Origin: Pseudomonadota bacterium
GTDB taxonomy: Bacteria; Pseudomonadota; Gammaproteobacteria; Steroidobacterales; Woeseiaceae
Direction of reading: 5' to 3'
Assembly: GCA_027618995.1 (NCBI GenBank)
Contig: JAQCGO010000004.1
Coordinates: 62,001 to 126,000 of the forward strand
Length of the DNA: 64,000 nt
Shown here: piece after piece, positions 1-64,000 of the stretch
Position numbering within the stretch: position 1 is the first letter of the stretch
Layout of the letters: every line of letters begins with the position of its first letter
Notes under the pieces: generated by a model
Databases searched by the model: none
Seen by the model: the letters and a program-made list of their open reading frames with translations, nothing else
Told to the model about the DNA's origin: nothing
Position numbers and translations under genes: made by a program

Positions 1-49
1 GCAACTGTTCCACCGCGCGTAATCCAGTGACGTAGTTTGCCTTGCTCAT
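1..49 (-). CDS. rlmB: 23S rRNA 2'-O-methyltransferase RlmB, N-terminal fragment (cut by window edge)
   Basis: Only the first 16 codons are inside the window; they read MSKANYVTGLRAVEQL. The V-x-G-x-x-A-V pattern is the usual N-terminal start of SpoU-family RlmB (E. coli YGIHAVQ). The ATG overlaps the stop of rnr in an ATGA arrangement, so the two are translationally coupled, and rnr-rlmB is the standard gammaproteobacterial order. RlmB methylates the 2'-OH of G2251 in 23S rRNA. The assignment relies on order as much as on the short sequence. Confidence 0.7.
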   Translation of the reverse strand, partial: MSKANYVTGLRAVEQL

Positions 50-2307
50 CGCGAGTTCCGTGCACCTTCCGCAGCCACGGGCCGAAAGTCGATGCGCCGG
101 GTGTCGAGATCCACGCGATGTACGCGCACTCGCATTGCCTCGCCTAACGAAAAGGCTTTGCGCGTACGTTCGCCAATCAGGCGCTGCGAACCCGACTCGT
201 AATGGTAGTAGTCGTTTGCAAGACTGGTCACGTGCACCAATCCGTCGATCTGCAATTCCGTGATCTGTACAAACAAGCCGAAATTTGTAACGCCGGTGAT
301 CACGCCGGCAAATTCTTCGCCAACATGATTCTCCATGTACTCACATTTCAGCCAGGCTTCCACATCGCGCGTTGCCTCCTCGGCACGCCGCTCGTGGGCT
401 GACGTGATAGTTCCGAGGCGTTCCATTTCACCGGCACCATAGGAATAACGCCCCGGCTTGCCGCCGCGGACTATGTGCCGTATTGCCCGATGCACGAGCA
501 GGTCGGGGTAACGCCGTATCGGCGAGGTGAAATGCGCATAGGCGTCCAACGCGAGGCCAAAGTGACCAATGTTCTGCGGTGTGTACTCAGCGTGTGTCAG
601 GGAACGCAACATCGCCATCGATATGGCCGCGCTGTCGGGCCGGCCCTTGACCTGCGCGAGCAAATCATTGAACTGGCGCGGCACGACATGCTTCGGATGC
701 GGCACCTTCAGTCCCAGCGAGAGCAGATACAGGCGCAACTCGTCGAAGCGATCGACATCGGGCTTCGGATGCACACGGTACAAGCCAGGTATCTTGTTCT
801 TGCTCAGAAATTTCGCGGCCTGCACGTTGGCCGCAATCATGCACTCCTCGATCAGTCGATGCGCATCGTTACGGGCTTCGACCTTGATTCCGACGATGGA
901 GCCATCCTCGCCGAGTTCGAACTTGGTCTGCGGCAGATCAAGTTCAATGGCACCGCGACGTTGCCGCACAGTCGCAAACACCTTATACAGCGCATGCAAC
1001 TCGTTAATCACGGGCTGCAGGGCCCGCGGCACGGATGAGTCCGATTTGCCTTCGAGAAAATCACCGACCTGGGTATAGGTCAGCCGCGCCGACGAGCGCA
1101 TCACGGCCTCGGCAAACTTTGCGCGCGTCACCTGGCCGTCACGGCCGACGCGCATATCGCACACCATGCATAGCCGGTCGACTTTCGGATTCAGCGAACA
1201 CAGGCCGTTGGACAAAACCTCGGGCAGCATCGGTACCACACGGTCCGGAAAATACACCGAGGTACCGCGAAGGATCGCCTGCTTGTCCACGGCCGATCCG
1301 ACCTGCACGTAGTGCGCCACATCGGCGATAGCAACCAGCAAGCGCCAACCGTCGCCGCTGCGTTCGCAAAAAACTGCATCGTCAAAATCCCGCGCATCTT
1401 CGCCGTCAATCGTGAGCAGATCGACGCCGCGCAGGTCCAGGCGATCCTTTTTCGCGGCCGACGGCACGTCCACACCAAAGCTCTTGATCTCGTCGCGCAC
1501 GGCTTTCGGCCACTCTGTCGGGATTGAGTGCGACTGGATGGCGATATCGGTCGCAATACCTTTTTGCTTGGGATCGCCGATGATGCGGACGATGCGCCCG
1601 GTTGCCTGCTCAACCTGAGATGGGTAAACGAGGATCTCGGCAACGACGATCTGTCCGGGGCGAGCTTTATTCGATTCGCCGGACGCGATCAGGATGCGAT
1701 GCGCGATCCTGGCGTTGTCAGGAATCACGAGTCCGATGCCGCGTTCACGAATAAACTGGCCGGCAATCTCGCGGACACCGCGCTTGAGAACCTCGACTAG
1801 CTTGCCCTCGGGCTTGCCGCGCCGGTCCTCGCCAATGATTTTGATCGCGACACGGTCACCGTCGAAGACCGAACGCATTTCGCGCGCCGACAGGTAAACA
1901 TCGTCGCCACCATCGTCTCTAACCACGAAGCCGAAGCCATCGCGATGGCCGCTGACTACACCGGCCAGCAGATCCAGCTTGGCCATCAGGCAGAATTCAC
2001 CGCCGCGATTCTCGATCACCTGCCCGGCGTGAACCATCTTGTACAGGCGCTCGACCAGAAGGTCACGCATGCGCTGACCTTTGAGGTCGAGATCGGCCAG
2101 CATCTGATCGGCATTGACCGGCCACCCGGCCGTTTCAAGGTAGCCGAGCAAGGCAGTGCGGTCCGGAATCGGATGCCGGTAATCCTTTGACTTTGATTTG
2201 GCCTTGGTCCCGGTTTTGGCCTTGGGTTTGACCCTGTTCTCGGACTTGGCCCTGGTATTGGCTGCAGCGACCGGCCCGGTGGTTTTTTTGCTTTTCCTAT
2301 TTGCCAA
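46..2307 (-). CDS. rnr: Ribonuclease R
   Basis: A 753-residue 3'-5' processive exoribonuclease of the RNB family that degrades structured RNA. After a lysine-rich N-terminal tail (to about residue 42) come a winged-helix region, cold-shock OB domains (GHRDGFGFV near 121-129), the RNB catalytic domain with the acidic active-site motif DGEDARDFDDA at 301-311, and a C-terminal S1 domain (about 665-745). Length is slightly below the E. coli enzyme. The start is ATG with a strongly basic N-terminus. In E. coli rnr follows nsrR and purA; here about 25 kb of accessory DNA and the split tRNA-Leu separate it from purA. Its stop overlaps the rlmB start. Confidence 0.97.
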   Translation of the reverse strand: MANRKSKKTTGPVAAANTRAKSENRVKPKAKTGTKAKSKSKDYRHPIPDRTALLGYLETAGWPVNADQMLADLDLKGQRMRDLLVERLYKMVHAGQVIENRGGEFCLMAKLDLLAGVVSGHRDGFGFVVRDDGGDDVYLSAREMRSVFDGDRVAIKIIGEDRRGKPEGKLVEVLKRGVREIAGQFIRERGIGLVIPDNARIAHRILIASGESNKARPGQIVVAEILVYPSQVEQATGRIVRIIGDPKQKGIATDIAIQSHSIPTEWPKAVRDEIKSFGVDVPSAAKKDRLDLRGVDLLTIDGEDARDFDDAVFCERSGDGWRLLVAIADVAHYVQVGSAVDKQAILRGTSVYFPDRVVPMLPEVLSNGLCSLNPKVDRLCMVCDMRVGRDGQVTRAKFAEAVMRSSARLTYTQVGDFLEGKSDSSVPRALQPVINELHALYKVFATVRQRRGAIELDLPQTKFELGEDGSIVGIKVEARNDAHRLIEECMIAANVQAAKFLSKNKIPGLYRVHPKPDVDRFDELRLYLLSLGLKVPHPKHVVPRQFNDLLAQVKGRPDSAAISMAMLRSLTHAEYTPQNIGHFGLALDAYAHFTSPIRRYPDLLVHRAIRHIVRGGKPGRYSYGAGEMERLGTITSAHERRAEEATRDVEAWLKCEYMENHVGEEFAGVITGVTNFGLFVQITELQIDGLVHVTSLANDYYHYESGSQRLIGERTRKAFSLGEAMRVRVHRVDLDTRRIDFRPVAAEGARNSR

Positions 2308-2335
2308 ACGATGTAGCCTCTGCGGGTTGCTCTAA

Positions 2336-2364
2336 TTGACTGCCCCACCCGGTTTCAGTAGAGT
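2336..2364 (+). promoter_or_regulatory. Putative sigma-70 promoter of the tRNA-Leu locus
   Basis: TTGACT at 2336-2341 and TAGAGT at 2359-2364 are separated by exactly 17 bp and followed by a G+C-rich discriminator (GCGCTGCC), the form expected of a strongly expressed stable-RNA gene. It points at the orphan tRNA-Leu 5' half at 2421 and, further on, at the intact tRNA-Leu at 2609, for which I see no convincing promoter of its own. Read-through from here may therefore drive the replacement tRNA (inference). Confidence 0.55.
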
Positions 2365-2420
2365 GCGCTGCCTTGCGGGTGCTGGGATTGTACGCGGTTC
2401 TGGCCCGAACAACGCAAATT

Positions 2421-2462
2421 GCCCAGATGGCGGAATTGGTAGACGCGCCAGCTTCAGGTGCT
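2421..2462 (+). pseudogene. 5' half of a split tRNA-Leu(CAG) gene
   Basis: These 42 bases are identical to the first 42 bases of the intact tRNA-Leu at 2609 except for base 7 (A here, G there). They hold the 5' acceptor strand GCCCAGA, the D arm and the anticodon loop with CAG, then break off in the 3' side of the anticodon stem. The acceptor strand GCCCAGA pairs perfectly with TCTGGGC of the orphan 3' half at 9317-9374, not with CCTGGGC of the intact copy, so these two halves were once one gene. Confidence 0.9.
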
Positions 2463-2586
2463 AGTGGGCCTAAGTGACTCGTGATGATTATCTACCGAAG
2501 AATCACGCGGTTACAAGGAGTGGTCGGCCAAGGGTAATGCGACTGGTATCGATTTTGTCGTATCTGCGGTTTGATAGGTTTGTTTG

Positions 2587-2704
2587 ATATCTGATTGGTT
2601 TGTGAAATGCCCAGGTGGCGGAATTGGTAGACGCGCCAGCTTCAGGTGCTGGTTATCGTAAGGTAGTGGAGGTTCAAGTCCTCTCCTGGGCACCAATCAG
2701 ATAT
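2587..2704. repeat. Perfect 13-bp inverted repeat bracketing the intact tRNA-Leu
   Basis: ATATCTGATTGGT at 2587-2599 is the exact reverse complement of ACCAATCAGATAT at 2692-2704. The right arm begins with the discriminator and CCA end of the tRNA. In a precursor RNA the leader could pair with the ACCA end and the trailer, leaving nine unpaired leader bases next to the acceptor stem. It could also be a recombinase-binding arm or chance. Confidence 0.6.
2609..2695 (+). tRNA. tRNA-Leu(CAG), intact, CCA encoded
   Basis: A complete 87-base class II tRNA: acceptor GCCCAGG paired with CCTGGGC, D arm, anticodon loop TTCAGGT giving anticodon CAG, a variable arm, T arm GGTTCAAGTCC, discriminator A and encoded CCA. 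It reads leucine codon CUG. It differs from the split gene at the 7-66 acceptor pair (G-C here, A-T in the split gene) and in the variable arm. It sits inside the insert, so it most likely came with the element and replaced the gene that was cut. Confidence 0.97.
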
Positions 2705-2772
2705 TACAAATTTGTTAGTTCGAAATTGAATTGGATGCTGCCCCTGCATTTACAATTAGGTCGCTGCGGCCA

Positions 2773-3177
2773 CTAGCGACTGAAGAGTTCGCCCATATTG
2801 GATATGTAGTCATCGACGGACAACGTTGGTGGTGCAATCAACTCAGCCAAATCGGTCTCGCCGCGCGCCTGTAATAACCTGCGTGCTGCCATTCGACTCT
2901 CATTGACCGAAACCTTCTTGATACCTAAGACACTTGAGATCCTTTGGATTGCATCGTCATCATCGATCGGTTTTTTACAACCAAGAATCAGCGCCAATCG
3001 AATTAGAGGGGTCGCGGCGCTTTTCAAAATAGCCTCGTCCAAATGAACAAAAGTAATTGTGGGTTTGGTTGCTTTTACGAACAGATAATCACCGAGTTCG
3101 GCATCACAATGGGCAATCGCTTGTCGGAGAGAACCAATCGAAGCGCCAGTTAAAGAAACCTGCGTACAGGTTCGGGT
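2773..3177 (-). pseudogene. Unrecognised reading frame lacking a good start, probably 5'-truncated
   Basis: An open frame of about 134 codons runs from just after an in-frame TAA near 3177 to a stop at 2773. It has no ATG or GTG; the only usable start is TTG at 3042 (89 codons), but the protein-like composition continues upstream of that (for example LRQAIAHCDAELGDYLFV). I do not recognise the family. The C-terminal part is helical and charged. It lies between the replacement tRNA-Leu and the cargo operon, where an integrase or its accessory gene would be expected, but no tyrosine-recombinase motif is present. Confidence 0.35.
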
Positions 3178-4203
3178 TTAGGATGTTGAGCCAAAGGCTG
3201 AACTAAAATGATTCCGCAGATAGGGGCCTGCCAAAACTTTTTCATACCTGGGTTCCCCTCCAGATTCCAAACACGACGGAATACATTCGATCTCTGAGTC
3301 GAAATTCGTATTATGAAAATACGCCATTGATTGTCGTCGGATCGCGTCGCTTTTCAGATTGCTAGATTGGACGACGCGGTGCAATGTTGATACCCATCGA
3401 TCATTGGTCCAACGCGCCAACATGTCACCAATATTTATAATGAAAGCATCATCGACAAGCGGTGCCTTTACCCAACTTCCTGCCGCCAGTTTAAGTTCAA
3501 GTCCGGGTACGGTGGGGTCAGACTTCAAAATCGTAATACTGCCGTAGTCGGTGTGTTCGCCGGCGCTTCTTTGCGTTGGCAATAGGGGTTTGTCGAAGCC
3601 CGGATAGTTTAGGCAACGAAGCGCGTTCATCGGATGCGTGTGAAATTTCTTGAAATAATCATGCGGCATATCGAGCGCCGCAGCGAATAACCTCAATACC
3701 TTTCCGGCCAGCTCCGTCATCTCATTGAAATAAGTCGCCAATGCGATTTCCAACTTGGGAAGCGCTGCGGGCCAAAGGTTTTCGCCAAAATGAAATTCAT
3801 ATTCGGCGGAGGTCAAATCGATCGGCGGCGCCAGTAATGGTCCGATACCGAAACTTTCCTTGACGTCAGGTGGCGTATCGACGCCCATCGATTTTGCCAA
3901 CGCCTCCGATGCCATCGGGAAGTAGCCACGTGGGCACTTCGGGTCGGAAGATTTGGCCGTGAGTTTTTCTTCAAGCGGTAAATCGAAGAAGCCTGTCGTC
4001 TGAACCCACGCATTCTCGATGACTTTTTCGGGCACTCCGTGATTCTCGATAATCAGGAAGCCAGTGCTTCTACAGATATCATCAACACGTGCCGCAATGG
4101 CCGCTTGTTCTATCAGTGTCCCGCAGAGAAAAGCGCCGAGATCAATCGCCTCGATGGCCGGCACCTTTTTTGTTTTCTGCATATTAAATCTCATCGATGT
4201 CAC
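3178..4203 (-). CDS. 2-oxoglutarate/Fe(II) dioxygenase, isopenicillin N synthase-like
   Basis: A 341-residue soluble non-haem iron oxygenase. The N-terminal DIOX_N part has the IENHGVP motif at 52-58. The 2OG-FeII domain shows the iron triad H217-x-D219 (HTDYGS) and H275 (STLHRV), and R290-x-S292 for 2-oxoglutarate binding. The family hydroxylates, desaturates or cyclises small molecules; the substrate is unknown. It is the last gene of the minus-strand cargo operon, 50 bp after the Tat aminotransferase, so an amino acid or derived keto acid is a reasonable guess (inference). The start may be GTG at 4203 or ATG at 4194. A second, distinct member of the family lies at 24273-25232. Confidence 0.88.
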   Translation of the reverse strand: MTSMRFNMQKTKKVPAIEAIDLGAFLCGTLIEQAAIAARVDDICRSTGFLIIENHGVPEKVIENAWVQTTGFFDLPLEEKLTAKSSDPKCPRGYFPMASEALAKSMGVDTPPDVKESFGIGPLLAPPIDLTSAEYEFHFGENLWPAALPKLEIALATYFNEMTELAGKVLRLFAAALDMPHDYFKKFHTHPMNALRCLNYPGFDKPLLPTQRSAGEHTDYGSITILKSDPTVPGLELKLAAGSWVKAPLVDDAFIINIGDMLARWTNDRWVSTLHRVVQSSNLKSDAIRRQSMAYFHNTNFDSEIECIPSCLESGGEPRYEKVLAGPYLRNHFSSAFGSTS

Positions 4204-4253
4204 GATGGAGCAGTATTAACTGAACGCCACAAAGGATAGTCCGAAAATATAAA

Positions 4254-5396
4254 CTATCCGAACAGCCGCTTGTGAATCTGCACGTAGTATTCCATTTCTT
4301 CAGGTTTGGACATGCTGATTCTTGACCATGACGAGTGATACGGCGGAAAATCCCGACCCGTCAGAATTCCATACTCCTGCATCTGTTCCTGATACTTTGC
4401 GTTTTCCATGCCGGTCTGTATGAATGCAAAGTTTGCGTTCGATTTTACATATCGAAGTTCGAGCTCTTCGCACATGTTTTCAACGATGGCTCGTGACTCT
4501 TTGTTCTTCCGAATCACAAACTTTGGAAACTCCGGATCGAGATAACTTGCATAAGCTGCCTCGATGGCAAGTGCGTGAGTTTCACCGGTCTTCATTCCGC
4601 GCATTTTCTCTGCGAGTTCCGGATGAGCAAAGCCGAATCCGATGCGCATCCCGGCCAGGCCATGAATCTTCGAAGCCGTTCTGGCTACAATGATGTTGTT
4701 GTGCCCTGCAGCGACTAGCCCCATCATCGATTCGTAGTCGGGATTGTCGACGAATTCGTGGTATGCCTCGTCGACAAAAACCAGGCGTTCTTTGGACATT
4801 TCCAAAACAAAATTACGCATCGCATCCTTGTTCAGCACGGATGGAATCGGGTTGTTCGGGTTAACCAGGTAGACCATGTCCGTATCGTTGCGGACCGCTG
4901 CGCGCATCGCATCGAGATCGAAGTTCAGACTTTCGTTGACCGGTACCCGTATTATTTCGGCTCCGTGCCTTTGTGCATGTTCCAGCAGGCTCTGGTAGGT
5001 TGGGTCGGCACATACGATTGAGCCATTGTTGCTGGCCGCGATCATTCCGGCAATTCTCAAAATTTCGCTCGAACCGGTACCAACAACGACGTTATCTGTG
5101 GATACGCCATTAATGTCCGCCAAAACTTTGACGAGCGGTTGATCATCGCCGCTGTAGCGATTGAGAAGATACAGGTTTGCGTGAACTGCTTTGAGGGCGA
5201 CCCGCGACGGACCGTACGGATTCTCATTGGCCATGAGTCGAATCATGTAGTCTGGCCGCGGAATGTCCGCCGCCAGCGCATTGCTCATCAATCTCATTTG
5301 GGGCGTTAGTGGCGTCCTCGGTATGGCAGGAATCAGGCCGCTGGCAGCGAATGCGCCTCCGCCGATCAAAATCTGGCGTCTCGTCAAGTTTGTCAT
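4254..5396 (-). CDS. Tat-exported histidinol-phosphate-aminotransferase-like PLP enzyme
   Basis: A 380-residue class I/II (fold type I) aminotransferase closest in style to HisC. The N-terminus is a twin-arginine signal (LTRRQILIGGGAFAAS, residues 4-19). PLP-site motifs follow: NPNNP at 179-183 (HisC normally continues TG; here IP), VDEAYHEF at 208-215, and the Schiff-base lysine K243 in ASKIHGLAGMR with R251. Tat export of a folded PLP enzyme implies a periplasmic transamination, unusual for a biosynthetic enzyme. It lies between an amino-acid permease and a 2OG oxygenase in one operon. Its true substrate is unknown, and the HisC step of histidine synthesis is unlikely because that is cytoplasmic. 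Confidence 0.88.
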   Translation of the reverse strand: MTNLTRRQILIGGGAFAASGLIPAIPRTPLTPQMRLMSNALAADIPRPDYMIRLMANENPYGPSRVALKAVHANLYLLNRYSGDDQPLVKVLADINGVSTDNVVVGTGSSEILRIAGMIAASNNGSIVCADPTYQSLLEHAQRHGAEIIRVPVNESLNFDLDAMRAAVRNDTDMVYLVNPNNPIPSVLNKDAMRNFVLEMSKERLVFVDEAYHEFVDNPDYESMMGLVAAGHNNIIVARTASKIHGLAGMRIGFGFAHPELAEKMRGMKTGETHALAIEAAYASYLDPEFPKFVIRKNKESRAIVENMCEELELRYVKSNANFAFIQTGMENAKYQEQMQEYGILTGRDFPPYHSSWSRISMSKPEEMEYYVQIHKRLFG

Positions 5397-5477
5397 TCTT
5401 TCTCCCTATGGGCTTCCGTTTCGTCAAGTCTGTCCGGCATGCCGACGTAATACCGATCAAAGATTTACTAACTAAGA

Positions 5478-6788
5478 TTACTCATCTTTAACACCAATCC
5501 CCATAATCTTTGATCTCTTTTGAATATATACAATTACCGTAATTATGTAACCGACTATCATCATTCTGCCCGTATTATCGATATCGGAAAAGGCAAGGTT
5601 TGCTTGAACTAACAATATCAGAATGCCAATCACACTTATCTTTTTTAACGCTCTCTCAGACATTCGGAAGTGCGCATTTGCAAATACGTCAGGTAATTTC
5701 TTGGCAAAATAAAATGCGGCAAGTAATGGAACGATATCGTAAATAAACACAAGTCCACTACCCAGCATAATTATGTATCGCATATCTTTACCGGCGAGTA
5801 TCGGTATTGATGCAACGATCAGAAGTAAAGTGAGCATAATGTGTGGCGTATTGAATCTTTTGTTAACAACAGCCAGCCTTTTGGGCAGCCAGCCGTCTTC
5901 ACACGCAATAATCACTGATTTTGTCGCCCAGGAAAATGTCGAATTAATACTGGTTGCGAATGCGAAAAGTGCCGCGCTAACTACAAAAGCAGCATAGAGA
6001 GACGGCGGCAATATCACTCTTGCGACTTCAGTTAATGTCTTTCCTGCTGTTTGTTCAACTGGCAATATACCGACTGCGACAACCGACACGGTTGCTATGA
6101 AAAAGGCCGCAACAAGCGTGCTGTAAATAATCGCGCGGGGCAGATCGTGATGTGGATTCTTCATTTCACCGCCAAGCTCGGAGACATAATAAGCACCCCC
6201 GGTGGCAAAAGACATCAGAACACAAGCCATTCCAAAACCGTACCAACCGTCGGGAAACAGTTTTTCCTGATCAGTAAAGTTGGTGTAATCCACCTCTAAA
6301 ATTCCAAAGAAAATGAGCGAGGATAGCCCACAAAGAAGAAAGACAATCATGACTTTCTGAATTGCAGAAGCCTGTCGAATCCCCAACAGATTTACAATAT
6401 AAAAAGCAAGCAAAACACCGAGTGCAACATATTTCGCGTTTAAATCCGGCAATAAGGCGAGTGCATATTCAGCAAAACCTAATGCGAATAAAGCAATAAG
6501 AAAGTAAGTGACCATCAAAAGCGCGAGAAAGAAAAAGCCAGCCTTTGGCCCTAGAACACGTTTGCAATAGACATAAAGCCCGCCAGTCGCGGGCATTGCC
6601 GAGCCCATAAAAACTACGGGCAGTTGTTTGATGATAGAAAATATTGCCGACAGAACAATGGCAAAGGGTACAGCATAGGCGGTAAAACCAATCCCGATAC
6701 CGATAAGCACCAAAACTCCTGAGCCAATTACCTGACCAAGTGCAATGGCAAAAACATCCCAAAAACCAAGGCTCCTTTTTAAATGCAT
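5478..6788 (-). CDS. APC-superfamily amino acid permease
   Basis: A 436-residue inner-membrane transporter with about 12 hydrophobic segments. The N-terminus SLGFWDVFAIALGQVIGSG is the helix-1 start of the APC (amino acid/polyamine/organocation) family, with the unwound GSG substrate-binding break. It starts 12 bp after the stop of the PLP lyase and is followed after 81 bp by the Tat aminotransferase, so it probably brings in or releases the amino acid handled by this operon. The gene is markedly A+T-rich compared with the housekeeping block, which supports horizontal origin. Substrate specificity cannot be read from the sequence. Confidence 0.88.
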   Translation of the reverse strand: MHLKRSLGFWDVFAIALGQVIGSGVLVLIGIGIGFTAYAVPFAIVLSAIFSIIKQLPVVFMGSAMPATGGLYVYCKRVLGPKAGFFFLALLMVTYFLIALFALGFAEYALALLPDLNAKYVALGVLLAFYIVNLLGIRQASAIQKVMIVFLLCGLSSLIFFGILEVDYTNFTDQEKLFPDGWYGFGMACVLMSFATGGAYYVSELGGEMKNPHHDLPRAIIYSTLVAAFFIATVSVVAVGILPVEQTAGKTLTEVARVILPPSLYAAFVVSAALFAFATSINSTFSWATKSVIIACEDGWLPKRLAVVNKRFNTPHIMLTLLLIVASIPILAGKDMRYIIMLGSGLVFIYDIVPLLAAFYFAKKLPDVFANAHFRMSERALKKISVIGILILLVQANLAFSDIDNTGRMMIVGYIITVIVYIQKRSKIMGIGVKDE

Positions 6789-6800
6789 AAATTTTACTTC

Positions 6801-8000
6801 CTACAAAAGGGCAAGCGCCGCATCAAAATCAGCGATCAAATCTTTTACGTCTTCAAGCCCTGTAGACACTCTGATCATTCCGTCCCGGATTCCCATTTCA
6901 AGTCGCTGCTCAATTGGAATATCAAGAAATGCCATTAATGCCGGAATTTGCGTGGTTGTTCTGACCCCGCCAAGACTGGCGGAGAAGCAGCTAAGCTCAA
7001 GATTATCAAGCACCTTAAGCGCTTCATCACCGTCTTCAACTTCAAAAGTGAGCATACCCCCAAACTTGGGCATCTGTTCTTTGGCAATATGATGTTGAGG
7101 ATGACTTTCAAGGCCTGGGTACCATACCTGCTTCACTGAGGGATGGTTTTCAAAATAAGCAGCAAGGGTAGCCGCAGAGCGACAGGCTCTTTCCAGCCTG
7201 ACACTGAGAGTTTGGATACCGCGCCCCAGCATCCAGGCACTAAACGGCGCAAGTGGTGCGCCCAGTTTTACCATGGTATTCCAGCGAATTTGCTCGAGAA
7301 AATCATCCGGAAGCAATTCCGATTTCATGCATATTGCCCCACCAATCACATCACTATGGCCGCCGATAAATTTTGTTGCGCTTTCCACCACAATATCCAC
7401 GCCAACATCCAGCGGTCTCATTACATAAGGGGAGGCAAATGTATTATCACACACAACAACAATTCCCCGGTCATGTGCGATCTTCACAATAGGCGCGATA
7501 GGCGCCACTTTCATGGACGGGTTGGCGATGGTTTCAAAATAAATCACTTTGGTATTAGGACGGATTGCAGCCTCGATCGCCGCCATATCCGCCGTATCAA
7601 CAAAGGTGGTTTCGATATTGTAATCCGTTAATCGGTGATCAAGCATCTCATGAGTTGAGCTATACGTGGTCCAGTCGCAAACGATGTGATCACCACTTTT
7701 GAGAAGGCCAAGAAGCGTTACTGAGATTGCCGCCATACCGGATGCCGTAGCAAGACAGGCATCCGCTCCTTCAATGACCATCATTTGATCTTCAAACTGA
7801 TATTCGTTGGGATTACCGCATCGGCCATAAATATTTACGGCCTTGCGTTCACCGTCAAGAATACGCTGAAAGATATCGCTATCGTATTGAAAACTGGACG
7901 CCATCACGATCGGCGGCGTTACAGCTTTGGTCGCTTCATCCGGCGGAATATAGGCTGTCTTACTATCAAAGCGAAGATTGTTACGTTTTTCTTTTTTCAT
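6801..8000 (-). CDS. Cystathionine gamma-synthase/lyase-family PLP enzyme
   Basis: A 399-residue Cys/Met metabolism PLP enzyme. It shows the YGR motif at 58-60, SGMA at 87-90 before the cofactor loop, the pyridine-binding D185 (CDNTFASP) and the Schiff-base lysine K210 in ESATKFIGGHS. Methionine gamma-lyases carry a cysteine in the LYGCTF loop; here the loop reads TYSSTHEM, so gamma-lyase or gamma-synthase activity on cystathionine, homocysteine or an O-acyl-homoserine is as likely. It is the first gene of the cargo operon, with a good promoter about 25 bp upstream and a GGGG ribosome-binding run before the ATG. Confidence 0.88.
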   Translation of the reverse strand: MKKEKRNNLRFDSKTAYIPPDEATKAVTPPIVMASSFQYDSDIFQRILDGERKAVNIYGRCGNPNEYQFEDQMMVIEGADACLATASGMAAISVTLLGLLKSGDHIVCDWTTYSSTHEMLDHRLTDYNIETTFVDTADMAAIEAAIRPNTKVIYFETIANPSMKVAPIAPIVKIAHDRGIVVVCDNTFASPYVMRPLDVGVDIVVESATKFIGGHSDVIGGAICMKSELLPDDFLEQIRWNTMVKLGAPLAPFSAWMLGRGIQTLSVRLERACRSAATLAAYFENHPSVKQVWYPGLESHPQHHIAKEQMPKFGGMLTFEVEDGDEALKVLDNLELSCFSASLGGVRTTTQIPALMAFLDIPIEQRLEMGIRDGMIRVSTGLEDVKDLIADFDAALALL

Positions 8001-8385
8001 TGATGGCCCCAGTTTGCTGCAAGTCTATATCCCACCCGATCTTGAATCCAAAAGACAACCAATTGCAAAAGAAGCCATGGCAGAAATCATTGTAATGTCG
8101 TAACTGTTAAAAATGTTATAGCCAAAACGGATAATCGGCGTATAAAACAAATCAACGCTGTTTTGCATCAGAGCGTTCAGTTTGGCAAAAGGTGAATGAA
8201 TGGATTGCCAAGGCCAACGCATACGTAAGAGAATACACTCAGGCTGTTGGTCATTGTAGTTATTTTCGATTATTAATGTGCTCAAAAAGGACTGTCATAG
8301 TGAAGTCAAAATTTACCGTACTTGCTTTACTCCTGTGCACCGCCCGTTTTCTTGCAGAGTCGCCATGTGACTTTAGGTCATCAAG
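8001..8385. other. Intergenic region between the cargo operon and the SDR, with a leader-like short frame
   Basis: This 385-bp stretch has no convincing full-length gene. The operon promoter lies at its left end. At 8300-8389 a GTG with an upstream AAAAAGG opens a 29-codon frame reading like a secretion signal (KSKFTVLALLLCTARFLAES) whose stop overlaps the SDR start. It could be a truncated secreted-protein gene or a leader peptide. An 86-codon minus-strand frame at 8025-8285 shows no family features. Confidence 0.4.
8024..8051 (-). promoter_or_regulatory. Putative sigma-70 promoter of the PLP lyase operon
   Basis: Read on the minus strand, TTGGAT (8051-8046) and TATAGA (8029-8024) are separated by 16 bp and lie a short distance upstream of the ATG at 8000. 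This would transcribe the lyase, permease, aminotransferase and oxygenase as one message. Confidence 0.45.
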
Positions 8386-9168
8386 GTGATTACGCCAAGC
8401 GTAGCGGATCTGCTCAGCCTGCGTGACAAAGTCGCCGTGGTCACGGGCGCCTCGCAAGGCATAGGCGCCGGAATCGCACTGCGTCTGGCCGAGGCCGGTG
8501 CGATGACAGTCGTCCACTATCGAAGCAATGAGGCTGGTGCAAACGCCGTTGTCGACGAAATTCGTGCTGCAAATGGTGAAGCCATAGCGCTGGGCGCCCG
8601 CCTGGAAGATGAGTCCGCTACCAAGGTGTTTATTGACCAAATCAACCACAAATACAAGTCGATCGATGTCCTGGTAAACAACGCGGGTGTTTTCCCGAGC
8701 AAGCCATTCCTGGAAATGTCGCTTAAGGATTGGAATGAGATGTTCTCGGCAAACGTCGATACAGCTTTCAACTGTTCGAAATTTACGGCGAATGCTATGA
8801 AAGCGGCAGACGGCGGGACAATCGTGAATGTCGCATCGATATCTGCGTTGTGCCCCGGCGATAACCATAGCCATTACAACAGCAGCAAAGCTGCGATGGT
8901 CATGATGACGCGTTCAATGGCGAAAGAACTTGCCCGGCACGGCATTCGCGTTAATGCAGTCTCACCGGGGCTGATTGATAGCGATCGACTACCGCAGGAC
9001 TGGCCGGAAGGGGTTGCGCGTTGGAAAGAGAATGCACCGCTTGGGGTCTTGGGTCAGGCGAGTGATGTGGCGGACGCGTGCTTGTTTCTATGCACCGCAG
9101 CTTCCCGCTTCATCACAGGCCACAACCTGGTGGTCGATGGCGGCATAATGTCGACCGATTTGTACTGA
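8386..9168 (+). CDS. SDR-family NAD(P)-dependent oxidoreductase
   Basis: A 260-residue classical short-chain dehydrogenase/reductase. The cofactor motif TGASQGIG is at 20-27, NNAG at 98-101, the catalytic serine in NVASISA (about 151-153), Y164 and K168 (HYNSSKAA). The C-terminus ends in the ITGHNLVVDGG pattern typical of 3-oxoacyl-reductase-like SDRs. The GTG start at 8386 has AGGT about 7 bases upstream. It is divergent from the cargo operon and is the last gene before the right edge of the tRNA-Leu insert. The substrate is unknown; its base composition is nearer the host's than the permease gene's. Confidence 0.85.
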   Translation: MITPSVADLLSLRDKVAVVTGASQGIGAGIALRLAEAGAMTVVHYRSNEAGANAVVDEIRAANGEAIALGARLEDESATKVFIDQINHKYKSIDVLVNNAGVFPSKPFLEMSLKDWNEMFSANVDTAFNCSKFTANAMKAADGGTIVNVASISALCPGDNHSHYNSSKAAMVMMTRSMAKELARHGIRVNAVSPGLIDSDRLPQDWPEGVARWKENAPLGVLGQASDVADACLFLCTAASRFITGHNLVVDGGIMSTDLY

Positions 9169-9316
9169 CGGTAAATACGACCGGCAGAGATTTAGGGTCA
9201 AACCGGTACGACTTTCGGTATGGCCACTATCCCCACAGTTATCACATGGTTACTGCCCACCCGTTGTTAACCGATTGTTTTCCCGCAGTATGGGCGGGAT
9301 TGCCCACGGGATACGT

Positions 9317-9374
9317 AGCTTCAGGTGCTGGTTATCGAAAGGTAGTGGAGGTTCAAGTCCTCTTCTGGGCACCA
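9317..9374 (+). pseudogene. 3' half of the split tRNA-Leu(CAG) gene
   Basis: These 58 bases match 2638-2695 of the intact tRNA-Leu with two differences, one in the variable arm (A for T) and one in the acceptor (TCTGGGC for CCTGGGC). They hold the anticodon loop and 3' anticodon stem, variable arm, T arm and ACCA end. There is no 5' half upstream. The acceptor change restores pairing with the orphan 5' half at 2421-2462, so it marks the right junction of the insert. The next 70 bp up to the CRTAC1 stop hold nothing recognisable. Confidence 0.9.
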
Positions 9375-9444
9375 TCCTGTGAAACTACGCTACAAGATCG
9401 TTGTCACGGTTCGCCTGACGTTCTCGAGCTGCTCGAGATCGAGA

Positions 9445-11460
9445 TCAATTAGATTGGTCGGGCCTCGATCTTTGCAGTTGATAACTGTGGCCCGCCGCAA
9501 AAGGCCCGGGAATTTCCGTCTTTCCGCCGGTTGACCAACTTATTTCCATTCGTTCGATGCGGTCATACTGTCCCAGACCGAAGTGAACCAATGGTTCGTC
9601 GAACGATATATAGCCGCCGCTGGCCTTTAGCTCACGCATTTGATGCCGCTCTCCGCCACTTCCATAATGAACGGTGAACTTTGTGCCAATCCCGTCCCGA
9701 TTGCCGACTTCGTCGCGCAGTCGAAAAACAATACTGTTGCCTTTCTGCGTATTGTTTCGCAATAGCCAAAGCGGTCCGTTGACCGAGTTGGTGACAAAAT
9801 CCAGGTCGCCATCGCGGTCGAAGTCCAGCGTCGTATAGGCGCTGACTATCATGAAATTTTGTAGGCCAAAGGCGTCGGTCTGGTCACTGAAGCGCTTGCC
9901 GCCCTCGTTGTGAAAAAAGAAATTTGCTGTCGTTCCCGAGGGAGTTGCCCGAAACCACGAGCCGGCAGCAACATATATATCCTGCCACTCATCGTTGTCG
10001 ACATCGGCAAAGCGCGCGTTCCAGCTCCAGCCAGTGAAGCCCACACCAAGTCGTTTCGACTCATCCGTGAAGCGCTTATTGCCTGCATCCCAGGCCAGGA
10101 AGACATTTTCGTTCATGCGCTGCGGAATCGCCTGTTCCAGCATGTCCGGGTCATGCGGCGGTACCTCTTCGAAAAAATTAATGCACAAGGCATGAGCACG
10201 GGTTTCAGTATCCGGGATTGAGCCACACAAACCGCGATCCTGCATGCGGTGAGCGGACATCATGACCTGCATCCCGACACAGGATCGCCGATCCAGTTCG
10301 TCGGCCACCTCGCTACAGTTGCGAACATTCGATGGTTTATGATTGGATCCGTAGAAAAAGCCCTGCCGCGTCGCCATATTGACGACACAACGGTCGCGAA
10401 CTTCCTGCACCTGAATATCATCGCAGTAATGCTCCAGCGGCAGCATTTGTATTCTGGCGGAAGGCCCGGTGGCACGAGCCGTTATCTGATCGATGAATAT
10501 ATCGAGATCGAGGTCATTGTCGAAGTCGGCAGTATCGATACTCATCGTCGTATTCGTCGAATACGGAATCAGGCCCTCGCCTCTTTCGATTAGTTCGAAA
10601 CCACCTTTACCGTCACCACGATAGAAGTGATCCGGTTCGTCGAAATCGTTACCGACAATCAGATCGAGCCAACCGTCTCCACTCCAGTCCGACAATAAGG
10701 TGCTCAGCGTCTCCCCTATCAGTTCGACCAGCGGCGTTATTGAAAAATGATCGCCTTCATTGATCCAAAGCTCGTTCTGCGCGTGGGGCGGCGGCTGCTT
10801 CTTGCTTGCGCCGGCAAACCAGTTGCCGATGACAGCGTCCAGATCACCATCGCGATCGACATCGCCGAAAGCCACAGCCGCGCTCAGCACGGATTTGCCA
10901 CGCGGCGGTTGCCGCAATCCGGCTGATGAGAATGCGCCCTTATCGCTCAGCAGGTAGAAGTTGCCCTGCAAGTAGGTCGTGCCGAATATGTCCAGCCAGC
11001 CATCGTTATCGAGATCGACCAGGACAGCGTTGAATATCGCTGTGTCGTCCTGCCCCGTGACATCGATTTCCAATGGTACAAAACGCTGACCGTTCTGATT
11101 AATGAAAATAGTGATCAGCCGGCCGTTTGCCGACAGTATGTCCGGCCAACCGTCTCTGTTTATGTCGCCAGACGATATTCCACCACCGTTAAAAAACGGC
11201 GGATAAAAGTCGCGCGGGCTGAACAGATTGGCCTGATGCAGGCCGAATAAACTGCCGTCGTAGCGGGTAACGGGCACGTCTTCCGTTCCCGCGCGTGGTT
11301 GAAATACCGTCGCACTAAGGGAGACGAGGTTGCCATGCGGATCCTTTGTTGGCGCAGTCTGACCACCGGACTCGGCGGCCAAAACCAACAGGCCGATGAC
11401 ACTCGTGAATAGTATCCGCAGTCCGGACTGGGGTTTCCGGTACCGAAATCTCATCGTCAT
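9445..11460 (-). CDS. Secreted CRTAC1-family protein (FG-GAP repeats plus ASPIC/UnbV domain)
   Basis: A 671-residue exported beta-propeller protein. After a signal peptide (hydrophobic 15-30) come several FG-GAP blades with calcium-type loops such as DINRDGWPD, DLDNDGWLD, DVDRDGDLD, DWSGDGWLD and DFDRDGDLD. The C-terminal ASPIC/UnbV domain contains GIGTKFTVHYGSGG and HFGLGQYDRIE. Between blades in the middle there is an insertion holding six cysteines (contexts HYCDD, DRCVV, RNCSE, RSCVG, GLCGS, ALCIN), suggesting disulfides in the periplasm or outside the cell. Its ATG directly follows the stop of the upstream permease, so the two are coupled. CRTAC1 proteins are poorly characterised; binding or adhesion roles are usually proposed. 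Confidence 0.85.
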   Translation of the reverse strand: MTMRFRYRKPQSGLRILFTSVIGLLVLAAESGGQTAPTKDPHGNLVSLSATVFQPRAGTEDVPVTRYDGSLFGLHQANLFSPRDFYPPFFNGGGISSGDINRDGWPDILSANGRLITIFINQNGQRFVPLEIDVTGQDDTAIFNAVLVDLDNDGWLDIFGTTYLQGNFYLLSDKGAFSSAGLRQPPRGKSVLSAAVAFGDVDRDGDLDAVIGNWFAGASKKQPPPHAQNELWINEGDHFSITPLVELIGETLSTLLSDWSGDGWLDLIVGNDFDEPDHFYRGDGKGGFELIERGEGLIPYSTNTTMSIDTADFDNDLDLDIFIDQITARATGPSARIQMLPLEHYCDDIQVQEVRDRCVVNMATRQGFFYGSNHKPSNVRNCSEVADELDRRSCVGMQVMMSAHRMQDRGLCGSIPDTETRAHALCINFFEEVPPHDPDMLEQAIPQRMNENVFLAWDAGNKRFTDESKRLGVGFTGWSWNARFADVDNDEWQDIYVAAGSWFRATPSGTTANFFFHNEGGKRFSDQTDAFGLQNFMIVSAYTTLDFDRDGDLDFVTNSVNGPLWLLRNNTQKGNSIVFRLRDEVGNRDGIGTKFTVHYGSGGERHQMRELKASGGYISFDEPLVHFGLGQYDRIERMEISWSTGGKTEIPGPFAAGHSYQLQRSRPDQSN

Positions 11461-12591
11461 CTAAAGTTCCTGATTCAGATATTCCAGCATGTCCCGAATG
11501 TCAGCCTGGTGAATCTCATCCGCAATGAAACCGCCGACGATCCCCAGCAGCACGAGCACGGCAGTCACTACCACAGCAACGCGTGGTGAAATTGAATTCC
11601 ATACGATGAAGAACGGGTAGACACTGAAGATTCCGAGCGTAAATAGCAGGGTCATCGAATAAATCATTGGCGCACCGGCGGAAACCAGTACCGCAACCAG
11701 AACCAGATCAAACGCTATCGGCACGGGCAAAAAAATCCCAATCAGCGCTACAGCACCCACCGAAAAAATAGTTGGCTCATGTTCTAACAGGCTGGATATC
11801 GGCACGAGGTGCACCACAACCGCCCCTAGCAGACCCGCGAGCAGCATCAGGGGAACCGTTCGAACAACGATATAGCCGATATTGCGCAACAAGATCGACG
11901 CCACTGTACGAGCGGCCCCTGGCCAGCTTTCATTCGGAGGCGCCGGCACGGACGGTTGGACCGCGCAGACGGCGTCGTCGTACGTCGGTGCCCGCTCCCT
12001 GCTAAAAACGAAGCGCGACAACAGCGGCACCAGGACGAGGATGAACAAGAGCGTCAACGAGAGCTTGACGGCTATCAGGTATGGCGGAAATAGTGCAAAC
12101 AGCATGCTCAGAACGATGACATTCAATGTCGGTGAACTGAACATGGTCGCCAGCGTGGTCTCAAGCCGGGCGCCACCGTCATGCATGCCCTTCGCCACCG
12201 GAGCAGCGCAGTTTACGCACACTCCGAGCGGTGCGCCGACCGCCACACCCAGCAACGTGTTGACAACGCCGTTTCGGTGTCCGCGAGTCGCTATAAGACC
12301 GACCAGCGTTAACAGGCACGCACCGATCATCAAGCCGAATGCCATGCCCTCAAGATTGGTCTCGATCCAGTTAATTGTTGTATAGCCAATTCGCTTTGCG
12401 GCACCGTCGCCGGGCTGAATTTGTATGGACGCCTCAAATGACAATGGGTCCTCAAGCGCAGCAGACCCGCCCATGATCGCTTTTTCGTCGAGCGACGGAT
12501 AGCGCGATCCACTCCAGAACGTTATTGCCGTCAAAGCAATGACCAGGACCAGGATAAGGACTCGCTTGTTCAATCTAATCGCCACGTGCAC
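11461..12591 (-). CDS. ArsP/SO_0444-like permease (DUF318)
   Basis: A 376-residue inner-membrane protein with about 8-10 transmembrane segments. The motif GVCVNCAAPVAKG, with a Cys-x-x-Cys in a membrane segment, is the hallmark of the SO_0444/ArsP permease family that exports trivalent organoarsenicals and possibly related thiophilic compounds. A long periplasmic loop follows helix 1. It lies immediately upstream of the CRTAC1 gene (stop and start abut), and only 62 bp separate it from the divergent hydrolase at 12654. The start is GTG. Its real substrate is unknown; no ArsR or other ars gene is nearby. Confidence 0.78.
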   Translation of the reverse strand: MHVAIRLNKRVLILVLVIALTAITFWSGSRYPSLDEKAIMGGSAALEDPLSFEASIQIQPGDGAAKRIGYTTINWIETNLEGMAFGLMIGACLLTLVGLIATRGHRNGVVNTLLGVAVGAPLGVCVNCAAPVAKGMHDGGARLETTLATMFSSPTLNVIVLSMLFALFPPYLIAVKLSLTLLFILVLVPLLSRFVFSRERAPTYDDAVCAVQPSVPAPPNESWPGAARTVASILLRNIGYIVVRTVPLMLLAGLLGAVVVHLVPISSLLEHEPTIFSVGAVALIGIFLPVPIAFDLVLVAVLVSAGAPMIYSMTLLFTLGIFSVYPFFIVWNSISPRVAVVVTAVLVLLGIVGGFIADEIHQADIRDMLEYLNQEL

Positions 12592-12653
12592 AACTTACTA
12601 TGATTCGCTGATGTCCGGCAAACGATTGCAATGAACTTGGATATACTTCCCGA

Positions 12654-13955
12654 ATGACAAGATTACTTCTGATCATGCTGCTGGCCGTGACCTCAAGCGG
12701 CGTAATGGCGCAAAGCAATCGCATTGATGTCATTCGCCACGATGCACCCGAGCTTGCGCACTTCGGTGATTATGATATCGGTGTACGCACACTGGAGCTC
12801 ACTGACCCGCATCGTCCGGACATCCTGCGTTCCACCGAGAGCGGCGAAACGATCTACTACGATCGCAGCCTGATCGTCGAAGTCTGGTATCCGGCGACGC
12901 TCGCCAACGGGCAACAACCAGGCGAAGTCTATGCGTCCACCACGCGAAACCCCGCTATCACTGCGAGCCTCCAGGGCCGCGCTGTGCGTGATGCCGCAGC
13001 CATGAGCAGCGCGGGTGCAATGCCGCTCGTCATCATTTCGCACGGTTACCCGGGCAACCGCTACCTGATGAGCCACATGGGTGAAAACCTCGCGAGCAAG
13101 GGCTACGTCGTCGCCTCCATCGATCACCGCGACAGCACCTACGAGGACCAGCAGGCGTTCTGGAGCACACTCTATAACCGTCCGCTGGATCAGCTGTTTG
13201 TGCTGGATCAGATGGCCGGCCTATCGAAAGCCGCCGACGGTTTCCTGTACGGCGTCGTGGATACCGATAACACCGCCATCGTCGGTTACTCCATGGGCGG
13301 CTATGGCCTGATCGTTAACCTGGGCGGCGGCTACAGCGACTATCTCGTTACTCACGAAACGGCACCAAACCACGATCTGGCGATACGCCATGCGGGAAGC
13401 AACCCGAACTACAGGCAGCACCTGGACCCGAGAATCAAAGCCGGCTTCGCCGTGGCCCCGTGGGGAATGGAAGATCGAATCTGGGAGAAGAATGATTTGC
13501 ATAGCATTGATATTCCGATGTTTTTTTTGGCCGGAAGCCTGGACGAAACGGCGGGTTACGAACTCGGGACTCGAGCCCTGTTTGAGAACGTCAGGCAAAG
13601 TGATCGCTATCTGCTGACCTTCATCAACGCCGGCCACAACGCCATTGCACCGATTCCGTTACCGATCGAATTTTTGCACAGCAAGGATCAAACCGGCGCC
13701 TCGCACTACACGGACGCCGTCTGGGACTCGACCCGCTCCAGCAATGTAATGATGCATTTCGCCACGGCATTTTTTGACCTGCATCTGAAAGGTCGCGAGG
13801 ATCGCCTGGCGTATCTTGAGCTGCTGCCCGACTCCCAGGACGGCGTATTCTCGATAGCGGAAGATCAGCCGACCGACGCGCATACCTACTGGAAAGGATT
13901 TCCGCAATACTCGGCTCGCGGTCTGCTGCTCGAACATCTCGAGCCTGAGGAGTAA
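12654..13955 (+). CDS. Secreted alpha/beta hydrolase, PAF-acetylhydrolase-like
   Basis: A 433-residue exported esterase or lipase. A signal peptide occupies residues 1-20 (MLLAVTSSGVMA). The alpha/beta-hydrolase core shows the oxyanion segment ISHGYPGN (about 128-135), nucleophile S213 in GYSMGGYG, an acid in AGSLDETAG and a histidine in NAGHNAI. The pattern is that of the dienelactone hydrolase/PAF-acetylhydrolase group. Its stop is followed 4 bp later by the GTG of greB, so the two are cotranscribed. The substrate is unknown. Confidence 0.85.
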   Translation: MTRLLLIMLLAVTSSGVMAQSNRIDVIRHDAPELAHFGDYDIGVRTLELTDPHRPDILRSTESGETIYYDRSLIVEVWYPATLANGQQPGEVYASTTRNPAITASLQGRAVRDAAAMSSAGAMPLVIISHGYPGNRYLMSHMGENLASKGYVVASIDHRDSTYEDQQAFWSTLYNRPLDQLFVLDQMAGLSKAADGFLYGVVDTDNTAIVGYSMGGYGLIVNLGGGYSDYLVTHETAPNHDLAIRHAGSNPNYRQHLDPRIKAGFAVAPWGMEDRIWEKNDLHSIDIPMFFLAGSLDETAGYELGTRALFENVRQSDRYLLTFINAGHNAIAPIPLPIEFLHSKDQTGASHYTDAVWDSTRSSNVMMHFATAFFDLHLKGREDRLAYLELLPDSQDGVFSIAEDQPTDAHTYWKGFPQYSARGLLLEHLEPEE

Positions 13956-13959
13956 TCGA

Positions 13960-14460
13960 GTGGGACGCTGGCGCCCGCCGCCACCGGCATCGTCGCCCTA
14001 CATCACGCCAGCGGGGTTCGAGGCTCTGCAGAAGGAGCTTGAAGAAATCTGGATACGACGCCGCGATGTCGTGCAGGCGCTTGCCGCCGCTGCCGCCGAG
14101 GGCGACCGATCGGAAAACGCCGAGTACATCTACCGCAAGAAAGAACTGGGTGGACTCGACCGGCGCATTCGTTATCTGCAAAAACGTCTGCCCGTTCTGA
14201 ATGTCGTGCGGGATAAACCAAAGGGCGATGCTATCTACTTCGGAGCCATTGTCGAAGTCCGTGACGATTCGGGAAACACGCACAACTACCGCATCGTCGG
14301 ACCGGACGAAACCGACGCGAAAACATCAGCCATTAGCATGGATTCACCGCTGGCGATGGCATTGCGCGGCAAGCGTGTGGACGATGAGGTTAATCTGCAA
14401 TCCGGCGGAAATTCCAAGACCCTGCTCGTCGTGTCAATTCACTATGATTTGCCGGCATAA
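13960..14460 (+). CDS. greB: Transcription elongation factor GreB
   Basis: A 166-residue GreA/GreB protein. The N-terminal coiled coil spans about residues 20-80, with the GreB-type acidic tip segment GDRSENAEYIYRKKE, and the C-terminal globular domain includes GPDETDA and the SPLAMALRGK pattern. GreB enters the RNA polymerase secondary channel and stimulates cleavage of backtracked transcripts. The start is GTG, 4 bp after the stop of the hydrolase gene, and a strong intrinsic terminator follows the stop directly. Confidence 0.95.
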   Translation: MGRWRPPPPASSPYITPAGFEALQKELEEIWIRRRDVVQALAAAAAEGDRSENAEYIYRKKELGGLDRRIRYLQKRLPVLNVVRDKPKGDAIYFGAIVEVRDDSGNTHNYRIVGPDETDAKTSAISMDSPLAMALRGKRVDDEVNLQSGGNSKTLLVVSIHYDLPA

Positions 14461-14487
14461 AAAAAGGCCCCAATTGGGGGCCTTTTT
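14460..14487. terminator. Bidirectional rho-independent terminator
   Basis: A-run, GGCCCC, short loop AATTG, GGGGCC, T-run. The hairpin lies between the stop of greB (plus) and that of the TonB receptor (minus) and has A/T tracts on both sides, so it can end transcription from both. Confidence 0.9.
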
Positions 14488-14506
14488 CTTTCTATCAACT
14501 AAACGA

Positions 14507-17107
14507 TCAGTTGAAGTCCTTGGTGAACCTCGCAGAAATCGTCATCGGCCGAATTCTCAGACCGTAGGTTTGGCCGCCGCAGGTTTCCGGAACGCACTGC
14601 TGCGCGAAGGCAATCGGCGTATCCTCGCCCGTCGCGTTCGAGATGAAAAAATCCACCGCCCAGTCGTTCTTGCCGAATCCGGCGCTCAAGTCGAGCGTCG
14701 TGTACGAGTCAAGTGTGCCTGTAATGACATTCGTGTACTGGTTCAGGTCGGAATCCCGATCACCCTCGTATACCACCGCTCCCTGCACATAAGCATCGAG
14801 ACTGCCTGCGAGAAAGTGGTAACGCGCGACAGCGTTGCCCTTGAAGTCAGCCGTTATCGGAAGCCTGGTCCCCGCAGGCGCCAGTGGCGTGTCATCCGGG
14901 GTTCCGGGCGTCAAATCCGGGCCGTCATCGTAGCAACAGTAGTCATCCTCGAGCTGGGAATCGTAGAAGGCCGCGGAAGCGGAGAGTCTCAGGTTGTCCG
15001 TTGCCAGCCAGAGCAGGTCGACCTCCAGTCCGTCAACTGAGGCGGATGGCCCGTTGTCCACCAGCGTGATGGCATTCTCGCCGGTCAGACCGATCTGGAT
15101 ATCGTCCCAGTCCTGGGTGAATAACGCTCCGTTGAGCTGCAGCCGATTATCCAGCCACTGGGTTTTCCAGCCTATTTCAGTATTGGTCAGGAAGTCCGAC
15201 AGGTAGGTACCAAGGGTCGGTCTGCGCTGGATGCCGCCAGGCCGGTAACCTTCCGACCAGGTGAAATACAGCATATTGTCATCGGAAACGTTCCAGGACA
15301 GGTTGACCCGGCCCACGCTGCCCCTTTCAGATTGCCGCTTGTCGACGTTCATGCAGGGCTTGCCTCTCCAGTCCGTCTGGCCATTGAAAGCCGCGGTAGC
15401 TCCCACATCCCATTCTTCTTCCTGGGGCGTGCCCACGCGGCTCGCATCCGCATCGCACTGCGACTCGCCGTCAGTACCCCAGATCCCCTGAAATCCAGAA
15501 CCGAAGCCGAAAAAGCCTTGAACGTGCACTTCAGGTTCGAAGAATCGGGCACCGAGGGTCAGCTCCAGGTCCTCGGTCAGGTCGAAACTGACACTACCAA
15601 AATACGCGGTATCCGTGTCCGTACGAAACATGCTGTTGAGGTACACCGTGTCCTCGAAGCGCGGATCCCCACCCCCATTCATCTCCATTATCGTTGCGAC
15701 CGCACCCGGCGCCGTCCAGTGCTGCTCGAAGTCGTGAAATTGTTCCTGCCAGAAAACGCCGATCAGGCCTCGAACGCGCTTGCTCGGATCGGTACTGATC
15801 CGCAACTCATGGTTTTCCTTGGAGTACCCGTCGTCGTTCGTGAAGTACACGCCATTCATAGCACGGGCGCCAACATCCGCAGGGTCAAAAGTACAGTCGC
15901 CTGGGTCGTTTGCGTAATCCGGGCAGTCCGCCGGGTCGGCAAACTGGTTCGGTATCGTCCGGTCACCGGCACCGGTATCGGTGAAATGCAGGTCCGCATA
16001 GTAGCCGCTGGTTCCGTAAACGTCATACCAGTAAGCATAATCGGTGTAGTCCTGCTGGCCCTGCACTTCGCGATCCAGGTAAGAACCCGAATAGACGACA
16101 TCAAAGTTACCGATCTTGCCTTCAACAGTCAGGCCGATCATGGACCACTCGTCATCGAAAAACTCATCCGAGAAGTGGGTAACGGCGTACTTGCCACTAT
16201 TGATTTCGTCCTGCAGATCATCGCCCCAGGCACCCTGCGTCTCGGATTTTTGATACATCACTGTCGGCGATACCGTCCAGGTATCGTTCAGATCGATTTG
16301 CAGCGCGGCGCGCGCGCCGGTGGTGACCAGCGTATTGTAGTCATTCTCAGCGAATTCATCATTTGTCAGGGTGATGTCATCGGACGGATCAGCAAGAACG
16401 CCCTCATGCGTCCGGCTGCCGAGCACGTTATCGATCCAGCCGGCATCGTCTCGATGCCAGCCAACGAGGCGAATGGCCGAATTATCCCCAATCGGCACAT
16501 TCACGTGACCTTCGACGGAAAAACCCGTGCCGCCTTGGTCAACACTATTCGCGCTGGCGCTGACGCTGGAGGAGAATGCGCTCGCATCCGGCTTGTTCGT
16601 GATAATACGGATCGTTCCGGCCTGTGAACTCGCACCGTACAAGGTGCCCTGCGGTCCCGCGAGCGCCTCGACGCGAGCGACGTCGTACATGTGGACGTCA
16701 ATGTTGCCCTGGATGGTCGTCATCGACAGCTCGTCCAGGTACATGCCGACACTGGGTTGCGACGTCGTCGCCTGGCCATCGCCTGCAGTCGCAATACCGC
16801 GCATGTAAACGAGGTTAAAACTCGAGCCTGCAACCAACGATGGAGTGCTGGCCACACTGGGCAGCATCTGCACGTATTCGAGGAAATTATTCAGATTCAG
16901 TTCTTCAATCGCCTGGTTGCCCAGCGCCTGGATACTGATCGGAACGTCCTGGAGGTTTTCAGTGCGCTTTTGTGCCGTGACGATGACCTCCTCGATGCGC
17001 AATTCGTCCTGCGCGAGAAGTGCCGGACTGGCCAGCGCCAGTACGATGCCTGCTGACACCGGGGTGCGCGAGCAATAGCGTGAGCTCTTTGGTTGAGAAA
17101 CTTGCAT
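14507..17107 (-). CDS. TonB-dependent outer-membrane receptor
   Basis: An 866-residue TonB receptor. A signal peptide (ending near ASPALLAQ) is followed by the TonB-box/plug start EEVIVTAQKRTENLQDVP, a plug domain with the GPQGTLYG motif, and a large beta-barrel. The style (VTAQKR, GPQGTLYG) matches the abundant TonB receptors of Sphingomonas, Caulobacter and Steroidobacter-type bacteria. ATG at 17107 was chosen over an upstream TTG (17131) because GGAG lies 8 bases before it. It follows the TPR-sulfotransferase by about 170 bp. The ligand is unknown; the association with the BADH/BCCT unit could mean uptake of a quaternary amine or a larger conjugate (inference). Confidence 0.93.
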   Translation of the reverse strand: MQVSQPKSSRYCSRTPVSAGIVLALASPALLAQDELRIEEVIVTAQKRTENLQDVPISIQALGNQAIEELNLNNFLEYVQMLPSVASTPSLVAGSSFNLVYMRGIATAGDGQATTSQPSVGMYLDELSMTTIQGNIDVHMYDVARVEALAGPQGTLYGASSQAGTIRIITNKPDASAFSSSVSASANSVDQGGTGFSVEGHVNVPIGDNSAIRLVGWHRDDAGWIDNVLGSRTHEGVLADPSDDITLTNDEFAENDYNTLVTTGARAALQIDLNDTWTVSPTVMYQKSETQGAWGDDLQDEINSGKYAVTHFSDEFFDDEWSMIGLTVEGKIGNFDVVYSGSYLDREVQGQQDYTDYAYWYDVYGTSGYYADLHFTDTGAGDRTIPNQFADPADCPDYANDPGDCTFDPADVGARAMNGVYFTNDDGYSKENHELRISTDPSKRVRGLIGVFWQEQFHDFEQHWTAPGAVATIMEMNGGGDPRFEDTVYLNSMFRTDTDTAYFGSVSFDLTEDLELTLGARFFEPEVHVQGFFGFGSGFQGIWGTDGESQCDADASRVGTPQEEEWDVGATAAFNGQTDWRGKPCMNVDKRQSERGSVGRVNLSWNVSDDNMLYFTWSEGYRPGGIQRRPTLGTYLSDFLTNTEIGWKTQWLDNRLQLNGALFTQDWDDIQIGLTGENAITLVDNGPSASVDGLEVDLLWLATDNLRLSASAAFYDSQLEDDYCCYDDGPDLTPGTPDDTPLAPAGTRLPITADFKGNAVARYHFLAGSLDAYVQGAVVYEGDRDSDLNQYTNVITGTLDSYTTLDLSAGFGKNDWAVDFFISNATGEDTPIAFAQQCVPETCGGQTYGLRIRPMTISARFTKDFN

Positions 17108-17273
17108 TTGCCGTTCTCCAGTTATTATCAAAATTACAACAAGGCCAAACTTCTGACCTACGCAAGACTACAACGGAAATTGAGACTACGTCTAGTCCCG
17201 TCGCGACAGCTTGTTGTTTTTCCGCGACAAAGCTTTATGTCAGGAATCCAGTCAGTTTTCAGGCTCTGTAGTC

Positions 17274-19304
17274 TCAGGGGTCTTGAGGTAGCGCAGGATA
17301 AGCATCCAGAACATCGCCCAGTGCCTCTTTGAGCGGGCCCAACCACTCCTCAAAGTGCCGCCATTGTTCAGTACCTTCGCTAAAAATGGGCTGGCGAACC
17401 TGTTCCGAACTGGCCGTGCGCACAGGCCGATCGCTTTCAAAAAATCTCAGGCAGCCTGGCTCAAATTCGAGGCCGCAGTAGTCGAGCATATTGCGCACCA
17501 CGGTTTCCGTATCCGCCACCGTATCCTCGTAGAAAACGCGGTGAATCCGCCCCGGCAAAACCTCGTCGATATGCGCCATCAGGCCGACGTAGTCCCGGTA
17601 GTAGCGGCCGATGTCTTCGAGGCTGTAGCTGAAATTCTGGCCCCGGGCGTAGAACTGTTTGAAGTTGGAAAAACAGCAGCCCAGCGGATGCCGACGCGCG
17701 TCAATAATCTTCGCATTGGGCAACACAGCCTGGATGATGCCGATATTGAGAAAATTATTGGGCATCTTGTCGATGAAAAATGGCCGGTCCGTCTTGCGAT
17801 GTATGCGCGTTCTCTCGAGATATTGCTCACCGATCGACTGTAATTCTGCGGGCGTCTTGCTCGCCAGTACGGTCGCATAAACCGGCACCCCGCCCGGATC
17901 TTCCCTTGCCTCCTCACGCAGACTGTAGGCCAGCGTAATCATGTCCGGCAGCTCGGACGTCCCCTCGATCGCTGAATGACAGGCAAGGATTTGCTCGAGC
18001 AGGGTCGATCCGGCGCGCGGCATGCCGACAATGAAAATTGGATCCGCTGACTTGCAGCCCATTCCCCTGCGCTGCTCGAAAAACTCACGACTGAATCCTT
18101 GCTTCAGGCGCTCGACACGCGAGGAAAAAGAATCTGCGTTGTAGGAATGACTGGCCAGGTAAAAGCTATTGCCATTGGCGTAGTGCCGGAAGGATCGTTC
18201 GTAATCGCCGGCATCTTCAAACGCCTTGCCTAATGCGAAATGGAAGTGCCAGCGACTCTTGTCGCTGAGCTTCGGGTCGGCGATCTGCCGCTCCATTTCT
18301 GCCAGATCGTCCTGCCCAAAACGAAATGTCTTGAGATTCGCGATGCTCCAGTACGCTTCACCAAGATGCGGATCAAGCTCGATGCTTTTGCGGTAGGCCT
18401 GAACGCACTCATCCTGGCGACCTTCGGTCTTCAGGACATGCCCATAGCTGAGCCAGACCCTGGCATTGTCAGGATATTCCGCCAGCAGTCGCGCGTAGAT
18501 CTCACTGGCACGCTCGAATTCGCCAACACGACTTAATATGACGGCGTACAAGTTACGAAAATTCGGCCTTTCGGGCTCAGCCTCGAGGCATTGTCTGATC
18601 TCGACCAGCGCCTTCGGCGATTCGTCACCGCGCTGCAGCAACAGCGCGTAGTTATAACGGGCCGCGGTGAAACTCGGCGCGAGTTCCAGGCAGCGCAGCA
18701 ACAGGCTCTCCGCTTTTCTCTCGCGACCGCAACGAATAGCGACTTCGGCCAGCATTCGTATCGCAGAAACATCGGTCGGTTTCCGCATCAGGTGTTTCTT
18801 CAGAACTCGTTCTGCCGTTGCGACGTCGTCCCTGATCATTGCCGTGGCGGCCTCACGCAACACCGGATCACGCGTTGAGCATTTGACATGGCGTGAATAG
18901 GCGGCGTCGCCAGCCTCCGTGTCGCCTGTGGCCATGAGATGGTCAGCGAGAACTCGCCAGGCTTCAGGATGCTCCGGCTGGTATTTCACGGCTTTTAACA
19001 GCGCCGCGATGGCCTCGTCACCACGGCCAACAGCGCTGAGCGCCGCGCCATATTCAAAATTGGCGGCAGCCCACTTGGGTTGTGCGTTCAACAGCGGCTC
19101 AAGTACTGCGAGCGCTGCTTGCGGATTACCGGAGCGGCGCTTCGCCATGGCCAGTAGGAACATGGCCGGAGGGTGGTTCGGAATCGCCTTGAGAATTTCC
19201 TCGGCCTGTTCCGCCGCGAGTGCCGGATCGATATCGATTAACACTGCCGTGCGTTTGGTCGCCTCTTTCAGCGAACCCAATACTTCCGATGATGTCTGCT
19301 CCAT
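17274..19304 (-). CDS. TPR-repeat sulfotransferase
   Basis: A 676-residue fusion of about ten tetratricopeptide repeats (residues 30-400) and a C-terminal sulfotransferase domain from about residue 420. The PAPS 5'-phosphosulfate loop reads VGMPRAGSTLLEQIL, and the 3'-phosphate-binding segment reads DARRHPLGCCFS. The family moves sulfate from PAPS to an unknown acceptor. Its start overlaps the betB stop (TGATG), so it is translationally coupled to the BADH, BCCT and CehA genes. Such proteins often lie next to TonB receptors, as here. Confidence 0.88.
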   Translation of the reverse strand: MEQTSSEVLGSLKEATKRTAVLIDIDPALAAEQAEEILKAIPNHPPAMFLLAMAKRRSGNPQAALAVLEPLLNAQPKWAAANFEYGAALSAVGRGDEAIAALLKAVKYQPEHPEAWRVLADHLMATGDTEAGDAAYSRHVKCSTRDPVLREAATAMIRDDVATAERVLKKHLMRKPTDVSAIRMLAEVAIRCGRERKAESLLLRCLELAPSFTAARYNYALLLQRGDESPKALVEIRQCLEAEPERPNFRNLYAVILSRVGEFERASEIYARLLAEYPDNARVWLSYGHVLKTEGRQDECVQAYRKSIELDPHLGEAYWSIANLKTFRFGQDDLAEMERQIADPKLSDKSRWHFHFALGKAFEDAGDYERSFRHYANGNSFYLASHSYNADSFSSRVERLKQGFSREFFEQRRGMGCKSADPIFIVGMPRAGSTLLEQILACHSAIEGTSELPDMITLAYSLREEAREDPGGVPVYATVLASKTPAELQSIGEQYLERTRIHRKTDRPFFIDKMPNNFLNIGIIQAVLPNAKIIDARRHPLGCCFSNFKQFYARGQNFSYSLEDIGRYYRDYVGLMAHIDEVLPGRIHRVFYEDTVADTETVVRNMLDYCGLEFEPGCLRFFESDRPVRTASSEQVRQPIFSEGTEQWRHFEEWLGPLKEALGDVLDAYPALPQDP

Positions 19305-20800
19305 CAGTACGTCGCCGCGACGTCGCCCAGGTTGGCATAGATGGTCTTCACCTGGGTGTAGTGTTCGATCGCCTGCAAACCATTTTCGCGCCCGACGCCC
19401 GACTGCTTGTAACCGCCGAAAGGCACCTCGGGCGGTGTGATGTTGTAATCGTTGATCCAGACGATACCCGCCTGCAGCAGGGTCGCAACGCGATGCGCGC
19501 GTGCAAAGTCGCGCGTGAAGACAGCTCCGGCGAGTCCGAAATGCGTGGCATTGGCACGCGCGATCGCCTCGTCCTCATCCTTGAAGGACAGCACCGACAT
19601 CAGCGGACCAAACACTTCCTCACGCACAAACTCCATGTCGTCGCTGCAGTCGGCAAAGATCGCGGGAGTTACGTACAGACCTTTGGCGAGCGGGCCTTTG
19701 CTAATGATCTCGCCGCCGCAGACATGGCGTGCTTTACTTTTTTTCGCGATTGCCATGTAGCGACAAACCTTATCGTAGTGCTCGCGCGATACCAACGGAC
19801 CCATCTGCGTCTGCGGGTCGAACGGATCGCCTACGCGGATGGCTTTCGCGCGTTCCGCCAGTCGATCCACAAAAGTGTCGTAGATACCGTCCTGCACAAA
19901 CACCCGCGTGCCGTTGGAACAGACCTGGCCGGTAGAATAAAAATTCGCCACCAACGCCGCATTCAACGCGTTGTCGAGACTGGCATCGTCAAAAATAAGG
20001 ATGGGTGATTTGCCGCCGAGTTCCAGCGTTACCTTTTTCAGGTCGCTCGCAGCGCTCGCCATGACAACCTTGCCGGTCTCTACCGATCCGGTCAGCGTTA
20101 CCTTGGCGACGTCGGTATGCGAGATCAGCGCCTTACCCGTAGCCGCGGCGCCCTGCACGACATTGAACACGCCGGGCGGCATACCCGCCTCAGTGTAGAT
20201 CTCCGCCAGTTTTAACGCGGTCAGCGGCGTCTGTTCGGCCGGCTTGAACACCATGGTATTACCGCAGGCGAGCGCCGGGCCCGACTTCCACATGGCGATC
20301 TGTATCGGGTAGTTCCAGGCACCGATGCCCGCAACGACGCCTAGCGGCTCCCGCCTGATCATTGCAAACGCCGCCGGAGGCAGGTCGATATGCTGGCCGT
20401 GAATGGTCTGCGCAACGCCCGCAAAGTACTCGATGACATCGGCGCCCGTCGCAACATCGACCACCACGGTTTCGGCGATGGGTTTTCCCGTGTCCAGGGT
20501 TTCAAGCGCAGCGATCTCATCATTGCGCTCACGCAGTAATTTTGCGGCGCGCCGCAGAATATTGCCGCGCTCGACGGCCCGGGTTGCTGACCATCCTTCG
20601 AAAGCCGCTTTTGCCGCGGCGACCGCCGCGTTCACCTCGGCCTCGCCCGCCGTCTCGACCTCGCAGATCGCCTGGTCGTTACCCGGATGGCACGTAACGA
20701 ACGTGGCGCCGCTTTGATTGTTCACGTAGCGACCGCCAATGTAGTTCTGCTGCGTTGGCAGGGTCGTGCTGCCACTGTACTTGACGTGCGCTGCTGGCAT
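19304..20800 (-). CDS. betB: Betaine aldehyde dehydrogenase
   Basis: A 498-residue NAD(P)-dependent aldehyde dehydrogenase. The catalytic glutamate lies in LELGGKSP and the nucleophilic cysteine in GQVCSNGTRVFV, the typical BetB form. It converts betaine aldehyde to glycine betaine. ATG at 20800 was chosen because MPAAHVKYSG is a reasonable N-terminus and gives a TGATG overlap with the transporter upstream; a longer frame to 20890 would run inside that gene. No betA, betI or choline sulfatase is in the window, so the source of the aldehyde is unknown and related aminoaldehydes are possible substrates. Confidence 0.87.
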   Translation of the reverse strand: MPAAHVKYSGSTTLPTQQNYIGGRYVNNQSGATFVTCHPGNDQAICEVETAGEAEVNAAVAAAKAAFEGWSATRAVERGNILRRAAKLLRERNDEIAALETLDTGKPIAETVVVDVATGADVIEYFAGVAQTIHGQHIDLPPAAFAMIRREPLGVVAGIGAWNYPIQIAMWKSGPALACGNTMVFKPAEQTPLTALKLAEIYTEAGMPPGVFNVVQGAAATGKALISHTDVAKVTLTGSVETGKVVMASAASDLKKVTLELGGKSPILIFDDASLDNALNAALVANFYSTGQVCSNGTRVFVQDGIYDTFVDRLAERAKAIRVGDPFDPQTQMGPLVSREHYDKVCRYMAIAKKSKARHVCGGEIISKGPLAKGLYVTPAIFADCSDDMEFVREEVFGPLMSVLSFKDEDEAIARANATHFGLAGAVFTRDFARAHRVATLLQAGIVWINDYNITPPEVPFGGYKQSGVGRENGLQAIEHYTQVKTIYANLGDVAATY

Positions 20801-21930
20801 CAGGAGGTCGCTTCCGATAGTTGATGACGCCGCCGAAAAACGAGCCAGTATACGGCGGTGTAAATCGCCACGACGATGAGACCAATCCATTCGATTTTTA
20901 ATGGCGTGAACTGGTACAGAATAACCAACACCGACAGCATCAGCCAGTTACCCAGAATATAGCGCATCCGACCGAAGCGTTCTGGCGTTGCGTCCAGGTT
21001 GGTGGTGTAAAGCCGAATCAGGGAATCCAGCGAGTTGATGACGAATATGACGCCGACGACCACCATGGAGAAACGCAACACCGGCCCCACCTGCAAAGCG
21101 CCGCTGAAGTAATAGTAAAGAACGGAAAACCAGATCGCGATCGGGATGGACGGCACGATCAGGAGTGCTGCGAGCAATTGCCAGGCTTTGATGCCCCCGA
21201 CAAAACGTGCGACGAATTGCCCGATCATGATGCTCCAGGCGAACCACCAGTACAGGTAAAACTGGTGATAATCGGATATCGGCGTTAAGAAACGATGCAG
21301 ATTCGTAAAATATTCGCTGATCTGGCCCATGGTGCTGAACAGCCCGGAAAGCCCCATGCCCGACACGAGCCAGGCTCCGGCGATCAGTGCAAAAAATATC
21401 AAGGTCGAGGTCACGCTGAGAATTTTCACGTACTTGATATCGGTACTCGACAGGACCGCGAACAGAATCACGGCCGCGACCAGGCCGTAGCGGAACACCG
21501 GGCCGATGCCAAAAATATAGCCGGGGAGATAAAGCAGCAACAGGAATGCAGTGAAGGCACAGGTTCCAATGATGACGATGTTGTTTGTAAACCTGATCGC
21601 CGGAATTTGAAACAGCTTGAGCTTGGGCTCAACGATACAGAAGTAGAACGTGGTCAGAAAATAAAACGCCCAGACCAGGAAGCCCCAGAAGCCGAATTCG
21701 AACGCCAGCGGGTTGGCAAAACCATACTCCGCTTCACGCACGTACAACTCAAAATCAACCAGCGGGAACATGATAAGACCGACATCGAGTCCCGAGGTAA
21801 ACAGAATCGCAAAGAATGTAAAAAATGACACCGGCATCGGGCCCGTGCAGCGCACGTTGCCCCAACGGCTGAGAAGCAACAAGGACGTCAAGGTGGTGAC
21901 GGCCATCGCAATTGTCAGAATCAGTGCCAC
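20800..21930 (-). CDS. BCCT-family transporter, short and divergent
   Basis: A 376-residue membrane protein with about 10-11 helices. The tryptophan-rich helix reads YWWFAWSIMIGQFVARFVGG, which parallels the BCCT signature (W-W-x-x-W-S-x-x-x-G-x-F-x-A-R). The glycine-rich helix-3 motif of BCCT carriers (GMGIG) is replaced by SGLDVG. It is over 100 residues shorter than usual and lacks N-terminal helices. BCCT carriers import betaine, choline or carnitine, which fits the coupled betB. The gap to the CehA gene upstream is 12 bp. It is either a variant carrier of this family or a partly degenerate one. Confidence 0.72.
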   Translation of the reverse strand: MALILTIAMAVTTLTSLLLLSRWGNVRCTGPMPVSFFTFFAILFTSGLDVGLIMFPLVDFELYVREAEYGFANPLAFEFGFWGFLVWAFYFLTTFYFCIVEPKLKLFQIPAIRFTNNIVIIGTCAFTAFLLLLYLPGYIFGIGPVFRYGLVAAVILFAVLSSTDIKYVKILSVTSTLIFFALIAGAWLVSGMGLSGLFSTMGQISEYFTNLHRFLTPISDYHQFYLYWWFAWSIMIGQFVARFVGGIKAWQLLAALLIVPSIPIAIWFSVLYYYFSGALQVGPVLRFSMVVVGVIFVINSLDSLIRLYTTNLDATPERFGRMRYILGNWLMLSVLVILYQFTPLKIEWIGLIVVAIYTAVYWLVFRRRHQLSEATS

Positions 21931-21942
21931 AACGTTGCCTCG

Positions 21943-24216
21943 CTATTCGCTGACGGTAACCCAGACCGGGTTGGTATAGGCAAACCTGCCCTGCATGTCT
22001 TCTATGATTAGGCTGTACCAGGTATCGGCACCGGGGCTCACGATAAAATCCACCGCGACAGGTTCCTTCGGTTGCTCGAATGACATGGACTGAATCTCGG
22101 TGCTGTGCTCGATGAGCCGTACCGAACGCAATCCCGAAACGGCGTGTACTGTGTACGCCAGCGACAGTTCAGTGCCTCGCGCATGGTTGACATCGCTACC
22201 GAACAGTATTTCCGGGTAAACCAGCGGGCCCTGGCTTGCATACGCGTGCCCGGCCTTCAGTGACGCGACGAAGGTATCAACCGTGAGCTCGCCATCGACA
22301 TAGACGTACGTCCGTACGGATCCTGACGTCTCGAGCCAGACATCGTGCGCATCCGAACCACCGCTAAAGTACGCCCGCTTGCCGTCATTCCACATCTGCC
22401 ACACACGTTCAAGTGTTCGAACGTTGCCTTCATGGCCGCCACCGATGATTTCCACAAGGTCGAACCCGGGATCGTAGCCGCCGGGCACCGCTCCATCATC
22501 CAGGCTCGCAAAATAACCATAGCCGTTATAGGGATGATTGGCCGCGACGAGGTCCGCTCCCATTCGTCTTGCTTCCGCGAATATTTCCTGTACCGACGAC
22601 TGACCCGTGTCGATATCGATGGTTTTGCCATCGTCCAGTGGGAAGGCATTGAAATGTGCCCAGGACGGCGACATTTCTGTGCCGGGCATAAACTGCATAC
22701 CGCGCTCGGCCGATAGCACGTGCATTTCATGATTATTCACAACCGAGTCGTGATCACTGAGGAAGGTGAGGTCAACACCGGCCGCGAGTTCGGAACGCAA
22801 CACGTATTCGGCCTCAGTGAAACCGTCCAGCACGTCCGAGTGATGATGCAGATCGGCGTTGTACCAGCCCTGCTCCCGCGGTTTGGCCAACACCCCGATT
22901 TCGACCCCGAGCACAGCAGTCTTGCCGGGTTCAACAGTCACCGCGACGACCTCTGGAACGGACGTAAACCCGCCCGCAACGGATACCTGGAATACGTACT
23001 CACCGGGCGGCATGACCGCGGTTACTTCACCCACGGGCTGCAGTTCCGTGAACAACGTGTTTCTGCCGAAAAAGTCGATCAGCGATTTGTAACCGCTTCG
23101 GATATCGATTCTTGCGTCGAGCGCCTGGTCGTTGTCTTTATTGGCAACGAGAAAGTGGACCGCACCAGGTGGTGGGACGTTGTCGAAATTCAACTCAGTA
23201 TCGCTGCCCTTCTCTACCGTCAAATCGTGCGATGCGCCGGCAGCGTAACCGGGCGCCGTTGCGTAAATGGCGTAGTCACCGGTCGGCAGATTGAATTCAT
23301 AAGCGCCGCTCCTGCCAATAGTCCAGGCATAGGGCGAGCCGTCCTTGACGGCGACGACGGCGGGTCGGTCAATCGACGTCCCGTCACTACCCGTGACGCG
23401 CCCCGACACCCGCCCGGAGGGCAGGTCTTCGAACTCGATCTGCGTTTGCACGAATGGCGCGAGCGAACCGTCGTCCTCGATCTGCAACCAGGCCTCGAAC
23501 TCACGGCTCTCTTCGGGTTGCAGGTCATGCTGCAGATATCGGTCGCGTCCGTTATCGTCGACGAGTTCGGAAAACGGCGCGTGCAGACCCAGCGCCCAGT
23601 GCTCGTCGTACGACGCAGACCAGTCGGCCAACGCGTTTTCCTCCGAGCTGCTGTCGACACCGTTCAGACCCGGGACACCGAACAGCGACCCGCCTTCGGG
23701 CCAGACGACATAGCCGGAAAAAATGCCTTCGATCGGGTCTTCACCCTCATTCGTCATGCGCGTCAGCAGATGGATCCTGCGGCTACCGTCCGCAAAGCTG
23801 AAGCGGGTTTCGAGCCTGACGTCGCCCCAGTCACGTACCGTCTTGATGATGACTTCCTGCGGCGTTTCTTTTTCGACACTGACCTGCTGATAGCTGGTTG
23901 GCCAGCTCGACCATCGATTCGGCATGAAGTCCGCGAGTGAGGCAAAGTCATAACCGGTCTCACCATCGCGCACGATCGCAATGTCGACGATACCGCCGCG
24001 CGCAACACCCCAGGGCGGCGCCGTCTCAACGGCGAACGCAACGGCGAAAAATTCGTTGCTGACCGTAATGTCGCCGGCGGAAGTGGCATTGCCGCGCGGT
24101 ATCGCCGTCGGGCCCACTGCCACATTGAGTTCCACGTTCCCGGGAGCGCGGTACAGGGTAACCGAGACGGCAGCAAGTAAGACGACAACCAGGGCGATAA
24201 GCAGGATACGACGCAT
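21943..24216 (-). CDS. CehA/McbA-family metallohydrolase (PHP domain)
   Basis: A 757-residue membrane-anchored or exported protein (hydrophobic residues 4-18). The middle holds a carboxypeptidase-regulatory-like beta domain (RVSGRVTGSDG to APGYAAG). The C-terminal PHP domain has metal-ligand motifs DLHHHSD, LSDHDS, ANHPYNGYG and SGGSDAHD. CehA/McbA enzymes hydrolyse carbaryl esters, but natural substrates of most members are unknown. It is 56 bp downstream of the 2OG oxygenase and 12 bp upstream of the BCCT-like gene. A periplasmic hydrolase releasing a substrate for the transporter is plausible (inference). Confidence 0.87.
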   Translation of the reverse strand: MRRILLIALVVVLLAAVSVTLYRAPGNVELNVAVGPTAIPRGNATSAGDITVSNEFFAVAFAVETAPPWGVARGGIVDIAIVRDGETGYDFASLADFMPNRWSSWPTSYQQVSVEKETPQEVIIKTVRDWGDVRLETRFSFADGSRRIHLLTRMTNEGEDPIEGIFSGYVVWPEGGSLFGVPGLNGVDSSSEENALADWSASYDEHWALGLHAPFSELVDDNGRDRYLQHDLQPEESREFEAWLQIEDDGSLAPFVQTQIEFEDLPSGRVSGRVTGSDGTSIDRPAVVAVKDGSPYAWTIGRSGAYEFNLPTGDYAIYATAPGYAAGASHDLTVEKGSDTELNFDNVPPPGAVHFLVANKDNDQALDARIDIRSGYKSLIDFFGRNTLFTELQPVGEVTAVMPPGEYVFQVSVAGGFTSVPEVVAVTVEPGKTAVLGVEIGVLAKPREQGWYNADLHHHSDVLDGFTEAEYVLRSELAAGVDLTFLSDHDSVVNNHEMHVLSAERGMQFMPGTEMSPSWAHFNAFPLDDGKTIDIDTGQSSVQEIFAEARRMGADLVAANHPYNGYGYFASLDDGAVPGGYDPGFDLVEIIGGGHEGNVRTLERVWQMWNDGKRAYFSGGSDAHDVWLETSGSVRTYVYVDGELTVDTFVASLKAGHAYASQGPLVYPEILFGSDVNHARGTELSLAYTVHAVSGLRSVRLIEHSTEIQSMSFEQPKEPVAVDFIVSPGADTWYSLIIEDMQGRFAYTNPVWVTVSE

Positions 24217-24272
24217 CAGGAACGGGACCTTGGCAAAGCTGGCATTGTACCGATCATGCGCACGAATACGAA

Positions 24273-25232
24273 TCAGTCAGCGAGAGTGCCAAGGTCGAAA
24301 TTCGAGTCGACGGGCGTTGCGTCCGGCCAATTGGTCCGCCAAACCTCACGGGAAACGTCGCCGACATGAACGATCGATCGATGAAAGCCTGATTGGGGTG
24401 CCCGCAGCGGCGTCACCACGGTATCGTATCGAGGTACAACAAAATACGGGAAACTGTAGCGCTCCGCACCGCGGTTGTTCACGACCTTGTGCGGCGTAGA
24501 AACGAAATAGCCGCCTGACCACAGCTCCAGCAGGTCGCCTATGTTCACGATCAGCGCGTCGCGAGGTGGAGCCGCTTCTATCCACTCCTGCTGATCGCGA
24601 CTCCGGACAAACAGCCCCCCGACCGGATCCGGCGCCAGTATCGTCAGGACATCGGTATCCTTGTGCGGATGAATGCCAAAGCCGCGCGCGTCCGGGGCCT
24701 GCGGCGGATAATGCAACAGCGTCATGTTGGTCAATGGCTTTTCGAACAGGCGCAAAAACGATTCTCGTTCGATGCCGAGAATGTCAGCAACCGAGGCCAG
24801 CAACACGTTCGCCACCCGATCACATTCGCGCCAGTAATCGAGCACCGCGGATTTAAGCTCCGGCGAGCCCTTTGGCCAGCGATTCGGGCCGTACAGATCG
24901 CAGTCGGCACAGATGGCGTCCCTGGCCGGAGCCTCATAATGCAGTTTGTAACCCTCGTACAGATCTGCAAGCACCGCACCGCTGTTGGCACTGAAAAAAC
25001 CTGCAGGAATATAACCGCGATAGTTGTCACGGAGGATTCGGTCACCGATCTTGATGTCGACAGGCAATGCGAAGTACGCAATGACTGCGGCGCGCATGCG
25101 GTCGACGGTTGAAGTGGCGATGCCGTGTCCGGTCAGGTACATGAAGCCAATGTCGTGGCAGGCACTCTCGATCGCACCCACGGCAGCCGGGGCGTCCGAT
25201 ATATCGACGACTGGAATGTGGGTCTTCGTCAC
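24273..25232 (-). CDS. 2-oxoglutarate/Fe(II) dioxygenase, isopenicillin N synthase-like
   Basis: A 319-residue non-haem iron oxygenase with the DIOX_N start IPVVDIS and TGHGI at 34-38. Iron ligands are H190-x-D192 (HPHKDTDVL) and H248 (STPHKVV), and R258-x-S260 binds 2-oxoglutarate. The GTG start overlaps the stop of the DUF962 gene (GTGA). The next gene is the CehA/McbA hydrolase. Substrate unknown. It is distinct from the island copy at 3178, so there are two separately embedded members within 25 kb. Confidence 0.87.
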   Translation of the reverse strand: MTKTHIPVVDISDAPAAVGAIESACHDIGFMYLTGHGIATSTVDRMRAAVIAYFALPVDIKIGDRILRDNYRGYIPAGFFSANSGAVLADLYEGYKLHYEAPARDAICADCDLYGPNRWPKGSPELKSAVLDYWRECDRVANVLLASVADILGIERESFLRLFEKPLTNMTLLHYPPQAPDARGFGIHPHKDTDVLTILAPDPVGGLFVRSRDQQEWIEAAPPRDALIVNIGDLLELWSGGYFVSTPHKVVNNRGAERYSFPYFVVPRYDTVVTPLRAPQSGFHRSIVHVGDVSREVWRTNWPDATPVDSNFDLGTLAD

Positions 25233-25747
25233 TGGTCTCGCAGCAGCTCAACTCGCCGTTGCAGGTCATTAAACAGGTCTTCGCGAAGGCCCGCGAATTT
25301 GAACAGCTCGACCACGGTGAAAAACGGCGCCGCCAGATTCGCCTGGATCGGGTGCCTGATCAACACGGGCATCGACTTTTCGACGGCGTGGCCGACAAAC
25401 TGCGCTATATAGCCGCCGAAGAATGCGATCGCCGCAATCGTGCCGGAAATCGCCACAGGCTGGGAGCCGATAGTGCCCGCGAGTTCGGATAACAACAAGG
25501 CCAGTATCAGGAACACAACGGCAAACAGCCGGTCGAGCGTCATGTAGAAAAGAAAAAAGCCGAGTATCAGTATATGAGCAAGGTTGATCGTGGCACTGCC
25601 GCTGCCAGCGCTGACCCAGGTCAGGGGAATCAGCACACCAAGCATGATGGTCGGGATACCGATCATGTGCACGAATATATTGAAGGGATGCCGGTGCGCC
25701 GCCGCGTAGCCCGTCAGCATGTCCATCAGTTTGCCGTCATTGCCCAT
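25229..25747 (-). CDS. DUF962 (Mpo1-like) membrane protein
   Basis: A 172-residue small membrane protein with four hydrophobic segments and the family start GYAAAHRHPFNIFVHMIGIP. DUF962 includes yeast Mpo1, an Fe(II)-dependent dioxygenase acting on 2-hydroxy fatty acids; His residues of that segment (H-x-H and VHMIG) are present. The ATG at 25747 was chosen for AGGA 7 bases upstream; ATG at 25783 is possible. It heads the unit that continues with the 2OG oxygenase and CehA. Confidence 0.78.
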   Translation of the reverse strand: MGNDGKLMDMLTGYAAAHRHPFNIFVHMIGIPTIMLGVLIPLTWVSAGSGSATINLAHILILGFFLFYMTLDRLFAVVFLILALLLSELAGTIGSQPVAISGTIAAIAFFGGYIAQFVGHAVEKSMPVLIRHPIQANLAAPFFTVVELFKFAGLREDLFNDLQRRVELLRDQ

Positions 25748-25887
25748 CGTCGTATCCTGCCCGAATCGGTATATTGATTCCATGACCAATCGGCATTGGT
25801 AATGATTTCGCAATGATGACGTGCTAATCCGTACCAAGCCGCCTAAAGTACGGGCACCGAGAACTTTCTGATAAGGGATGGCAAGCG

Positions 25888-26228
25888 ATGAATCTGATGG
25901 CGCTGGCATTTATTCTGCTACTCCTTGGCGCCCTTTGGTGGTTGTTGCGACTGGCGGCAAGACGCGTTCGCTGGTCGCGACCAATGCCAGGATTGCGGGC
26001 CTCGAACGGGAGTTTCGTCGGCTGCTGGATCATCGCGTCTGGATACGTTCGGTGATCGCGGTTCCCGGCTGGGACATTGATACTCAGGGCAGCGAAGAAC
26101 ACCTGCTCGTTAACGAAAGAAATCTCCCCATGCTGAGCGGCTGGAAGGATCAGTCTGACTTCCTGCTGAACGAAGACGTCGACGCCCTGTACAAGTTGCT
26201 CACCTCGCACGGTACCCGGCAGAAATAA
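25888..26228 (+). pseudogene. Frameshifted remnant of a membrane-anchored NERD-like protein
   Basis: ATG at 25888, after AAGGG, starts a membrane anchor (NLMALAFILLLLGALWWLLR) that then runs out of frame within about 50 codons. The neighbouring frame carries the C-terminal part of a NERD-like protein (SVIAVPGWDID, HLLVNERNLPMLSGWKDQ). The central domain is missing. The remnant ends exactly next to the patatin stop at 26229. The family call is tentative; the loss of frame is read directly from the sequence. Confidence 0.5.
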
Positions 26229-27307
26229 CTACAACGGCAGCAGGCGAGCCGCCAACTGATCGGTCTCGATCACCTCATGCAATTCATCGACCAGCGCCGT
26301 GCAGGCCGAAACCACGTCCTGCCATGCCCGAATTCGTTCGAGTGGTGTATAGCTCGTAAAATCCGTTCGGTCCGGAATTTTTGCTCGCGGCAGGCGCGCG
26401 ACGAACTCAGCCGATGGACTGATGAGAATCGTGCGCTCGACATTCTGTGGCGTCGGGCTGCGCCAGGACAGGTTCTTGTCGAACCACCCCGGCACTATCT
26501 GATCAAAAAAATGCAGGAACAAGCTCAGCCTGTCGCCGTCGCTGTGTGGCAGATCGAGGTGATAGTCGATGACGCCACCATCGCGATACATACCGGGATC
26601 CGCTCCCTCAATATTGCGCACTCCGGACAGCACGAGTGGAATCGCACCGGTCGCAACGATCACGTCGGCAATATTGCTCTCACGAATTCTTACTTTTTGC
26701 AGCGGAAAGCCGCTGACATCAAAAAATGGCGGCAGATCACGTGCATCGAAAAACAAGGCACGTTCAAAAAACCAGCCCAATGTCCGGCGACTGACGGCAT
26801 TCAGCGCGGCCGCTGCAACCAGCGCGCTGGCCAGAAGCAGGCGGTTTTCTGATGCGGCGATATGGCGCGCACGCACGGTCATGATGTGGGTACGAAACAC
26901 CGGGTGCGACAATATCTCGGCGGCCGCGCCGCCCGGCATGACGATTTCCAGGATCTCACGTGTCTTGGCGCTGATTTCGTGAATGTCCGGGTGGTCGCTG
27001 TAACTCTGGCTGATATAGGCCTGTTCAAAGCGATCGATGGCGGCAACCGGATCGGCCTGCGCGTAACAGGTGAAGCGCCAGGCGCCGATCGATGAGCCCA
27101 GCAAATGAACCGGACCAACCAGCTTCGGCACGATATTGCTGAGCACGTATCGATCCAACTGGCTGAGAACCAGCCACTTGGCGCCGCCCGACGCACCGAC
27201 CAGCGTTCCGATGCGCTCGGCTGCAAATCCATCGCGGCGCACCGACGCGAGCGCAGCTGGCCCCGCCTTGAATACCAGATTGCGACCTAACGGCGTCGTA
27301 GCCGACA

Positions 27308-27308
<1 letters not shown>
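26229..27308 (-). CDS. Patatin-like phospholipase family protein
   Basis: A 359-residue protein with the nucleophile elbow GASGGAK (serine) and the catalytic aspartate motif YRDGGVID of the patatin Ser-Asp dyad. I see no signal peptide, so it is probably cytoplasmic. The start was set to GTG at 27308, which shares its G with the TAG stop of purA (TAGTG); the longer frame to 27500 would lie inside purA. Patatins hydrolyse lipid acyl esters. It is the last gene of the purA transcript, an accessory addition to the housekeeping operon. Confidence 0.72.
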
Positions 27309-28806
<1,498 letters not shown>

Positions 28807-28825
28807 GTGGCCTGGTCCGCGCCTG

Positions 28826-29698
28826 TTACCGAGTGCCGTCCGCGTTATTCAGGTAGCGGAAGAAATCGCTGTTCGGATCGAGTACCAGGATATCGCCGCT
28901 TTTGCCCATGGAATTTTGATACGCATCGATGCTGCGATAAAACGCATAGAACTCGGGATCCTGGTTGTAGGCGTCGGCATATATTTGCGCCGCTTTGGCA
29001 TCGCCCTCACCGCGAATGATCTGCCCCTGCTTATTGGCGTCGGCGAGGATAATCGTACGATCCTTTTCCGCCGTTGAACGGATCAGCGACTCATGTTCAC
29101 GGCCTTGCGCACGCGTTTCGGCCGCCACACGGGCGCGCTCTTCTCGCATGCGGTTGTACACAGAGTTACGCGCCTCTTCGACGAACTCGACCTGCTTGAC
29201 CCGAAAATCGACGAGCTCAATGCCGAGCCCCTGCGCCGTTGTCGCCGCCGTCGCCAGCATGTCGCGCATCAGCGCCTCACGCTCTACCGAGATCGCCTGT
29301 TGGACCGTGCGTTTGCCGAACTCCGTGACCACGGAGTTGCGTACGATTTCGCGCAGGCGGTCTACCGCCATGAACAATGAGCCACCGGTCGAGGTATAGA
29401 AGGCAACCTCATCCACGATGCGCCATTGCACGAAGAAGTCGACCTGCATACCCGTGCGTTCGAGCGTGAACACGCGCTGCGGGTCGTCGTCGATCTTGAG
29501 GATGCGAGCCGGGAATTTGCGCACCGTCTGGTAAACCGGAATCTTGAAATGGATGCCCGGTTCGTAATTCGCTGTGACCACTTTGCCGACCTGCAGCTTG
29601 ATCGCCAGTTCGCGCTCGTTCACGGTAAAGGCCGTAAGGCCGAAGACCAGCAAGCCCAGGCCCAGAATAATAACAACTACGAAACGTCCGCTGTTCAT
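28826..29698 (-). CDS. hflC: Protease modulator HflC
   Basis: A 290-residue SPFH/Band 7 protein with an N-terminal transmembrane helix (VVVIILGLGLLVFGL) and a periplasmic Band 7 domain plus coiled coil. With HflK it forms the large membrane cage around FtsH. Its start overlaps the hflK stop (ATGA). Length is a little below the E. coli protein. Confidence 0.96.
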   Translation of the reverse strand: MNSGRFVVVIILGLGLLVFGLTAFTVNERELAIKLQVGKVVTANYEPGIHFKIPVYQTVRKFPARILKIDDDPQRVFTLERTGMQVDFFVQWRIVDEVAFYTSTGGSLFMAVDRLREIVRNSVVTEFGKRTVQQAISVEREALMRDMLATAATTAQGLGIELVDFRVKQVEFVEEARNSVYNRMREERARVAAETRAQGREHESLIRSTAEKDRTIILADANKQGQIIRGEGDAKAAQIYADAYNQDPEFYAFYRSIDAYQNSMGKSGDILVLDPNSDFFRYLNNADGTR

Positions 29699-30813
29699 TC
29701 GCGCTCCCTCCGTTCGCGGCTGGTATCCGCCTCTGATTGCGTATCCGTTGTGACCGGCGCGGTCGCCGAGCGACCGGTTTCGGAGCCAGCGGCCCGACTC
29801 GACGAATTATTGATTAGCTGGTCGATCGGCAGGTACAGCAGGTTACCGCTGCCTTCCGAATCGATGATGATCTTGTTCGAGTTGCCATAGACCTCTTCGA
29901 TTGCTTCGAGGTAGAGACGATCACGCGTGACCCGTGGCGCACGCTTGTATTCAGCCAACAGTGCCAGGAAACGCTGCGACTGTCCTTCAGCGTCGGCGAT
30001 GATTTTGTCACGATAGGCTTCTGCGTCCTGAAGTACGCGCTGCGCCGAACCTCGGGCACGCGGCACGATATCGTTGGCAAAGGTTTGCGCCTCGAGCTGG
30101 TAGCGGCGCGCATCGTTCAGCGCTTTCTGCGTGTCATCGACCGCTTCCTGCACCGATGGCGGGTAGTCGACTTTCTCGAGGTTAATGGAGGTTACCGTGA
30201 TGCCGGCGCCGTACGACTCCAGCGTCTGCTGCACCTCGCCCATGGTCCGCGCCGGGATCTGTTCACGCCGCTCGCCAATCAACAATTCCAGCGTACTGGT
30301 ACCCACCACGCCACGTAATGCACTTTCGGTCACGTCGCCAAGGATCGTTTCCGGATCCTCGACTGCGAACAAATACTTGACGGGATCCGTGCGCCGATAC
30401 TGCACGGTCATGTCGATATACAAGTACGCCTCGTCCGAGGTCAGCATTTCGGTGCGAAACTTGGAATCTTTCACTTCCTCGATATTCACAACGTCGACGG
30501 TCTCGATCGGGAACGGATAGTGCCAGCGCAGGCCCGGCAGGGTCGTCATCGTATAGGAGCCAAAGCGCTGCACGACGCCACGCTCAGCCTGGTCGATACG
30601 ATACAGCCCCGTAAAGGCCCAAGCGATCAGCAACAGGATTGCAAGTACCATCCCGCCGCCACCGCTATTGCCGCGACGCGCACCGCCGCCAACACCGCCA
30701 AAGATCTTGCCGAGTCGTCGTTGCCAGTTTTGCACTATCTGATCCAGGTCGGTCGGCCCGTCGCCGTTCCGTTGCCAGGGATTCTTACCATTTCCAGAGT
30801 CGTTCCAGGCCAT
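29695..30813 (-). CDS. hflK: FtsH protease regulator HflK
   Basis: A 372-residue SPFH/Band 7 membrane protein. The N-terminus MAWNDSGNGKNPW is the conserved HflK start, followed by a glycine-rich linker, a transmembrane helix (MVLAILLLIAWAFTGL) and the Band 7 domain. The start was set at ATG 30813 rather than an upstream codon at 30837 that would overlap hflX. It works with HflC to control FtsH access to membrane substrates. Confidence 0.96.
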   Translation of the reverse strand: MAWNDSGNGKNPWQRNGDGPTDLDQIVQNWQRRLGKIFGGVGGGARRGNSGGGGMVLAILLLIAWAFTGLYRIDQAERGVVQRFGSYTMTTLPGLRWHYPFPIETVDVVNIEEVKDSKFRTEMLTSDEAYLYIDMTVQYRRTDPVKYLFAVEDPETILGDVTESALRGVVGTSTLELLIGERREQIPARTMGEVQQTLESYGAGITVTSINLEKVDYPPSVQEAVDDTQKALNDARRYQLEAQTFANDIVPRARGSAQRVLQDAEAYRDKIIADAEGQSQRFLALLAEYKRAPRVTRDRLYLEAIEEVYGNSNKIIIDSEGSGNLLYLPIDQLINNSSSRAAGSETGRSATAPVTTDTQSEADTSRERRERE

Positions 30814-30826
30814 ATTCGTCTGCTTC

Positions 30827-32137
30827 TTAATTATCAATAGCCGCTACCGATGCCGGTACCGGTTCCAAAAAACTGTTGCCGAGGTTTTCCTGCAGCAAAA
30901 ACCGTTGCAGGTCCCTCTCGCCCATGCGCAATTCAATATTCCAGCCGCCATCTTCGCACGCTTCCTCCCTGAGGACAGCGCCCATTGCGAAAAGTTTTGC
31001 CCTTTGCCGGCCCTGCGCCGGCAGCAGGTGGAGCACACCCTGCTGCTCCTTGCGTGGCAGGCGCATGACGATGGCCTGCAGCAAAGCCGGCAATCCTTCG
31101 CCCGTCACCGACGAGATGCGCACCGAGCGACCGTCGCCGGGACGATTTGCAGCATCTCGATACCCGCCATCCAGTTTGTCTATCTTATTGTAGACGCGTA
31201 TCTGCGGCACTTTGTCGGCGTCGAGCTGTTTCAGCACCGCATTGACCTGCCGAATCCGTTGCCAGCGATGCATGTCACTCGCATCAATGATGTGCAGGAT
31301 CAGGTCCGCTTCGCAGGTTTCCTGCAGCGTCGAACGAAATGCGGCGATGAGCTCGTGCGGCAGATCGCGAATGAATCCGACCGTGTCTGCCAGCACTACT
31401 TCGCGGCTATCTGGCAATTCCAGTTGCCGGAAGGTCGGGTCCAGCGTTGCAAACAACTGGTCTTTGACATAGACACCGGCATCCGTCAGCGCATTGAACA
31501 AGGTCGATTTGCCAGCGTTCGTATAGCCGACCAGGGCAACGGTCGGGACCTCGGCGCGTACCCGGTTTTGCCGGTTCATGGCACGGCGTGCGTCGACCTC
31601 GTCAAGCCGTGACATCAGCTGCCGTATGCGGTTATTAAGCATGCGCCGGTCAGACTCGAGCTGCGTTTCGCCCGGACCGCGCAGGCCGATACCGCCTTTC
31701 TGGCGCTCGAGGTGAGTCCATCCACGAACGAGTCGCGTCGACATGTGCTTCAACTGTGCGAGTTCGACTTGCAACAGGCCTTCGGAAGTGCGCGCACGCA
31801 AGGCAAAAATATCGAGAATCAGGCCAGCACGGTCGATTAAGCGGCACTTGAGATCGCCTTCAAGATTACGTTCCTGGCTCGGCTTCAGCGATGCGGCCAA
31901 AATAACCAGCTCGGCGCCGTTCGCGATGACCGACTGGCGTAATTCCTCGAGCTTGCCCTTGCCGATAAAGGTACGCGGGTCGGGACGTTGTCGGCCGCTG
32001 ACAATCTCGCCGACAATAACAGCCCCAGCCGAGCATGCCAGCTCGACAAACTCTTCGCGTTCCGCTGTTTCGGGTGCGCCGGCTATGCCGGCATGGACGA
32101 GAATTGCACGTTCGCCGCTTTGCGGTCTCTCAAACAA
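30827..32137 (-). CDS. hflX: Ribosome-splitting GTPase HflX
   Basis: A 436-residue GTPase. The N-terminal domain (starting FERPQSGERAILVH) includes PDPRTFIGKGK; the G domain includes GYTNAGKSTLFNALT and DTVGFIRDLP. The start is TTG, 3 bp after the hfq TAA; GGGGAAGAG at the end of hfq serves as ribosome-binding site, and the residues after it match other HflX proteins, so TTG is accepted. HflX splits stalled 70S ribosomes under stress. Confidence 0.96.
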   Translation of the reverse strand: MFERPQSGERAILVHAGIAGAPETAEREEFVELACSAGAVIVGEIVSGRQRPDPRTFIGKGKLEELRQSVIANGAELVILAASLKPSQERNLEGDLKCRLIDRAGLILDIFALRARTSEGLLQVELAQLKHMSTRLVRGWTHLERQKGGIGLRGPGETQLESDRRMLNNRIRQLMSRLDEVDARRAMNRQNRVRAEVPTVALVGYTNAGKSTLFNALTDAGVYVKDQLFATLDPTFRQLELPDSREVVLADTVGFIRDLPHELIAAFRSTLQETCEADLILHIIDASDMHRWQRIRQVNAVLKQLDADKVPQIRVYNKIDKLDGGYRDAANRPGDGRSVRISSVTGEGLPALLQAIVMRLPRKEQQGVLHLLPAQGRQRAKLFAMGAVLREEACEDGGWNIELRMGERDLQRFLLQENLGNSFLEPVPASVAAIDN

Positions 32138-32140
32138 GGA

Positions 32141-32389
32141 TTACTCTTCCCCTATCCTCTCTTCGTCGTCCGGCAAAGGCAGCCGAACATTGCGCGAAGG
32201 CACGACGGTTGAAATCGCATGCTTATAGACCATCTGGTTGACGCTGTTTTTCAACAACACAACGAATTGGTCAAATGAGTCCACCTGACCCTGCAATTTG
32301 ATGCCGTTGACGAGATAAATCGAAACCGGAACCTTTTCTTTTCGCAGGATATTCAGGAACGGATCCTGTAGTGACTGCCCTTTAGCCAT
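32141..32389 (-). CDS. hfq: RNA chaperone Hfq
   Basis: An 82-residue Sm-like protein. The Sm1 motif [18 protein letters not shown] and the Sm2 segment [12 protein letters not shown] are both intact. It forms a hexamer that pairs small RNAs with mRNAs. AAGGAG lies before the ATG. The C-terminal tail is short ([12 protein letters not shown]), so it lacks the long disordered tail of E. coli Hfq. It lies between miaA and hflX as usual. Confidence 0.98.
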
Positions 32390-32493
32390 GATTGGGTCTC
32401 CTTATTGTTTTGAGGTTTTTACGGCTCACTACCGGTGGCGCCGGTGCCCATTCGTGAGTCGCGCTTAAGCGTGCGAAAATATTAACACAGGCA

Positions 32494-33447
32494 TTAATCA
32501 CTACTGGTATTTATCCGCGGCAATGCTTCCAGAAACGCCGATATCGTGTCAACACACGCCGCTTCAAGGGGGTCACACGAGAATAATTCGGTTTCGCTTC
32601 GAAGCCACGTAATCTGCCGCTTGGCCAGCTGCCGGGTCGCCACCAGCGCCCTGTACTGCGCCTCTTCGAGTGCATATTGGCCCGTCAGATGCGCCCAGAC
32701 TTGTCTATATCCGACCGCGCGCATCGACGGCAGTTCCGGGGTCAACGCCGGCCGTTGCATGAGTCCAGCCACTTCATCGACAAAGCCGTTGCGAAACATT
32801 GTATCCAGTCGCTTTTCGATCCGGTCATGCAGCACCTGCCGCTGCGGAATCTGCAACGCGATTTTGACAAACTCGATGCCGCTGCCGCCCTGTTTCGGCT
32901 CAACGTCGTCCTGCCAGTCGGTCAATGAGCGGCCACTGATCTCAAACACTTCCAATGCACGCTGAATACGCTGACTGTCGTTCGGATTGATACGTTTGGC
33001 TGCGGCCGGATCCACCTCACGCAGTCGGGCATGAACAGCGGGCCAGCCGTGCTCGAGCGCATCGGCGTCGATCGCGGCACGCACGTTTGCATCGCCCTGC
33101 GGCAATTTCGCGAGACCGCGTGTCAGCGCGCGGAAATACAACATCGTGCCACCCACCAGAAGCGGCCATCGTCCTGCAGCAAAGATCGAAGCCATTTCAC
33201 GGCGCGCATCACGCACGAAGTCGCCCGCGGAATAACGTTCTTCGGGATCGCGAATATCAATGAGTCGGTGCGGAGTTCGACGCAGCGTCGCCGCGTCAGG
33301 TTTCGCCGTACCGATATCCATGCCGCGATAGACGAGCGCCGAATCGACGCTGACGATATCGAACGGGAAGTGCTGACAAAGTTCGATGGCAACGTCCGTC
33401 TTGCCGGCCGCCGTCGTGCCCATCAGGCAAACTGCGAAATTATTCAC
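32494..33447 (-). CDS. miaA: tRNA dimethylallyltransferase
   Basis: A 317-residue enzyme that transfers dimethylallyl to N6 of A37 in tRNAs reading UNN codons. The P-loop GTTAAGKTDVA is at 10-20; DSALVYRGMDIGTAKP and the GGTMLYFRAL motif are conserved. It starts 9 bp after mutL and is followed by about 100 bp before hfq, in canonical order. Confidence 0.97.
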   Translation of the reverse strand: MNNFAVCLMGTTAAGKTDVAIELCQHFPFDIVSVDSALVYRGMDIGTAKPDAATLRRTPHRLIDIRDPEERYSAGDFVRDARREMASIFAAGRWPLLVGGTMLYFRALTRGLAKLPQGDANVRAAIDADALEHGWPAVHARLREVDPAAAKRINPNDSQRIQRALEVFEISGRSLTDWQDDVEPKQGGSGIEFVKIALQIPQRQVLHDRIEKRLDTMFRNGFVDEVAGLMQRPALTPELPSMRAVGYRQVWAHLTGQYALEEAQYRALVATRQLAKRQITWLRSETELFSCDPLEAACVDTISAFLEALPRINTSSD

Positions 33448-33456
33448 AGCGATAGT

Positions 33457-35196
33457 CTAGCGGCCGCGCATGAACATGCGATCCAGGTCGGCCATGCTGA
33501 TCGAAGTCCATGTTGGTCGACCGTGATTGCATTGATCAGCTCGCTTGGTGACTTCCATTTCCCGCAGCAGCGCATTCATCTCATCGATCGACAGCAAGCG
33601 ATTCGCACGCACCGAGTGATGGCAGGCCATCGTTGCCAAAAACTCGTCCATCGTGTCTTTGATGCGATTGCTTTGTCCTGCTTCGGTCAAGTCGGACAGC
33701 ACATCGCGCAGCAGTGCTTCGATATCTGTGTCACGTAGCAGCGCGGGCACTTCGCGCACAACCAGACTGGTTGGCCCGGCACGATCGACGACGAGACCAA
33801 CCTTCTCAAACACACTCGCCGCATCGGCAACCAGGTCGGCTTCACTTGCCGCAACCGCCACGGTCACGGGCACCAGCAATGGCTGTCGAACCACGGCATT
33901 GTCGTCGAAGTCCGCTTTCAGCTTTTCGTACAGGATGCGCTCGTGCGCCGCGTGCATATCGACGACGATAAGTCCGTCCTTGTTCTCCGCCAGCACGTAA
34001 GTGCCGGCGATTTGTGCAATGGCAAATCCCAGTGTCGGCATGGTCGCCGGCTTCGACGACAGCATGCTCGCCGCCATCGATTGATACGCTGCCAGTGTTT
34101 CGCGCACTTCGGGCAGTCGCATCGCACTTTGCTCGAATGCGCCGTGCGTATGCGCTGTATGCCCCGCCAACGATGCGGGCGGTTGCACATGGCCGCCCGG
34201 CCGGGTTTCGCGTAAAGCAAACTCCACCGCCTGCGACACGACGCCGTGCACACGCCGTCCATCACGAAATCGCACCTCGTGTTTCGCCGGATGCGCATTC
34301 GCATCCACCGTCGCGGGATCCAGCGTCAGGCTGAGTACATACGCAGGGTAACGGCCATGAAACAATACATCGCGATAGGCGTGGCGCGCTGCATGCGACA
34401 ACGTCTTGTCGCTGATGCTGCGGCCATTGACGAACCAGAACTGCATGTCGGGCTGGCTGCGATTGAACGTTGGCAAGCCGAGCCAGCCCGATAGCGCGAT
34501 GCCGTCCGTTTCCCTGGCAATATGAACTGCATTGTCGGCGAACGGTGCACCCAGAATCTTTCCGACTCTTGCCAGCCGTTCCGGCTCCGTTGCGGCGGCC
34601 GGCAATTGCAGGACGGTGCGCCGATTGTGGTTAACGAGAAACGCCACGTCGGGTCGCGACAATGCCAGCCGCTTGAGCCACTTATCAATGTGCTCGAATT
34701 CCGTACGCTCGGTTTTCAGAAAGCGGCGCCGCGCCGGTGTGTTGTAGAAAAGGTCGTGCACCTCGACGGTTGTACCCACCGGGTGCGCCGCGGGCCGCGC
34801 GGCACCGAGCTTGCCGTCGTCGATTTCAATCTGCCATGCGCTATCGGCACCAGGCACGCGCGAACAAAGCGTCAGCCTGGCGACTGAGGCTATGCTGGGT
34901 AGAGCTTCACCGCGAAAGCCCAGTGACACGACCGACTCGAGATCCTCCAGGCAGCTGATCTTGCTGGTTGCGTGCCGCGACAACGCCAGCGCCAGCTCGT
35001 CCTTTGCTATACCGGTGCCGGTGTCACGAATGCGAATCAGTTTCTGCCCACCCGCAACGATGTCGATCTGGACGCTCGTGGCACCGGCATCCAGACTGTT
35101 CTCTACCAGTTCCTTGACGACAGATGCAGGCCGCTCGACGACCTCGCCGGCCGCGATCTGGTTAATCAGGTGATTCGGTAATTGCTGTATCGGCAC
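33457..35196 (-). CDS. mutL: DNA mismatch repair protein MutL
   Basis: A 579-residue GHKL ATPase. The N-terminal ATP site shows ENSLDAGAT, DTGTGI and GFRGEALPSI. The C-terminal dimerisation domain contains DMHAAHERILYE, which fits the DQHA(x)2E(x)4E metal-binding endonuclease pattern with Q changed to M; this suggests a nicking MutL of the kind found in bacteria without MutH (inference). It is separated from amiB by a terminator hairpin. Confidence 0.96.
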   Translation of the reverse strand: MPIQQLPNHLINQIAAGEVVERPASVVKELVENSLDAGATSVQIDIVAGGQKLIRIRDTGTGIAKDELALALSRHATSKISCLEDLESVVSLGFRGEALPSIASVARLTLCSRVPGADSAWQIEIDDGKLGAARPAAHPVGTTVEVHDLFYNTPARRRFLKTERTEFEHIDKWLKRLALSRPDVAFLVNHNRRTVLQLPAAATEPERLARVGKILGAPFADNAVHIARETDGIALSGWLGLPTFNRSQPDMQFWFVNGRSISDKTLSHAARHAYRDVLFHGRYPAYVLSLTLDPATVDANAHPAKHEVRFRDGRRVHGVVSQAVEFALRETRPGGHVQPPASLAGHTAHTHGAFEQSAMRLPEVRETLAAYQSMAASMLSSKPATMPTLGFAIAQIAGTYVLAENKDGLIVVDMHAAHERILYEKLKADFDDNAVVRQPLLVPVTVAVAASEADLVADAASVFEKVGLVVDRAGPTSLVVREVPALLRDTDIEALLRDVLSDLTEAGQSNRIKDTMDEFLATMACHHSVRANRLLSIDEMNALLREMEVTKRADQCNHGRPTWTSISMADLDRMFMRGR

Positions 35197-35236
35197 GCAG
35201 GAGACCGCAGGGCGAATGATTGGCCGGCCATTTTTT

Positions 35237-35271
35237 CAAAACGGCAGGCAAAAGTCTTGTTGCCGTTTTTT
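35237..35271 (-). terminator. Rho-independent terminator between amiB and mutL
   Basis: On the minus strand an A-run and ACGGCA directly after the amiB stop pair with TGCCGT, followed by TTTTG. The plus strand also shows a T-run. It would end or attenuate transcription entering mutL from amiB. Confidence 0.6.
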
Positions 35272-36605
35272 TAGCTGCCGGAGAAAACCGGGATTGCGAG
35301 GACCTGGCCGACATGGATGTTGTCGTTACTAAGCTTGTTCGCTGTCCGTATCGCGCCCGGGCTGACGTTATAACGCTCGGCCAGATCGGAGATCGTGTCG
35401 CCGCGCGCAATCTTGTGTCGTACCTCGCCCGTCGGGACGCGACGCATGTCCATGGCGATTTGCGTTTCGGGCGGTGGATTCGTGTAGAAATAATTGCGAA
35501 TGCCGCCGAGGATGGCGGTCGCGAGTTTAGCCTGATAGCGCTTGTCCTTGAGCAGTTGTTCCTCGGTCGGATTGGAAATATAGGCGGTCTCAACCAGGAT
35601 TGATGGCATGTCAGGCGACTTCAGGACCAGCAATCCAGCCTGCTGCACGCTCGTACGCCGAACCTTGACGACGTGTGACAGCTCGCCGATGACTTTCGAA
35701 CCAACATCCAGGCTCGCACTGAGCGCGGCGTTCTGCGACAGGTCGAGCAAGACTGACGCCAATACCTTGTCCTTGTCGTCGAGTGAGACGCCGCCGATCT
35801 GCACTGATCTGTTTTCGCGCTCGGCCAATAAGCGCGCTTCCTCGTCACTGGCACCCTTCAACGACAATGCGTACACGGTCGCGCCGCTCGCACGGCGATC
35901 CTTAACCGCGTCCGCGTGGACGGACACAAACAGGTCGGCACCGGCCTGGTGCGCGATATCCATGCGCCGGCGATGGTCGACGTAATAGTCGGCGTTACGT
36001 ACCAACACGGCTTTCATGCCCGGTTCCGCATTGATGCGCGCCGCCAGCTCGCGCGACACAGCCAGAGCCACATCCTTCTCTCGGGTCTTGCCCGGGCCGA
36101 TGGCACCCGGATCATGACCACCGTGTCCGGCGTCAACGGCAACGACAATATCGCGACCAGGTTTGTAGGCTTCGGACGCGCGCCGCACGGTCTGCAGGTT
36201 GCCACTGCTTTCCAGGTCGATCACGAGGCGATCGCCGAATTGCGGATTCGGTCCTGCTGCGAAACTCCGCGAGCGCACATCTTCAGTGATGTCCAGCACG
36301 ATGCGTAGCTGGCCGTCGGCGCGCGCGCCACTGCGAATACTCTTCACGGCACCAACGCCACCCGGCATCGAGTTCAGCGTATGCGCAAGTCGCCCGTCTT
36401 TGAGATCGATGACGAGCCTGTCCGGCCCGCGCAGGGTAAAAATGCTGTGAGTGACCGGTGCGCTGAGATCGAGCACGACCCGCGTTTTCCCGCCCTCGGA
36501 CCAGACGCGAATGTTTTCCACCGTCGTCGCAGCCTCGACAGCCGCCCCAAACAGGAGCAGGAGCAGGAGCAGCAATGGCATCAGTTTCAGGCGGCAAAAG
36601 TGCAT
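35271..36605 (-). CDS. amiB: N-acetylmuramoyl-L-alanine amidase with AMIN and LysM domains
   Basis: A 444-residue periplasmic amidase that splits daughter-cell peptidoglycan. A signal peptide (to about residue 25) is followed by an AMIN domain (28-125), a zinc Amidase_3 domain starting VVAVDAGHGGHDPGAIGP and containing SVHAD, and a C-terminal LysM module (HKIARGDTISDLAERY). AmiB is named from position between tsaE and mutL; AmiC-type activity cannot be excluded. A terminator follows its stop. Confidence 0.94.
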   Translation of the reverse strand: MHFCRLKLMPLLLLLLLLFGAAVEAATTVENIRVWSEGGKTRVVLDLSAPVTHSIFTLRGPDRLVIDLKDGRLAHTLNSMPGGVGAVKSIRSGARADGQLRIVLDITEDVRSRSFAAGPNPQFGDRLVIDLESSGNLQTVRRASEAYKPGRDIVVAVDAGHGGHDPGAIGPGKTREKDVALAVSRELAARINAEPGMKAVLVRNADYYVDHRRRMDIAHQAGADLFVSVHADAVKDRRASGATVYALSLKGASDEEARLLAERENRSVQIGGVSLDDKDKVLASVLLDLSQNAALSASLDVGSKVIGELSHVVKVRRTSVQQAGLLVLKSPDMPSILVETAYISNPTEEQLLKDKRYQAKLATAILGGIRNYFYTNPPPETQIAMDMRRVPTGEVRHKIARGDTISDLAERYNVSPGAIRTANKLSNDNIHVGQVLAIPVFSGS

Positions 36606-36688
36606 CGAGGGTCTGCAATCCCGGTCGTCGTGATTATGTCCGGTCAGTATACGACGTTGCTCTGAAAATCCAATATTTTTCTTTCGAT

Positions 36689-36710
36689 ATTATAGAGATA
36701 AGTCACATAG
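36689..36710 (-). promoter_or_regulatory. Possible amiB promoter
   Basis: On the minus strand a perfect TATAAT lies at 36694-36689 in an A+T-rich island about 85 bp upstream of amiB. No clear -35 hexamer is at the right distance, so this is a weak call. Confidence 0.3.
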
Positions 36711-36722
36711 TTAATGTATGAG

Positions 36723-37187
36723 CTAGAGCGGGGAAAAGTCCACCCGCGCGAGCAGCTCACGACCCTTTTGACTCAGGCCGAAGAATTCAGCCGCGCGCCC
36801 GTCGCCCTCATAGGCCAGCCTGATGCGTAAATCGGCAACATCAGCCAGGCCCGGCGCCCGATCCGGCCATTCCACGAGCCGCAGCCCGTCATCCAGTTCG
36901 CCCCAGCCCAGGAACTCAAGCTCATCTTCTGACGACACTCTATATAAATCAATATGATATATAGACCCCGAGCCCAGGGTGTACGGTTCAACGAGGGTAT
37001 ACGTAGGGCTCGGCACCGGCCCCGCATGACCCAGTGCATGGATCAGGGCACGGGCAAACGTCGACTTGCCGGCGCCCAACTCGCCTTCGAGCAGGATCGT
37101 CCAGCCCTCGAGTTCGGCGGGCAGCGCGGCTTTGAGTCGCCGTGCGAGCGCCTGAGTCGCGGCCTCATCGCCCAGATACAGCCTCAC
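36723..37187 (-). CDS. tsaE: tRNA t6A synthesis ATPase TsaE
   Basis: A 154-residue P-loop ATPase (EGELGAGKSTFARAL) with SPTYTLVEPY, needed with TsaB, TsaC and TsaD for N6-threonylcarbamoyl-A37 in tRNAs reading ANN codons. Its start overlaps the nnr stop (ATGA). Confidence 0.95.
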   Translation of the reverse strand: MRLYLGDEAATQALARRLKAALPAELEGWTILLEGELGAGKSTFARALIHALGHAGPVPSPTYTLVEPYTLGSGSIYHIDLYRVSSEDELEFLGWGELDDGLRLVEWPDRAPGLADVADLRIRLAYEGDGRAAEFFGLSQKGRELLARVDFSPL

Positions 37188-38662
37188 GCATTCACCAGCG
37201 CGCGGATTTCCGCCAGCAGGTCCGACGCGATGAGCCCGCGTTCTCCGCCAGCCGCCGCTCGATCACCGGCGCGGGCGTGCAGATCGACTCCCGCGTTAGC
37301 TGCGTCCTGCAACGAGAGTCCCTGGGCCATGAGCCCCGCGATGATGCCGGTCAGCACGTCGCCCATGCCGGGCGCTGCCATGCCCGGATTGCCGGCCGTG
37401 CACAGCCAGGGCACGCCATCAGCGCCGGACACCAAAGTACCTGCGCCTTTGAGGACGGCGACACCGCCGAACTTGCGCTGGAGTGCCCGCAGAGCCATTC
37501 GACGATCCGCCTGGATGTCGGCTGTTGACTGGCCGAGCAAGGTTGCCGCCTCACCCGGATGTGGCGTGATCACGCGCGATGGAGTCACGTTTGGCGAAGA
37601 TGCAAGCCAATTCAACGCATCTGCGTCCCAGACCGCGGGCCGACCGTCGGCTTGCAGTAAATCCATGATGTCAGCGGCCCAGTCCGAACGGCCGAGTCCG
37701 GGACCCACGGCAACCACGTCGGCCTGTTGCATCAAGGGGCGCAGATCGGCGGCGTTTTTGATGCCATGCACCATGAGTTCGGGACGATCCTTAACTATTT
37801 CGGCCGCATGCGAGGGATCGGTCGCAATACTGACCCGCCCCGCCCCGGCGCGCAGCGCACCTTCGCCCGCCAGCAGCGCGGCGCCGGGCATGCCGCGCCC
37901 GCCGCCAACGATCAGGACATGGCCGAAGTTTCCTTTGTGCGCGGCGCGACGACGCCGCGGCAACAGGCCCTCGACCTGGGCCGGATCAATTCGCCGGTAC
38001 TCCGCCGGGCGATTGGCGTAGTACGCCGGCGGGATGTCGAGATCGGAAAAGCACAGGGCGCCGCAATATTCCCTGGCGTCGCCCAGGAACAACCCCTGTT
38101 TCAGGCCGACAAACGTCACCGTAAGGTCGGCGCGTATGGCCGTGCCAAGCACCGCGCCGCTGTCGCCATGCAAGCCGGTAGGTATGTCGAGAGCCATGAC
38201 CGGAACCGACGATGCATTGATCGCGTCGACGGCCGCGGCAAAATCGCCCTGCACATCACGCATCAGGCCGCTGCCCAGCAGCGCATCAACAATCAGCCCC
38301 TCCGTCGCATCGACGCTGCCGGACCACGCGCTGACCTCCCCGCCCCAGCTCGCGAATTCATACCAGGCGAGCGCCGCATCGCCAACCAGCAACAGCGGAT
38401 CTGCCAGTGCGAGGACACTGACCTCAATGCCTTCCGACGCCGCGAGCCGTGCCACGACGTAGCCATCGCCGGCGTTGTTACCGGCGCCACAGACAACCTG
38501 CCAGCGCCGAGCCAGCGGAAAATGCTCTCCCGCCGCCAACACGGCGGCGGCGGCTGCGCGGGTCATCAGCGTGAATCCCGCGATGCCGCCATCGGCAATG
38601 ACATTGCTATCGATCTCGCGCACGGTCGCAACTGAATAGACTTCATTCGGCAGAGGATTCAT
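37184..38662 (-). CDS. nnr: Bifunctional NAD(P)H-hydrate epimerase/ADP-dependent dehydratase
   Basis: A 492-residue metabolite-repair enzyme that restores damaged (hydrated) NADH and NADPH. The N-terminal epimerase has VVCGAGNNAGDGYVVAR; the C-terminal ribokinase-like dehydratase has GNPGMAAPGMGDVLTG. ATG at 38662 (MNPLPNEVYSV) was chosen; a longer frame to 38752 would overlap the divergent queG start. It is divergent from queG with 16 bp between start codons, as in E. coli. Confidence 0.95.
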   Translation of the reverse strand: MNPLPNEVYSVATVREIDSNVIADGGIAGFTLMTRAAAAAVLAAGEHFPLARRWQVVCGAGNNAGDGYVVARLAASEGIEVSVLALADPLLLVGDAALAWYEFASWGGEVSAWSGSVDATEGLIVDALLGSGLMRDVQGDFAAAVDAINASSVPVMALDIPTGLHGDSGAVLGTAIRADLTVTFVGLKQGLFLGDAREYCGALCFSDLDIPPAYYANRPAEYRRIDPAQVEGLLPRRRRAAHKGNFGHVLIVGGGRGMPGAALLAGEGALRAGAGRVSIATDPSHAAEIVKDRPELMVHGIKNAADLRPLMQQADVVAVGPGLGRSDWAADIMDLLQADGRPAVWDADALNWLASSPNVTPSRVITPHPGEAATLLGQSTADIQADRRMALRALQRKFGGVAVLKGAGTLVSGADGVPWLCTAGNPGMAAPGMGDVLTGIIAGLMAQGLSLQDAANAGVDLHARAGDRAAAGGERGLIASDLLAEIRALVNA

Positions 38663-38678
38663 CGCGGCGATTATACTG

Positions 38679-39782
38679 ATGCTCGACGAGGAAACTGCAT
38701 TGCCACATATACATACAACCGCTGAACTGCATTCACTGAAGGCAGACATCATCCGCTGGGGACTGGAGCTTGGCTTTCAGCAACTCGGCATCAGTGATGT
38801 CGACCTCGCTACCGCTGAAGCGCGGCTGCAGACGTGGCTTGAGGACGGCCGGCACGGCGATATGGACTACATGCAGCGACACGGCAGCAAACGCAGTCGT
38901 CCTGAAGAACTTGTACCCGGCACGCTGCGCGTTATTTCGGTACGCATGGACTACCTGCCCGAAGATCAGGCCAAAGCGGCCGAGCTGCTCGACCATGATT
39001 CACGAGCCTATGTGTCTCGTTATGCGCTCGGACGCGACTATCACAAAGTGTTGCGCAGTCGGCTTGCAACGCTGGCGAAAAAAATCGAGCAGAAAATCGG
39101 CACCTTTGGCTACCGCGCGTTTGTGGACAGCGCGCCCGTGCTGGAGAAAGCACTCGCGCAAAAGGCCGGCATCGGCTGGATCGGCAAACACACTAATATC
39201 ATTCACGACAAAGCGGGATCGTGGTTTTTTCTTGGCGAGTTGTACACGGATCTGCCTTTGCCGGTCGATACGGCCAGCGAGTCGCACTGCGGTACCTGCC
39301 ACGCCTGCATCGACGTCTGCCCGACACAGGCGATCGTCGCGCCCTACGAGCTCGACGCACGGCGTTGCATCTCGTACCTCACGATCGAACTACGCAGCGC
39401 GATTCCGGTCGAGTTTCGCAAGGCGATCGGCAACCGTATCTACGGCTGCGACGATTGCCAGATCTTTTGCCCGTGGAACAAGTTCGCCAAGCCGACCGCC
39501 GAGGGCGAGTTCGCACCGCGGCATGGCCTCGACGATATCGACCTCGTCGAATTATTCCTCTGGAGCGAAGCAACCTGGCTGGAAAAAACCGCGGGCAGCG
39601 CGATTCGCCGCATTGGCTACGCCATGTGGCTGCGCAATATCGCGGTGGCGTTGGGCAACGCCAGGAGCACGCCGGAAATTATTGCGGCCTTGACGTCGCG
39701 CCTGGCCTCCACACTGCCCGAGGTCGCCGAGCACACGCGCTGGGCGCTCGAGCAGCACGAGCAAAGCGCCGTCTCAGGCTAA
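38679..39782 (+). CDS. queG: Epoxyqueuosine reductase
   Basis: A 367-residue cobalamin and iron-sulfur enzyme performing the last step of queuosine synthesis in tRNA. The two [4Fe-4S] motifs are CGTCHACIDVCPTQAI and CDDCQIFCPWNKF. Full length. The last 9 bp overlap the convergent kinase gene. Confidence 0.96.
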   Translation: MLDEETALPHIHTTAELHSLKADIIRWGLELGFQQLGISDVDLATAEARLQTWLEDGRHGDMDYMQRHGSKRSRPEELVPGTLRVISVRMDYLPEDQAKAAELLDHDSRAYVSRYALGRDYHKVLRSRLATLAKKIEQKIGTFGYRAFVDSAPVLEKALAQKAGIGWIGKHTNIIHDKAGSWFFLGELYTDLPLPVDTASESHCGTCHACIDVCPTQAIVAPYELDARRCISYLTIELRSAIPVEFRKAIGNRIYGCDDCQIFCPWNKFAKPTAEGEFAPRHGLDDIDLVELFLWSEATWLEKTAGSAIRRIGYAMWLRNIAVALGNARSTPEIIAALTSRLASTLPEVAEHTRWALEQHEQSAVSG

Positions 39783-40448
39783 GGACGCAGCAACCGGGTT
39801 ATAGAAGTGACGCCCGCCGCTGATCTTCTCGATCTGCCGGAACAGTTGTTCATAGTCAGCATCGTTATTGACCGGATCGATCTGCGACGCATTGACGATG
39901 AGCAACGGGCCGTCGTCGTAGTCGTGAAAGAAACGCGCATAGGCGTCGGTCAGTCGTTCGAGATAGCGTCGATTGATGGCGCGTTCGTAGCCGATGCCTC
40001 GGCGCGCAATGCGATGCAGCAGGGAATCAACGGACGCCTGCAAATAGATCACGAGATCCGGCACCGGCGCCTCTATTTTGAGCGACTCGACCACCTGGCG
40101 ATACAGCGCCAGTTCATCGCTGGAAAGATTCAGCTCAGCGAACAGTTTGTCCTTGCCGAACAGGTAGTCTGACACGCGGACATTCGCGAACAGGTCGGAC
40201 TGTCGCAGCCCTTCGATCTGCCGCGCACGCGAGAACAGGAAAAACATCTGGGCCGGTAATGCCGCCGACGCGCCGTCCTGGTAAAAGCGCTCAAGAAACG
40301 GGTTCTCGGCAACCTCTTCGAGGATCAGTTCCGCCGACAGGCTCTGCGCCAATCGCCTGGCAAGGCTGGTCTTGCCCGCTCCAATCGGACCCTCCACCGC
40401 GATGAAACGCGGTGCAGATTGCCGGTTTGCTAATTCAATGACTGACAT
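39774..40448 (-). CDS. Deoxynucleoside kinase
   Basis: A 224-residue dNK-family kinase. The P-loop is EGPIGAGKTSLARRL; FLFSRARQIEG and the RRGIGYERAI arginine segment of the substrate lid are present. It phosphorylates deoxynucleosides, probably purine ones, in salvage. It starts 3 bp after folK, and the pcnB-folK-kinase order is common in gammaproteobacteria. Confidence 0.88.
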   Translation of the reverse strand: MSVIELANRQSAPRFIAVEGPIGAGKTSLARRLAQSLSAELILEEVAENPFLERFYQDGASAALPAQMFFLFSRARQIEGLRQSDLFANVRVSDYLFGKDKLFAELNLSSDELALYRQVVESLKIEAPVPDLVIYLQASVDSLLHRIARRGIGYERAINRRYLERLTDAYARFFHDYDDGPLLIVNASQIDPVNNDADYEQLFRQIEKISGGRHFYNPVAASLA

Positions 40449-40451
40449 TTC

Positions 40452-40970
40452 TTAAACATTATCCGCTTCATTGATGCGTCGAATCGCCGGTACCAACTCA
40501 TCAACGACAATGGTGTTGACCGGCCCAAGACCGGGAATGACGAGATCCGGGGCTATTTCCCGCAGCGGCAACAATACAAAATTTCTTAATGCTATGTCCG
40601 GGTGGGGAATGGTCAGCCCCGGCAGTTCTATGGTCTCGTTGCCATATAGAAGAATATCGAGGTCGATGACGCGCGGCCCCCAACGCTCGGCGCTCGCAAC
40701 CCGGCCCTGGATCCGCTCCATTTCCTTGAGGCGGGCCAGCAGGCTGTCGGCCGGAACCGTGGTTTCGAGGACGACCACGGCGTTGATGAAATCGTCCTGT
40801 TTGACGGGTCCGAAGGGCGCGGACCGGTACAGTGACGAACGTCGCAACACCTGGCAGCCCGGCAGCTCGTCGAGGCGTTCGATCGCGGCCATGACTTGCT
40901 GGCGCGGGTTGTTGAGATTGCTGCCGATGCCGATGCAGGACTGCACCGGATCCCGTGGGCGCTTGCTCAT
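40452..40970 (-). CDS. folK: 2-amino-4-hydroxy-6-hydroxymethyldihydropteridine pyrophosphokinase
   Basis: A 172-residue HPPK in folate synthesis. GIGSNLNNPRQQV at the start and the signature RWGPRVIDLDILLYG are present. Its start overlaps the pcnB stop (ATGA). Confidence 0.95.
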   Translation of the reverse strand: MSKRPRDPVQSCIGIGSNLNNPRQQVMAAIERLDELPGCQVLRRSSLYRSAPFGPVKQDDFINAVVVLETTVPADSLLARLKEMERIQGRVASAERWGPRVIDLDILLYGNETIELPGLTIPHPDIALRNFVLLPLREIAPDLVIPGLGPVNTIVVDELVPAIRRINEADNV

Positions 40971-42298
40971 GAGGAGCCGGCGGCAGGTCCACCCTTGTTA
41001 CGCCGCCGTCGACGTTTGCGCTTCTTACCTGCCCCGGACCCTGGACCGCCGATCTCAAAGCTTTTCGCGCGCGCATCCGCCGATTGCGTCTGCACGGTCG
41101 TCCAGAAATCTGCCACCTCCTTGTCGACGAGGCCGACTTCGCTTTGCAACAGCATGAAGTCGTAGGCGGCTCGAAACCGCTTGTGCTCGAGGAAACTCCG
41201 GCCGCGTTTGCCGTGCCGCGTCTCGAAGCGCGGCTGCAAGGCAAGCATTTCACGCATCGGAATCGTGAATCGCTTCGGAATCGAGATGCGCCGTTGCTGT
41301 TGTTGCATGAGTTCGTAGGAGGCCAGGCTGATCGCCTGGGATTCGGATAATTGCTCTTCCCTGCCCCGAATTGCGGCGAGCCGGACGGTCGGCGCCCAGA
41401 AAAATACGCCCAGCAGGAACATCGGCGCAACCGGTTTGTTTGCGGCGACACGCGCATCGGTGCTTTGCAAGGCAGCTCGGACGAACTTCATGAACGCCGG
41501 GTCGCGATTCATTTCCTCGTCGGTCGCTGGAAATAATTCCGCAAACAGTTTGTGTTCGCACAACAGGTCAAAAGTGCGTTCGGCAAAGCCAGTCTCGAAC
41601 ATCTTCAGGAATTCATCGAACAGGCGCGCCGCCGGGACGTTGCTGATCAGCCCGGCGTGTTTGTGCATAGACTGAACGACGGTGGGGTCAATCGTGAAGC
41701 CGAGTTTGGCCGCGAAGCGCACGGCGCGCAGCATGCGCACCGGATCTTCGCGCAGACGCAGGTCGGCGTCGCCAATCAGCACGAGGCGTCGGCCCTCGAC
41801 ATCAGCGACGCCGTCGGTGTAGTCCCATATGCTGAAGTCAGCGATGTTGTAATAGAGCGCGTTGCAGGTGAAATCGCGTCGCCAGACGTCTTCCTCGATG
41901 GTGCCGTAGACGTTATCGCGCAGGATCCGGCCTTCGGTGTCGTGGGCGACATCGTCGGCCTCGTGAATCGCGGCGGCACGGAAGGTGGCGGTCTCGATGA
42001 TCTCGCGGCCGAAGCGCACATGGGCCAGACGAAAACGTCGGCCGATCAGGCGACAGTTTTCGAACAACGCTCGAATCTGGTCCGGAGTGGCGTTGGTGGC
42101 CACGTCGAAGTCCTTGGGATGCAGCCCCAGCAAGGCATCGCGCACACAGCCGCCTACCAGGAATGCCTGGTATCCGGAGTTATGCAGCCGATATAGCACC
42201 TTGAGTGCGCTCTTGGAGATGTCGTCCCGGGAGACGTTGTGCGCAGGGCGGGGAATAATCTTGGGTGCGATGGGCTTCTCAGTCCCGGTTTTTTTCAA
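40967..42298 (-). CDS. pcnB: Poly(A) polymerase I
   Basis: A 443-residue class II nucleotidyltransferase. The catalytic region reads LVGGCVRDALLGLHPKDFDV; an RNA-binding head domain follows, and the C-terminus is a very basic tail (KKRKRRRRRNKGG). It adds 3' poly(A) tails that mark RNA for decay. It is the first gene of the pcnB-folK-kinase operon. Confidence 0.94.
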   Translation of the reverse strand: MKKTGTEKPIAPKIIPRPAHNVSRDDISKSALKVLYRLHNSGYQAFLVGGCVRDALLGLHPKDFDVATNATPDQIRALFENCRLIGRRFRLAHVRFGREIIETATFRAAAIHEADDVAHDTEGRILRDNVYGTIEEDVWRRDFTCNALYYNIADFSIWDYTDGVADVEGRRLVLIGDADLRLREDPVRMLRAVRFAAKLGFTIDPTVVQSMHKHAGLISNVPAARLFDEFLKMFETGFAERTFDLLCEHKLFAELFPATDEEMNRDPAFMKFVRAALQSTDARVAANKPVAPMFLLGVFFWAPTVRLAAIRGREEQLSESQAISLASYELMQQQQRRISIPKRFTIPMREMLALQPRFETRHGKRGRSFLEHKRFRAAYDFMLLQSEVGLVDKEVADFWTTVQTQSADARAKSFEIGGPGSGAGKKRKRRRRRNKGGPAAGSS

Positions 42299-42308
42299 TG
42301 GTCACCGC

Positions 42309-42337
42309 TTGGAATTGTGAAAATGCGGCCGTATAGT
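42309..42337 (+). promoter_or_regulatory. Putative sigma-70 promoter of tRNA-Glu
   Basis: TTGGAA at 42309-42314, 17 bp, then TATAGT at 42332-42337, with a C-rich discriminator after it. It ends about 30 bp before the tRNA-Glu gene. Confidence 0.6.
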
Positions 42338-42369
42338 ACCACCCCCTGCCGATATGGGCAGGCCGCTAT

Positions 42370-42444
42370 GCTCCCTTCGTCTAGTGGTTAGGACGCTGCC
42401 CTCTCACGGCGGTAACAGGGGTTCGAATCCCCTAGGGAGTACCA
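42370..42444 (+). tRNA. tRNA-Glu(CTC), CCA encoded
   Basis: A 75-base cloverleaf: acceptor GCTCCCT with AGGGAGT, anticodon loop CTCTCAC giving anticodon CTC, T arm GGGGTTCGAATCCCC, and an encoded CCA. It reads GAG. It stands at the left edge of an accessory region and may be an old insertion site, but no second copy of its 3' end was seen. Confidence 0.96.
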
Positions 42445-42465
42445 TATTTATCAATAACTTATCGC

Positions 42466-42497
42466 TGCCTAAGTCACTGAGAAATCAAACTTAGGCA
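42466..42497. repeat. Inverted repeat downstream of tRNA-Glu
   Basis: TGCCTAAGT at 42466-42474 and ACTTAGGCA at 42489-42497 form a perfect 9-bp stem with a 14-base loop, 22 bp after the tRNA. There is no T-run, so it is at best a processing or weak termination hairpin. The rest of 42445-42713 holds no gene I can support. Confidence 0.45.
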
Positions 42498-42713
42498 ACG
42501 GTTAGTTAATATCCCGTGCTGAAATCGCGCCGAATCTAAGTATCCAGGTCCCCTGGGGTTCAACAAACTTGTTGCGAAGAAGTGCACTACAACCGCTCCG
42601 TTCTGGTCCCGGTGTAGCCCTTTGTGCTTTGGGTAGCAGTATGGGTAGTAATTTGCGCGAGAAACCATCTCTCCTTCGCGGTACTTGCCCATTTGACGCA
42701 ACCAGGCAATGAC

Positions 42714-43115
42714 CTATTCACATGTGCCGGTCAACACCATATCGCCAATTACAAAAACGAAAGGCTTAATTCTGCCATCCGCAAACTCCCTGATTACAAG
42801 GTAAGTGGCCAGGTTGGCCTGGGATACAGAAAGCACCTTAAAGCTGTCCAAATATTCACCGTTTCCCAACACAGTCTTCTGCCAATGACCCGAGTTGCTC
42901 CATACCGGCCCTAAGATTGTCCCTGACGCGCGATCTACATGAAACGCTTTACCTTTGTATGCCGCCAGCTTTGACATTCGCAGATGCCCATCGTCGCCCA
43001 GATCTTGCTCGGTCAAGACGATGCATTCATAGGCGTGCGCGTCCCCATGTGAATCGTCAAATGGAAAAATAACCAGCAAAAAAAGTACAACAGGCATAAC
43101 CATTGCGTAGCGCAT
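42714..43115 (-). CDS. Hypothetical secreted protein
   Basis: A 133-residue protein with a signal peptide (YAMVMPVVLFLLVIFPF) and a short mature part of about 110 residues without a family I recognise. ATG at 43115 has AGGG about 9 bases upstream; a longer frame to 43190 lacks this. It lies between tRNA-Glu and the SHOCT protein in an accessory segment that seems to have replaced the start of soxB. Confidence 0.55.
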   Translation of the reverse strand: MRYAMVMPVVLFLLVIFPFDDSHGDAHAYECIVLTEQDLGDDGHLRMSKLAAYKGKAFHVDRASGTILGPVWSNSGHWQKTVLGNGEYLDSFKVLSVSQANLATYLVIREFADGRIKPFVFVIGDMVLTGTCE

Positions 43116-43219
43116 CTCTCCGTCCCTCACTGTGTATTGTTGGAAATCGTCGCGTGACTGATCAAAGGATTGACACAGAATTTCTAACACTCCCGCTGGA
43201 ACGAAACTGAGAAAGATTG

Positions 43220-43708
43220 TTAGTTCTTATCGAGTAACTTCTTTTTCTCCGCCTCAAATTCGGCGTCAGTAAGAATCCCTTGCTTGCGAAGATCATCCAG
43301 TTTAAGCAGTTCTCGGTACAGGTCCATTCTCGGAGCAGGGTCCTTTCCAGCCGTCAGGTCGGCATCAATCTCAGCCTTGGTGCTTTCAACCCGCAGAGCG
43401 ACTTCTTCCGAAACAACTTCTCGTGTCGCAGTCCTTATCTCAGCACCATCAGGGCCCAAGAGTCTGCCGCCCATGTACAGACAATCGATCTTTGGTGAAT
43501 CTGGAAGGACTTTAACGGCCTGTCCATCGCCCGTTGGGCTCGTTATGCGCCAAGGTAACGGGCCTTTGAATCTCTGGCTGGCTTGCAGGTTAATGAGTGC
43601 GTCTGCCCCAAGCTGGCGTGCCTCGCGTGCCATCGGCACAAACAACTCGTCGGCGCCCCCGTAGGATCTTTTTGTGGCTACGATTCGTCCAAGCACTTCA
43701 TATTTCAC
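43220..43708 (-). CDS. SHOCT-domain protein, probably 5'-truncated
   Basis: A 162-residue frame. The C-terminal 30 residues (LDDLRKQGILTDAEFEAEKK) form a SHOCT domain. The N-terminal part, with ARQLGADALINLQ, is like periplasmic or lipoprotein YbjQ-type domains. The start is GTG at 43708 with no ribosome-binding site; no signal peptide is present although one would be expected. It abuts head-to-head with the truncated soxB, so both genes probably lost their 5' ends in one deletion. Confidence 0.6.
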   Translation of the reverse strand: MKYEVLGRIVATKRSYGGADELFVPMAREARQLGADALINLQASQRFKGPLPWRITSPTGDGQAVKVLPDSPKIDCLYMGGRLLGPDGAEIRTATREVVSEEVALRVESTKAEIDADLTAGKDPAPRMDLYRELLKLDDLRKQGILTDAEFEAEKKKLLDKN

Positions 43709-44081
43709 ATTTGGCGGTGGCGAGCCAGCCTACACAAGCTATGCGCAGCGGGGCGGCATTCCGGTCGTCGAAGAAAACGTCGCCGCAGTGCTCGAGCTCT
43801 TACCCGCGTTCAGTTCCCTGCGGTTAATGCGACAGTGGGCCGGCATTACTGACATCACACCGGATACGATGCCGATCATGGGCGCAACACCGCTCCGCAA
43901 CCTGTACATGAGCGGCGGCTGGGGTACGGGCGGCTACAAGGCGATACCCGCGGGCGGCGACACTATGGCCTATACGATTGCCAATGATGCGCCGCATCCG
44001 CTTATTAAAGACTTTGACCTTGATCGTTTCGAGCGCGGCGCGCTCATCGATGAGGGCGCGGCCTCCGGAGTGGCGCACTGA
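43701..44081 (+). pseudogene. soxB: Sarcosine oxidase beta subunit, C-terminal remnant
   Basis: About 125 C-terminal residues of SoxB remain: FTFGGGEPAYTSYAQRG, QWAGITDITPDTMPIMG, GGWGTGGYKAIPAGGD and IANDAPHPLI. Full SoxB is about 415 residues, so the N-terminal FAD domain and the flavin-attachment histidine are missing. The reading frame continues a little upstream into unrelated sequence (possible ATG at 43674), so a short product could still be made but would not be active. The stop overlaps the soxD start (TGATG), as in an intact operon. Confidence 0.85.
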
Positions 44082-44356
44082 TGCTGCGGATTGCCTGTCC
44101 GCATTGCGGTACCCGTGACGAAGTCGAATTTCGCTGTGGTGGAGACGCACACATCGAACGACCAGGCTCGGAAGTCAGTGACGCCGTATGGGCCGACTAC
44201 TTGTTCAATCACGACAATCCGAAAGGCGTGATTCTCGAGCGCTGGTGCCACGTCTTCGGTTGCGGGCAATGGTTCAACGTGGCGCGCGATACGCTGACGC
44301 ACGAAATCCACGCCGTCTACCGCATGGGCGAGCCGGCGCCCGAGCGATATCGATGA
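44081..44356 (+). CDS. soxD: Sarcosine oxidase delta subunit
   Basis: A 91-residue zinc-binding subunit of heterotetrameric sarcosine oxidase. The zinc ligands are in CPHCGTRDEVEF and the later H and C residues (WCHVFGCGQWF). The start overlaps the soxB remnant stop and the stop overlaps the soxA ATG (ATGA). Confidence 0.93.
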   Translation: MLRIACPHCGTRDEVEFRCGGDAHIERPGSEVSDAVWADYLFNHDNPKGVILERWCHVFGCGQWFNVARDTLTHEIHAVYRMGEPAPERYR

Positions 44357-47196
44357 AGCAGGCGTTTCGCAATGAGCAGGGCGGTCGCATCGACCGGTCG
44401 AAGCCGCTCGGCTTTGTGTTCAATGGCAAGGCCATGCAGGGTTACAGCGGTGATACGCTCGCGTCGGCCCTGCTCGCCAACGGCGTGCGAATTGTCAGTC
44501 GCAGTTTCAAGTTTCATCGGCCGCGCGGCATCGTCTCGGCCGGCGTGGAAGAATCGGGCGGGATTCTGGCGGTCGACTACGGTACCGGTTTGCAGCCGAT
44601 CGTGCGCTCGACGCAAATGCCGCTCGTCGACGGCCTGCGTGCGGAATCGCAAAACTGTTTTCCGTCTTTGGGCTTTGATCTGCTGCGCGTTTTCGACTAT
44701 ACGCGCTCGCTCTGGCCTGCAGGTTTCTACAACAAGATATTCAAATGGCCCGACTGGCATGCCTTCGAATGGGCGATTCGTCGCAGCGCCGGGCTGGGTC
44801 GATTGCCGGACAGCATGAGCCATGCCCGCTTTTGCCACATGAATGCGCACTGCGATGTGCTGGTCGTGGGCGCCGGCCCGGCGGGGCTCAGTGCCGCGTT
44901 GCAGGCGGCCCGCGCTGGCGACGACGTGATGCTGGTCGAGCAGGACAACGAGCCCGGTAGCTCGCTGCTGCATGACTTGAGCGAGATCGATGGACAGCCG
45001 CCAGCCGCCTGGCTTGCCGGGACGCTTGCGGAATTGCGCGGCGCCGACAATGTCAAAATCCTGACGCTGGCGACCGTTGCCGGCTACTACGACTGCAATG
45101 TCGTGACGATTCATGATCGTGTCGCTGCTTACCGTCGCGATGATCCGATAGAAATATTCTGGAAAGTGCGTGCAGGCCGCGTCGTGCTCGCGACCGGCGC
45201 CATCGAGCAGCCGATCATGTTTGGCAACAACGACCTGCCCGGAATCATGCTGGCGGGCGCGATGCGGCAATACGCGAATCGCTACAGCGTGCGTTGCGGC
45301 GGGCGCATCGTCGCCGTCGTCAATAATGACCTCGCCTGGCAGTCGGTAGCGGCATTGCCCGAATCGGGTATGGAGGTTGCCGCGATTATCGATAGCCGCG
45401 ACAGTATTGACGATGCACTTGCCGATCAGGCGCGGCAGCATGGCATCGATGTGTATCCGGGAGCCGCCCCGATCGCTGCAAGCGGATCGAACGGCGTTCG
45501 AAAGTTGCAGTATCGTGACAGAGAGGGGCGGTCGCGGACGATCGAGTGCGATGCGATCGCGGTCTCCGGCGGTATGAGCCCGACGGTTCATTTGTATTCG
45601 CAAGCCGGCGGCCGGCTGCGTTACGACGAACAGCTGGCCTGTTTCCTGCCGCGGGAATGCCGGCAGGAAGTTACAGTAACCGGTGCTGCAAACGGCGAGT
45701 TCGCGACAGCGCGCACTTACCATATAGGGCCGCGTAAACCCTCCGCGGCGAAAACCAGCTGCCAGTGGGTCGACTTTCTGCACGACGTAACCGCATCGGA
45801 TATCGAACTCGCGTGCCGCGAAAACCTGCGCTCGGTCGAGCACGTCAAGCGTTACACGACGACCGGGATGGCGGCCGACCAGGGCAAGACGAGTAACCTG
45901 AATACCTTGACCCTGCTGGGTGACTTGACCGGGCGAAGCCTTGGCGAAGTAGGTACGACGACGTTCCGCCCGATGTTCATGCCGGTAACGATGGGCACGA
46001 TTGCCGGTGTTCGACGCGGCGCGTTCTATACAGCGGCGAAGCGTTTGCCAGCGCACGACTGGCATGCGGCGAAGGGCGCCGAGTTTGAGGACTCCGGCGG
46101 CTGGGATCGCCCTGCCTGGTATGGCAAGGATCGCGCGGCGTGCATTCGCCGGGAGACCTTGCTGGTTCGTGAATCCGTCGGGCTCTTCGACGCATCATCG
46201 CTCGGCAAGATCGAGGTCAAAGGGCCCGACGCGGCCGAATTTCTGAATCGCATCTACGTCAACACCGTGCCGAACCTGAAGCAGGGCAAAGTTCGCTACG
46301 GTCTCATGCTGAATGAGAACGGCATTATGCTGGACGACGGCGTTTTCATCCGCCTCGCCGACGACCATTTCCTGATCAACACGACCTCGGGTAATGCCGA
46401 CGGGATCGCCGGCTGGCTCGAGGAATGGCATCAGGGCGAGTGGCCTGGCATGGATCTCGTCATTAGCCCCGTGACTTCGCAGTGGGCCGTCGTGACGGTG
46501 GCGGGACCGAAATCACGCGACGTGTTGCGTACCTTGCCCGGCATGATCGAGCTATCGACCAAGCAGTTTCCGCACATGAGTTTTGCGAGCGGCGTGTTTG
46601 ATGACGGCACTCCGTACCGAATTCAGCGCGTGAGTTTCACGGGCGAGATGAGTTACGAGCTGAGTGTGCCCGCCAATTGTGCGACCGCTTACTTCGAGCG
46701 CGTCTGGGCGGCGGGCCAGGTGCACAGTATCGGTCTCTTCGGTGTGGAGAGCCTCATGATCCTGCGTCTGGAAAAAGGCTTCCTGCATGTCGGCGGTGAT
46801 ACGGACACGACGAGCAATCCGTTTGACGCCGGATTCCGCAAAATCGTTGCGAGCAAGCAGGGCGATTTCATCGGTGTACGGTCTTTGCAACGCGCCGAAG
46901 ACAAACGCGGCGATCGCCGGCAATTGATCGGGTTCGAAACGAACGATAAAGATGCGACCGTTTCTGCCGGTGCGCACATCGTGACCGGACATGGCGTAAC
47001 GCAGCGCAGCGAGGGGTTTGTCACCTCGGCATGCCTTAGTCCGACACTGGGCAAGACCATCGGGCTGGCGCTGCTCGAGCGCGGTTTCGAACGTCAGGGA
47101 GAGACAATCACCTTGTACGATGAGGGGCGGTTGACAACCGGGCGGATCGTCGATGCCTGCTTCTACGATCCCCGCGGGGAGCGCATGCGTGGCTGA
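44353..47196 (+). CDS. soxA: Sarcosine oxidase alpha subunit
   Basis: A 947-residue subunit. The N-terminal ferredoxin-like domain starts PLGFVFNGKAMQGYSGDTL; an NAD-binding Rossmann domain contains VLVVGAGPAGLSAALQAA; the C-terminal half is an aminomethyltransferase (GCV_T) domain that binds tetrahydrofolate (LRLEKGFLHVGGDTD). It takes formaldehyde from demethylated sarcosine to 5,10-methylene-THF in the complex. ATG at 44353 was chosen over a longer frame to 44188 that would run inside soxD. Intact, although its partner soxB is broken. Confidence 0.95.
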   Translation: MKQAFRNEQGGRIDRSKPLGFVFNGKAMQGYSGDTLASALLANGVRIVSRSFKFHRPRGIVSAGVEESGGILAVDYGTGLQPIVRSTQMPLVDGLRAESQNCFPSLGFDLLRVFDYTRSLWPAGFYNKIFKWPDWHAFEWAIRRSAGLGRLPDSMSHARFCHMNAHCDVLVVGAGPAGLSAALQAARAGDDVMLVEQDNEPGSSLLHDLSEIDGQPPAAWLAGTLAELRGADNVKILTLATVAGYYDCNVVTIHDRVAAYRRDDPIEIFWKVRAGRVVLATGAIEQPIMFGNNDLPGIMLAGAMRQYANRYSVRCGGRIVAVVNNDLAWQSVAALPESGMEVAAIIDSRDSIDDALADQARQHGIDVYPGAAPIAASGSNGVRKLQYRDREGRSRTIECDAIAVSGGMSPTVHLYSQAGGRLRYDEQLACFLPRECRQEVTVTGAANGEFATARTYHIGPRKPSAAKTSCQWVDFLHDVTASDIELACRENLRSVEHVKRYTTTGMAADQGKTSNLNTLTLLGDLTGRSLGEVGTTTFRPMFMPVTMGTIAGVRRGAFYTAAKRLPAHDWHAAKGAEFEDSGGWDRPAWYGKDRAACIRRETLLVRESVGLFDASSLGKIEVKGPDAAEFLNRIYVNTVPNLKQGKVRYGLMLNENGIMLDDGVFIRLADDHFLINTTSGNADGIAGWLEEWHQGEWPGMDLVISPVTSQWAVVTVAGPKSRDVLRTLPGMIELSTKQFPHMSFASGVFDDGTPYRIQRVSFTGEMSYELSVPANCATAYFERVWAAGQVHSIGLFGVESLMILRLEKGFLHVGGDTDTTSNPFDAGFRKIVASKQGDFIGVRSLQRAEDKRGDRRQLIGFETNDKDATVSAGAHIVTGHGVTQRSEGFVTSACLSPTLGKTIGLALLERGFERQGETITLYDEGRLTTGRIVDACFYDPRGERMRG

Positions 47197-47698
47197 GCGA
47201 ATCGAGAATCGCTCGATCGTTTCCCTCAAGATCTTCAGGAGCTCGCTCGATCCTGCGCGCCAACGTTTGCAACTGGCCGGATCCTTGCAGGCGTCCGGCA
47301 GTGATCCGCAAAGTTTGTGGCTCGGTCCGGATCGCTGGTTGCTCGTCAGCGATACGATGGCGCCGGATGTAATTGTCGATTCGTGCAAAAAGACACTCGT
47401 CGGCATTACGCACAACGCGGTCGACTACTCGGCAGGGCTTGCTGTGTTTCGCCTCACCGGCCCTGCAGCACGACAAATCCTGGCTACCGGCACCGGTGTC
47501 GACCTGCGGCCCACAAAGTTTCCGACCAATCGTTGTTGCAGAACGAAACTGGCGCAGGTAGCAGTCGTAATCGTCGCTACTGCCCCGCAAGTATTGGAGG
47601 TCTACGTTGATCGCAGCCTTGCGACCTACCTGGCGGACTGGATTGCCGAGTCATCGAGCATTTATTTCTCGTACCTCAGCGAGGTACCGACAACTTAA
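47189..47698 (+). CDS. soxG: Sarcosine oxidase gamma subunit
   Basis: A 169-residue subunit with GCV_T-like fold features (LWLGPDRWLLVS, AVDYSAGLAVFRLTGPAAR). GTG at 47189 overlaps the end of soxA and has GGGGAG about 7 bases upstream; the longer frame to 47153 is less likely. It completes soxD-soxA-soxG. Confidence 0.9.
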   Translation: MAERIENRSIVSLKIFRSSLDPARQRLQLAGSLQASGSDPQSLWLGPDRWLLVSDTMAPDVIVDSCKKTLVGITHNAVDYSAGLAVFRLTGPAARQILATGTGVDLRPTKFPTNRCCRTKLAQVAVVIVATAPQVLEVYVDRSLATYLADWIAESSSIYFSYLSEVPTT

Positions 47699-47737
47699 CT
47701 TAGTTCGAAAAGTGGAGTTGTGCTATTCGTAATCACG

Positions 47738-48540
47738 CTATTTCGATTTTTCGCGGTTCGCCACAGGAACGGATTTTGGATCGGCGCCGGGCCAGTCGGC
47801 CCACCACGAACGAAAACGCCGCCATTCATCGTCCAGGAATGCCTCTTGTTCTGCAGTTAAAGCATCACTCTGGTTGATGTTATGTGTGTATTCCAAATTA
47901 CCTTCCAGCACCATCAGCCGCTTGTAGAAAAGTACGAGATCCGGGCCTTCATCCAATTTTGACAAAGTCATCAATGCTGCTTCAAGTTCGGTGGCCAGTC
48001 GCAAGGCGTCACTATCGCCGGCGGCGGCAAGCTCGCATAAGTTAATCAGGCGCAGGACCTCTCGCGGCAATGCGTTACCGACACCGGTGATAGCCCCTTG
48101 AGCTGCACAATTCACGTAGCCATGCACGACCTGCGTATCAACACCGACCATCAGGATTAGCTCCGGGTCGGTACCGGTAATATGTTTTGCTGCGTAACTG
48201 AGGCCTTTCGCACCGCCAAATTCCTTGAAGCCGACCAGGTTGCTGTGTTCGCGGCGAAGATCGAAAAACAAGTCTGTTCTTGTTTCAAAACCGTAGTAGG
48301 GGCTGTTGTAAATCACCGCGGGAAGGTTGCCTGCTGCCGCCAAAACCGCGGCGAAGTGGGTGCGCTGAGCGGCCTCTGAGGTGGTCCGGGAGAGCACGCG
48401 TGGGATAACCATCAGTCCTGCAGCACCACTTTCTCTCGCGTGCCTTGTCAGTCGCACTGCGCCTGCCGTGTTTTGCGCCCCTGTGCCGACGATCACCGGT
48501 ACCCCGGCTGCAATCATCGCGCTGACACCCTGCTCACGTT
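47738..48540 (-). pseudogene. Dihydrodipicolinate synthase-family protein, 5'-truncated
   Basis: A frame of about 260-265 codons from the DapA/NanA aldolase family. The active-site tyrosine region IYNSPYYGFETR and the Schiff-base lysine in VGFKEFGGAKG are present, but the first barrel strands and the usual T-P-F and GTTGE region are missing: the frame enters the family at [12 protein letters not shown]. The first ATG in frame is at 48517. Upstream at 48541 the sequence switches to a plus-strand DUF3604 fragment. The TIM barrel cannot be complete, so it is probably inactive. Confidence 0.75.
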
Positions 48541-48542
48541 GC

Positions 48543-48863
48543 TACGAGAAAATTTATGACGTTGGGTGGTCAGGCGATCGACAGCCAGACGCTGACGGCA
48601 AACTGCCCCCAGTAGGCAACACCGTCAATATCGCGAATGCCTCATACACCAACACGATCGGCAGTGCTGAGTTGAGAACGGTTTGGACGGATCCGGATTT
48701 CGATGTCACCGAGAACGCATTCTATTATTTGCGGGTGCTTGAAATTCCGACTCCACGGTGGTCAACCTACGATGCGAAGGCGCTCGGAATAGAGCCGCCT
48801 GCTGCCTTCCCGGCGACGATTCAGGAGCGAGCCTGGACTTCACCGATATGGTACACGCCGTAG
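48543..48863 (+). pseudogene. DUF3604 protein, C-terminal remnant
   Basis: About 106 codons with the conserved C-terminus of DUF3604 proteins: [55 protein letters not shown] and the end [10 protein letters not shown]. Full proteins have about 600-700 residues. The fragment starts abruptly at 48543, head-to-head with the truncated aldolase. The open frame extends upstream to 48381 but that part is antisense to the aldolase. Confidence 0.85.
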
Positions 48864-49099
48864 GTTTTATTCATGCTGTGTGTGGCGAAAACGGTCCGGG
48901 CGATGCGCTGCGGCTTTCTCATTTTATAGACCCCTAGTGTACCAGCCGGAGGATAGGTCGCCTTAAAGCTGACTTGCAATAAATTTTCCAAGAATGGGAT
49001 TCAATTTCAACTCGCACCCACAATATTTGAGGTTCCTTTATTGACCTGCCTGAACTATCGTCCTCTTTACTCCATCCTCCAATCCCCTCAGCAAACACC

Positions 49100-50389
49100 G
49101 TGACCAGCAAAACCAAACCGGATCTCTTCGAAGGCTACGCAACCTCGCCCGTCCCGCCTCATATCCGGGTAAACGGTTATCGCATTGCGTTGATCAACTG
49201 CGGCCTGGCGCTGTCCCTGTCGGGCCTGGTCCTCGGCGTCGAGTTGGGTGCGAACCTCGGGCTCACGAGGAGCACGGTCGCGTTCGTTGCGGGCGGCATT
49301 GTGCTCGCATTGATCGCCGGGATCACTGGCTATGTCGGGGTCAAAGTGCGCATGAGTTCGTACATGATCATTCGCTACGCGTTCGGCTCGCGTGGCTCAA
49401 ATATCGTGAATTTGTGCATGGCCGTTTCGCTGCTCGGCTGGTTCGGCGTCATGGCATCGCTGTTCGCGCAGGCCGCAGCCGAGCTGTGGACTGCCCTCAC
49501 CGGCATCGCCTTGCCTGAATGGATGTTCATCGTGGCCGGCGGTGTGTTGATGACGGCAGGCGCCATGCGTGGCTTCCGGTCGCTGAAGTTCCTGTCGGTG
49601 CTGCTCGTACCGGTGCAACTACTGGTGCTCCTTTGGCTGGTGCAGATCATGCTGACTGGCACCAGCTTTGCCGAACTGCTGCAGGTCGAGCCGGCTGGAG
49701 GTATCACGATCGGCGATGCCGTGTCGGCGGTCATTGGCGGCTGGATCGTCGGCGCCGTCTGCCAGCCGGACCTGACACGCTATGGCAAAACCTTCGCCGA
49801 CTCGGCCATCGCCGCTGCGATTCCTTTCTTTATCGCAGGCTCCTTTATATACGTGGTCGCCGCGATGACGGGGCTCTGGTCTGGCGAAAGCGACCTGTTG
49901 CCGGTGATGATTGCGCTCGGCATGGGCGCTGCTGCCTTCGTCTTCGTGCTGTTCTCGAGCTGGATTACCAACGCGATGAACCTGTACGGCTGTTCGCTGA
50001 GTATCAATGCCGTATTCCGCAACCTGCGTGAATGGCATATCGCGGTCGCATCCGGCATGCTCGGCACCGCCCTGGCGTTGGCCGGTATCCTGGATCGATT
50101 CGTAGATTTCGTATTTTCCCTCGGTGTACTTTTTACGCCGGTCGCTGGTATCTACATCGTCGACTTCTTTTGTTTTCGTCGCGACCTCTACCTGAGCGGC
50201 AATACCGAAGTCGAGCGTGCCTTCTCCGTGCCCGCCTTTGTGGCATGGATCGCCGGCATCGGTGTCGCCGTCGCAGCCGGCAAGGGGTGGTTCACATTGA
50301 CGGGCACGGCGGCCATTGATTCGCTGCTGGTCACCTCACTGCTGTTTTGGACGATCGAGTATTCCCTGAAAAGGTCGACGCTTAAATGA
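49100..50389 (+). CDS. NCS1 (cytosine permease-like) transporter
   Basis: A 429-residue inner-membrane protein with about 12 helices. The family segments SSYMIIRYAFGSRGS and VCQPDLTRYGKT match the CodB branch of nucleobase-cation symporters. The GTG start lies 236 bp after the DUF3604 remnant; TTGACC near 49043 may be part of its promoter. Its stop overlaps the hydantoinase-like start (ATGA), so a nucleobase or hydantoin-like compound is the likely substrate. Confidence 0.88.
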   Translation: MTSKTKPDLFEGYATSPVPPHIRVNGYRIALINCGLALSLSGLVLGVELGANLGLTRSTVAFVAGGIVLALIAGITGYVGVKVRMSSYMIIRYAFGSRGSNIVNLCMAVSLLGWFGVMASLFAQAAAELWTALTGIALPEWMFIVAGGVLMTAGAMRGFRSLKFLSVLLVPVQLLVLLWLVQIMLTGTSFAELLQVEPAGGITIGDAVSAVIGGWIVGAVCQPDLTRYGKTFADSAIAAAIPFFIAGSFIYVVAAMTGLWSGESDLLPVMIALGMGAAAFVFVLFSSWITNAMNLYGCSLSINAVFRNLREWHIAVASGMLGTALALAGILDRFVDFVFSLGVLFTPVAGIYIVDFFCFRRDLYLSGNTEVERAFSVPAFVAWIAGIGVAVAAGKGWFTLTGTAAIDSLLVTSLLFWTIEYSLKRSTLK

Positions 50390-51927
50390 GGCTGGGCATC
50401 GACGTCGGTGGCACGCATACCGATGCGGTCATCATGACGGGCAGTGAGATTATCGGCAGCCACAAAGCTCTGACGACTCCGGATATCATCGGCGGCATCG
50501 TCGAAGCACTCGCCGAAGTATTGCGGCAGTCGGACTGCAAGGCGGCGGCCATCGAGTGCGTGATGATCGGCACGACGCAGTTCACGAACGCCGTCGTGGC
50601 GCGGCGCGGATTGCAGCGAACCCTCGCCGCAAGGATCAGCCTTCCCGGCGGCTCGGCAGTGCCGCCGCTATCCGGCTGGCCACGCGATCTCGCGGCCGCG
50701 ATAAACGGCGGTTATCAATTTCTGCATGGTGGGATCGAATACGACGGCCGTGAATTCTGCTCCATGGACGAGCGGGAAATAGCCGCGCTGGTGGCAAAGT
50801 TGCAGGAAGAAAAAGTAAAGCAGGTCGCCATCACCAGCCCGTTTTCTCCATTGACGCCCGCTCATGAAGAGCGCCTTGCCGCGGCGATTCGCAAGGCGAT
50901 TCCGGATGCGGGCATCACCTGCTCTCATGAAATCGGCGGCCTCGGTCTGCTGGACCGCGAGAACGCCGCCATCCTCAACGTCGCGCTCTTGCCCTTGGCC
51001 AGTCACGTGGTTACCGCGCTGGAAGCGGCAGTGCGAAAGGTCGGTATCGCCGCGCCAGTCTTCATCAGCCAGAACGATGGCACCCTGATGGATGCCAGCA
51101 CCGCGCGACACTACCCGGTGATGTCGTTCTCCTCTGGGCCCACTAACTCGATGCGCGGTGCGCTCTGCCTGTCCGGGGTCAGGGACGCGATCGTCGCCGA
51201 CGTTGGCGGAACGACGACCGACATCGGCATGTTGAGCGACGGCTTCCCACGGCCCTCGGGCGCCGAAGTGGAGATCGGCGGCGTCAGGACCAATTTGCGC
51301 ATGCCCGACGTGTTGTCGATCGGCCTCGGCGGCGGCAGCCTGGTGCGCGATGGCGGCGCACGCATCGGGCCGGACTCGGTGGGTCATGACCTCGTGACCC
51401 AGGGCTTGGCATTCGGCGGTGGGGTAATGACGACTTCGGACATCGGCATCGCGGCGGGGCTCGCAAAGTTCGGCGACCCTTCCCTGGTTCGGATCGAAGA
51501 GCGTGTGGTGAAGACGGCGCTTGCGACCATCCGCACCATGCTTGCCGAGGCCATCGACCAGGTGAAGACGAGTGCGGACGCGCTGCCACTGATCGTGGTC
51601 GGCGGCGGCGCCTTCCTGGTGCCGGACGACCTTCCCGGCATCTCCGTGGTCATTAAGCCGCCGAAAAGTGCCGTGGCCAATGCGGTCGGCGCTGCACTCG
51701 CCCAGGTCGGTGGAGAAGCCGAGCTTATTTATTCACGCAGCGGCGAAGATCGCCGCAAGGCGCACGAGCGGGTCAGGCAACTGGCCTGCGAAAAGGCGAT
51801 CTCCATGGGCGCCATCAAGGAGACCGTGCAAATCATCAGCATCGAGGAAACGCGGCTCGCTTACATGGCCGACGACAGTGTCAGGCTGAGGGCTAAAGCG
51901 GTTGGCGACCTGCGGATTGCATCATGA
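50386..51927 (+). CDS. Hydantoinase/oxoprolinase-family protein (HyuA-like, short)
   Basis: A 513-residue ASKHA-fold protein. The ATP-binding start is RLGIDVGGTHTDAVI, with IGTTQFTNAVV and DVGGTTTDIGML further in. It is shorter than classical ATP-dependent hydantoinases (about 690 residues) and matches the short type that pairs with DUF917, as here. It would hydrolyse a cyclic amide using ATP; the substrate is not known. Start and stop both overlap neighbours (ATGA), so the three genes are one operon. Confidence 0.87.
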   Translation: MRLGIDVGGTHTDAVIMTGSEIIGSHKALTTPDIIGGIVEALAEVLRQSDCKAAAIECVMIGTTQFTNAVVARRGLQRTLAARISLPGGSAVPPLSGWPRDLAAAINGGYQFLHGGIEYDGREFCSMDEREIAALVAKLQEEKVKQVAITSPFSPLTPAHEERLAAAIRKAIPDAGITCSHEIGGLGLLDRENAAILNVALLPLASHVVTALEAAVRKVGIAAPVFISQNDGTLMDASTARHYPVMSFSSGPTNSMRGALCLSGVRDAIVADVGGTTTDIGMLSDGFPRPSGAEVEIGGVRTNLRMPDVLSIGLGGGSLVRDGGARIGPDSVGHDLVTQGLAFGGGVMTTSDIGIAAGLAKFGDPSLVRIEERVVKTALATIRTMLAEAIDQVKTSADALPLIVVGGGAFLVPDDLPGISVVIKPPKSAVANAVGAALAQVGGEAELIYSRSGEDRRKAHERVRQLACEKAISMGAIKETVQIISIEETRLAYMADDSVRLRAKAVGDLRIAS

Positions 51928-53018
51928 AACGTTCAATGAAAATCGACAGGGACAATCTCGACGACCTCGCGCTCGGCACCGCCTTCATCTCGACGGGCGG
52001 CGGCGGCGACCCGTATCTCTGTCAACTGGCTCTGCATGCGGCCATTGCGGAAAAAGGCCCGGTGCAGCTGATCGATCCGGACGACCTCGATGACGACGCC
52101 ACGATCATGTCCATGGGCGGCGTCGGCGCGCCGATGATCGGCTCAGAGAAACTCCCGAACGGCTTCGAAGGCGTCTACGCCGTCCGCAAGCTGGAGGAAT
52201 ATCTAGGGATCAAGTGCGACGCGCTGATCGCCGCTGAAATCGGCGGCGGCAACGGCCTGGTGCCGCTGCTCACCGGCCTCCACATGGGCTTGCCGGTCGT
52301 CGATGCCGACGGCATGGGCCGCGCCTACCCGGCCACGCAGATGGAGACTTTCAGCATCTACGGCATTTCGGCAACGCCGATGGCCGCAGTCGACGAATTC
52401 GGCAATGGTGCCGTCATCACCACCGACGACTCGACCACCGCGGAACGCATCTTGCGCCAGGTCAGCCTGGCAATGGGTGGCCAATGCACCGCGGCCGACC
52501 ACACCATGACCGGCAGGGACGTCAGGAACTACGCTATCAGGAACACGGTCAGTTTGTCGGTGGAGCTGGGCCGCGTGGTGCGCCGCTCGAAAGATTTCGC
52601 CGGCTTACTGGAAGCGACCGGTCCTTTGCTGGTCGACGCCGGCTACGGCGCGCCCGTCAATCTCTTCGAAGGCAAGGTGATCGACCTGCACCGGGAAATG
52701 GTTGGTGGTTACGACGTCGGTGAATTCGTGATCGCCAGTTTCGACGATAGTCAGCAGATGACCATCAAGGTGCAGAACGAATACCTGATCGCCATCGTGA
52801 ACGGTCAGTGCATCGCAACGGTACCGGATCTTATCTGTGTCGTCGATCGCGAAACGCTGCTGCCGATTACGTCCGAACGATTGCGCTACGGACTGCGTAT
52901 CGGCGTGATCGGCATCCCGGCACCGGCGCTGTACAAAACGCCCGAGGCGATGGCTTTCACCGATCCCAGGGCATTCGGCTTCGATATCGACTATACGGAG
53001 ATGGCTGGGACGGATTAA
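51924..53018 (+). CDS. DUF917 domain protein
   Basis: A 364-residue cytoplasmic protein with the DUF917 start FISTGGGGDPYL and the central EIGGGNGLVPLL. DUF917 proteins occur beside hydantoinase-like genes and are thought to act with them as a partner subunit or enzyme. It overlaps the preceding gene by 4 bases and the convergent oxidoreductase by 4 bases at the stops. Confidence 0.85.
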   Translation: MKRSMKIDRDNLDDLALGTAFISTGGGGDPYLCQLALHAAIAEKGPVQLIDPDDLDDDATIMSMGGVGAPMIGSEKLPNGFEGVYAVRKLEEYLGIKCDALIAAEIGGGNGLVPLLTGLHMGLPVVDADGMGRAYPATQMETFSIYGISATPMAAVDEFGNGAVITTDDSTTAERILRQVSLAMGGQCTAADHTMTGRDVRNYAIRNTVSLSVELGRVVRRSKDFAGLLEATGPLLVDAGYGAPVNLFEGKVIDLHREMVGGYDVGEFVIASFDDSQQMTIKVQNEYLIAIVNGQCIATVPDLICVVDRETLLPITSERLRYGLRIGVIGIPAPALYKTPEAMAFTDPRAFGFDIDYTEMAGTD

Positions 53019-54607
53019 CGTCTTTTCCGCAAATCCTTGATCACCCGCATGGCGCCGTTATGACCTGGCGCGCCACTGACCGCGCCGCCAGGATGTGATC
53101 CGGAACCGCACAGGTAAAGTCCCTTCAACGGCGTTCGATATTTGGCAGCGCTCGGGTGTGGGCGGAGGCTGAATATCTGGTCCAGGTCGTGACGCCCGTG
53201 AAAAATATCTCCTTCGGTCAGGCCAAAAACACGCTCGAGATCGAGCGGTGTCAGAACTTGTCGCCCCACGATCAGCGATTTGATATTGGGCATGTAGCGG
53301 GCGAGGTAGTCGATGATGTCGTCGCCAACACGGTCCCGAATATCGTCCCACTGCTGGTTGTCTGCAAGCTTGTAAGGATAGTACTTGCACAAAATGCTCA
53401 TGACATGATGCCCATCCGGAGCCAGGCTATCGTCCAAGGTCGAGGGAATCACGATATCGAGACGGGGTTCTTCCGGCAAACGGCCTGCTTTGGCCGAATG
53501 GTAATTCTTCTCCATCACATCCATGGGCGGGTATATGACTATGGAACACTGGTGCTGGGGACGTATCCCTGCTCCGGGGTAATCGCGAAGCTCAGGCAGG
53601 CCGTTTAGGGCCAGATTCATCCGCAGTGAGGCGTGACCCATGCGCAGATGACTGATGTCGTCCACAAATGTCGCCGGCAGATGTTCCTTGTCAACGAGCT
53701 GCAGAAAGGTTCGCTTGGGATCGGCATTGGAAAGTATGGCTCGCGCCGAGATTTCTTCGCCACTACAAAGCCGCACGCCCCTGGCTCGTCCGTTCTCCAC
53801 AACAATTTTTTCTACGCCGGCGTCTGTACGAATGTCGACGCCTTGCGATCGCGCAAAAGACGCCATTGCCTGCGTTATCCGGCCCATGCCACCCCTGGCA
53901 AGACCCCAACACCCTCTTTCACCGTCGAATTCCCCAAGTGCATGATGAAAAAACGGAATCGCCGAGCCGGGATGATAAAGGCTTGCGAAATTGCCGGACA
54001 CGCAGTGCGAGGCATACATCGAATGCACCATCGGGCTCTCGAACCAGCGATCAATGATGTCCGCGGCACTACTGGTGAACATCTGCAGCAAGCGATGCCT
54101 TAGGTCCACAGACAAGCCGCGCATGTCTCGGCCGGCCTTGAGCATGCCCAATAAATCCACAATACCGCCGTTCAGTGATGGAGGCTCTCGTAACCATTGA
54201 TTGCGGATTACTGTTCCCGCTTCCTCCAGCATCGCATTGAATCTCTTGATTGCGTCGTAGTCACGGCCGGAAAACCGTCCGATTTCAGCGCGGTCGTTGG
54301 CTTCGTCTCCCGTCAGGTAAAGGTGATCTTCCCGGCAGATGTCGAGGCCACCTTTGAGGTGAATAAGTTCGTAGCCGTGCTTATGCAGTTCCAGGTCACG
54401 AATAACCTCAGGACGTAACAAGCTCACGACGTAGGAGGCTATCGAGTTTCGGTAACCGGGATAAAACTCTTCCGTGACTGCGGCACCACCGACAACGTGG
54501 CGGCGCTCCAGTACGAGGGTTCGCAGGCCGGCTTTACCGAGATAGCCTGCCGCGGTCAGGCCGTTATGGCCTGCGCCGATCACAATGGCGTCGAAATCAG
54601 TACTCAT
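53015..54607 (-). CDS. FAD-dependent oxidoreductase, PYROXD2/phytoene desaturase-like
   Basis: A 530-residue flavoprotein. The FAD Rossmann motif is VIGAGHNGLTAAGYLGKAG followed by the acidic end LVLERR, and the C-terminal FAD segment reads LYLCGSGSHPGGAVSGAPG. This is the PYROXD2/carotenoid-dehydrogenase-like group of uncertain substrate. It is 3 bp downstream of the cupin gene and convergent with the DUF917 operon, so both may belong to the same catabolic module. Confidence 0.87.
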   Translation of the reverse strand: MSTDFDAIVIGAGHNGLTAAGYLGKAGLRTLVLERRHVVGGAAVTEEFYPGYRNSIASYVVSLLRPEVIRDLELHKHGYELIHLKGGLDICREDHLYLTGDEANDRAEIGRFSGRDYDAIKRFNAMLEEAGTVIRNQWLREPPSLNGGIVDLLGMLKAGRDMRGLSVDLRHRLLQMFTSSAADIIDRWFESPMVHSMYASHCVSGNFASLYHPGSAIPFFHHALGEFDGERGCWGLARGGMGRITQAMASFARSQGVDIRTDAGVEKIVVENGRARGVRLCSGEEISARAILSNADPKRTFLQLVDKEHLPATFVDDISHLRMGHASLRMNLALNGLPELRDYPGAGIRPQHQCSIVIYPPMDVMEKNYHSAKAGRLPEEPRLDIVIPSTLDDSLAPDGHHVMSILCKYYPYKLADNQQWDDIRDRVGDDIIDYLARYMPNIKSLIVGRQVLTPLDLERVFGLTEGDIFHGRHDLDQIFSLRPHPSAAKYRTPLKGLYLCGSGSHPGGAVSGAPGHNGAMRVIKDLRKRR

Positions 54608-54610
54608 TTT

Positions 54611-54970
54611 CTACCAACGTTTGAAAGTCAGGTAGGCCTTCCGAACGGTTTGCTTCACTTCCCAAACGCCTTTGCTGTTCTCATCAAAATACACGGTATC
54701 GCCGGCGCTGATGCTTATCGTTTCGCCATCCTCCGGGTGAAACAGGGCGTGCCCTTTGACGAACGAACTGATCTCCGCATCCATGATTTGCCGCGTCCAG
54801 GTACCCGGGGTGCATTCCCAGATGCCGGCCTCCGAGCCATCTTCATGCTCATTAATAATCAGGCCGTAAAGGTGTGATACCTGCTCTGAAACAGGCAGCG
54901 CAACGGGGCCCCAGTCATCCAGTTTCGCAGTGGGGATAGCTGCTACGGATTTGATTTGTTTGATCGCCAT
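54611..54970 (-). CDS. Cupin-domain protein
   Basis: A 119-residue single-domain cupin (EutQ/DUF861-like): WECTPGTWTRQ, HALFHPEDGETISISAGD and ENSKGVWEVKQTVRKAY form the two cupin motifs. It may be a small enzyme or sensor acting with the oxidoreductase that follows 3 bp later. ATG at 54970 was preferred to a TTG at 54985. Confidence 0.78.
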   Translation of the reverse strand: MAIKQIKSVAAIPTAKLDDWGPVALPVSEQVSHLYGLIINEHEDGSEAGIWECTPGTWTRQIMDAEISSFVKGHALFHPEDGETISISAGDTVYFDENSKGVWEVKQTVRKAYLTFKRW

Positions 54971-55009
54971 TGGAGTCTCATGCAATTAATGGGAATAGTT
55001 GTCAGTACC

Positions 55010-56521
55010 TTAAGGCGCTATTACCGCCGCGCCTTTCGCAATACGCATATTCAACTCCGGCAAACCGAAGCGCTCCGTCTGCTCCGTTATCTGACGGAAG
55101 ATGTCATCCGCGGCAGGTTTGTCGCTCACCAGTTGTGGCAGGCCACTTTCCGTGAGTGGCCGGCCGTATCCCAATTCGATCGGATACAAAAGAACTTGTG
55201 CCAGCTGATTCTTCTCGAAGCGCACGTCGGCGATCACGCTCTGAAAAGTAAACGTGTTCGCATAAGACTCTGCATTCAACGGTGCCGACAAATCGGCCTC
55301 GGTGACCCGTTCCGGATGCTCCCAGTACTTCGCAAGCGTATCTTTATTGCCCTGAAAAAGATCATGCGGTAACAGTTCCTGGACATCGCTCCAGAAGAAA
55401 TTGCCGAGTCCATAAAAAATCGGCCGATAACCGCGCGCGGGTGACTTGTATATTTCTATCGGGCCGAGATTGTGGTTGCCAGTGGTCACAAACATGTCGG
55501 CACCGGAATCAATTGCATCACGAGCCAGTTGCTTCAGGAAATTCGCAGGGCCGTATGGAGCGGCCTCGTCGTCACAATCCTGCGAGCACTCATGCGCATG
55601 AATGGAAACTATGACAAAGTCAGCGTTTTGCTGCGCCGAACGAATGCTGCGATAGATCTCCGCGAGGTCGTCCGGATCCATCACGTGCTCGTGCGAATAG
55701 ACTTCGGCCTGCTGGTACTGCGTGCCAAAGAGCTCGCCTTCGGCAGGCGCTGCGTCGCAGAAATCGCCGAATAGCGCGCACTGAACACGACCCAGCGGCT
55801 CGATGGCCGATTCCGGCACATTGACCACTTCGGTCAAGTGCAATCCGCTTAAGCCTGGGCGCCCTGGTGAGGCGCCGGCCGCCGGTAGTGATTCGCTGGT
55901 CGGTCGAAATGTGGACGCCAACGATACCAGTGCGACTCTGCCTCTTGAGCTCTCATAGTATTGTGGCGCCCGCGCAAGTCCGTGCGTCTCGCCGACGCCG
56001 GCGTGATGAATGCCGGCTGCGTCCAGCCATTTGCTGGTTTCCCGCATGCCTTCGAGGCCCCAATCCTGCGCATGATTATTGGCGCGTGAGACGAGAGTAA
56101 AGCCCATTGCCTTGAGGTCATGGGCGACCTCAGGCAGGGCAGACACGGTCCAGTCGCCGTCAAACGAATAGGGTGAGCCGGTAAACGATCGTGGATCAAA
56201 AATCGTCGTTTCGAGATTTCCGTAGGTGGCGTCCGAGCGACTGAAGATATCCAGCACTGCCTTGAAGTTGGGCAGTCTGTTTGCGTATTGCGAAAGCGGG
56301 CGTGAGATTATCAGGTCGCCAACAGCGGCGACCGCAAAACCGTCCGGTACATTGGAATGCAGCTCGGTGTCTACGGGTCTCTTCGGGTCAAACAGCGAAA
56401 CATCTTTGGGGACCGGATCGCCGGGCCCGAAGATGGTCTCTTGTGCCGTGACCGCCAGGCTGGTAACCGCGAGGGCAACAAGGCTTGCAAACAGCAGCGT
56501 GTATTTAGTTCCGATACTCAA
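55010..56521 (-). CDS. CapA-family protein (secreted)
   Basis: A 503-residue exported protein with a signal peptide (residues 8-26). The calcineurin-like CapA/PGA_cap fold is shown by AVGDLIISRPL, SRANNHAQDWGLEGM, VSIHAHECSQD and TTGNHNLGPIEIYK. CapA proteins bind to or process poly-gamma-glutamate or act as metallophosphatases; no capB or capC is near, so poly-gamma-glutamate synthesis is not supported. It stands 40 bp from the cupin gene and 70 bp from DUF5916, all on the same strand. Confidence 0.85.
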   Translation of the reverse strand: MSIGTKYTLLFASLVALAVTSLAVTAQETIFGPGDPVPKDVSLFDPKRPVDTELHSNVPDGFAVAAVGDLIISRPLSQYANRLPNFKAVLDIFSRSDATYGNLETTIFDPRSFTGSPYSFDGDWTVSALPEVAHDLKAMGFTLVSRANNHAQDWGLEGMRETSKWLDAAGIHHAGVGETHGLARAPQYYESSRGRVALVSLASTFRPTSESLPAAGASPGRPGLSGLHLTEVVNVPESAIEPLGRVQCALFGDFCDAAPAEGELFGTQYQQAEVYSHEHVMDPDDLAEIYRSIRSAQQNADFVIVSIHAHECSQDCDDEAAPYGPANFLKQLARDAIDSGADMFVTTGNHNLGPIEIYKSPARGYRPIFYGLGNFFWSDVQELLPHDLFQGNKDTLAKYWEHPERVTEADLSAPLNAESYANTFTFQSVIADVRFEKNQLAQVLLYPIELGYGRPLTESGLPQLVSDKPAADDIFRQITEQTERFGLPELNMRIAKGAAVIAP

Positions 56522-56593
56522 ATTTGGCTCCAGCGTTGCGATTGAAAATTGCTGCCGCCGACCGGCTTGACAATATTACAGGAAAGGCCGTTG

Positions 56594-58843
56594 TTAGAAA
56601 CGAAACGTATAGCTGAATTTGAACGTAACATCGCCGGTTACGGTCTCGAAGTCGTTATCCTGTGTGTAATCCAAAAGCTCCCTGTTGACGATGAGCAGGA
56701 CCTCGCGTCCGGCGAGCGGCATCCAGCGTAGAATGCTGTTCAAGCCTATCGTTTCGCTCACATTGTCGTATTGCACCAAGTTTTCCAGGGACCAGGTGTT
56801 GGTAAACGCGATATTGGCACTCAGAGATGACAGACGCGTCGTAAATTCTCCCTGTGGCAGTTGCACGTCTGAAACGTCGTAGCCGAGGGCCATCGCGAAA
56901 TGACGGCTTGGGCGCCAGGTCATTGCGATGCCCGGATTCGTTATGTCGCCGTCGAAGAACTCTCCACCGCAGTAATAGGTCTCAACATACAGTTTCCTGT
57001 GTTGCCCTGTTTCGATGATGACGCAGTACTGGTCGAAGGAATACTCGCCAACCGGTATCTCGATGCCCTCTGAAATTTCGAACGGAGTATCGATGTTTTC
57101 GTCATAGAGAGCGTAGTGCAGCCCGATGAAGTCGCTATTGTTGTTCTGCAGCTCAACGGTGCGAAATGTAATTGCCTGCGTCTGCAGTTCCCCATCGAGA
57201 GTCTCGATGCGCTGAAAATCGACACCGCTGAATACAGAGCGAACGGTACCGCCATCCGGGTACCATGTGTAGCCGGTGTCCCCGCTCAGGTCGCTGACAT
57301 CAACTCGGTTGACGAAGCCAAGTGCGGGGTAGAAGTTTTCCTCGATTTGCTTGTACGCGATCCCTGCCCTGAATCCTTCCGCGTTCGGCATGTCAATACT
57401 GACCCCATACGCCGAATCATCACCCTCGATGCCCTCTGTGTCGCTTTGCTGATACCAGGCGGCTCCCTCAATCACTCCGCCGTTGGACAGCCTGGTATTC
57501 AGGTAGCGAAAGTCCACGCCAGCGACCGAGTTGTCGACGTTCGAAGCGGGATCTCCCTTGGTGAAGACCGCTCCGACACCGGATTCACCGAGGACGTTTT
57601 TCGACAGGCGCGCCACGAACAAATTGCTTGGGTCCAGCGATTCGAACTCGTCCTGCCGAATTCCAAGGACACCAATGTCCCAGCCACCTGCGCGGCCAGT
57701 CAGCTTGCCGCCATAGTCGATATCGATGGTTTCGCCCGATTCGCTAAGGCCGATTCGACGCGAGAAAAACGGCCGGCCGCTCTCTCTTTCGGCACGGGAA
57801 ATGGTGGTTGGATCGTCCTCGTTTTGTCCGCCAATACCGCCGAATTCGAATATGTCCGTATCCTGGAGAAAAAACATGCGCCGCTCGGGAAAGAACAGCC
57901 CGAACCGCGTAAGGTTGATTTGCCGTTCGTCGACGCCGGTACCGGAAAAATCGGTATTGATCGTCAGCGAACCGGTTAGTGACGGCGTGACCTTGTAAAA
58001 GACGTCGAGGGCCGGCTCAAACGAGTCTTCCTTGTCACCGGTTTCGTAGTCCTTTGACTGTCGCAAGTTGGCAGAAGGTACGACATCCAGTCCTGCCCCT
58101 TTCTGCGCGCCGGACATGCCGCCGACCTCGCCGAACGATGCGGGGTTCGTAGTGCGATTCTTCGACGTCCAGCCGATCAGCTCGCCCTTGCGGCCGATAA
58201 AACGTGTGACGTTCAGGCCCCAGACATCGTTCTTCGGATCAAACGACAGTGTTTTGAACGGTATCTCGACCTCGGCGATCCAGCCGTCATCGGTAAACCG
58301 GGTCTCGCCGCGCCAGATACCTCGCCAGTTCCAGTTCGCTGTCGTGACGTTTTCGAACACGGCCTGGTTGCGCACACTGTTAGCCATTAGGTCGAATAGA
58401 TAGCCGCGTCGTCCCTGATTCATGGGGTCGACCATGACGGTGACACTGTCTTCACCCCATGACCAGTCGCCCTGCCTCAGGATTTGTGCGCCGATCTTGT
58501 CCGGTTCGCGGTCGTGAAATATTGCAGCAACGTACAGTGCGTCCGGGGTGTATACGACGAGGAAACTGGTCTTTTCGGTCGGATCGGCAAATTCTTCGGG
58601 ATCAACCTGGTGCAAGTCTGTAATCGGCGTCGCAAACGCCCAGGCATCATCATCGAGCACGCCATCAAGTACCGGTGCCTCGTCGATCATGAAAATGTCG
58701 ATACGCTTGCCACTCGCGTCGACCATCTGCGCGCCGAGGGCATGCGGAAAAACCAGAAAAATTACCGCCATACTTGCAAATGCGCCGGCGCGCGCTGCCG
58801 CTGTGCGTCGGCATTCACAGTCTGGTTTTTGCTCCGACCTCAT
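56594..58843 (-). CDS. DUF5916 outer-membrane protein with CBM9-like domain
   Basis: A 749-residue protein. A signal peptide (to about residue 38) is followed by a CBM9-like beta-sandwich (EAPVLDGVLDDDAWAFA to about residue 230), then the DUF5916 region, rich in alternating strands and ending in a terminal phenylalanine (FKFSYTFRF), as in outer-membrane beta-barrels. The function is unknown; the pattern suggests ligand binding at the outer membrane. Its start overlaps the stop of the MFS transporter (ATGA), so the pair likely moves one substrate. Confidence 0.83.
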   Translation of the reverse strand: MRSEQKPDCECRRTAAARAGAFASMAVIFLVFPHALGAQMVDASGKRIDIFMIDEAPVLDGVLDDDAWAFATPITDLHQVDPEEFADPTEKTSFLVVYTPDALYVAAIFHDREPDKIGAQILRQGDWSWGEDSVTVMVDPMNQGRRGYLFDLMANSVRNQAVFENVTTANWNWRGIWRGETRFTDDGWIAEVEIPFKTLSFDPKNDVWGLNVTRFIGRKGELIGWTSKNRTTNPASFGEVGGMSGAQKGAGLDVVPSANLRQSKDYETGDKEDSFEPALDVFYKVTPSLTGSLTINTDFSGTGVDERQINLTRFGLFFPERRMFFLQDTDIFEFGGIGGQNEDDPTTISRAERESGRPFFSRRIGLSESGETIDIDYGGKLTGRAGGWDIGVLGIRQDEFESLDPSNLFVARLSKNVLGESGVGAVFTKGDPASNVDNSVAGVDFRYLNTRLSNGGVIEGAAWYQQSDTEGIEGDDSAYGVSIDMPNAEGFRAGIAYKQIEENFYPALGFVNRVDVSDLSGDTGYTWYPDGGTVRSVFSGVDFQRIETLDGELQTQAITFRTVELQNNNSDFIGLHYALYDENIDTPFEISEGIEIPVGEYSFDQYCVIIETGQHRKLYVETYYCGGEFFDGDITNPGIAMTWRPSRHFAMALGYDVSDVQLPQGEFTTRLSSLSANIAFTNTWSLENLVQYDNVSETIGLNSILRWMPLAGREVLLIVNRELLDYTQDNDFETVTGDVTFKFSYTFRF

Positions 58844-60102
58844 TTGCTCTGGTCAGCCGAGTCTGTCACTTGACTCTTGCTGCAAATCTTTAGCTCGTTT
58901 CCAGCCTGCAGCTTGCGGTAAATGATGACTGATGCGAACAAACCCAGAAGGCAAATGATTCCAATGAGCAGGAACAGAATCTGGAACCCCGCTGCACCCG
59001 GCCAGGCGTCGAGTACCAGGCCTGAGACCAGTGGCGCGATCGTATCGGGTGTGTATCCAATGACCGAGACCATGCCCACCGCCGTTCCGGTCAGGGCTAT
59101 GGGCACGTTTCCCTGCTCCATCAACGCGAAGTAAATTCCGCGCAATGCATAAATTGCCGTAACAACTACCACGGAATTGATCAGCAACAGGGGTAACAAG
59201 CCCGGCGCGCCGGGCACCGCAGCGAACAGCAGGAAACTCGAAGCGGTGAGAATGAACAGGCCGATCACCGCTTTTGCAGTACCGATTCGATCGGCGATAA
59301 AGCCGGCAGAAATCGCGGCAAGAGCCGCCAAATAATATTTGCCGTTAGCAAGGGCTCCACCCCAGACATCACCCAGTTCGTAAATCGTTGTCGCGTACGG
59401 GGTGAAATAGATAGTTCCCCACATGCCCCAGTTAGCGGCCAGGATCACGAGGCTCAACAGCCAGAGCAAAGGCATTTTCAGAACCAGGCGCACCTTGGCC
59501 CAGGAAAACTCCGAACCAGTTAACCGCGTATCAGGCTGGGTAGCCGGCGGATCCCGCATGACTATCCAGATCAGTACTGCCATCACGATGAGGGCCGATG
59601 ATTTCAGTTTAATGGTATTGGACAGTGCCCCGGTATCGGCGCCTTGCCATGCGAATAAAAACAGAAGTAACGCACCGAAGGATGCGTCTGAAAGACTCCG
59701 CCCCCCTTCGAGGAAGCCGAAAGCTCGGCCTTGTTCGCGCTGCCCGCCCCAATTGCGCGTGGCTTTTATCATCGCGGACCAGAAGATCAGGCTGGTCGAC
59801 GCTCCCCATAGCCCGTGCAGCAGAAGACAGGCTTCGAAAGACGGAAACCCAGCGAATAAGAATCCGCCGATGCCGGAGGTCGCTAGCGCCGTGCTCAAAA
59901 GTAGTCGCGGGGGGTAACGATCGGCCAGCCAGCCTCCGGGCACATAGCTCAGCAGTGAGACCAGGCCAAAAGTGCTGCCAAGCATGCCGATCTGGGTGTT
60001 GGAAAACCCGAATGCACGTTGCATCGGGACGTAGTAGATCTCGGAAAAATAGGGCATCCAATAAATGAAACTGCCGGACAGACACAGCAGGACGATGGTC
60101 AA
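58840..60102 (-). CDS. MFS transporter
   Basis: A 420-residue inner-membrane carrier with 12 predicted helices and the MFS loop GGWLADRYPPRLLL (G-x-L-x-D-R-x-x-R type). The general form resembles organic-anion or sugar-phosphate type MFS carriers, but the substrate is unknown. It is the first gene of the pair with DUF5916. Confidence 0.86.
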   Translation of the reverse strand: MTIVLLCLSGSFIYWMPYFSEIYYVPMQRAFGFSNTQIGMLGSTFGLVSLLSYVPGGWLADRYPPRLLLSTALATSGIGGFLFAGFPSFEACLLLHGLWGASTSLIFWSAMIKATRNWGGQREQGRAFGFLEGGRSLSDASFGALLLFLFAWQGADTGALSNTIKLKSSALIVMAVLIWIVMRDPPATQPDTRLTGSEFSWAKVRLVLKMPLLWLLSLVILAANWGMWGTIYFTPYATTIYELGDVWGGALANGKYYLAALAAISAGFIADRIGTAKAVIGLFILTASSFLLFAAVPGAPGLLPLLLINSVVVVTAIYALRGIYFALMEQGNVPIALTGTAVGMVSVIGYTPDTIAPLVSGLVLDAWPGAAGFQILFLLIGIICLLGLFASVIIYRKLQAGNELKICSKSQVTDSADQSK

Positions 60103-60213
60103 CCATTTTTCAACGCGCGAGATGTTTCACGCCCCTGCGGGTTTTCTTAGCCAAGATTGGCATTCTAGCTAGGCAATTTGTACTACGCCATCGAAACAGC
60201 TAGCCTTAGACCA

Positions 60214-60447
60214 ATGATCAGAGGGCGAAAATCTGTTGCCAGCCTGTTCGCCATTGTCCTCGTATTGTCTGCGTGGACCGGGGCAGGGGCCATGTGCGAA
60301 ATGGATGCGGCGCTTGGCGATGCATCCGCTTCTGCAGAAGCAAGCGCCCATGCACCTCACCAGGCAATGAATCACAGCAAACATCTCGCGAGCGACAGAG
60401 ACGAGCCAGAACACGCACCCTACCGACCGCCAATCCTCTCTGCATAG
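60214..60447 (+). CDS. Small secreted His/Met-containing protein of the copper module
   Basis: A 77-residue protein. It begins with a signal peptide (SLFAIVLVLSAWTGAGA); the short mature part carries CEMD, HAPHQAMNHSKH and EPEHAP, which could bind copper. It precedes the TolC and multicopper oxidase genes by 60 bp on the same strand. A longer frame from 60178 exists; ATG at 60214 places the signal peptide correctly. No clear ribosome-binding site, so coding status is moderate. Confidence 0.5.
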   Translation: MIRGRKSVASLFAIVLVLSAWTGAGAMCEMDAALGDASASAEASAHAPHQAMNHSKHLASDRDEPEHAPYRPPILSA

Positions 60448-60507
60448 TTAATCCGCCGCCCTCCGGGTGTGGCGGTTCGTTCGCTGTTTAACTCTCAGAG
60501 AATCGCC

Positions 60508-61965
60508 ATGAAAGATCTCCTCAGTCTCGTCGCCGCAGTTGCCATCTGCCACATCCGACGCCTCCATCACTTGTCGGCATTGATTGCGGTCGTGCTGCTT
60601 GGCGGCTGTTCGAGTTTTCCAGCGGACCTGGGCCAAGGCGAGGTCAATGAACTGGTAGCGGCGCGCGGTCAGACTGTCGAGGAGAACACAGGCAACCTGC
60701 TCGAGACTCTGACGTCAGCCCCCTTATCGGCAGAGAGTGCCGTCCGCATTGCTCTCATCAACAATCCGGAACTCCAGGCCAGTTATGCAAGCCTCGGTTT
60801 CGGTGCCGCCGACGTATACGAAGCTGGCCGCATCAGGAACCCGACCCTGAGCGGTGCGTTTCTCGATACAGATGCTGCCGGAGCGCAGGACCAGGTGACG
60901 TATGGCCTGGCGGTCTCGTTTACTGACCTGATTACGCTACCCGCACGCAAGCGCCTGTCTCTCGGCGTGTTTGCCGCGATGAAGCAGCAGGTCGGGTCAG
61001 ACGTGCTCGGCGTCGCGGCGGCTGCCGAAAAGGCCTACTACGAATACGTCGGTGCGCAGCAGGTCGCCGCGTTGCGTGACCAGATTGCAAATGCCGGCAA
61101 GTTGTCGGCGCGACTGGCACAGCGATTCTTCGACGCTGGTAATCTCGCGCCGCGCGAACTGGCGATGGAGCGCGCGGCCGCGTCCGAGGCAAAACTGAAC
61201 GCGCTGGAGGCGGCAAATGCGGCGTTCGCTGCAAGAACCGAACTGGCCGACGTGCTCGGGCTGTCGGTTGGCGCGCCCTGGATCGCACCGGCGGCGCTGC
61301 GGCTCCCCGTAACGGATGAAGACGACCTTGACACTTTGCTGGCGCTGGCCATGGAGTCGAGACTCGATCTCGCCGCCGCACGCACGAACGCAGATGTCCT
61401 GGCGGACCGCCTCGGCGTTGTGAATTGGACGCGATGGCTCGGCGAACTCGACGTCGGTGCCGAACGCGAGCGCGACACCGACGGCTCGCGCCTTACCGGC
61501 CCCACCGTCGACTGGGAGGTGCCGATCTTTGATCAGCACCGCGACGCCGTGCTGCGAGCCGATGCGGAGCTCCAGATCGCGATCAGCGAAGTTCGTCGCG
61601 CCACGATCGACGTGGATAACAGCGTACGACTGGCGAGTGCGGCGCTGGAAAACATGCGAGCGAGAATAAAAGAATATCAAACGACACTGATACCGCAGCG
61701 AGTCGAAGCAGTTGCTCGCGCGCAGGAAGAAGTGAACTTCATGCTCATAGGCATTTTCGAACTGATCACGTTGAAGCAGGACGAATACGACGCGTATCAG
61801 GGCTATCTCGAGGCAATCGGGGACTACTGGGTTGCTCGTGCAGACCTGGCCCTGGCGGTCGGCGCATCCTTGCCGAGTACTGCCAGCATCGGCAGCGAGC
61901 TTATTGACGTAGACCAGTTCGTGCAGCCGCAGTCGGGTGAGCACAATCATGGAGGTGCACAATGA
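60508..61965 (+). CDS. TolC-family outer-membrane efflux lipoprotein
   Basis: A 485-residue OEP protein. The N-terminus has a lipobox (VVLLGGCSS) for acylation, then two long coiled-coil repeats of the TolC kind (SAVRIALINNPELQASYASL marks the first). ATG at 60508 was preferred to a frame start at 60469. It overlaps the multicopper oxidase start (ATGA). No RND or membrane-fusion gene is present in the window, so the pump partner must be elsewhere. Confidence 0.87.
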   Translation: MKDLLSLVAAVAICHIRRLHHLSALIAVVLLGGCSSFPADLGQGEVNELVAARGQTVEENTGNLLETLTSAPLSAESAVRIALINNPELQASYASLGFGAADVYEAGRIRNPTLSGAFLDTDAAGAQDQVTYGLAVSFTDLITLPARKRLSLGVFAAMKQQVGSDVLGVAAAAEKAYYEYVGAQQVAALRDQIANAGKLSARLAQRFFDAGNLAPRELAMERAAASEAKLNALEAANAAFAARTELADVLGLSVGAPWIAPAALRLPVTDEDDLDTLLALAMESRLDLAAARTNADVLADRLGVVNWTRWLGELDVGAERERDTDGSRLTGPTVDWEVPIFDQHRDAVLRADAELQIAISEVRRATIDVDNSVRLASAALENMRARIKEYQTTLIPQRVEAVARAQEEVNFMLIGIFELITLKQDEYDAYQGYLEAIGDYWVARADLALAVGASLPSTASIGSELIDVDQFVQPQSGEHNHGGAQ

Positions 61966-63269
61966 CTTCACGACGCGATTTTTTGAACTATACAGGCGCC
62001 GGCGCCGTCGCGACTGCCCTGGGTACGGTTACCAGCGGAGTCAACGCCGAGGACGCGCCACGAGCTCCAACGGCGGGAAACAATTCATTATATCGACCGG
62101 TGAGAACGCTTAACGGCTGGACGCTGCCTTCCACGATGAAGAACGGCGTGAAGGAGTTTCACCTCGTGGCCGAGGAAGTGGATCACGAGTTTGCACCCGG
62201 AAGCCGTGCCAAATGCTGGGGCTACAACGGCAGCACACCAGGGCCGACGATTGAAGCGGTCGAAGGAGACCGCGTTCGCATCCTGGTTACCAACAATCTG
62301 CAAGAGCACACGAGCATTCACTGGCACGGCTTGCTGTTACCGAGCGGTATGGACGGAGTGGGCGGTCTGAACCAACCGCACATACAACCGGGTGAGACAT
62401 ACGCGTACGAGTTCACGCTAAGACAGCACGGCAGCCACATGTATCATCCGCATGCCGATGAGGTGACGCAATTGGCCGTTGGAATGATGGGTATGATTGT
62501 CATTCACCCAAAGAACGGTGAATCGGTTCCTGTGGATCGGGATTACTGCTTCCTGCTGCACAACTGGGCGCTGCATCCGGGCACCTACCGGCCGGATCCG
62601 GCGATTATGCAGGACTTCGATTTGTGGACTTTTAACAGCAAAGTCTTCCCGGCCATTGATGCGCTGGTTGCGAGTAGCGGTGAGCGCGTGCGGGTACGAG
62701 TTGCGAATCTGTCGATGTGGAATCACCCGATACATATGCACGGTGTGCAGTATTGGGTGACCGGATCCGACGGCGGGCGCTGGCCGCAATCTCAGTGGCG
62801 GTCGGAAGTGACCGAGATCGTCGGCGTCGGCCAGATTCGAGACATCGAATTCATCGCGGTGCCGGGCGATTGGGCTTTTCATTGCCACATGGCGCATCAC
62901 ACGATGAATGCGATGGGTCACGACGTTCCGAACCCGCTGGGCGTCGACCAGCGAGGTATCGACAACGAGATCAGGAAAATCCTGCCGGGCTACGTGGCGA
63001 TGGGTGAGTTCGGAATGGCCGAGCACCAGGACCACGTCGACATGGGCCATAACAGCGGGCCGAGAAACACGCTCGCGATGATGACCGGCAAGGGCCCGTA
63101 CGGAAATATCGAGATGGGCGGCATGTTTACCATCGTCAAGGTCCGCGACAACCTGGCGCGCAATGACTTCCGCGATCCTGGCTGGTACGAACCACCGTCG
63201 GGGACGGTTGCGTCACGTATCAGCGACGATCCGGAGTTCGGCAGTCCACACCGGCTGAAGCCGACGTGA
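61962..63269 (+). CDS. Tat-exported multicopper oxidase
   Basis: A 435-residue copper oxidase. A twin-arginine signal (SRRDFLNYTGAGAVATAL) is followed by cupredoxin domains with the four copper motifs: HWHG at 120-123, HMYHPH at 159-164, NHPIHMHG, and HCHMAHHTMNAMGH with the type-1 ligands. It would oxidise Cu(I) or phenolic substrates in the periplasm; coupling with TolC and a small His/Met protein suggests copper tolerance (inference). Confidence 0.9.
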   Translation: MTSRRDFLNYTGAGAVATALGTVTSGVNAEDAPRAPTAGNNSLYRPVRTLNGWTLPSTMKNGVKEFHLVAEEVDHEFAPGSRAKCWGYNGSTPGPTIEAVEGDRVRILVTNNLQEHTSIHWHGLLLPSGMDGVGGLNQPHIQPGETYAYEFTLRQHGSHMYHPHADEVTQLAVGMMGMIVIHPKNGESVPVDRDYCFLLHNWALHPGTYRPDPAIMQDFDLWTFNSKVFPAIDALVASSGERVRVRVANLSMWNHPIHMHGVQYWVTGSDGGRWPQSQWRSEVTEIVGVGQIRDIEFIAVPGDWAFHCHMAHHTMNAMGHDVPNPLGVDQRGIDNEIRKILPGYVAMGEFGMAEHQDHVDMGHNSGPRNTLAMMTGKGPYGNIEMGGMFTIVKVRDNLARNDFRDPGWYEPPSGTVASRISDDPEFGSPHRLKPT

Positions 63270-63283
63270 TCAGCAATGAAGGT

Positions 63284-63444
63284 GTTGATTTGCACGCCGG
63301 ATTGACCCACCTTTTGCAACCTGGAAATGACCCGTCCCAAGCATAGCGAAGAGCAGCCTTTGCAAATATCTAGGGAGCAGAAGGTGGGTCAATTTTCGAT
63401 GCAAGAAACGGCCATTTTTGGCTCAAATTTCGGTGCAAATCAAC
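63284..63444. repeat. Nested inverted repeats, possible MITE remnant
   Basis: Outer pair: GTTGATTTGCAC at 63284-63295 and GTGCAAATCAAC at 63433-63444, exact. Inner pair: ATTGACCCACCTT at 63301-63313 and AAGGTGGGTCAAT at 63381-63393, exact. The two pairs are nested in the same order, so the 161-bp unit is palindromic overall with unpaired stretches. There is no coding sequence inside. Confidence 0.7.
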
Positions 63445-63548
63445 AAGCAGTCACCCAGTTCGTTTCCTGGCGTTCGTCGCAGAACGGCCATTAGGAGCCG
63501 CTTGACTGTTTTTAGGGGCGCATCCGGACAACAGCGTGTCGCGGCGTT

Positions 63549-63617
63549 CCGGGGACAGTTTTCTTATTTTTACGTCGGACCGGTTGAGTCAGCGATCAGA
63601 TAAGTACACTGTCCCGG
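63549..63617. repeat. REP-like palindrome
   Basis: CCGGGGACAGTTTTCTTAT at 63549-63567 and ATAAGTACACTGTCCCGG at 63600-63617 are imperfect inverted repeats (one extra G and two mismatches). The GGGGACAG...CTTAT form is that of repeats often found near REP-associated (Y1-type) transposase genes in gammaproteobacteria. No transposase is in the window. Confidence 0.6.
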
Positions 63618-63645
63618 ATATTCCAAATCCCCCGGCTTTGGCTTG

Positions 63646-64000
63646 TCACTTTTCCAGGACCGGAATCCGCCAGATCCCGCCGTCGTCTGCAATCGTCCCG
63701 CCCATCTCGTCGACTACGACCCGATCGACGATCCGGATTCCGCCCTGCGCCATGTTGCCGAACGTATCAATTCCGTCAGGCGCCGGGAATCCTTTCCGCG
63801 TGCGGTGGATATTAAAGCGGTCGGAAAAACGCCGGTCGAACAGCCGCTCGAGTTCGTCCTTGCCCAGCATGAATCCCAGCAGGCCGCCCCAGGTGGCGGC
63901 GGGGTTGTCGGAATCCCAGCCCGCCAGCACGGCAATCTTTACCGTTTCCTCGTAGTCGCCTTCTCCGTAGAGGAGACTCACGATGCTGGCGGCGAAGTTA
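63646..64000 (-). CDS. ADP-ribosylglycohydrolase family protein, C-terminal part (cut by window edge)
   Basis: About 118 codons are visible; the frame continues beyond 64000 (NFAASIVSLLYGEGDYEETV). The motif AVLAGWDSDNPAATWGG is the metal-binding D-x-D segment of the DraG/ADP-ribosylglycohydrolase fold. The family removes ADP-ribose from proteins or cleaves related glycosides. The N-terminal half is outside the window, so completeness cannot be judged. Confidence 0.8.
   Translation of the reverse strand, partial: NFAASIVSLLYGEGDYEETVKIAVLAGWDSDNPAATWGGLLGFMLGKDELERLFDRRFSDRFNIHRTRKGFPAPDGIDTFGNMAQGGIRIVDRVVVDEMGGTIADDGGIWRIPVLEK

Follow-up and report, generated by a model that had tools for sequence, protein, structure and literature searches.

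According to the available text of a review, conservative recombination reconstitutes an intact tRNA gene after integration (PMC8371274). The Islander search for tRNA/tmRNA islands, in the part of its description that is accessible, relies on this restored gene and rejects candidates that have no integrase (PMC4383910), and CIME status has been suggested, in the accessible part of one report, for the integrase-less ssrA islands of Dehalococcoides (PMC3146451). Here we analyze a tRNA-Leu(CAG) gene of an environmental bacterium that is split at the anticodon loop by a ~6.9-kb insert (positions 2463-9316 of the window, by which we mean the whole stretch of 64,000 nucleotides analyzed). The insert contains an intact tRNA-Leu(CAG) gene of its own, an observation that is confirmed and recurrent across genomes. 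The features of the locus, in window positions, are as follows.

46-2307, minus strand: left neighbour of the target tRNA, a 753-aa ORF that we take to be rnr (ribonuclease R); homologues lie beside the tRNA in relatives (tblastn)
2336-2364, plus strand: promoter-like site of the host tRNA, TTGACT-17-TAGAGT (consensus scan)
2421-2462, plus strand: 5′ half of the host tRNA-Leu(CAG) (own-genome BLAST, acceptor pairing)
2450-2462, plus strand: 13-bp core, left copy, in the anticodon stem-loop; identical to 9317-9329
2463-2608, plus strand: LE, left end of the element, ~143 bp, putative attP arm (alignment of 14 copies, pairwise identities)
2609-2695, plus strand: intact tRNA-Leu(CAG) inside the insert (ARAGORN, own-genome BLAST)
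3178-4203, minus strand: cargo, 2OG-Fe(II) oxygenase (PF14226/PF03171)
4254-5396, minus strand: cargo, class I/II aminotransferase (PF00155)
5478-6788, minus strand: cargo, amino-acid permease (PF13520), inside a block 96% identical to G003
6801-8000, minus strand: cargo, Cys/Met-metabolism PLP enzyme (PF01053)
8386-9168, plus strand: cargo, short-chain dehydrogenase/reductase (PF13561/PF00106)
9190-9316, plus strand: RE, right end of the element, ~127 bp, putative other attP arm (match to G065)
9317-9329, plus strand: 13-bp core, right copy; identical to 2450-2462
9317-9374, plus strand: 3′ half of the host tRNA-Leu(CAG) (own-genome BLAST, acceptor pairing)
9445-11460, minus strand: first resident gene on the right, FG-GAP/ASPIC protein (Pfam; comparison with G018)

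Both tRNA halves, the intact gene and the core lie where an earlier note on this DNA had placed them, as borne out by BLAST and a check of the sequence. The core reads AGCTTCAGGTGCT in both copies. In own-genome BLAST, the intact tRNA aligns with the 3′ half over 58 nt at 97% (E 1.5e-21) and with the 5′ half over 45 nt at 96% (E 1.8e-14), both matches being beyond chance; the tRNA similarity of the 5′ half extends a few bases beyond the core. The acceptor strands of the two halves pair with each other (GCCCAGA/TCTGGGC), and those of the intact copy, which begins ~146 bp inside the insert, are GCCCAGG/CCTGGGC. This intact copy is the only CAG gene seen in its own genome, where the other leucine genes found are TAG, CAA, GAG and TAA. 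G+C content is 48% in the insert, 59% in the left flank and 57% in the right flank. The note had also put the site between rnr and purA: rnr does adjoin it, but purA (27308-28600) lies ~18 kb past the 3′ half, with other genes intervening. A Pfam scan of the six insert ORFs matched five, none to a recombinase or transfer family, and gave no Pfam match for the sixth (89 aa).

A search for similar elements revealed the arrangement in 16 genomes (the window's included), which have rnr, the promoter, the tRNA 5′ half or its remnant, LE or its remnant, and an intact tRNA-Leu(CAG). A linked 3′ half that fits the 5′ half survives in three: the window's genome, G065, where halves with GCCGAGG/TTCTCGGC flank an intact GCCCAGG..CCTGGGC gene, and G060, where halves with GCCGA/TCGGC flank an intact GCCCAGG..CCTGGGC gene. 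Only the window and G065 have both halves along with both ends; in most copies the DNA examined contains no linked 3′ half or no RE. Most of the genomes compared are fragmented MAGs. The G065 element (2.3 kb, with both ends and both halves) is apparently fresh. Only a decayed form or a small part of the 5′ half remains in G006, G027 and G188; to the left of LE in G286 there is neither a tRNA 5′ half nor the promoter nor rnr. The same 87-nt tRNA is present in 8 of 17 copies; it is not private to the elements, because G039, of another family and with no 5′ half found, has it as well.

LE has a mean column identity of 70% in an alignment of 14 of the 17 copies (G010, G027 and G188 omitted); it is strongly diverged in G003 and G010 and partly deleted in G027 and G188. 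RE of the window is identical to that of G065 at 112 of 127 positions (88%), though the cargo ORF of G065 differs. RE is also found in G188 (two copies) and in G301 (one copy, after which the core is absent). A combined LE and RE survey, own genome included, detected 16 of 396 genomes in the order, 15 of 107 in the family and 1 of 369 in the class, with a query that does not pick up LE where it is diverged or deleted (G003, G010 and G027). Three of 13 pattern matches (L080, L086 and L087) were rejected as chance. Phage and plasmid records gave no LE or RE match, the plasmid matches spanning the tRNA part only, and viral contigs gave no exact pattern match. LE and RE have a 13-bp motif in common, but one no better than chance: its score was reached by 195 of 300 shuffles for the window and 166 of 300 for G065.

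Relatives without the insert have, as the note had proposed to check, one unbroken tRNA behind rnr. Among 29 tRNA loci from relatives, 27 had 300 bp upstream usable for a 5′-half check; no 5′ half precedes the tRNA in 20 of these (14 from the same genus, 6 from other families), and one is present in 7. When the window halves are joined, they align at 91% over 162 bp with the single tRNA of G031, upstream flank included, and at 98% over 88 bp with that of G032, tRNA only. In the five empty relatives with several kb examined (G001, G018, G031, G032 and G033) there is a single copy, and no tandem intact copy, which would have spoken against a split gene, was found; in G018 the single tRNA is followed by DNA resembling window 9500-12545. 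An unbroken gene with GCCCAGA/TCTGGGC, as the note had predicted, is present in joined form in G035, but the nearest relatives have G at position 7 (G031 GCCCAGG/TCTGGGC, G032 GCCCAGG/CCTGGGC), so the A there could be a later change.

For G065, the joined halves match the unbroken gene of G023 at 91% over 161 bp, extending beyond the tRNA. G023 is the cleaner empty site for this element, although its upstream region is partly masked by N. G008 matches G065 in the left flank and tRNA (95% over 239 bp) and was rejected as a clean empty site: beyond its tRNA lies a 1.4-kb stretch of other DNA that ends in an apparent decayed tRNA 3′ end. In both G008 and G021 the tRNA stands at two contig ends, which in G008 is a 99-bp contig overlap.

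Acceptor pairing, the single genes in relatives and recurrence elsewhere support the view that the halves were one gene and that the intact copy is separate. An ordinary tRNA island would read the locus otherwise: the gene at 2609 would be the restored host tRNA (5′ part from the host, 3′ part from the element), the piece at 9317 the displaced fragment, and the half at 2421 a later local duplication. An intact tRNA with a 3′ fragment is indeed the classic signature in the accessible Islander text (PMC4383910), the same genome has conventional-looking integrase islands behind tRNA-Leu(TAA) and the tmRNA gene, and the intact tRNA of the window is of the same type as in G001, G031 and G032, being identical to that of the empty G001. 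However, the extra 5′ half and LE recur in other genomes, the halves in G065 are both of host type while its intact gene is of another type, and the 3′ half in the window is closer, at position 66, to the G031 gene than to the intact copy. We regard an ordinary island as very unlikely. As the arrangement recurs in other genomes, a whole tRNA carried by the element, as the note had suggested, is the better reading.

Comparison of LE identity with rnr identity revealed no correspondence with host relatedness (Mantel r -0.21 for 13 genomes, G286 being left out as it has no rnr neighbour; 0.007, p 0.48, for 11 genomes, without G146 and G003). G146 and G064 share 51% of rnr amino acids and 85% of LE, and G064 and G065 share 66% and 95%. 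Cargo segments 3152-4166 and 5474-8877 are 95-96% identical to G003 at the same site, where rnr is 69% identical; the aminotransferase (4254-5396) is missing between the corresponding cargo blocks of G003 and G010. Judged from these sequences, the unit is one that moves horizontally, because LE similarity is independent of host relatedness and cargo identity is 94-96% against 69% for rnr. LE likeness could come partly from selection, and cargo can also be transferred by homologous recombination.

The note had stated that no integrase remains, and a search of 48 genomes for tyrosine recombinases (PF00589, E≤1e-5) agrees: the contig of the window has no match at this threshold, which a very diverged recombinase could escape. 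Near the site, the copies examined gave no PF00589 match except a tyrosine recombinase fragment 8.4 kb past the tRNA in G010 (C81), though copies at contig ends (e.g. G003, G061, G062, G063, G188) could hide one. In one batch the CAG site was not located in 11 of 24 genomes, so that distance to it was not assessable. Other matches on site-bearing contigs lie ~50-110 kb away (G013:C69, G064:C32, G009:C19, G105:C1). The genome of the window has seven matches, of which five were examined (one follows tRNA-Leu(TAA), another follows tmRNA and the other three are located elsewhere); comparing LE and RE with these five and seven further recombinase regions yielded a single 18-nt match (E 0.95).

The same data bear on a second alternative, in which a once-autonomous integrative island family (CIME-like) has decayed, the integrase being lost and the structure at present mostly passed on by descent or shuffled through homologous recombination. 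In its favour, none of the copies yielded an integrase, the halves are decayed or RE is missing in many of them, G010 has the recombinase fragment noted above, and CIMEs are described as products of decay in the accessible text (PMC5704250). Yet G065 appears fresh, with no integrase match on the contig of its element, LE likeness is independent of the hosts, the cargo transfer is recent, and decay leaves the whole-tRNA design unexplained. We judge decay unlikely.

The promoter-like site (TTGAC[A/T]-17/18-TANAGT) is present in all 15 inserted copies at rnr and in 4 of 4 empty sites tested, and is kept even in G006, G027 and G188 with their eroded 5′ halves; G286, whose copy lies away from rnr, lacks it. 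Since 11 of 15 LE copies hold weak promoter-like matches (8-9 of 12) at varying positions, LE could also have a promoter of its own. LE contains dyads, and RNAalifold predicts 21 pairs, of which 4 have one or more changes on each side, which might point to a structured RNA or intron-like element instead of a recombination site. However, single folds are no better than shuffles (window z 0.27, 119 of 200 as good; G065 z -1.05, 29 of 200), the covariation term is merely -0.35, and Rfam on window 2300-2800 finds the tRNA, one match far under the gathering score and no intron family. Folds, covariation and Rfam thus leave a structured RNA unsupported, and we give it hardly any credence.

We consider it likely that window 2463-9316 is an integrated mobile element of a cargo-carrying family that brings a whole tRNA, uses an integrase in trans and has its tRNA expressed by read-through. 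The element has the order LE, complete tRNA-Leu(CAG), cargo, RE, with the host 5′ half on the left and the 3′ half on the right; LE and the tRNA recur in other genomes, and LE with part of the cargo is common to distantly related hosts. LE, core and RE would together be the attP (~280 bp) recognized by a tyrosine integrase, with the circle joined to the host tRNA by crossover in the core; neither excision nor a circular form nor a helper was observed. In contrast to ordinary tRNA islands, this attP would not supply the missing tRNA half and the host gene would remain broken; the element's tRNA would be read through from the host tRNA promoter and released by normal tRNA processing. The integrase probably acts in trans, because the copies seen yielded none. 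If the element left precisely, the host gene would be whole again; an imprecise deletion would cost the cell the only CAG tRNA seen, so retention of the element would be favoured.

More tentatively, such elements may be integrase-less passengers that replace a host leucine tRNA using another element's integrase and the host promoter, making the cell dependent on them; further elements may then land in the carried tRNA and build up stacks, and the tRNA itself may spread between bacterial lineages within a mobile element. Stacking is suggested by G188, in which a distance of 4.5 kb separates two right ends with 3′ halves. These elements would offer a simple route by which a foreign tRNA replaces that of the host and by which an element penalizes its own loss.

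As far as the accessible texts describe them, several known systems share parts of this design. Islander-type tRNA/tmRNA islands are alike in anticodon-loop insertion, a flanking tRNA fragment, cargo and an unbroken site in relatives, but their attP carries a tRNA fragment and the junction restores the gene (PMC4383910), whereas here the gene is left broken and a whole tRNA lies ~146 bp inside. As in canonical islands, the target tRNA is split, a fragment is displaced and relatives have the empty site; the left junction, however, passes from the 5′ half into LE and not into a 3′ half, and the integrase gene that such islands need inside them was not found here. The junction formed by pTN3-like archaeal elements does re-create the tRNA, which is transcribed from the integrase promoter (PMC8371274, accessible part). 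CIMEs similarly keep both attachment ends, and here attL and attR are retained (two cores with LE and RE) and integration and transfer genes are missing among the matched insert proteins; but CIMEs are ICEs or IMEs stripped of those genes (PMC5704250), whereas here a complete replacement tRNA belongs to the unit. Tycheposons are also cargo elements with a tRNA at the border, but have their own tyrosine recombinase (PMC10872708, PMC11389934), for which PF00589 gave no match here. MITEs and CALINs rely for their movement on an enzyme from elsewhere, as we propose for this element, but have other ends, whereas the present one has protein-coding cargo and a tRNA gene (PMC11389934). Our literature search, largely confined to papers outside subscription, found no description of a whole-tRNA, integrase-less family. 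We call the family a new variant of tRNA-targeting islands; it fits neither the expectation of a restored gene nor that of an integrase, and such elements would therefore be missed or misread.

Behind the ribonuclease R gene (rnr) of the window, whose genome (2.54 Mb, 76 contigs) is 97% complete, a tRNA-Leu(CAG) gene lies in two halves around an insert that carries its own intact tRNA-Leu(CAG). The left and right copies of the 13-bp core shared by the halves (AGCTTCAGGTGCT) are identical.

Features of the locus in the window
2336-2364, promoter-like site behind rnr
2421-2462, tRNA-Leu(CAG) 5′ half, after the promoter-like site
143-146 bp, left end (LE), between 5′ half and intact tRNA
2609-2695, intact tRNA-Leu(CAG), inside the insert
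about 6.5 kb, cargo: oxygenase, aminotransferase, permease, Cys/Met-type PLP enzyme, SDR
9190-9316, right end (RE), 127 bp
9317-9374, tRNA-Leu(CAG) 3′ half, directly after RE

As the earlier note held, the halves were once one gene and the intact copy is a separate one: the acceptor strands of the halves pair with each other, unlike those of the intact copy, and the joined halves match the single tRNAs of relatives G031 (91% over 162 bp, upstream flank included) and G032 (98% over 88 bp). By sequence, then, the window's halves belong together. We obtained 29 tRNA loci from relatives and scored the 27 with 300 bp upstream; a 5′ half precedes the tRNA at seven and is absent at 20, bearing out the proposed comparison with relatives lacking the insert. 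In G018, DNA resembling the window's right flank follows a single tRNA. The predicted joined gene (GCCCAGA/TCTGGGC) was found in G035, which has an unbroken gene with the A-T pair, but position 7 is G in both G031 and G032, and so the A in the window's 5′ half may be a later change.

A pattern scan for LE in the genome_contigs collection returned 13 stretches, 10 with the arrangement of 5′ half and LE. Pooled with relatives, these give 16 genomes with rnr, promoter, 5′ half and LE (or remnants of either) and intact tRNA-Leu(CAG): the window, G003, G006, G010, G013, G014, G027, G029, G060, G062, G063, G064, G065, G105, G146 and G188. The records class the carriers as MAGs of Woeseiaceae, Chromatiales, Gammaproteobacteria or Proteobacteria. 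The clearest case is the 2.3-kb element of G065, with one long ORF (382 aa), whose halves are of host type (GCCGAGG/TTCTCGGC) and whose intact tRNA is of a different type (GCCCAGG/CCTGGGC). Its RE is identical to that of the window at 112 of 127 positions, and its joined flanks match the unbroken G023 site (91% over 161 bp, extending past the tRNA). The halves of the 1.6-kb G060 case are decayed, a G063 3′ half sits on an unlinked contig, and the G061 contig breaks off within LE, next to rnr. One identical 87-nt intact tRNA occurs in 8 of 17 copies, and G039, which showed no 5′ half, has it too; the intact tRNA of G063 and G286 is 86 nt.

Across 13 genomes LE identity does not track rnr identity (Mantel r -0.21), nor does it across the 11 that are left without G146 and G003 (r 0.007, p 0.48). 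G146, from another family within the order, is 51% identical to G064 in rnr but 85% identical in LE. Window cargo at 3152-4166 and 5474-8877 is 95-96% identical in G003, and a stretch ending at 9191 shows 94% identity in G010, while rnr identity is 69%. The G010 stretch is on a different contig, which continues to purA. These comparisons indicate that the family moves horizontally.

Atypical copies and other islands (locus, contig)
L111:812-1000 and 5341-5532 (G188:C10), two right ends 4.5 kb apart, with a tRNA-Leu 3′ half after each
L115:3268-3512 (G286:C183), core, LE, intact tRNA-Leu(CAG)
L114:2966-3085 (G301:C438), right end stopping at GGGATACG
L123:4143-5385 (G000:C42), tRNA-Leu(TAA) island, window's own genome
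L128:364-1610 (G015:C71), tRNA-Leu(TAA) island, relative

The G188 pair suggests stacking by tandem or nested insertion, although the contigs of this genome are unjoined; by eye, a terminator-like hairpin follows each 3′ half. To the left of the G286 copy there is neither a tRNA 5′ half nor rnr nor a promoter match; the copy either lies at a different place or is rearranged. Unrelated sequence replaces the tRNA core after the G301 right end. In G008 (L134:100-1545, G008:C195), 1.4 kb of extra DNA runs from an intact tRNA-Leu(CAG) to an apparent decayed tRNA 3′ end. This is either an island of the conventional sort or an element that lost its left end when tRNA copies recombined with each other. 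The tRNA-Leu(TAA) islands look conventional, with a tyrosine integrase (346/347 aa) directly behind the tRNA. G003 and G010 carry different genes in the same interval (L046:6775-8776, L074:1179-6735), presumably two psuG/psuK-like genes and a peptide-type ABC transporter operon.

Consistent with the earlier note, no integrase was found in the window's insert. A search with PF00589 (E<=1e-5, 48 genomes) found none in any other copy seen, several of which are cut by contig ends, and neither a helper nor excision was seen. A motif shared by LE and RE was at chance level, and LE was not convincing as a structured RNA. Because the site lies at the anticodon loop and stem and is flanked by conserved arms (143 and 127 bp), LE, core and RE may form a tyrosine-integrase attP centred there; according to PMC4383910, attP sites measure about 250 bp, and anticodon-centred ones are among those that it lists.

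The host promoter is present in all 15 rnr-site copies tested, including those with decayed or mostly lost 5′ halves, and LE holds only weak matches at varying positions in 11 of 15. The carried tRNA is therefore likely transcribed by read-through from the host promoter. It is the sole CAG tRNA seen in the window's own genome, since the other Leu tRNAs found there read TAG, CAA, GAG and TAA; the cell may depend on it only in part, since CUG codons may be read by the TAG tRNA as well.

The original observation was thus correct and larger than stated: a family recurring in 16 genomes and moving horizontally leaves the host tRNA broken and supplies a complete one. We file it as a variant of tRNA-targeting islands and not as a canonical one, because two features that define canonical islands were looked for and not found. 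In ordinary tRNA islands the gene is made whole again by a tRNA fragment on attP, whereas here the arm starts directly after the anticodon stem, and repair would come from a whole tRNA gene just within the element.
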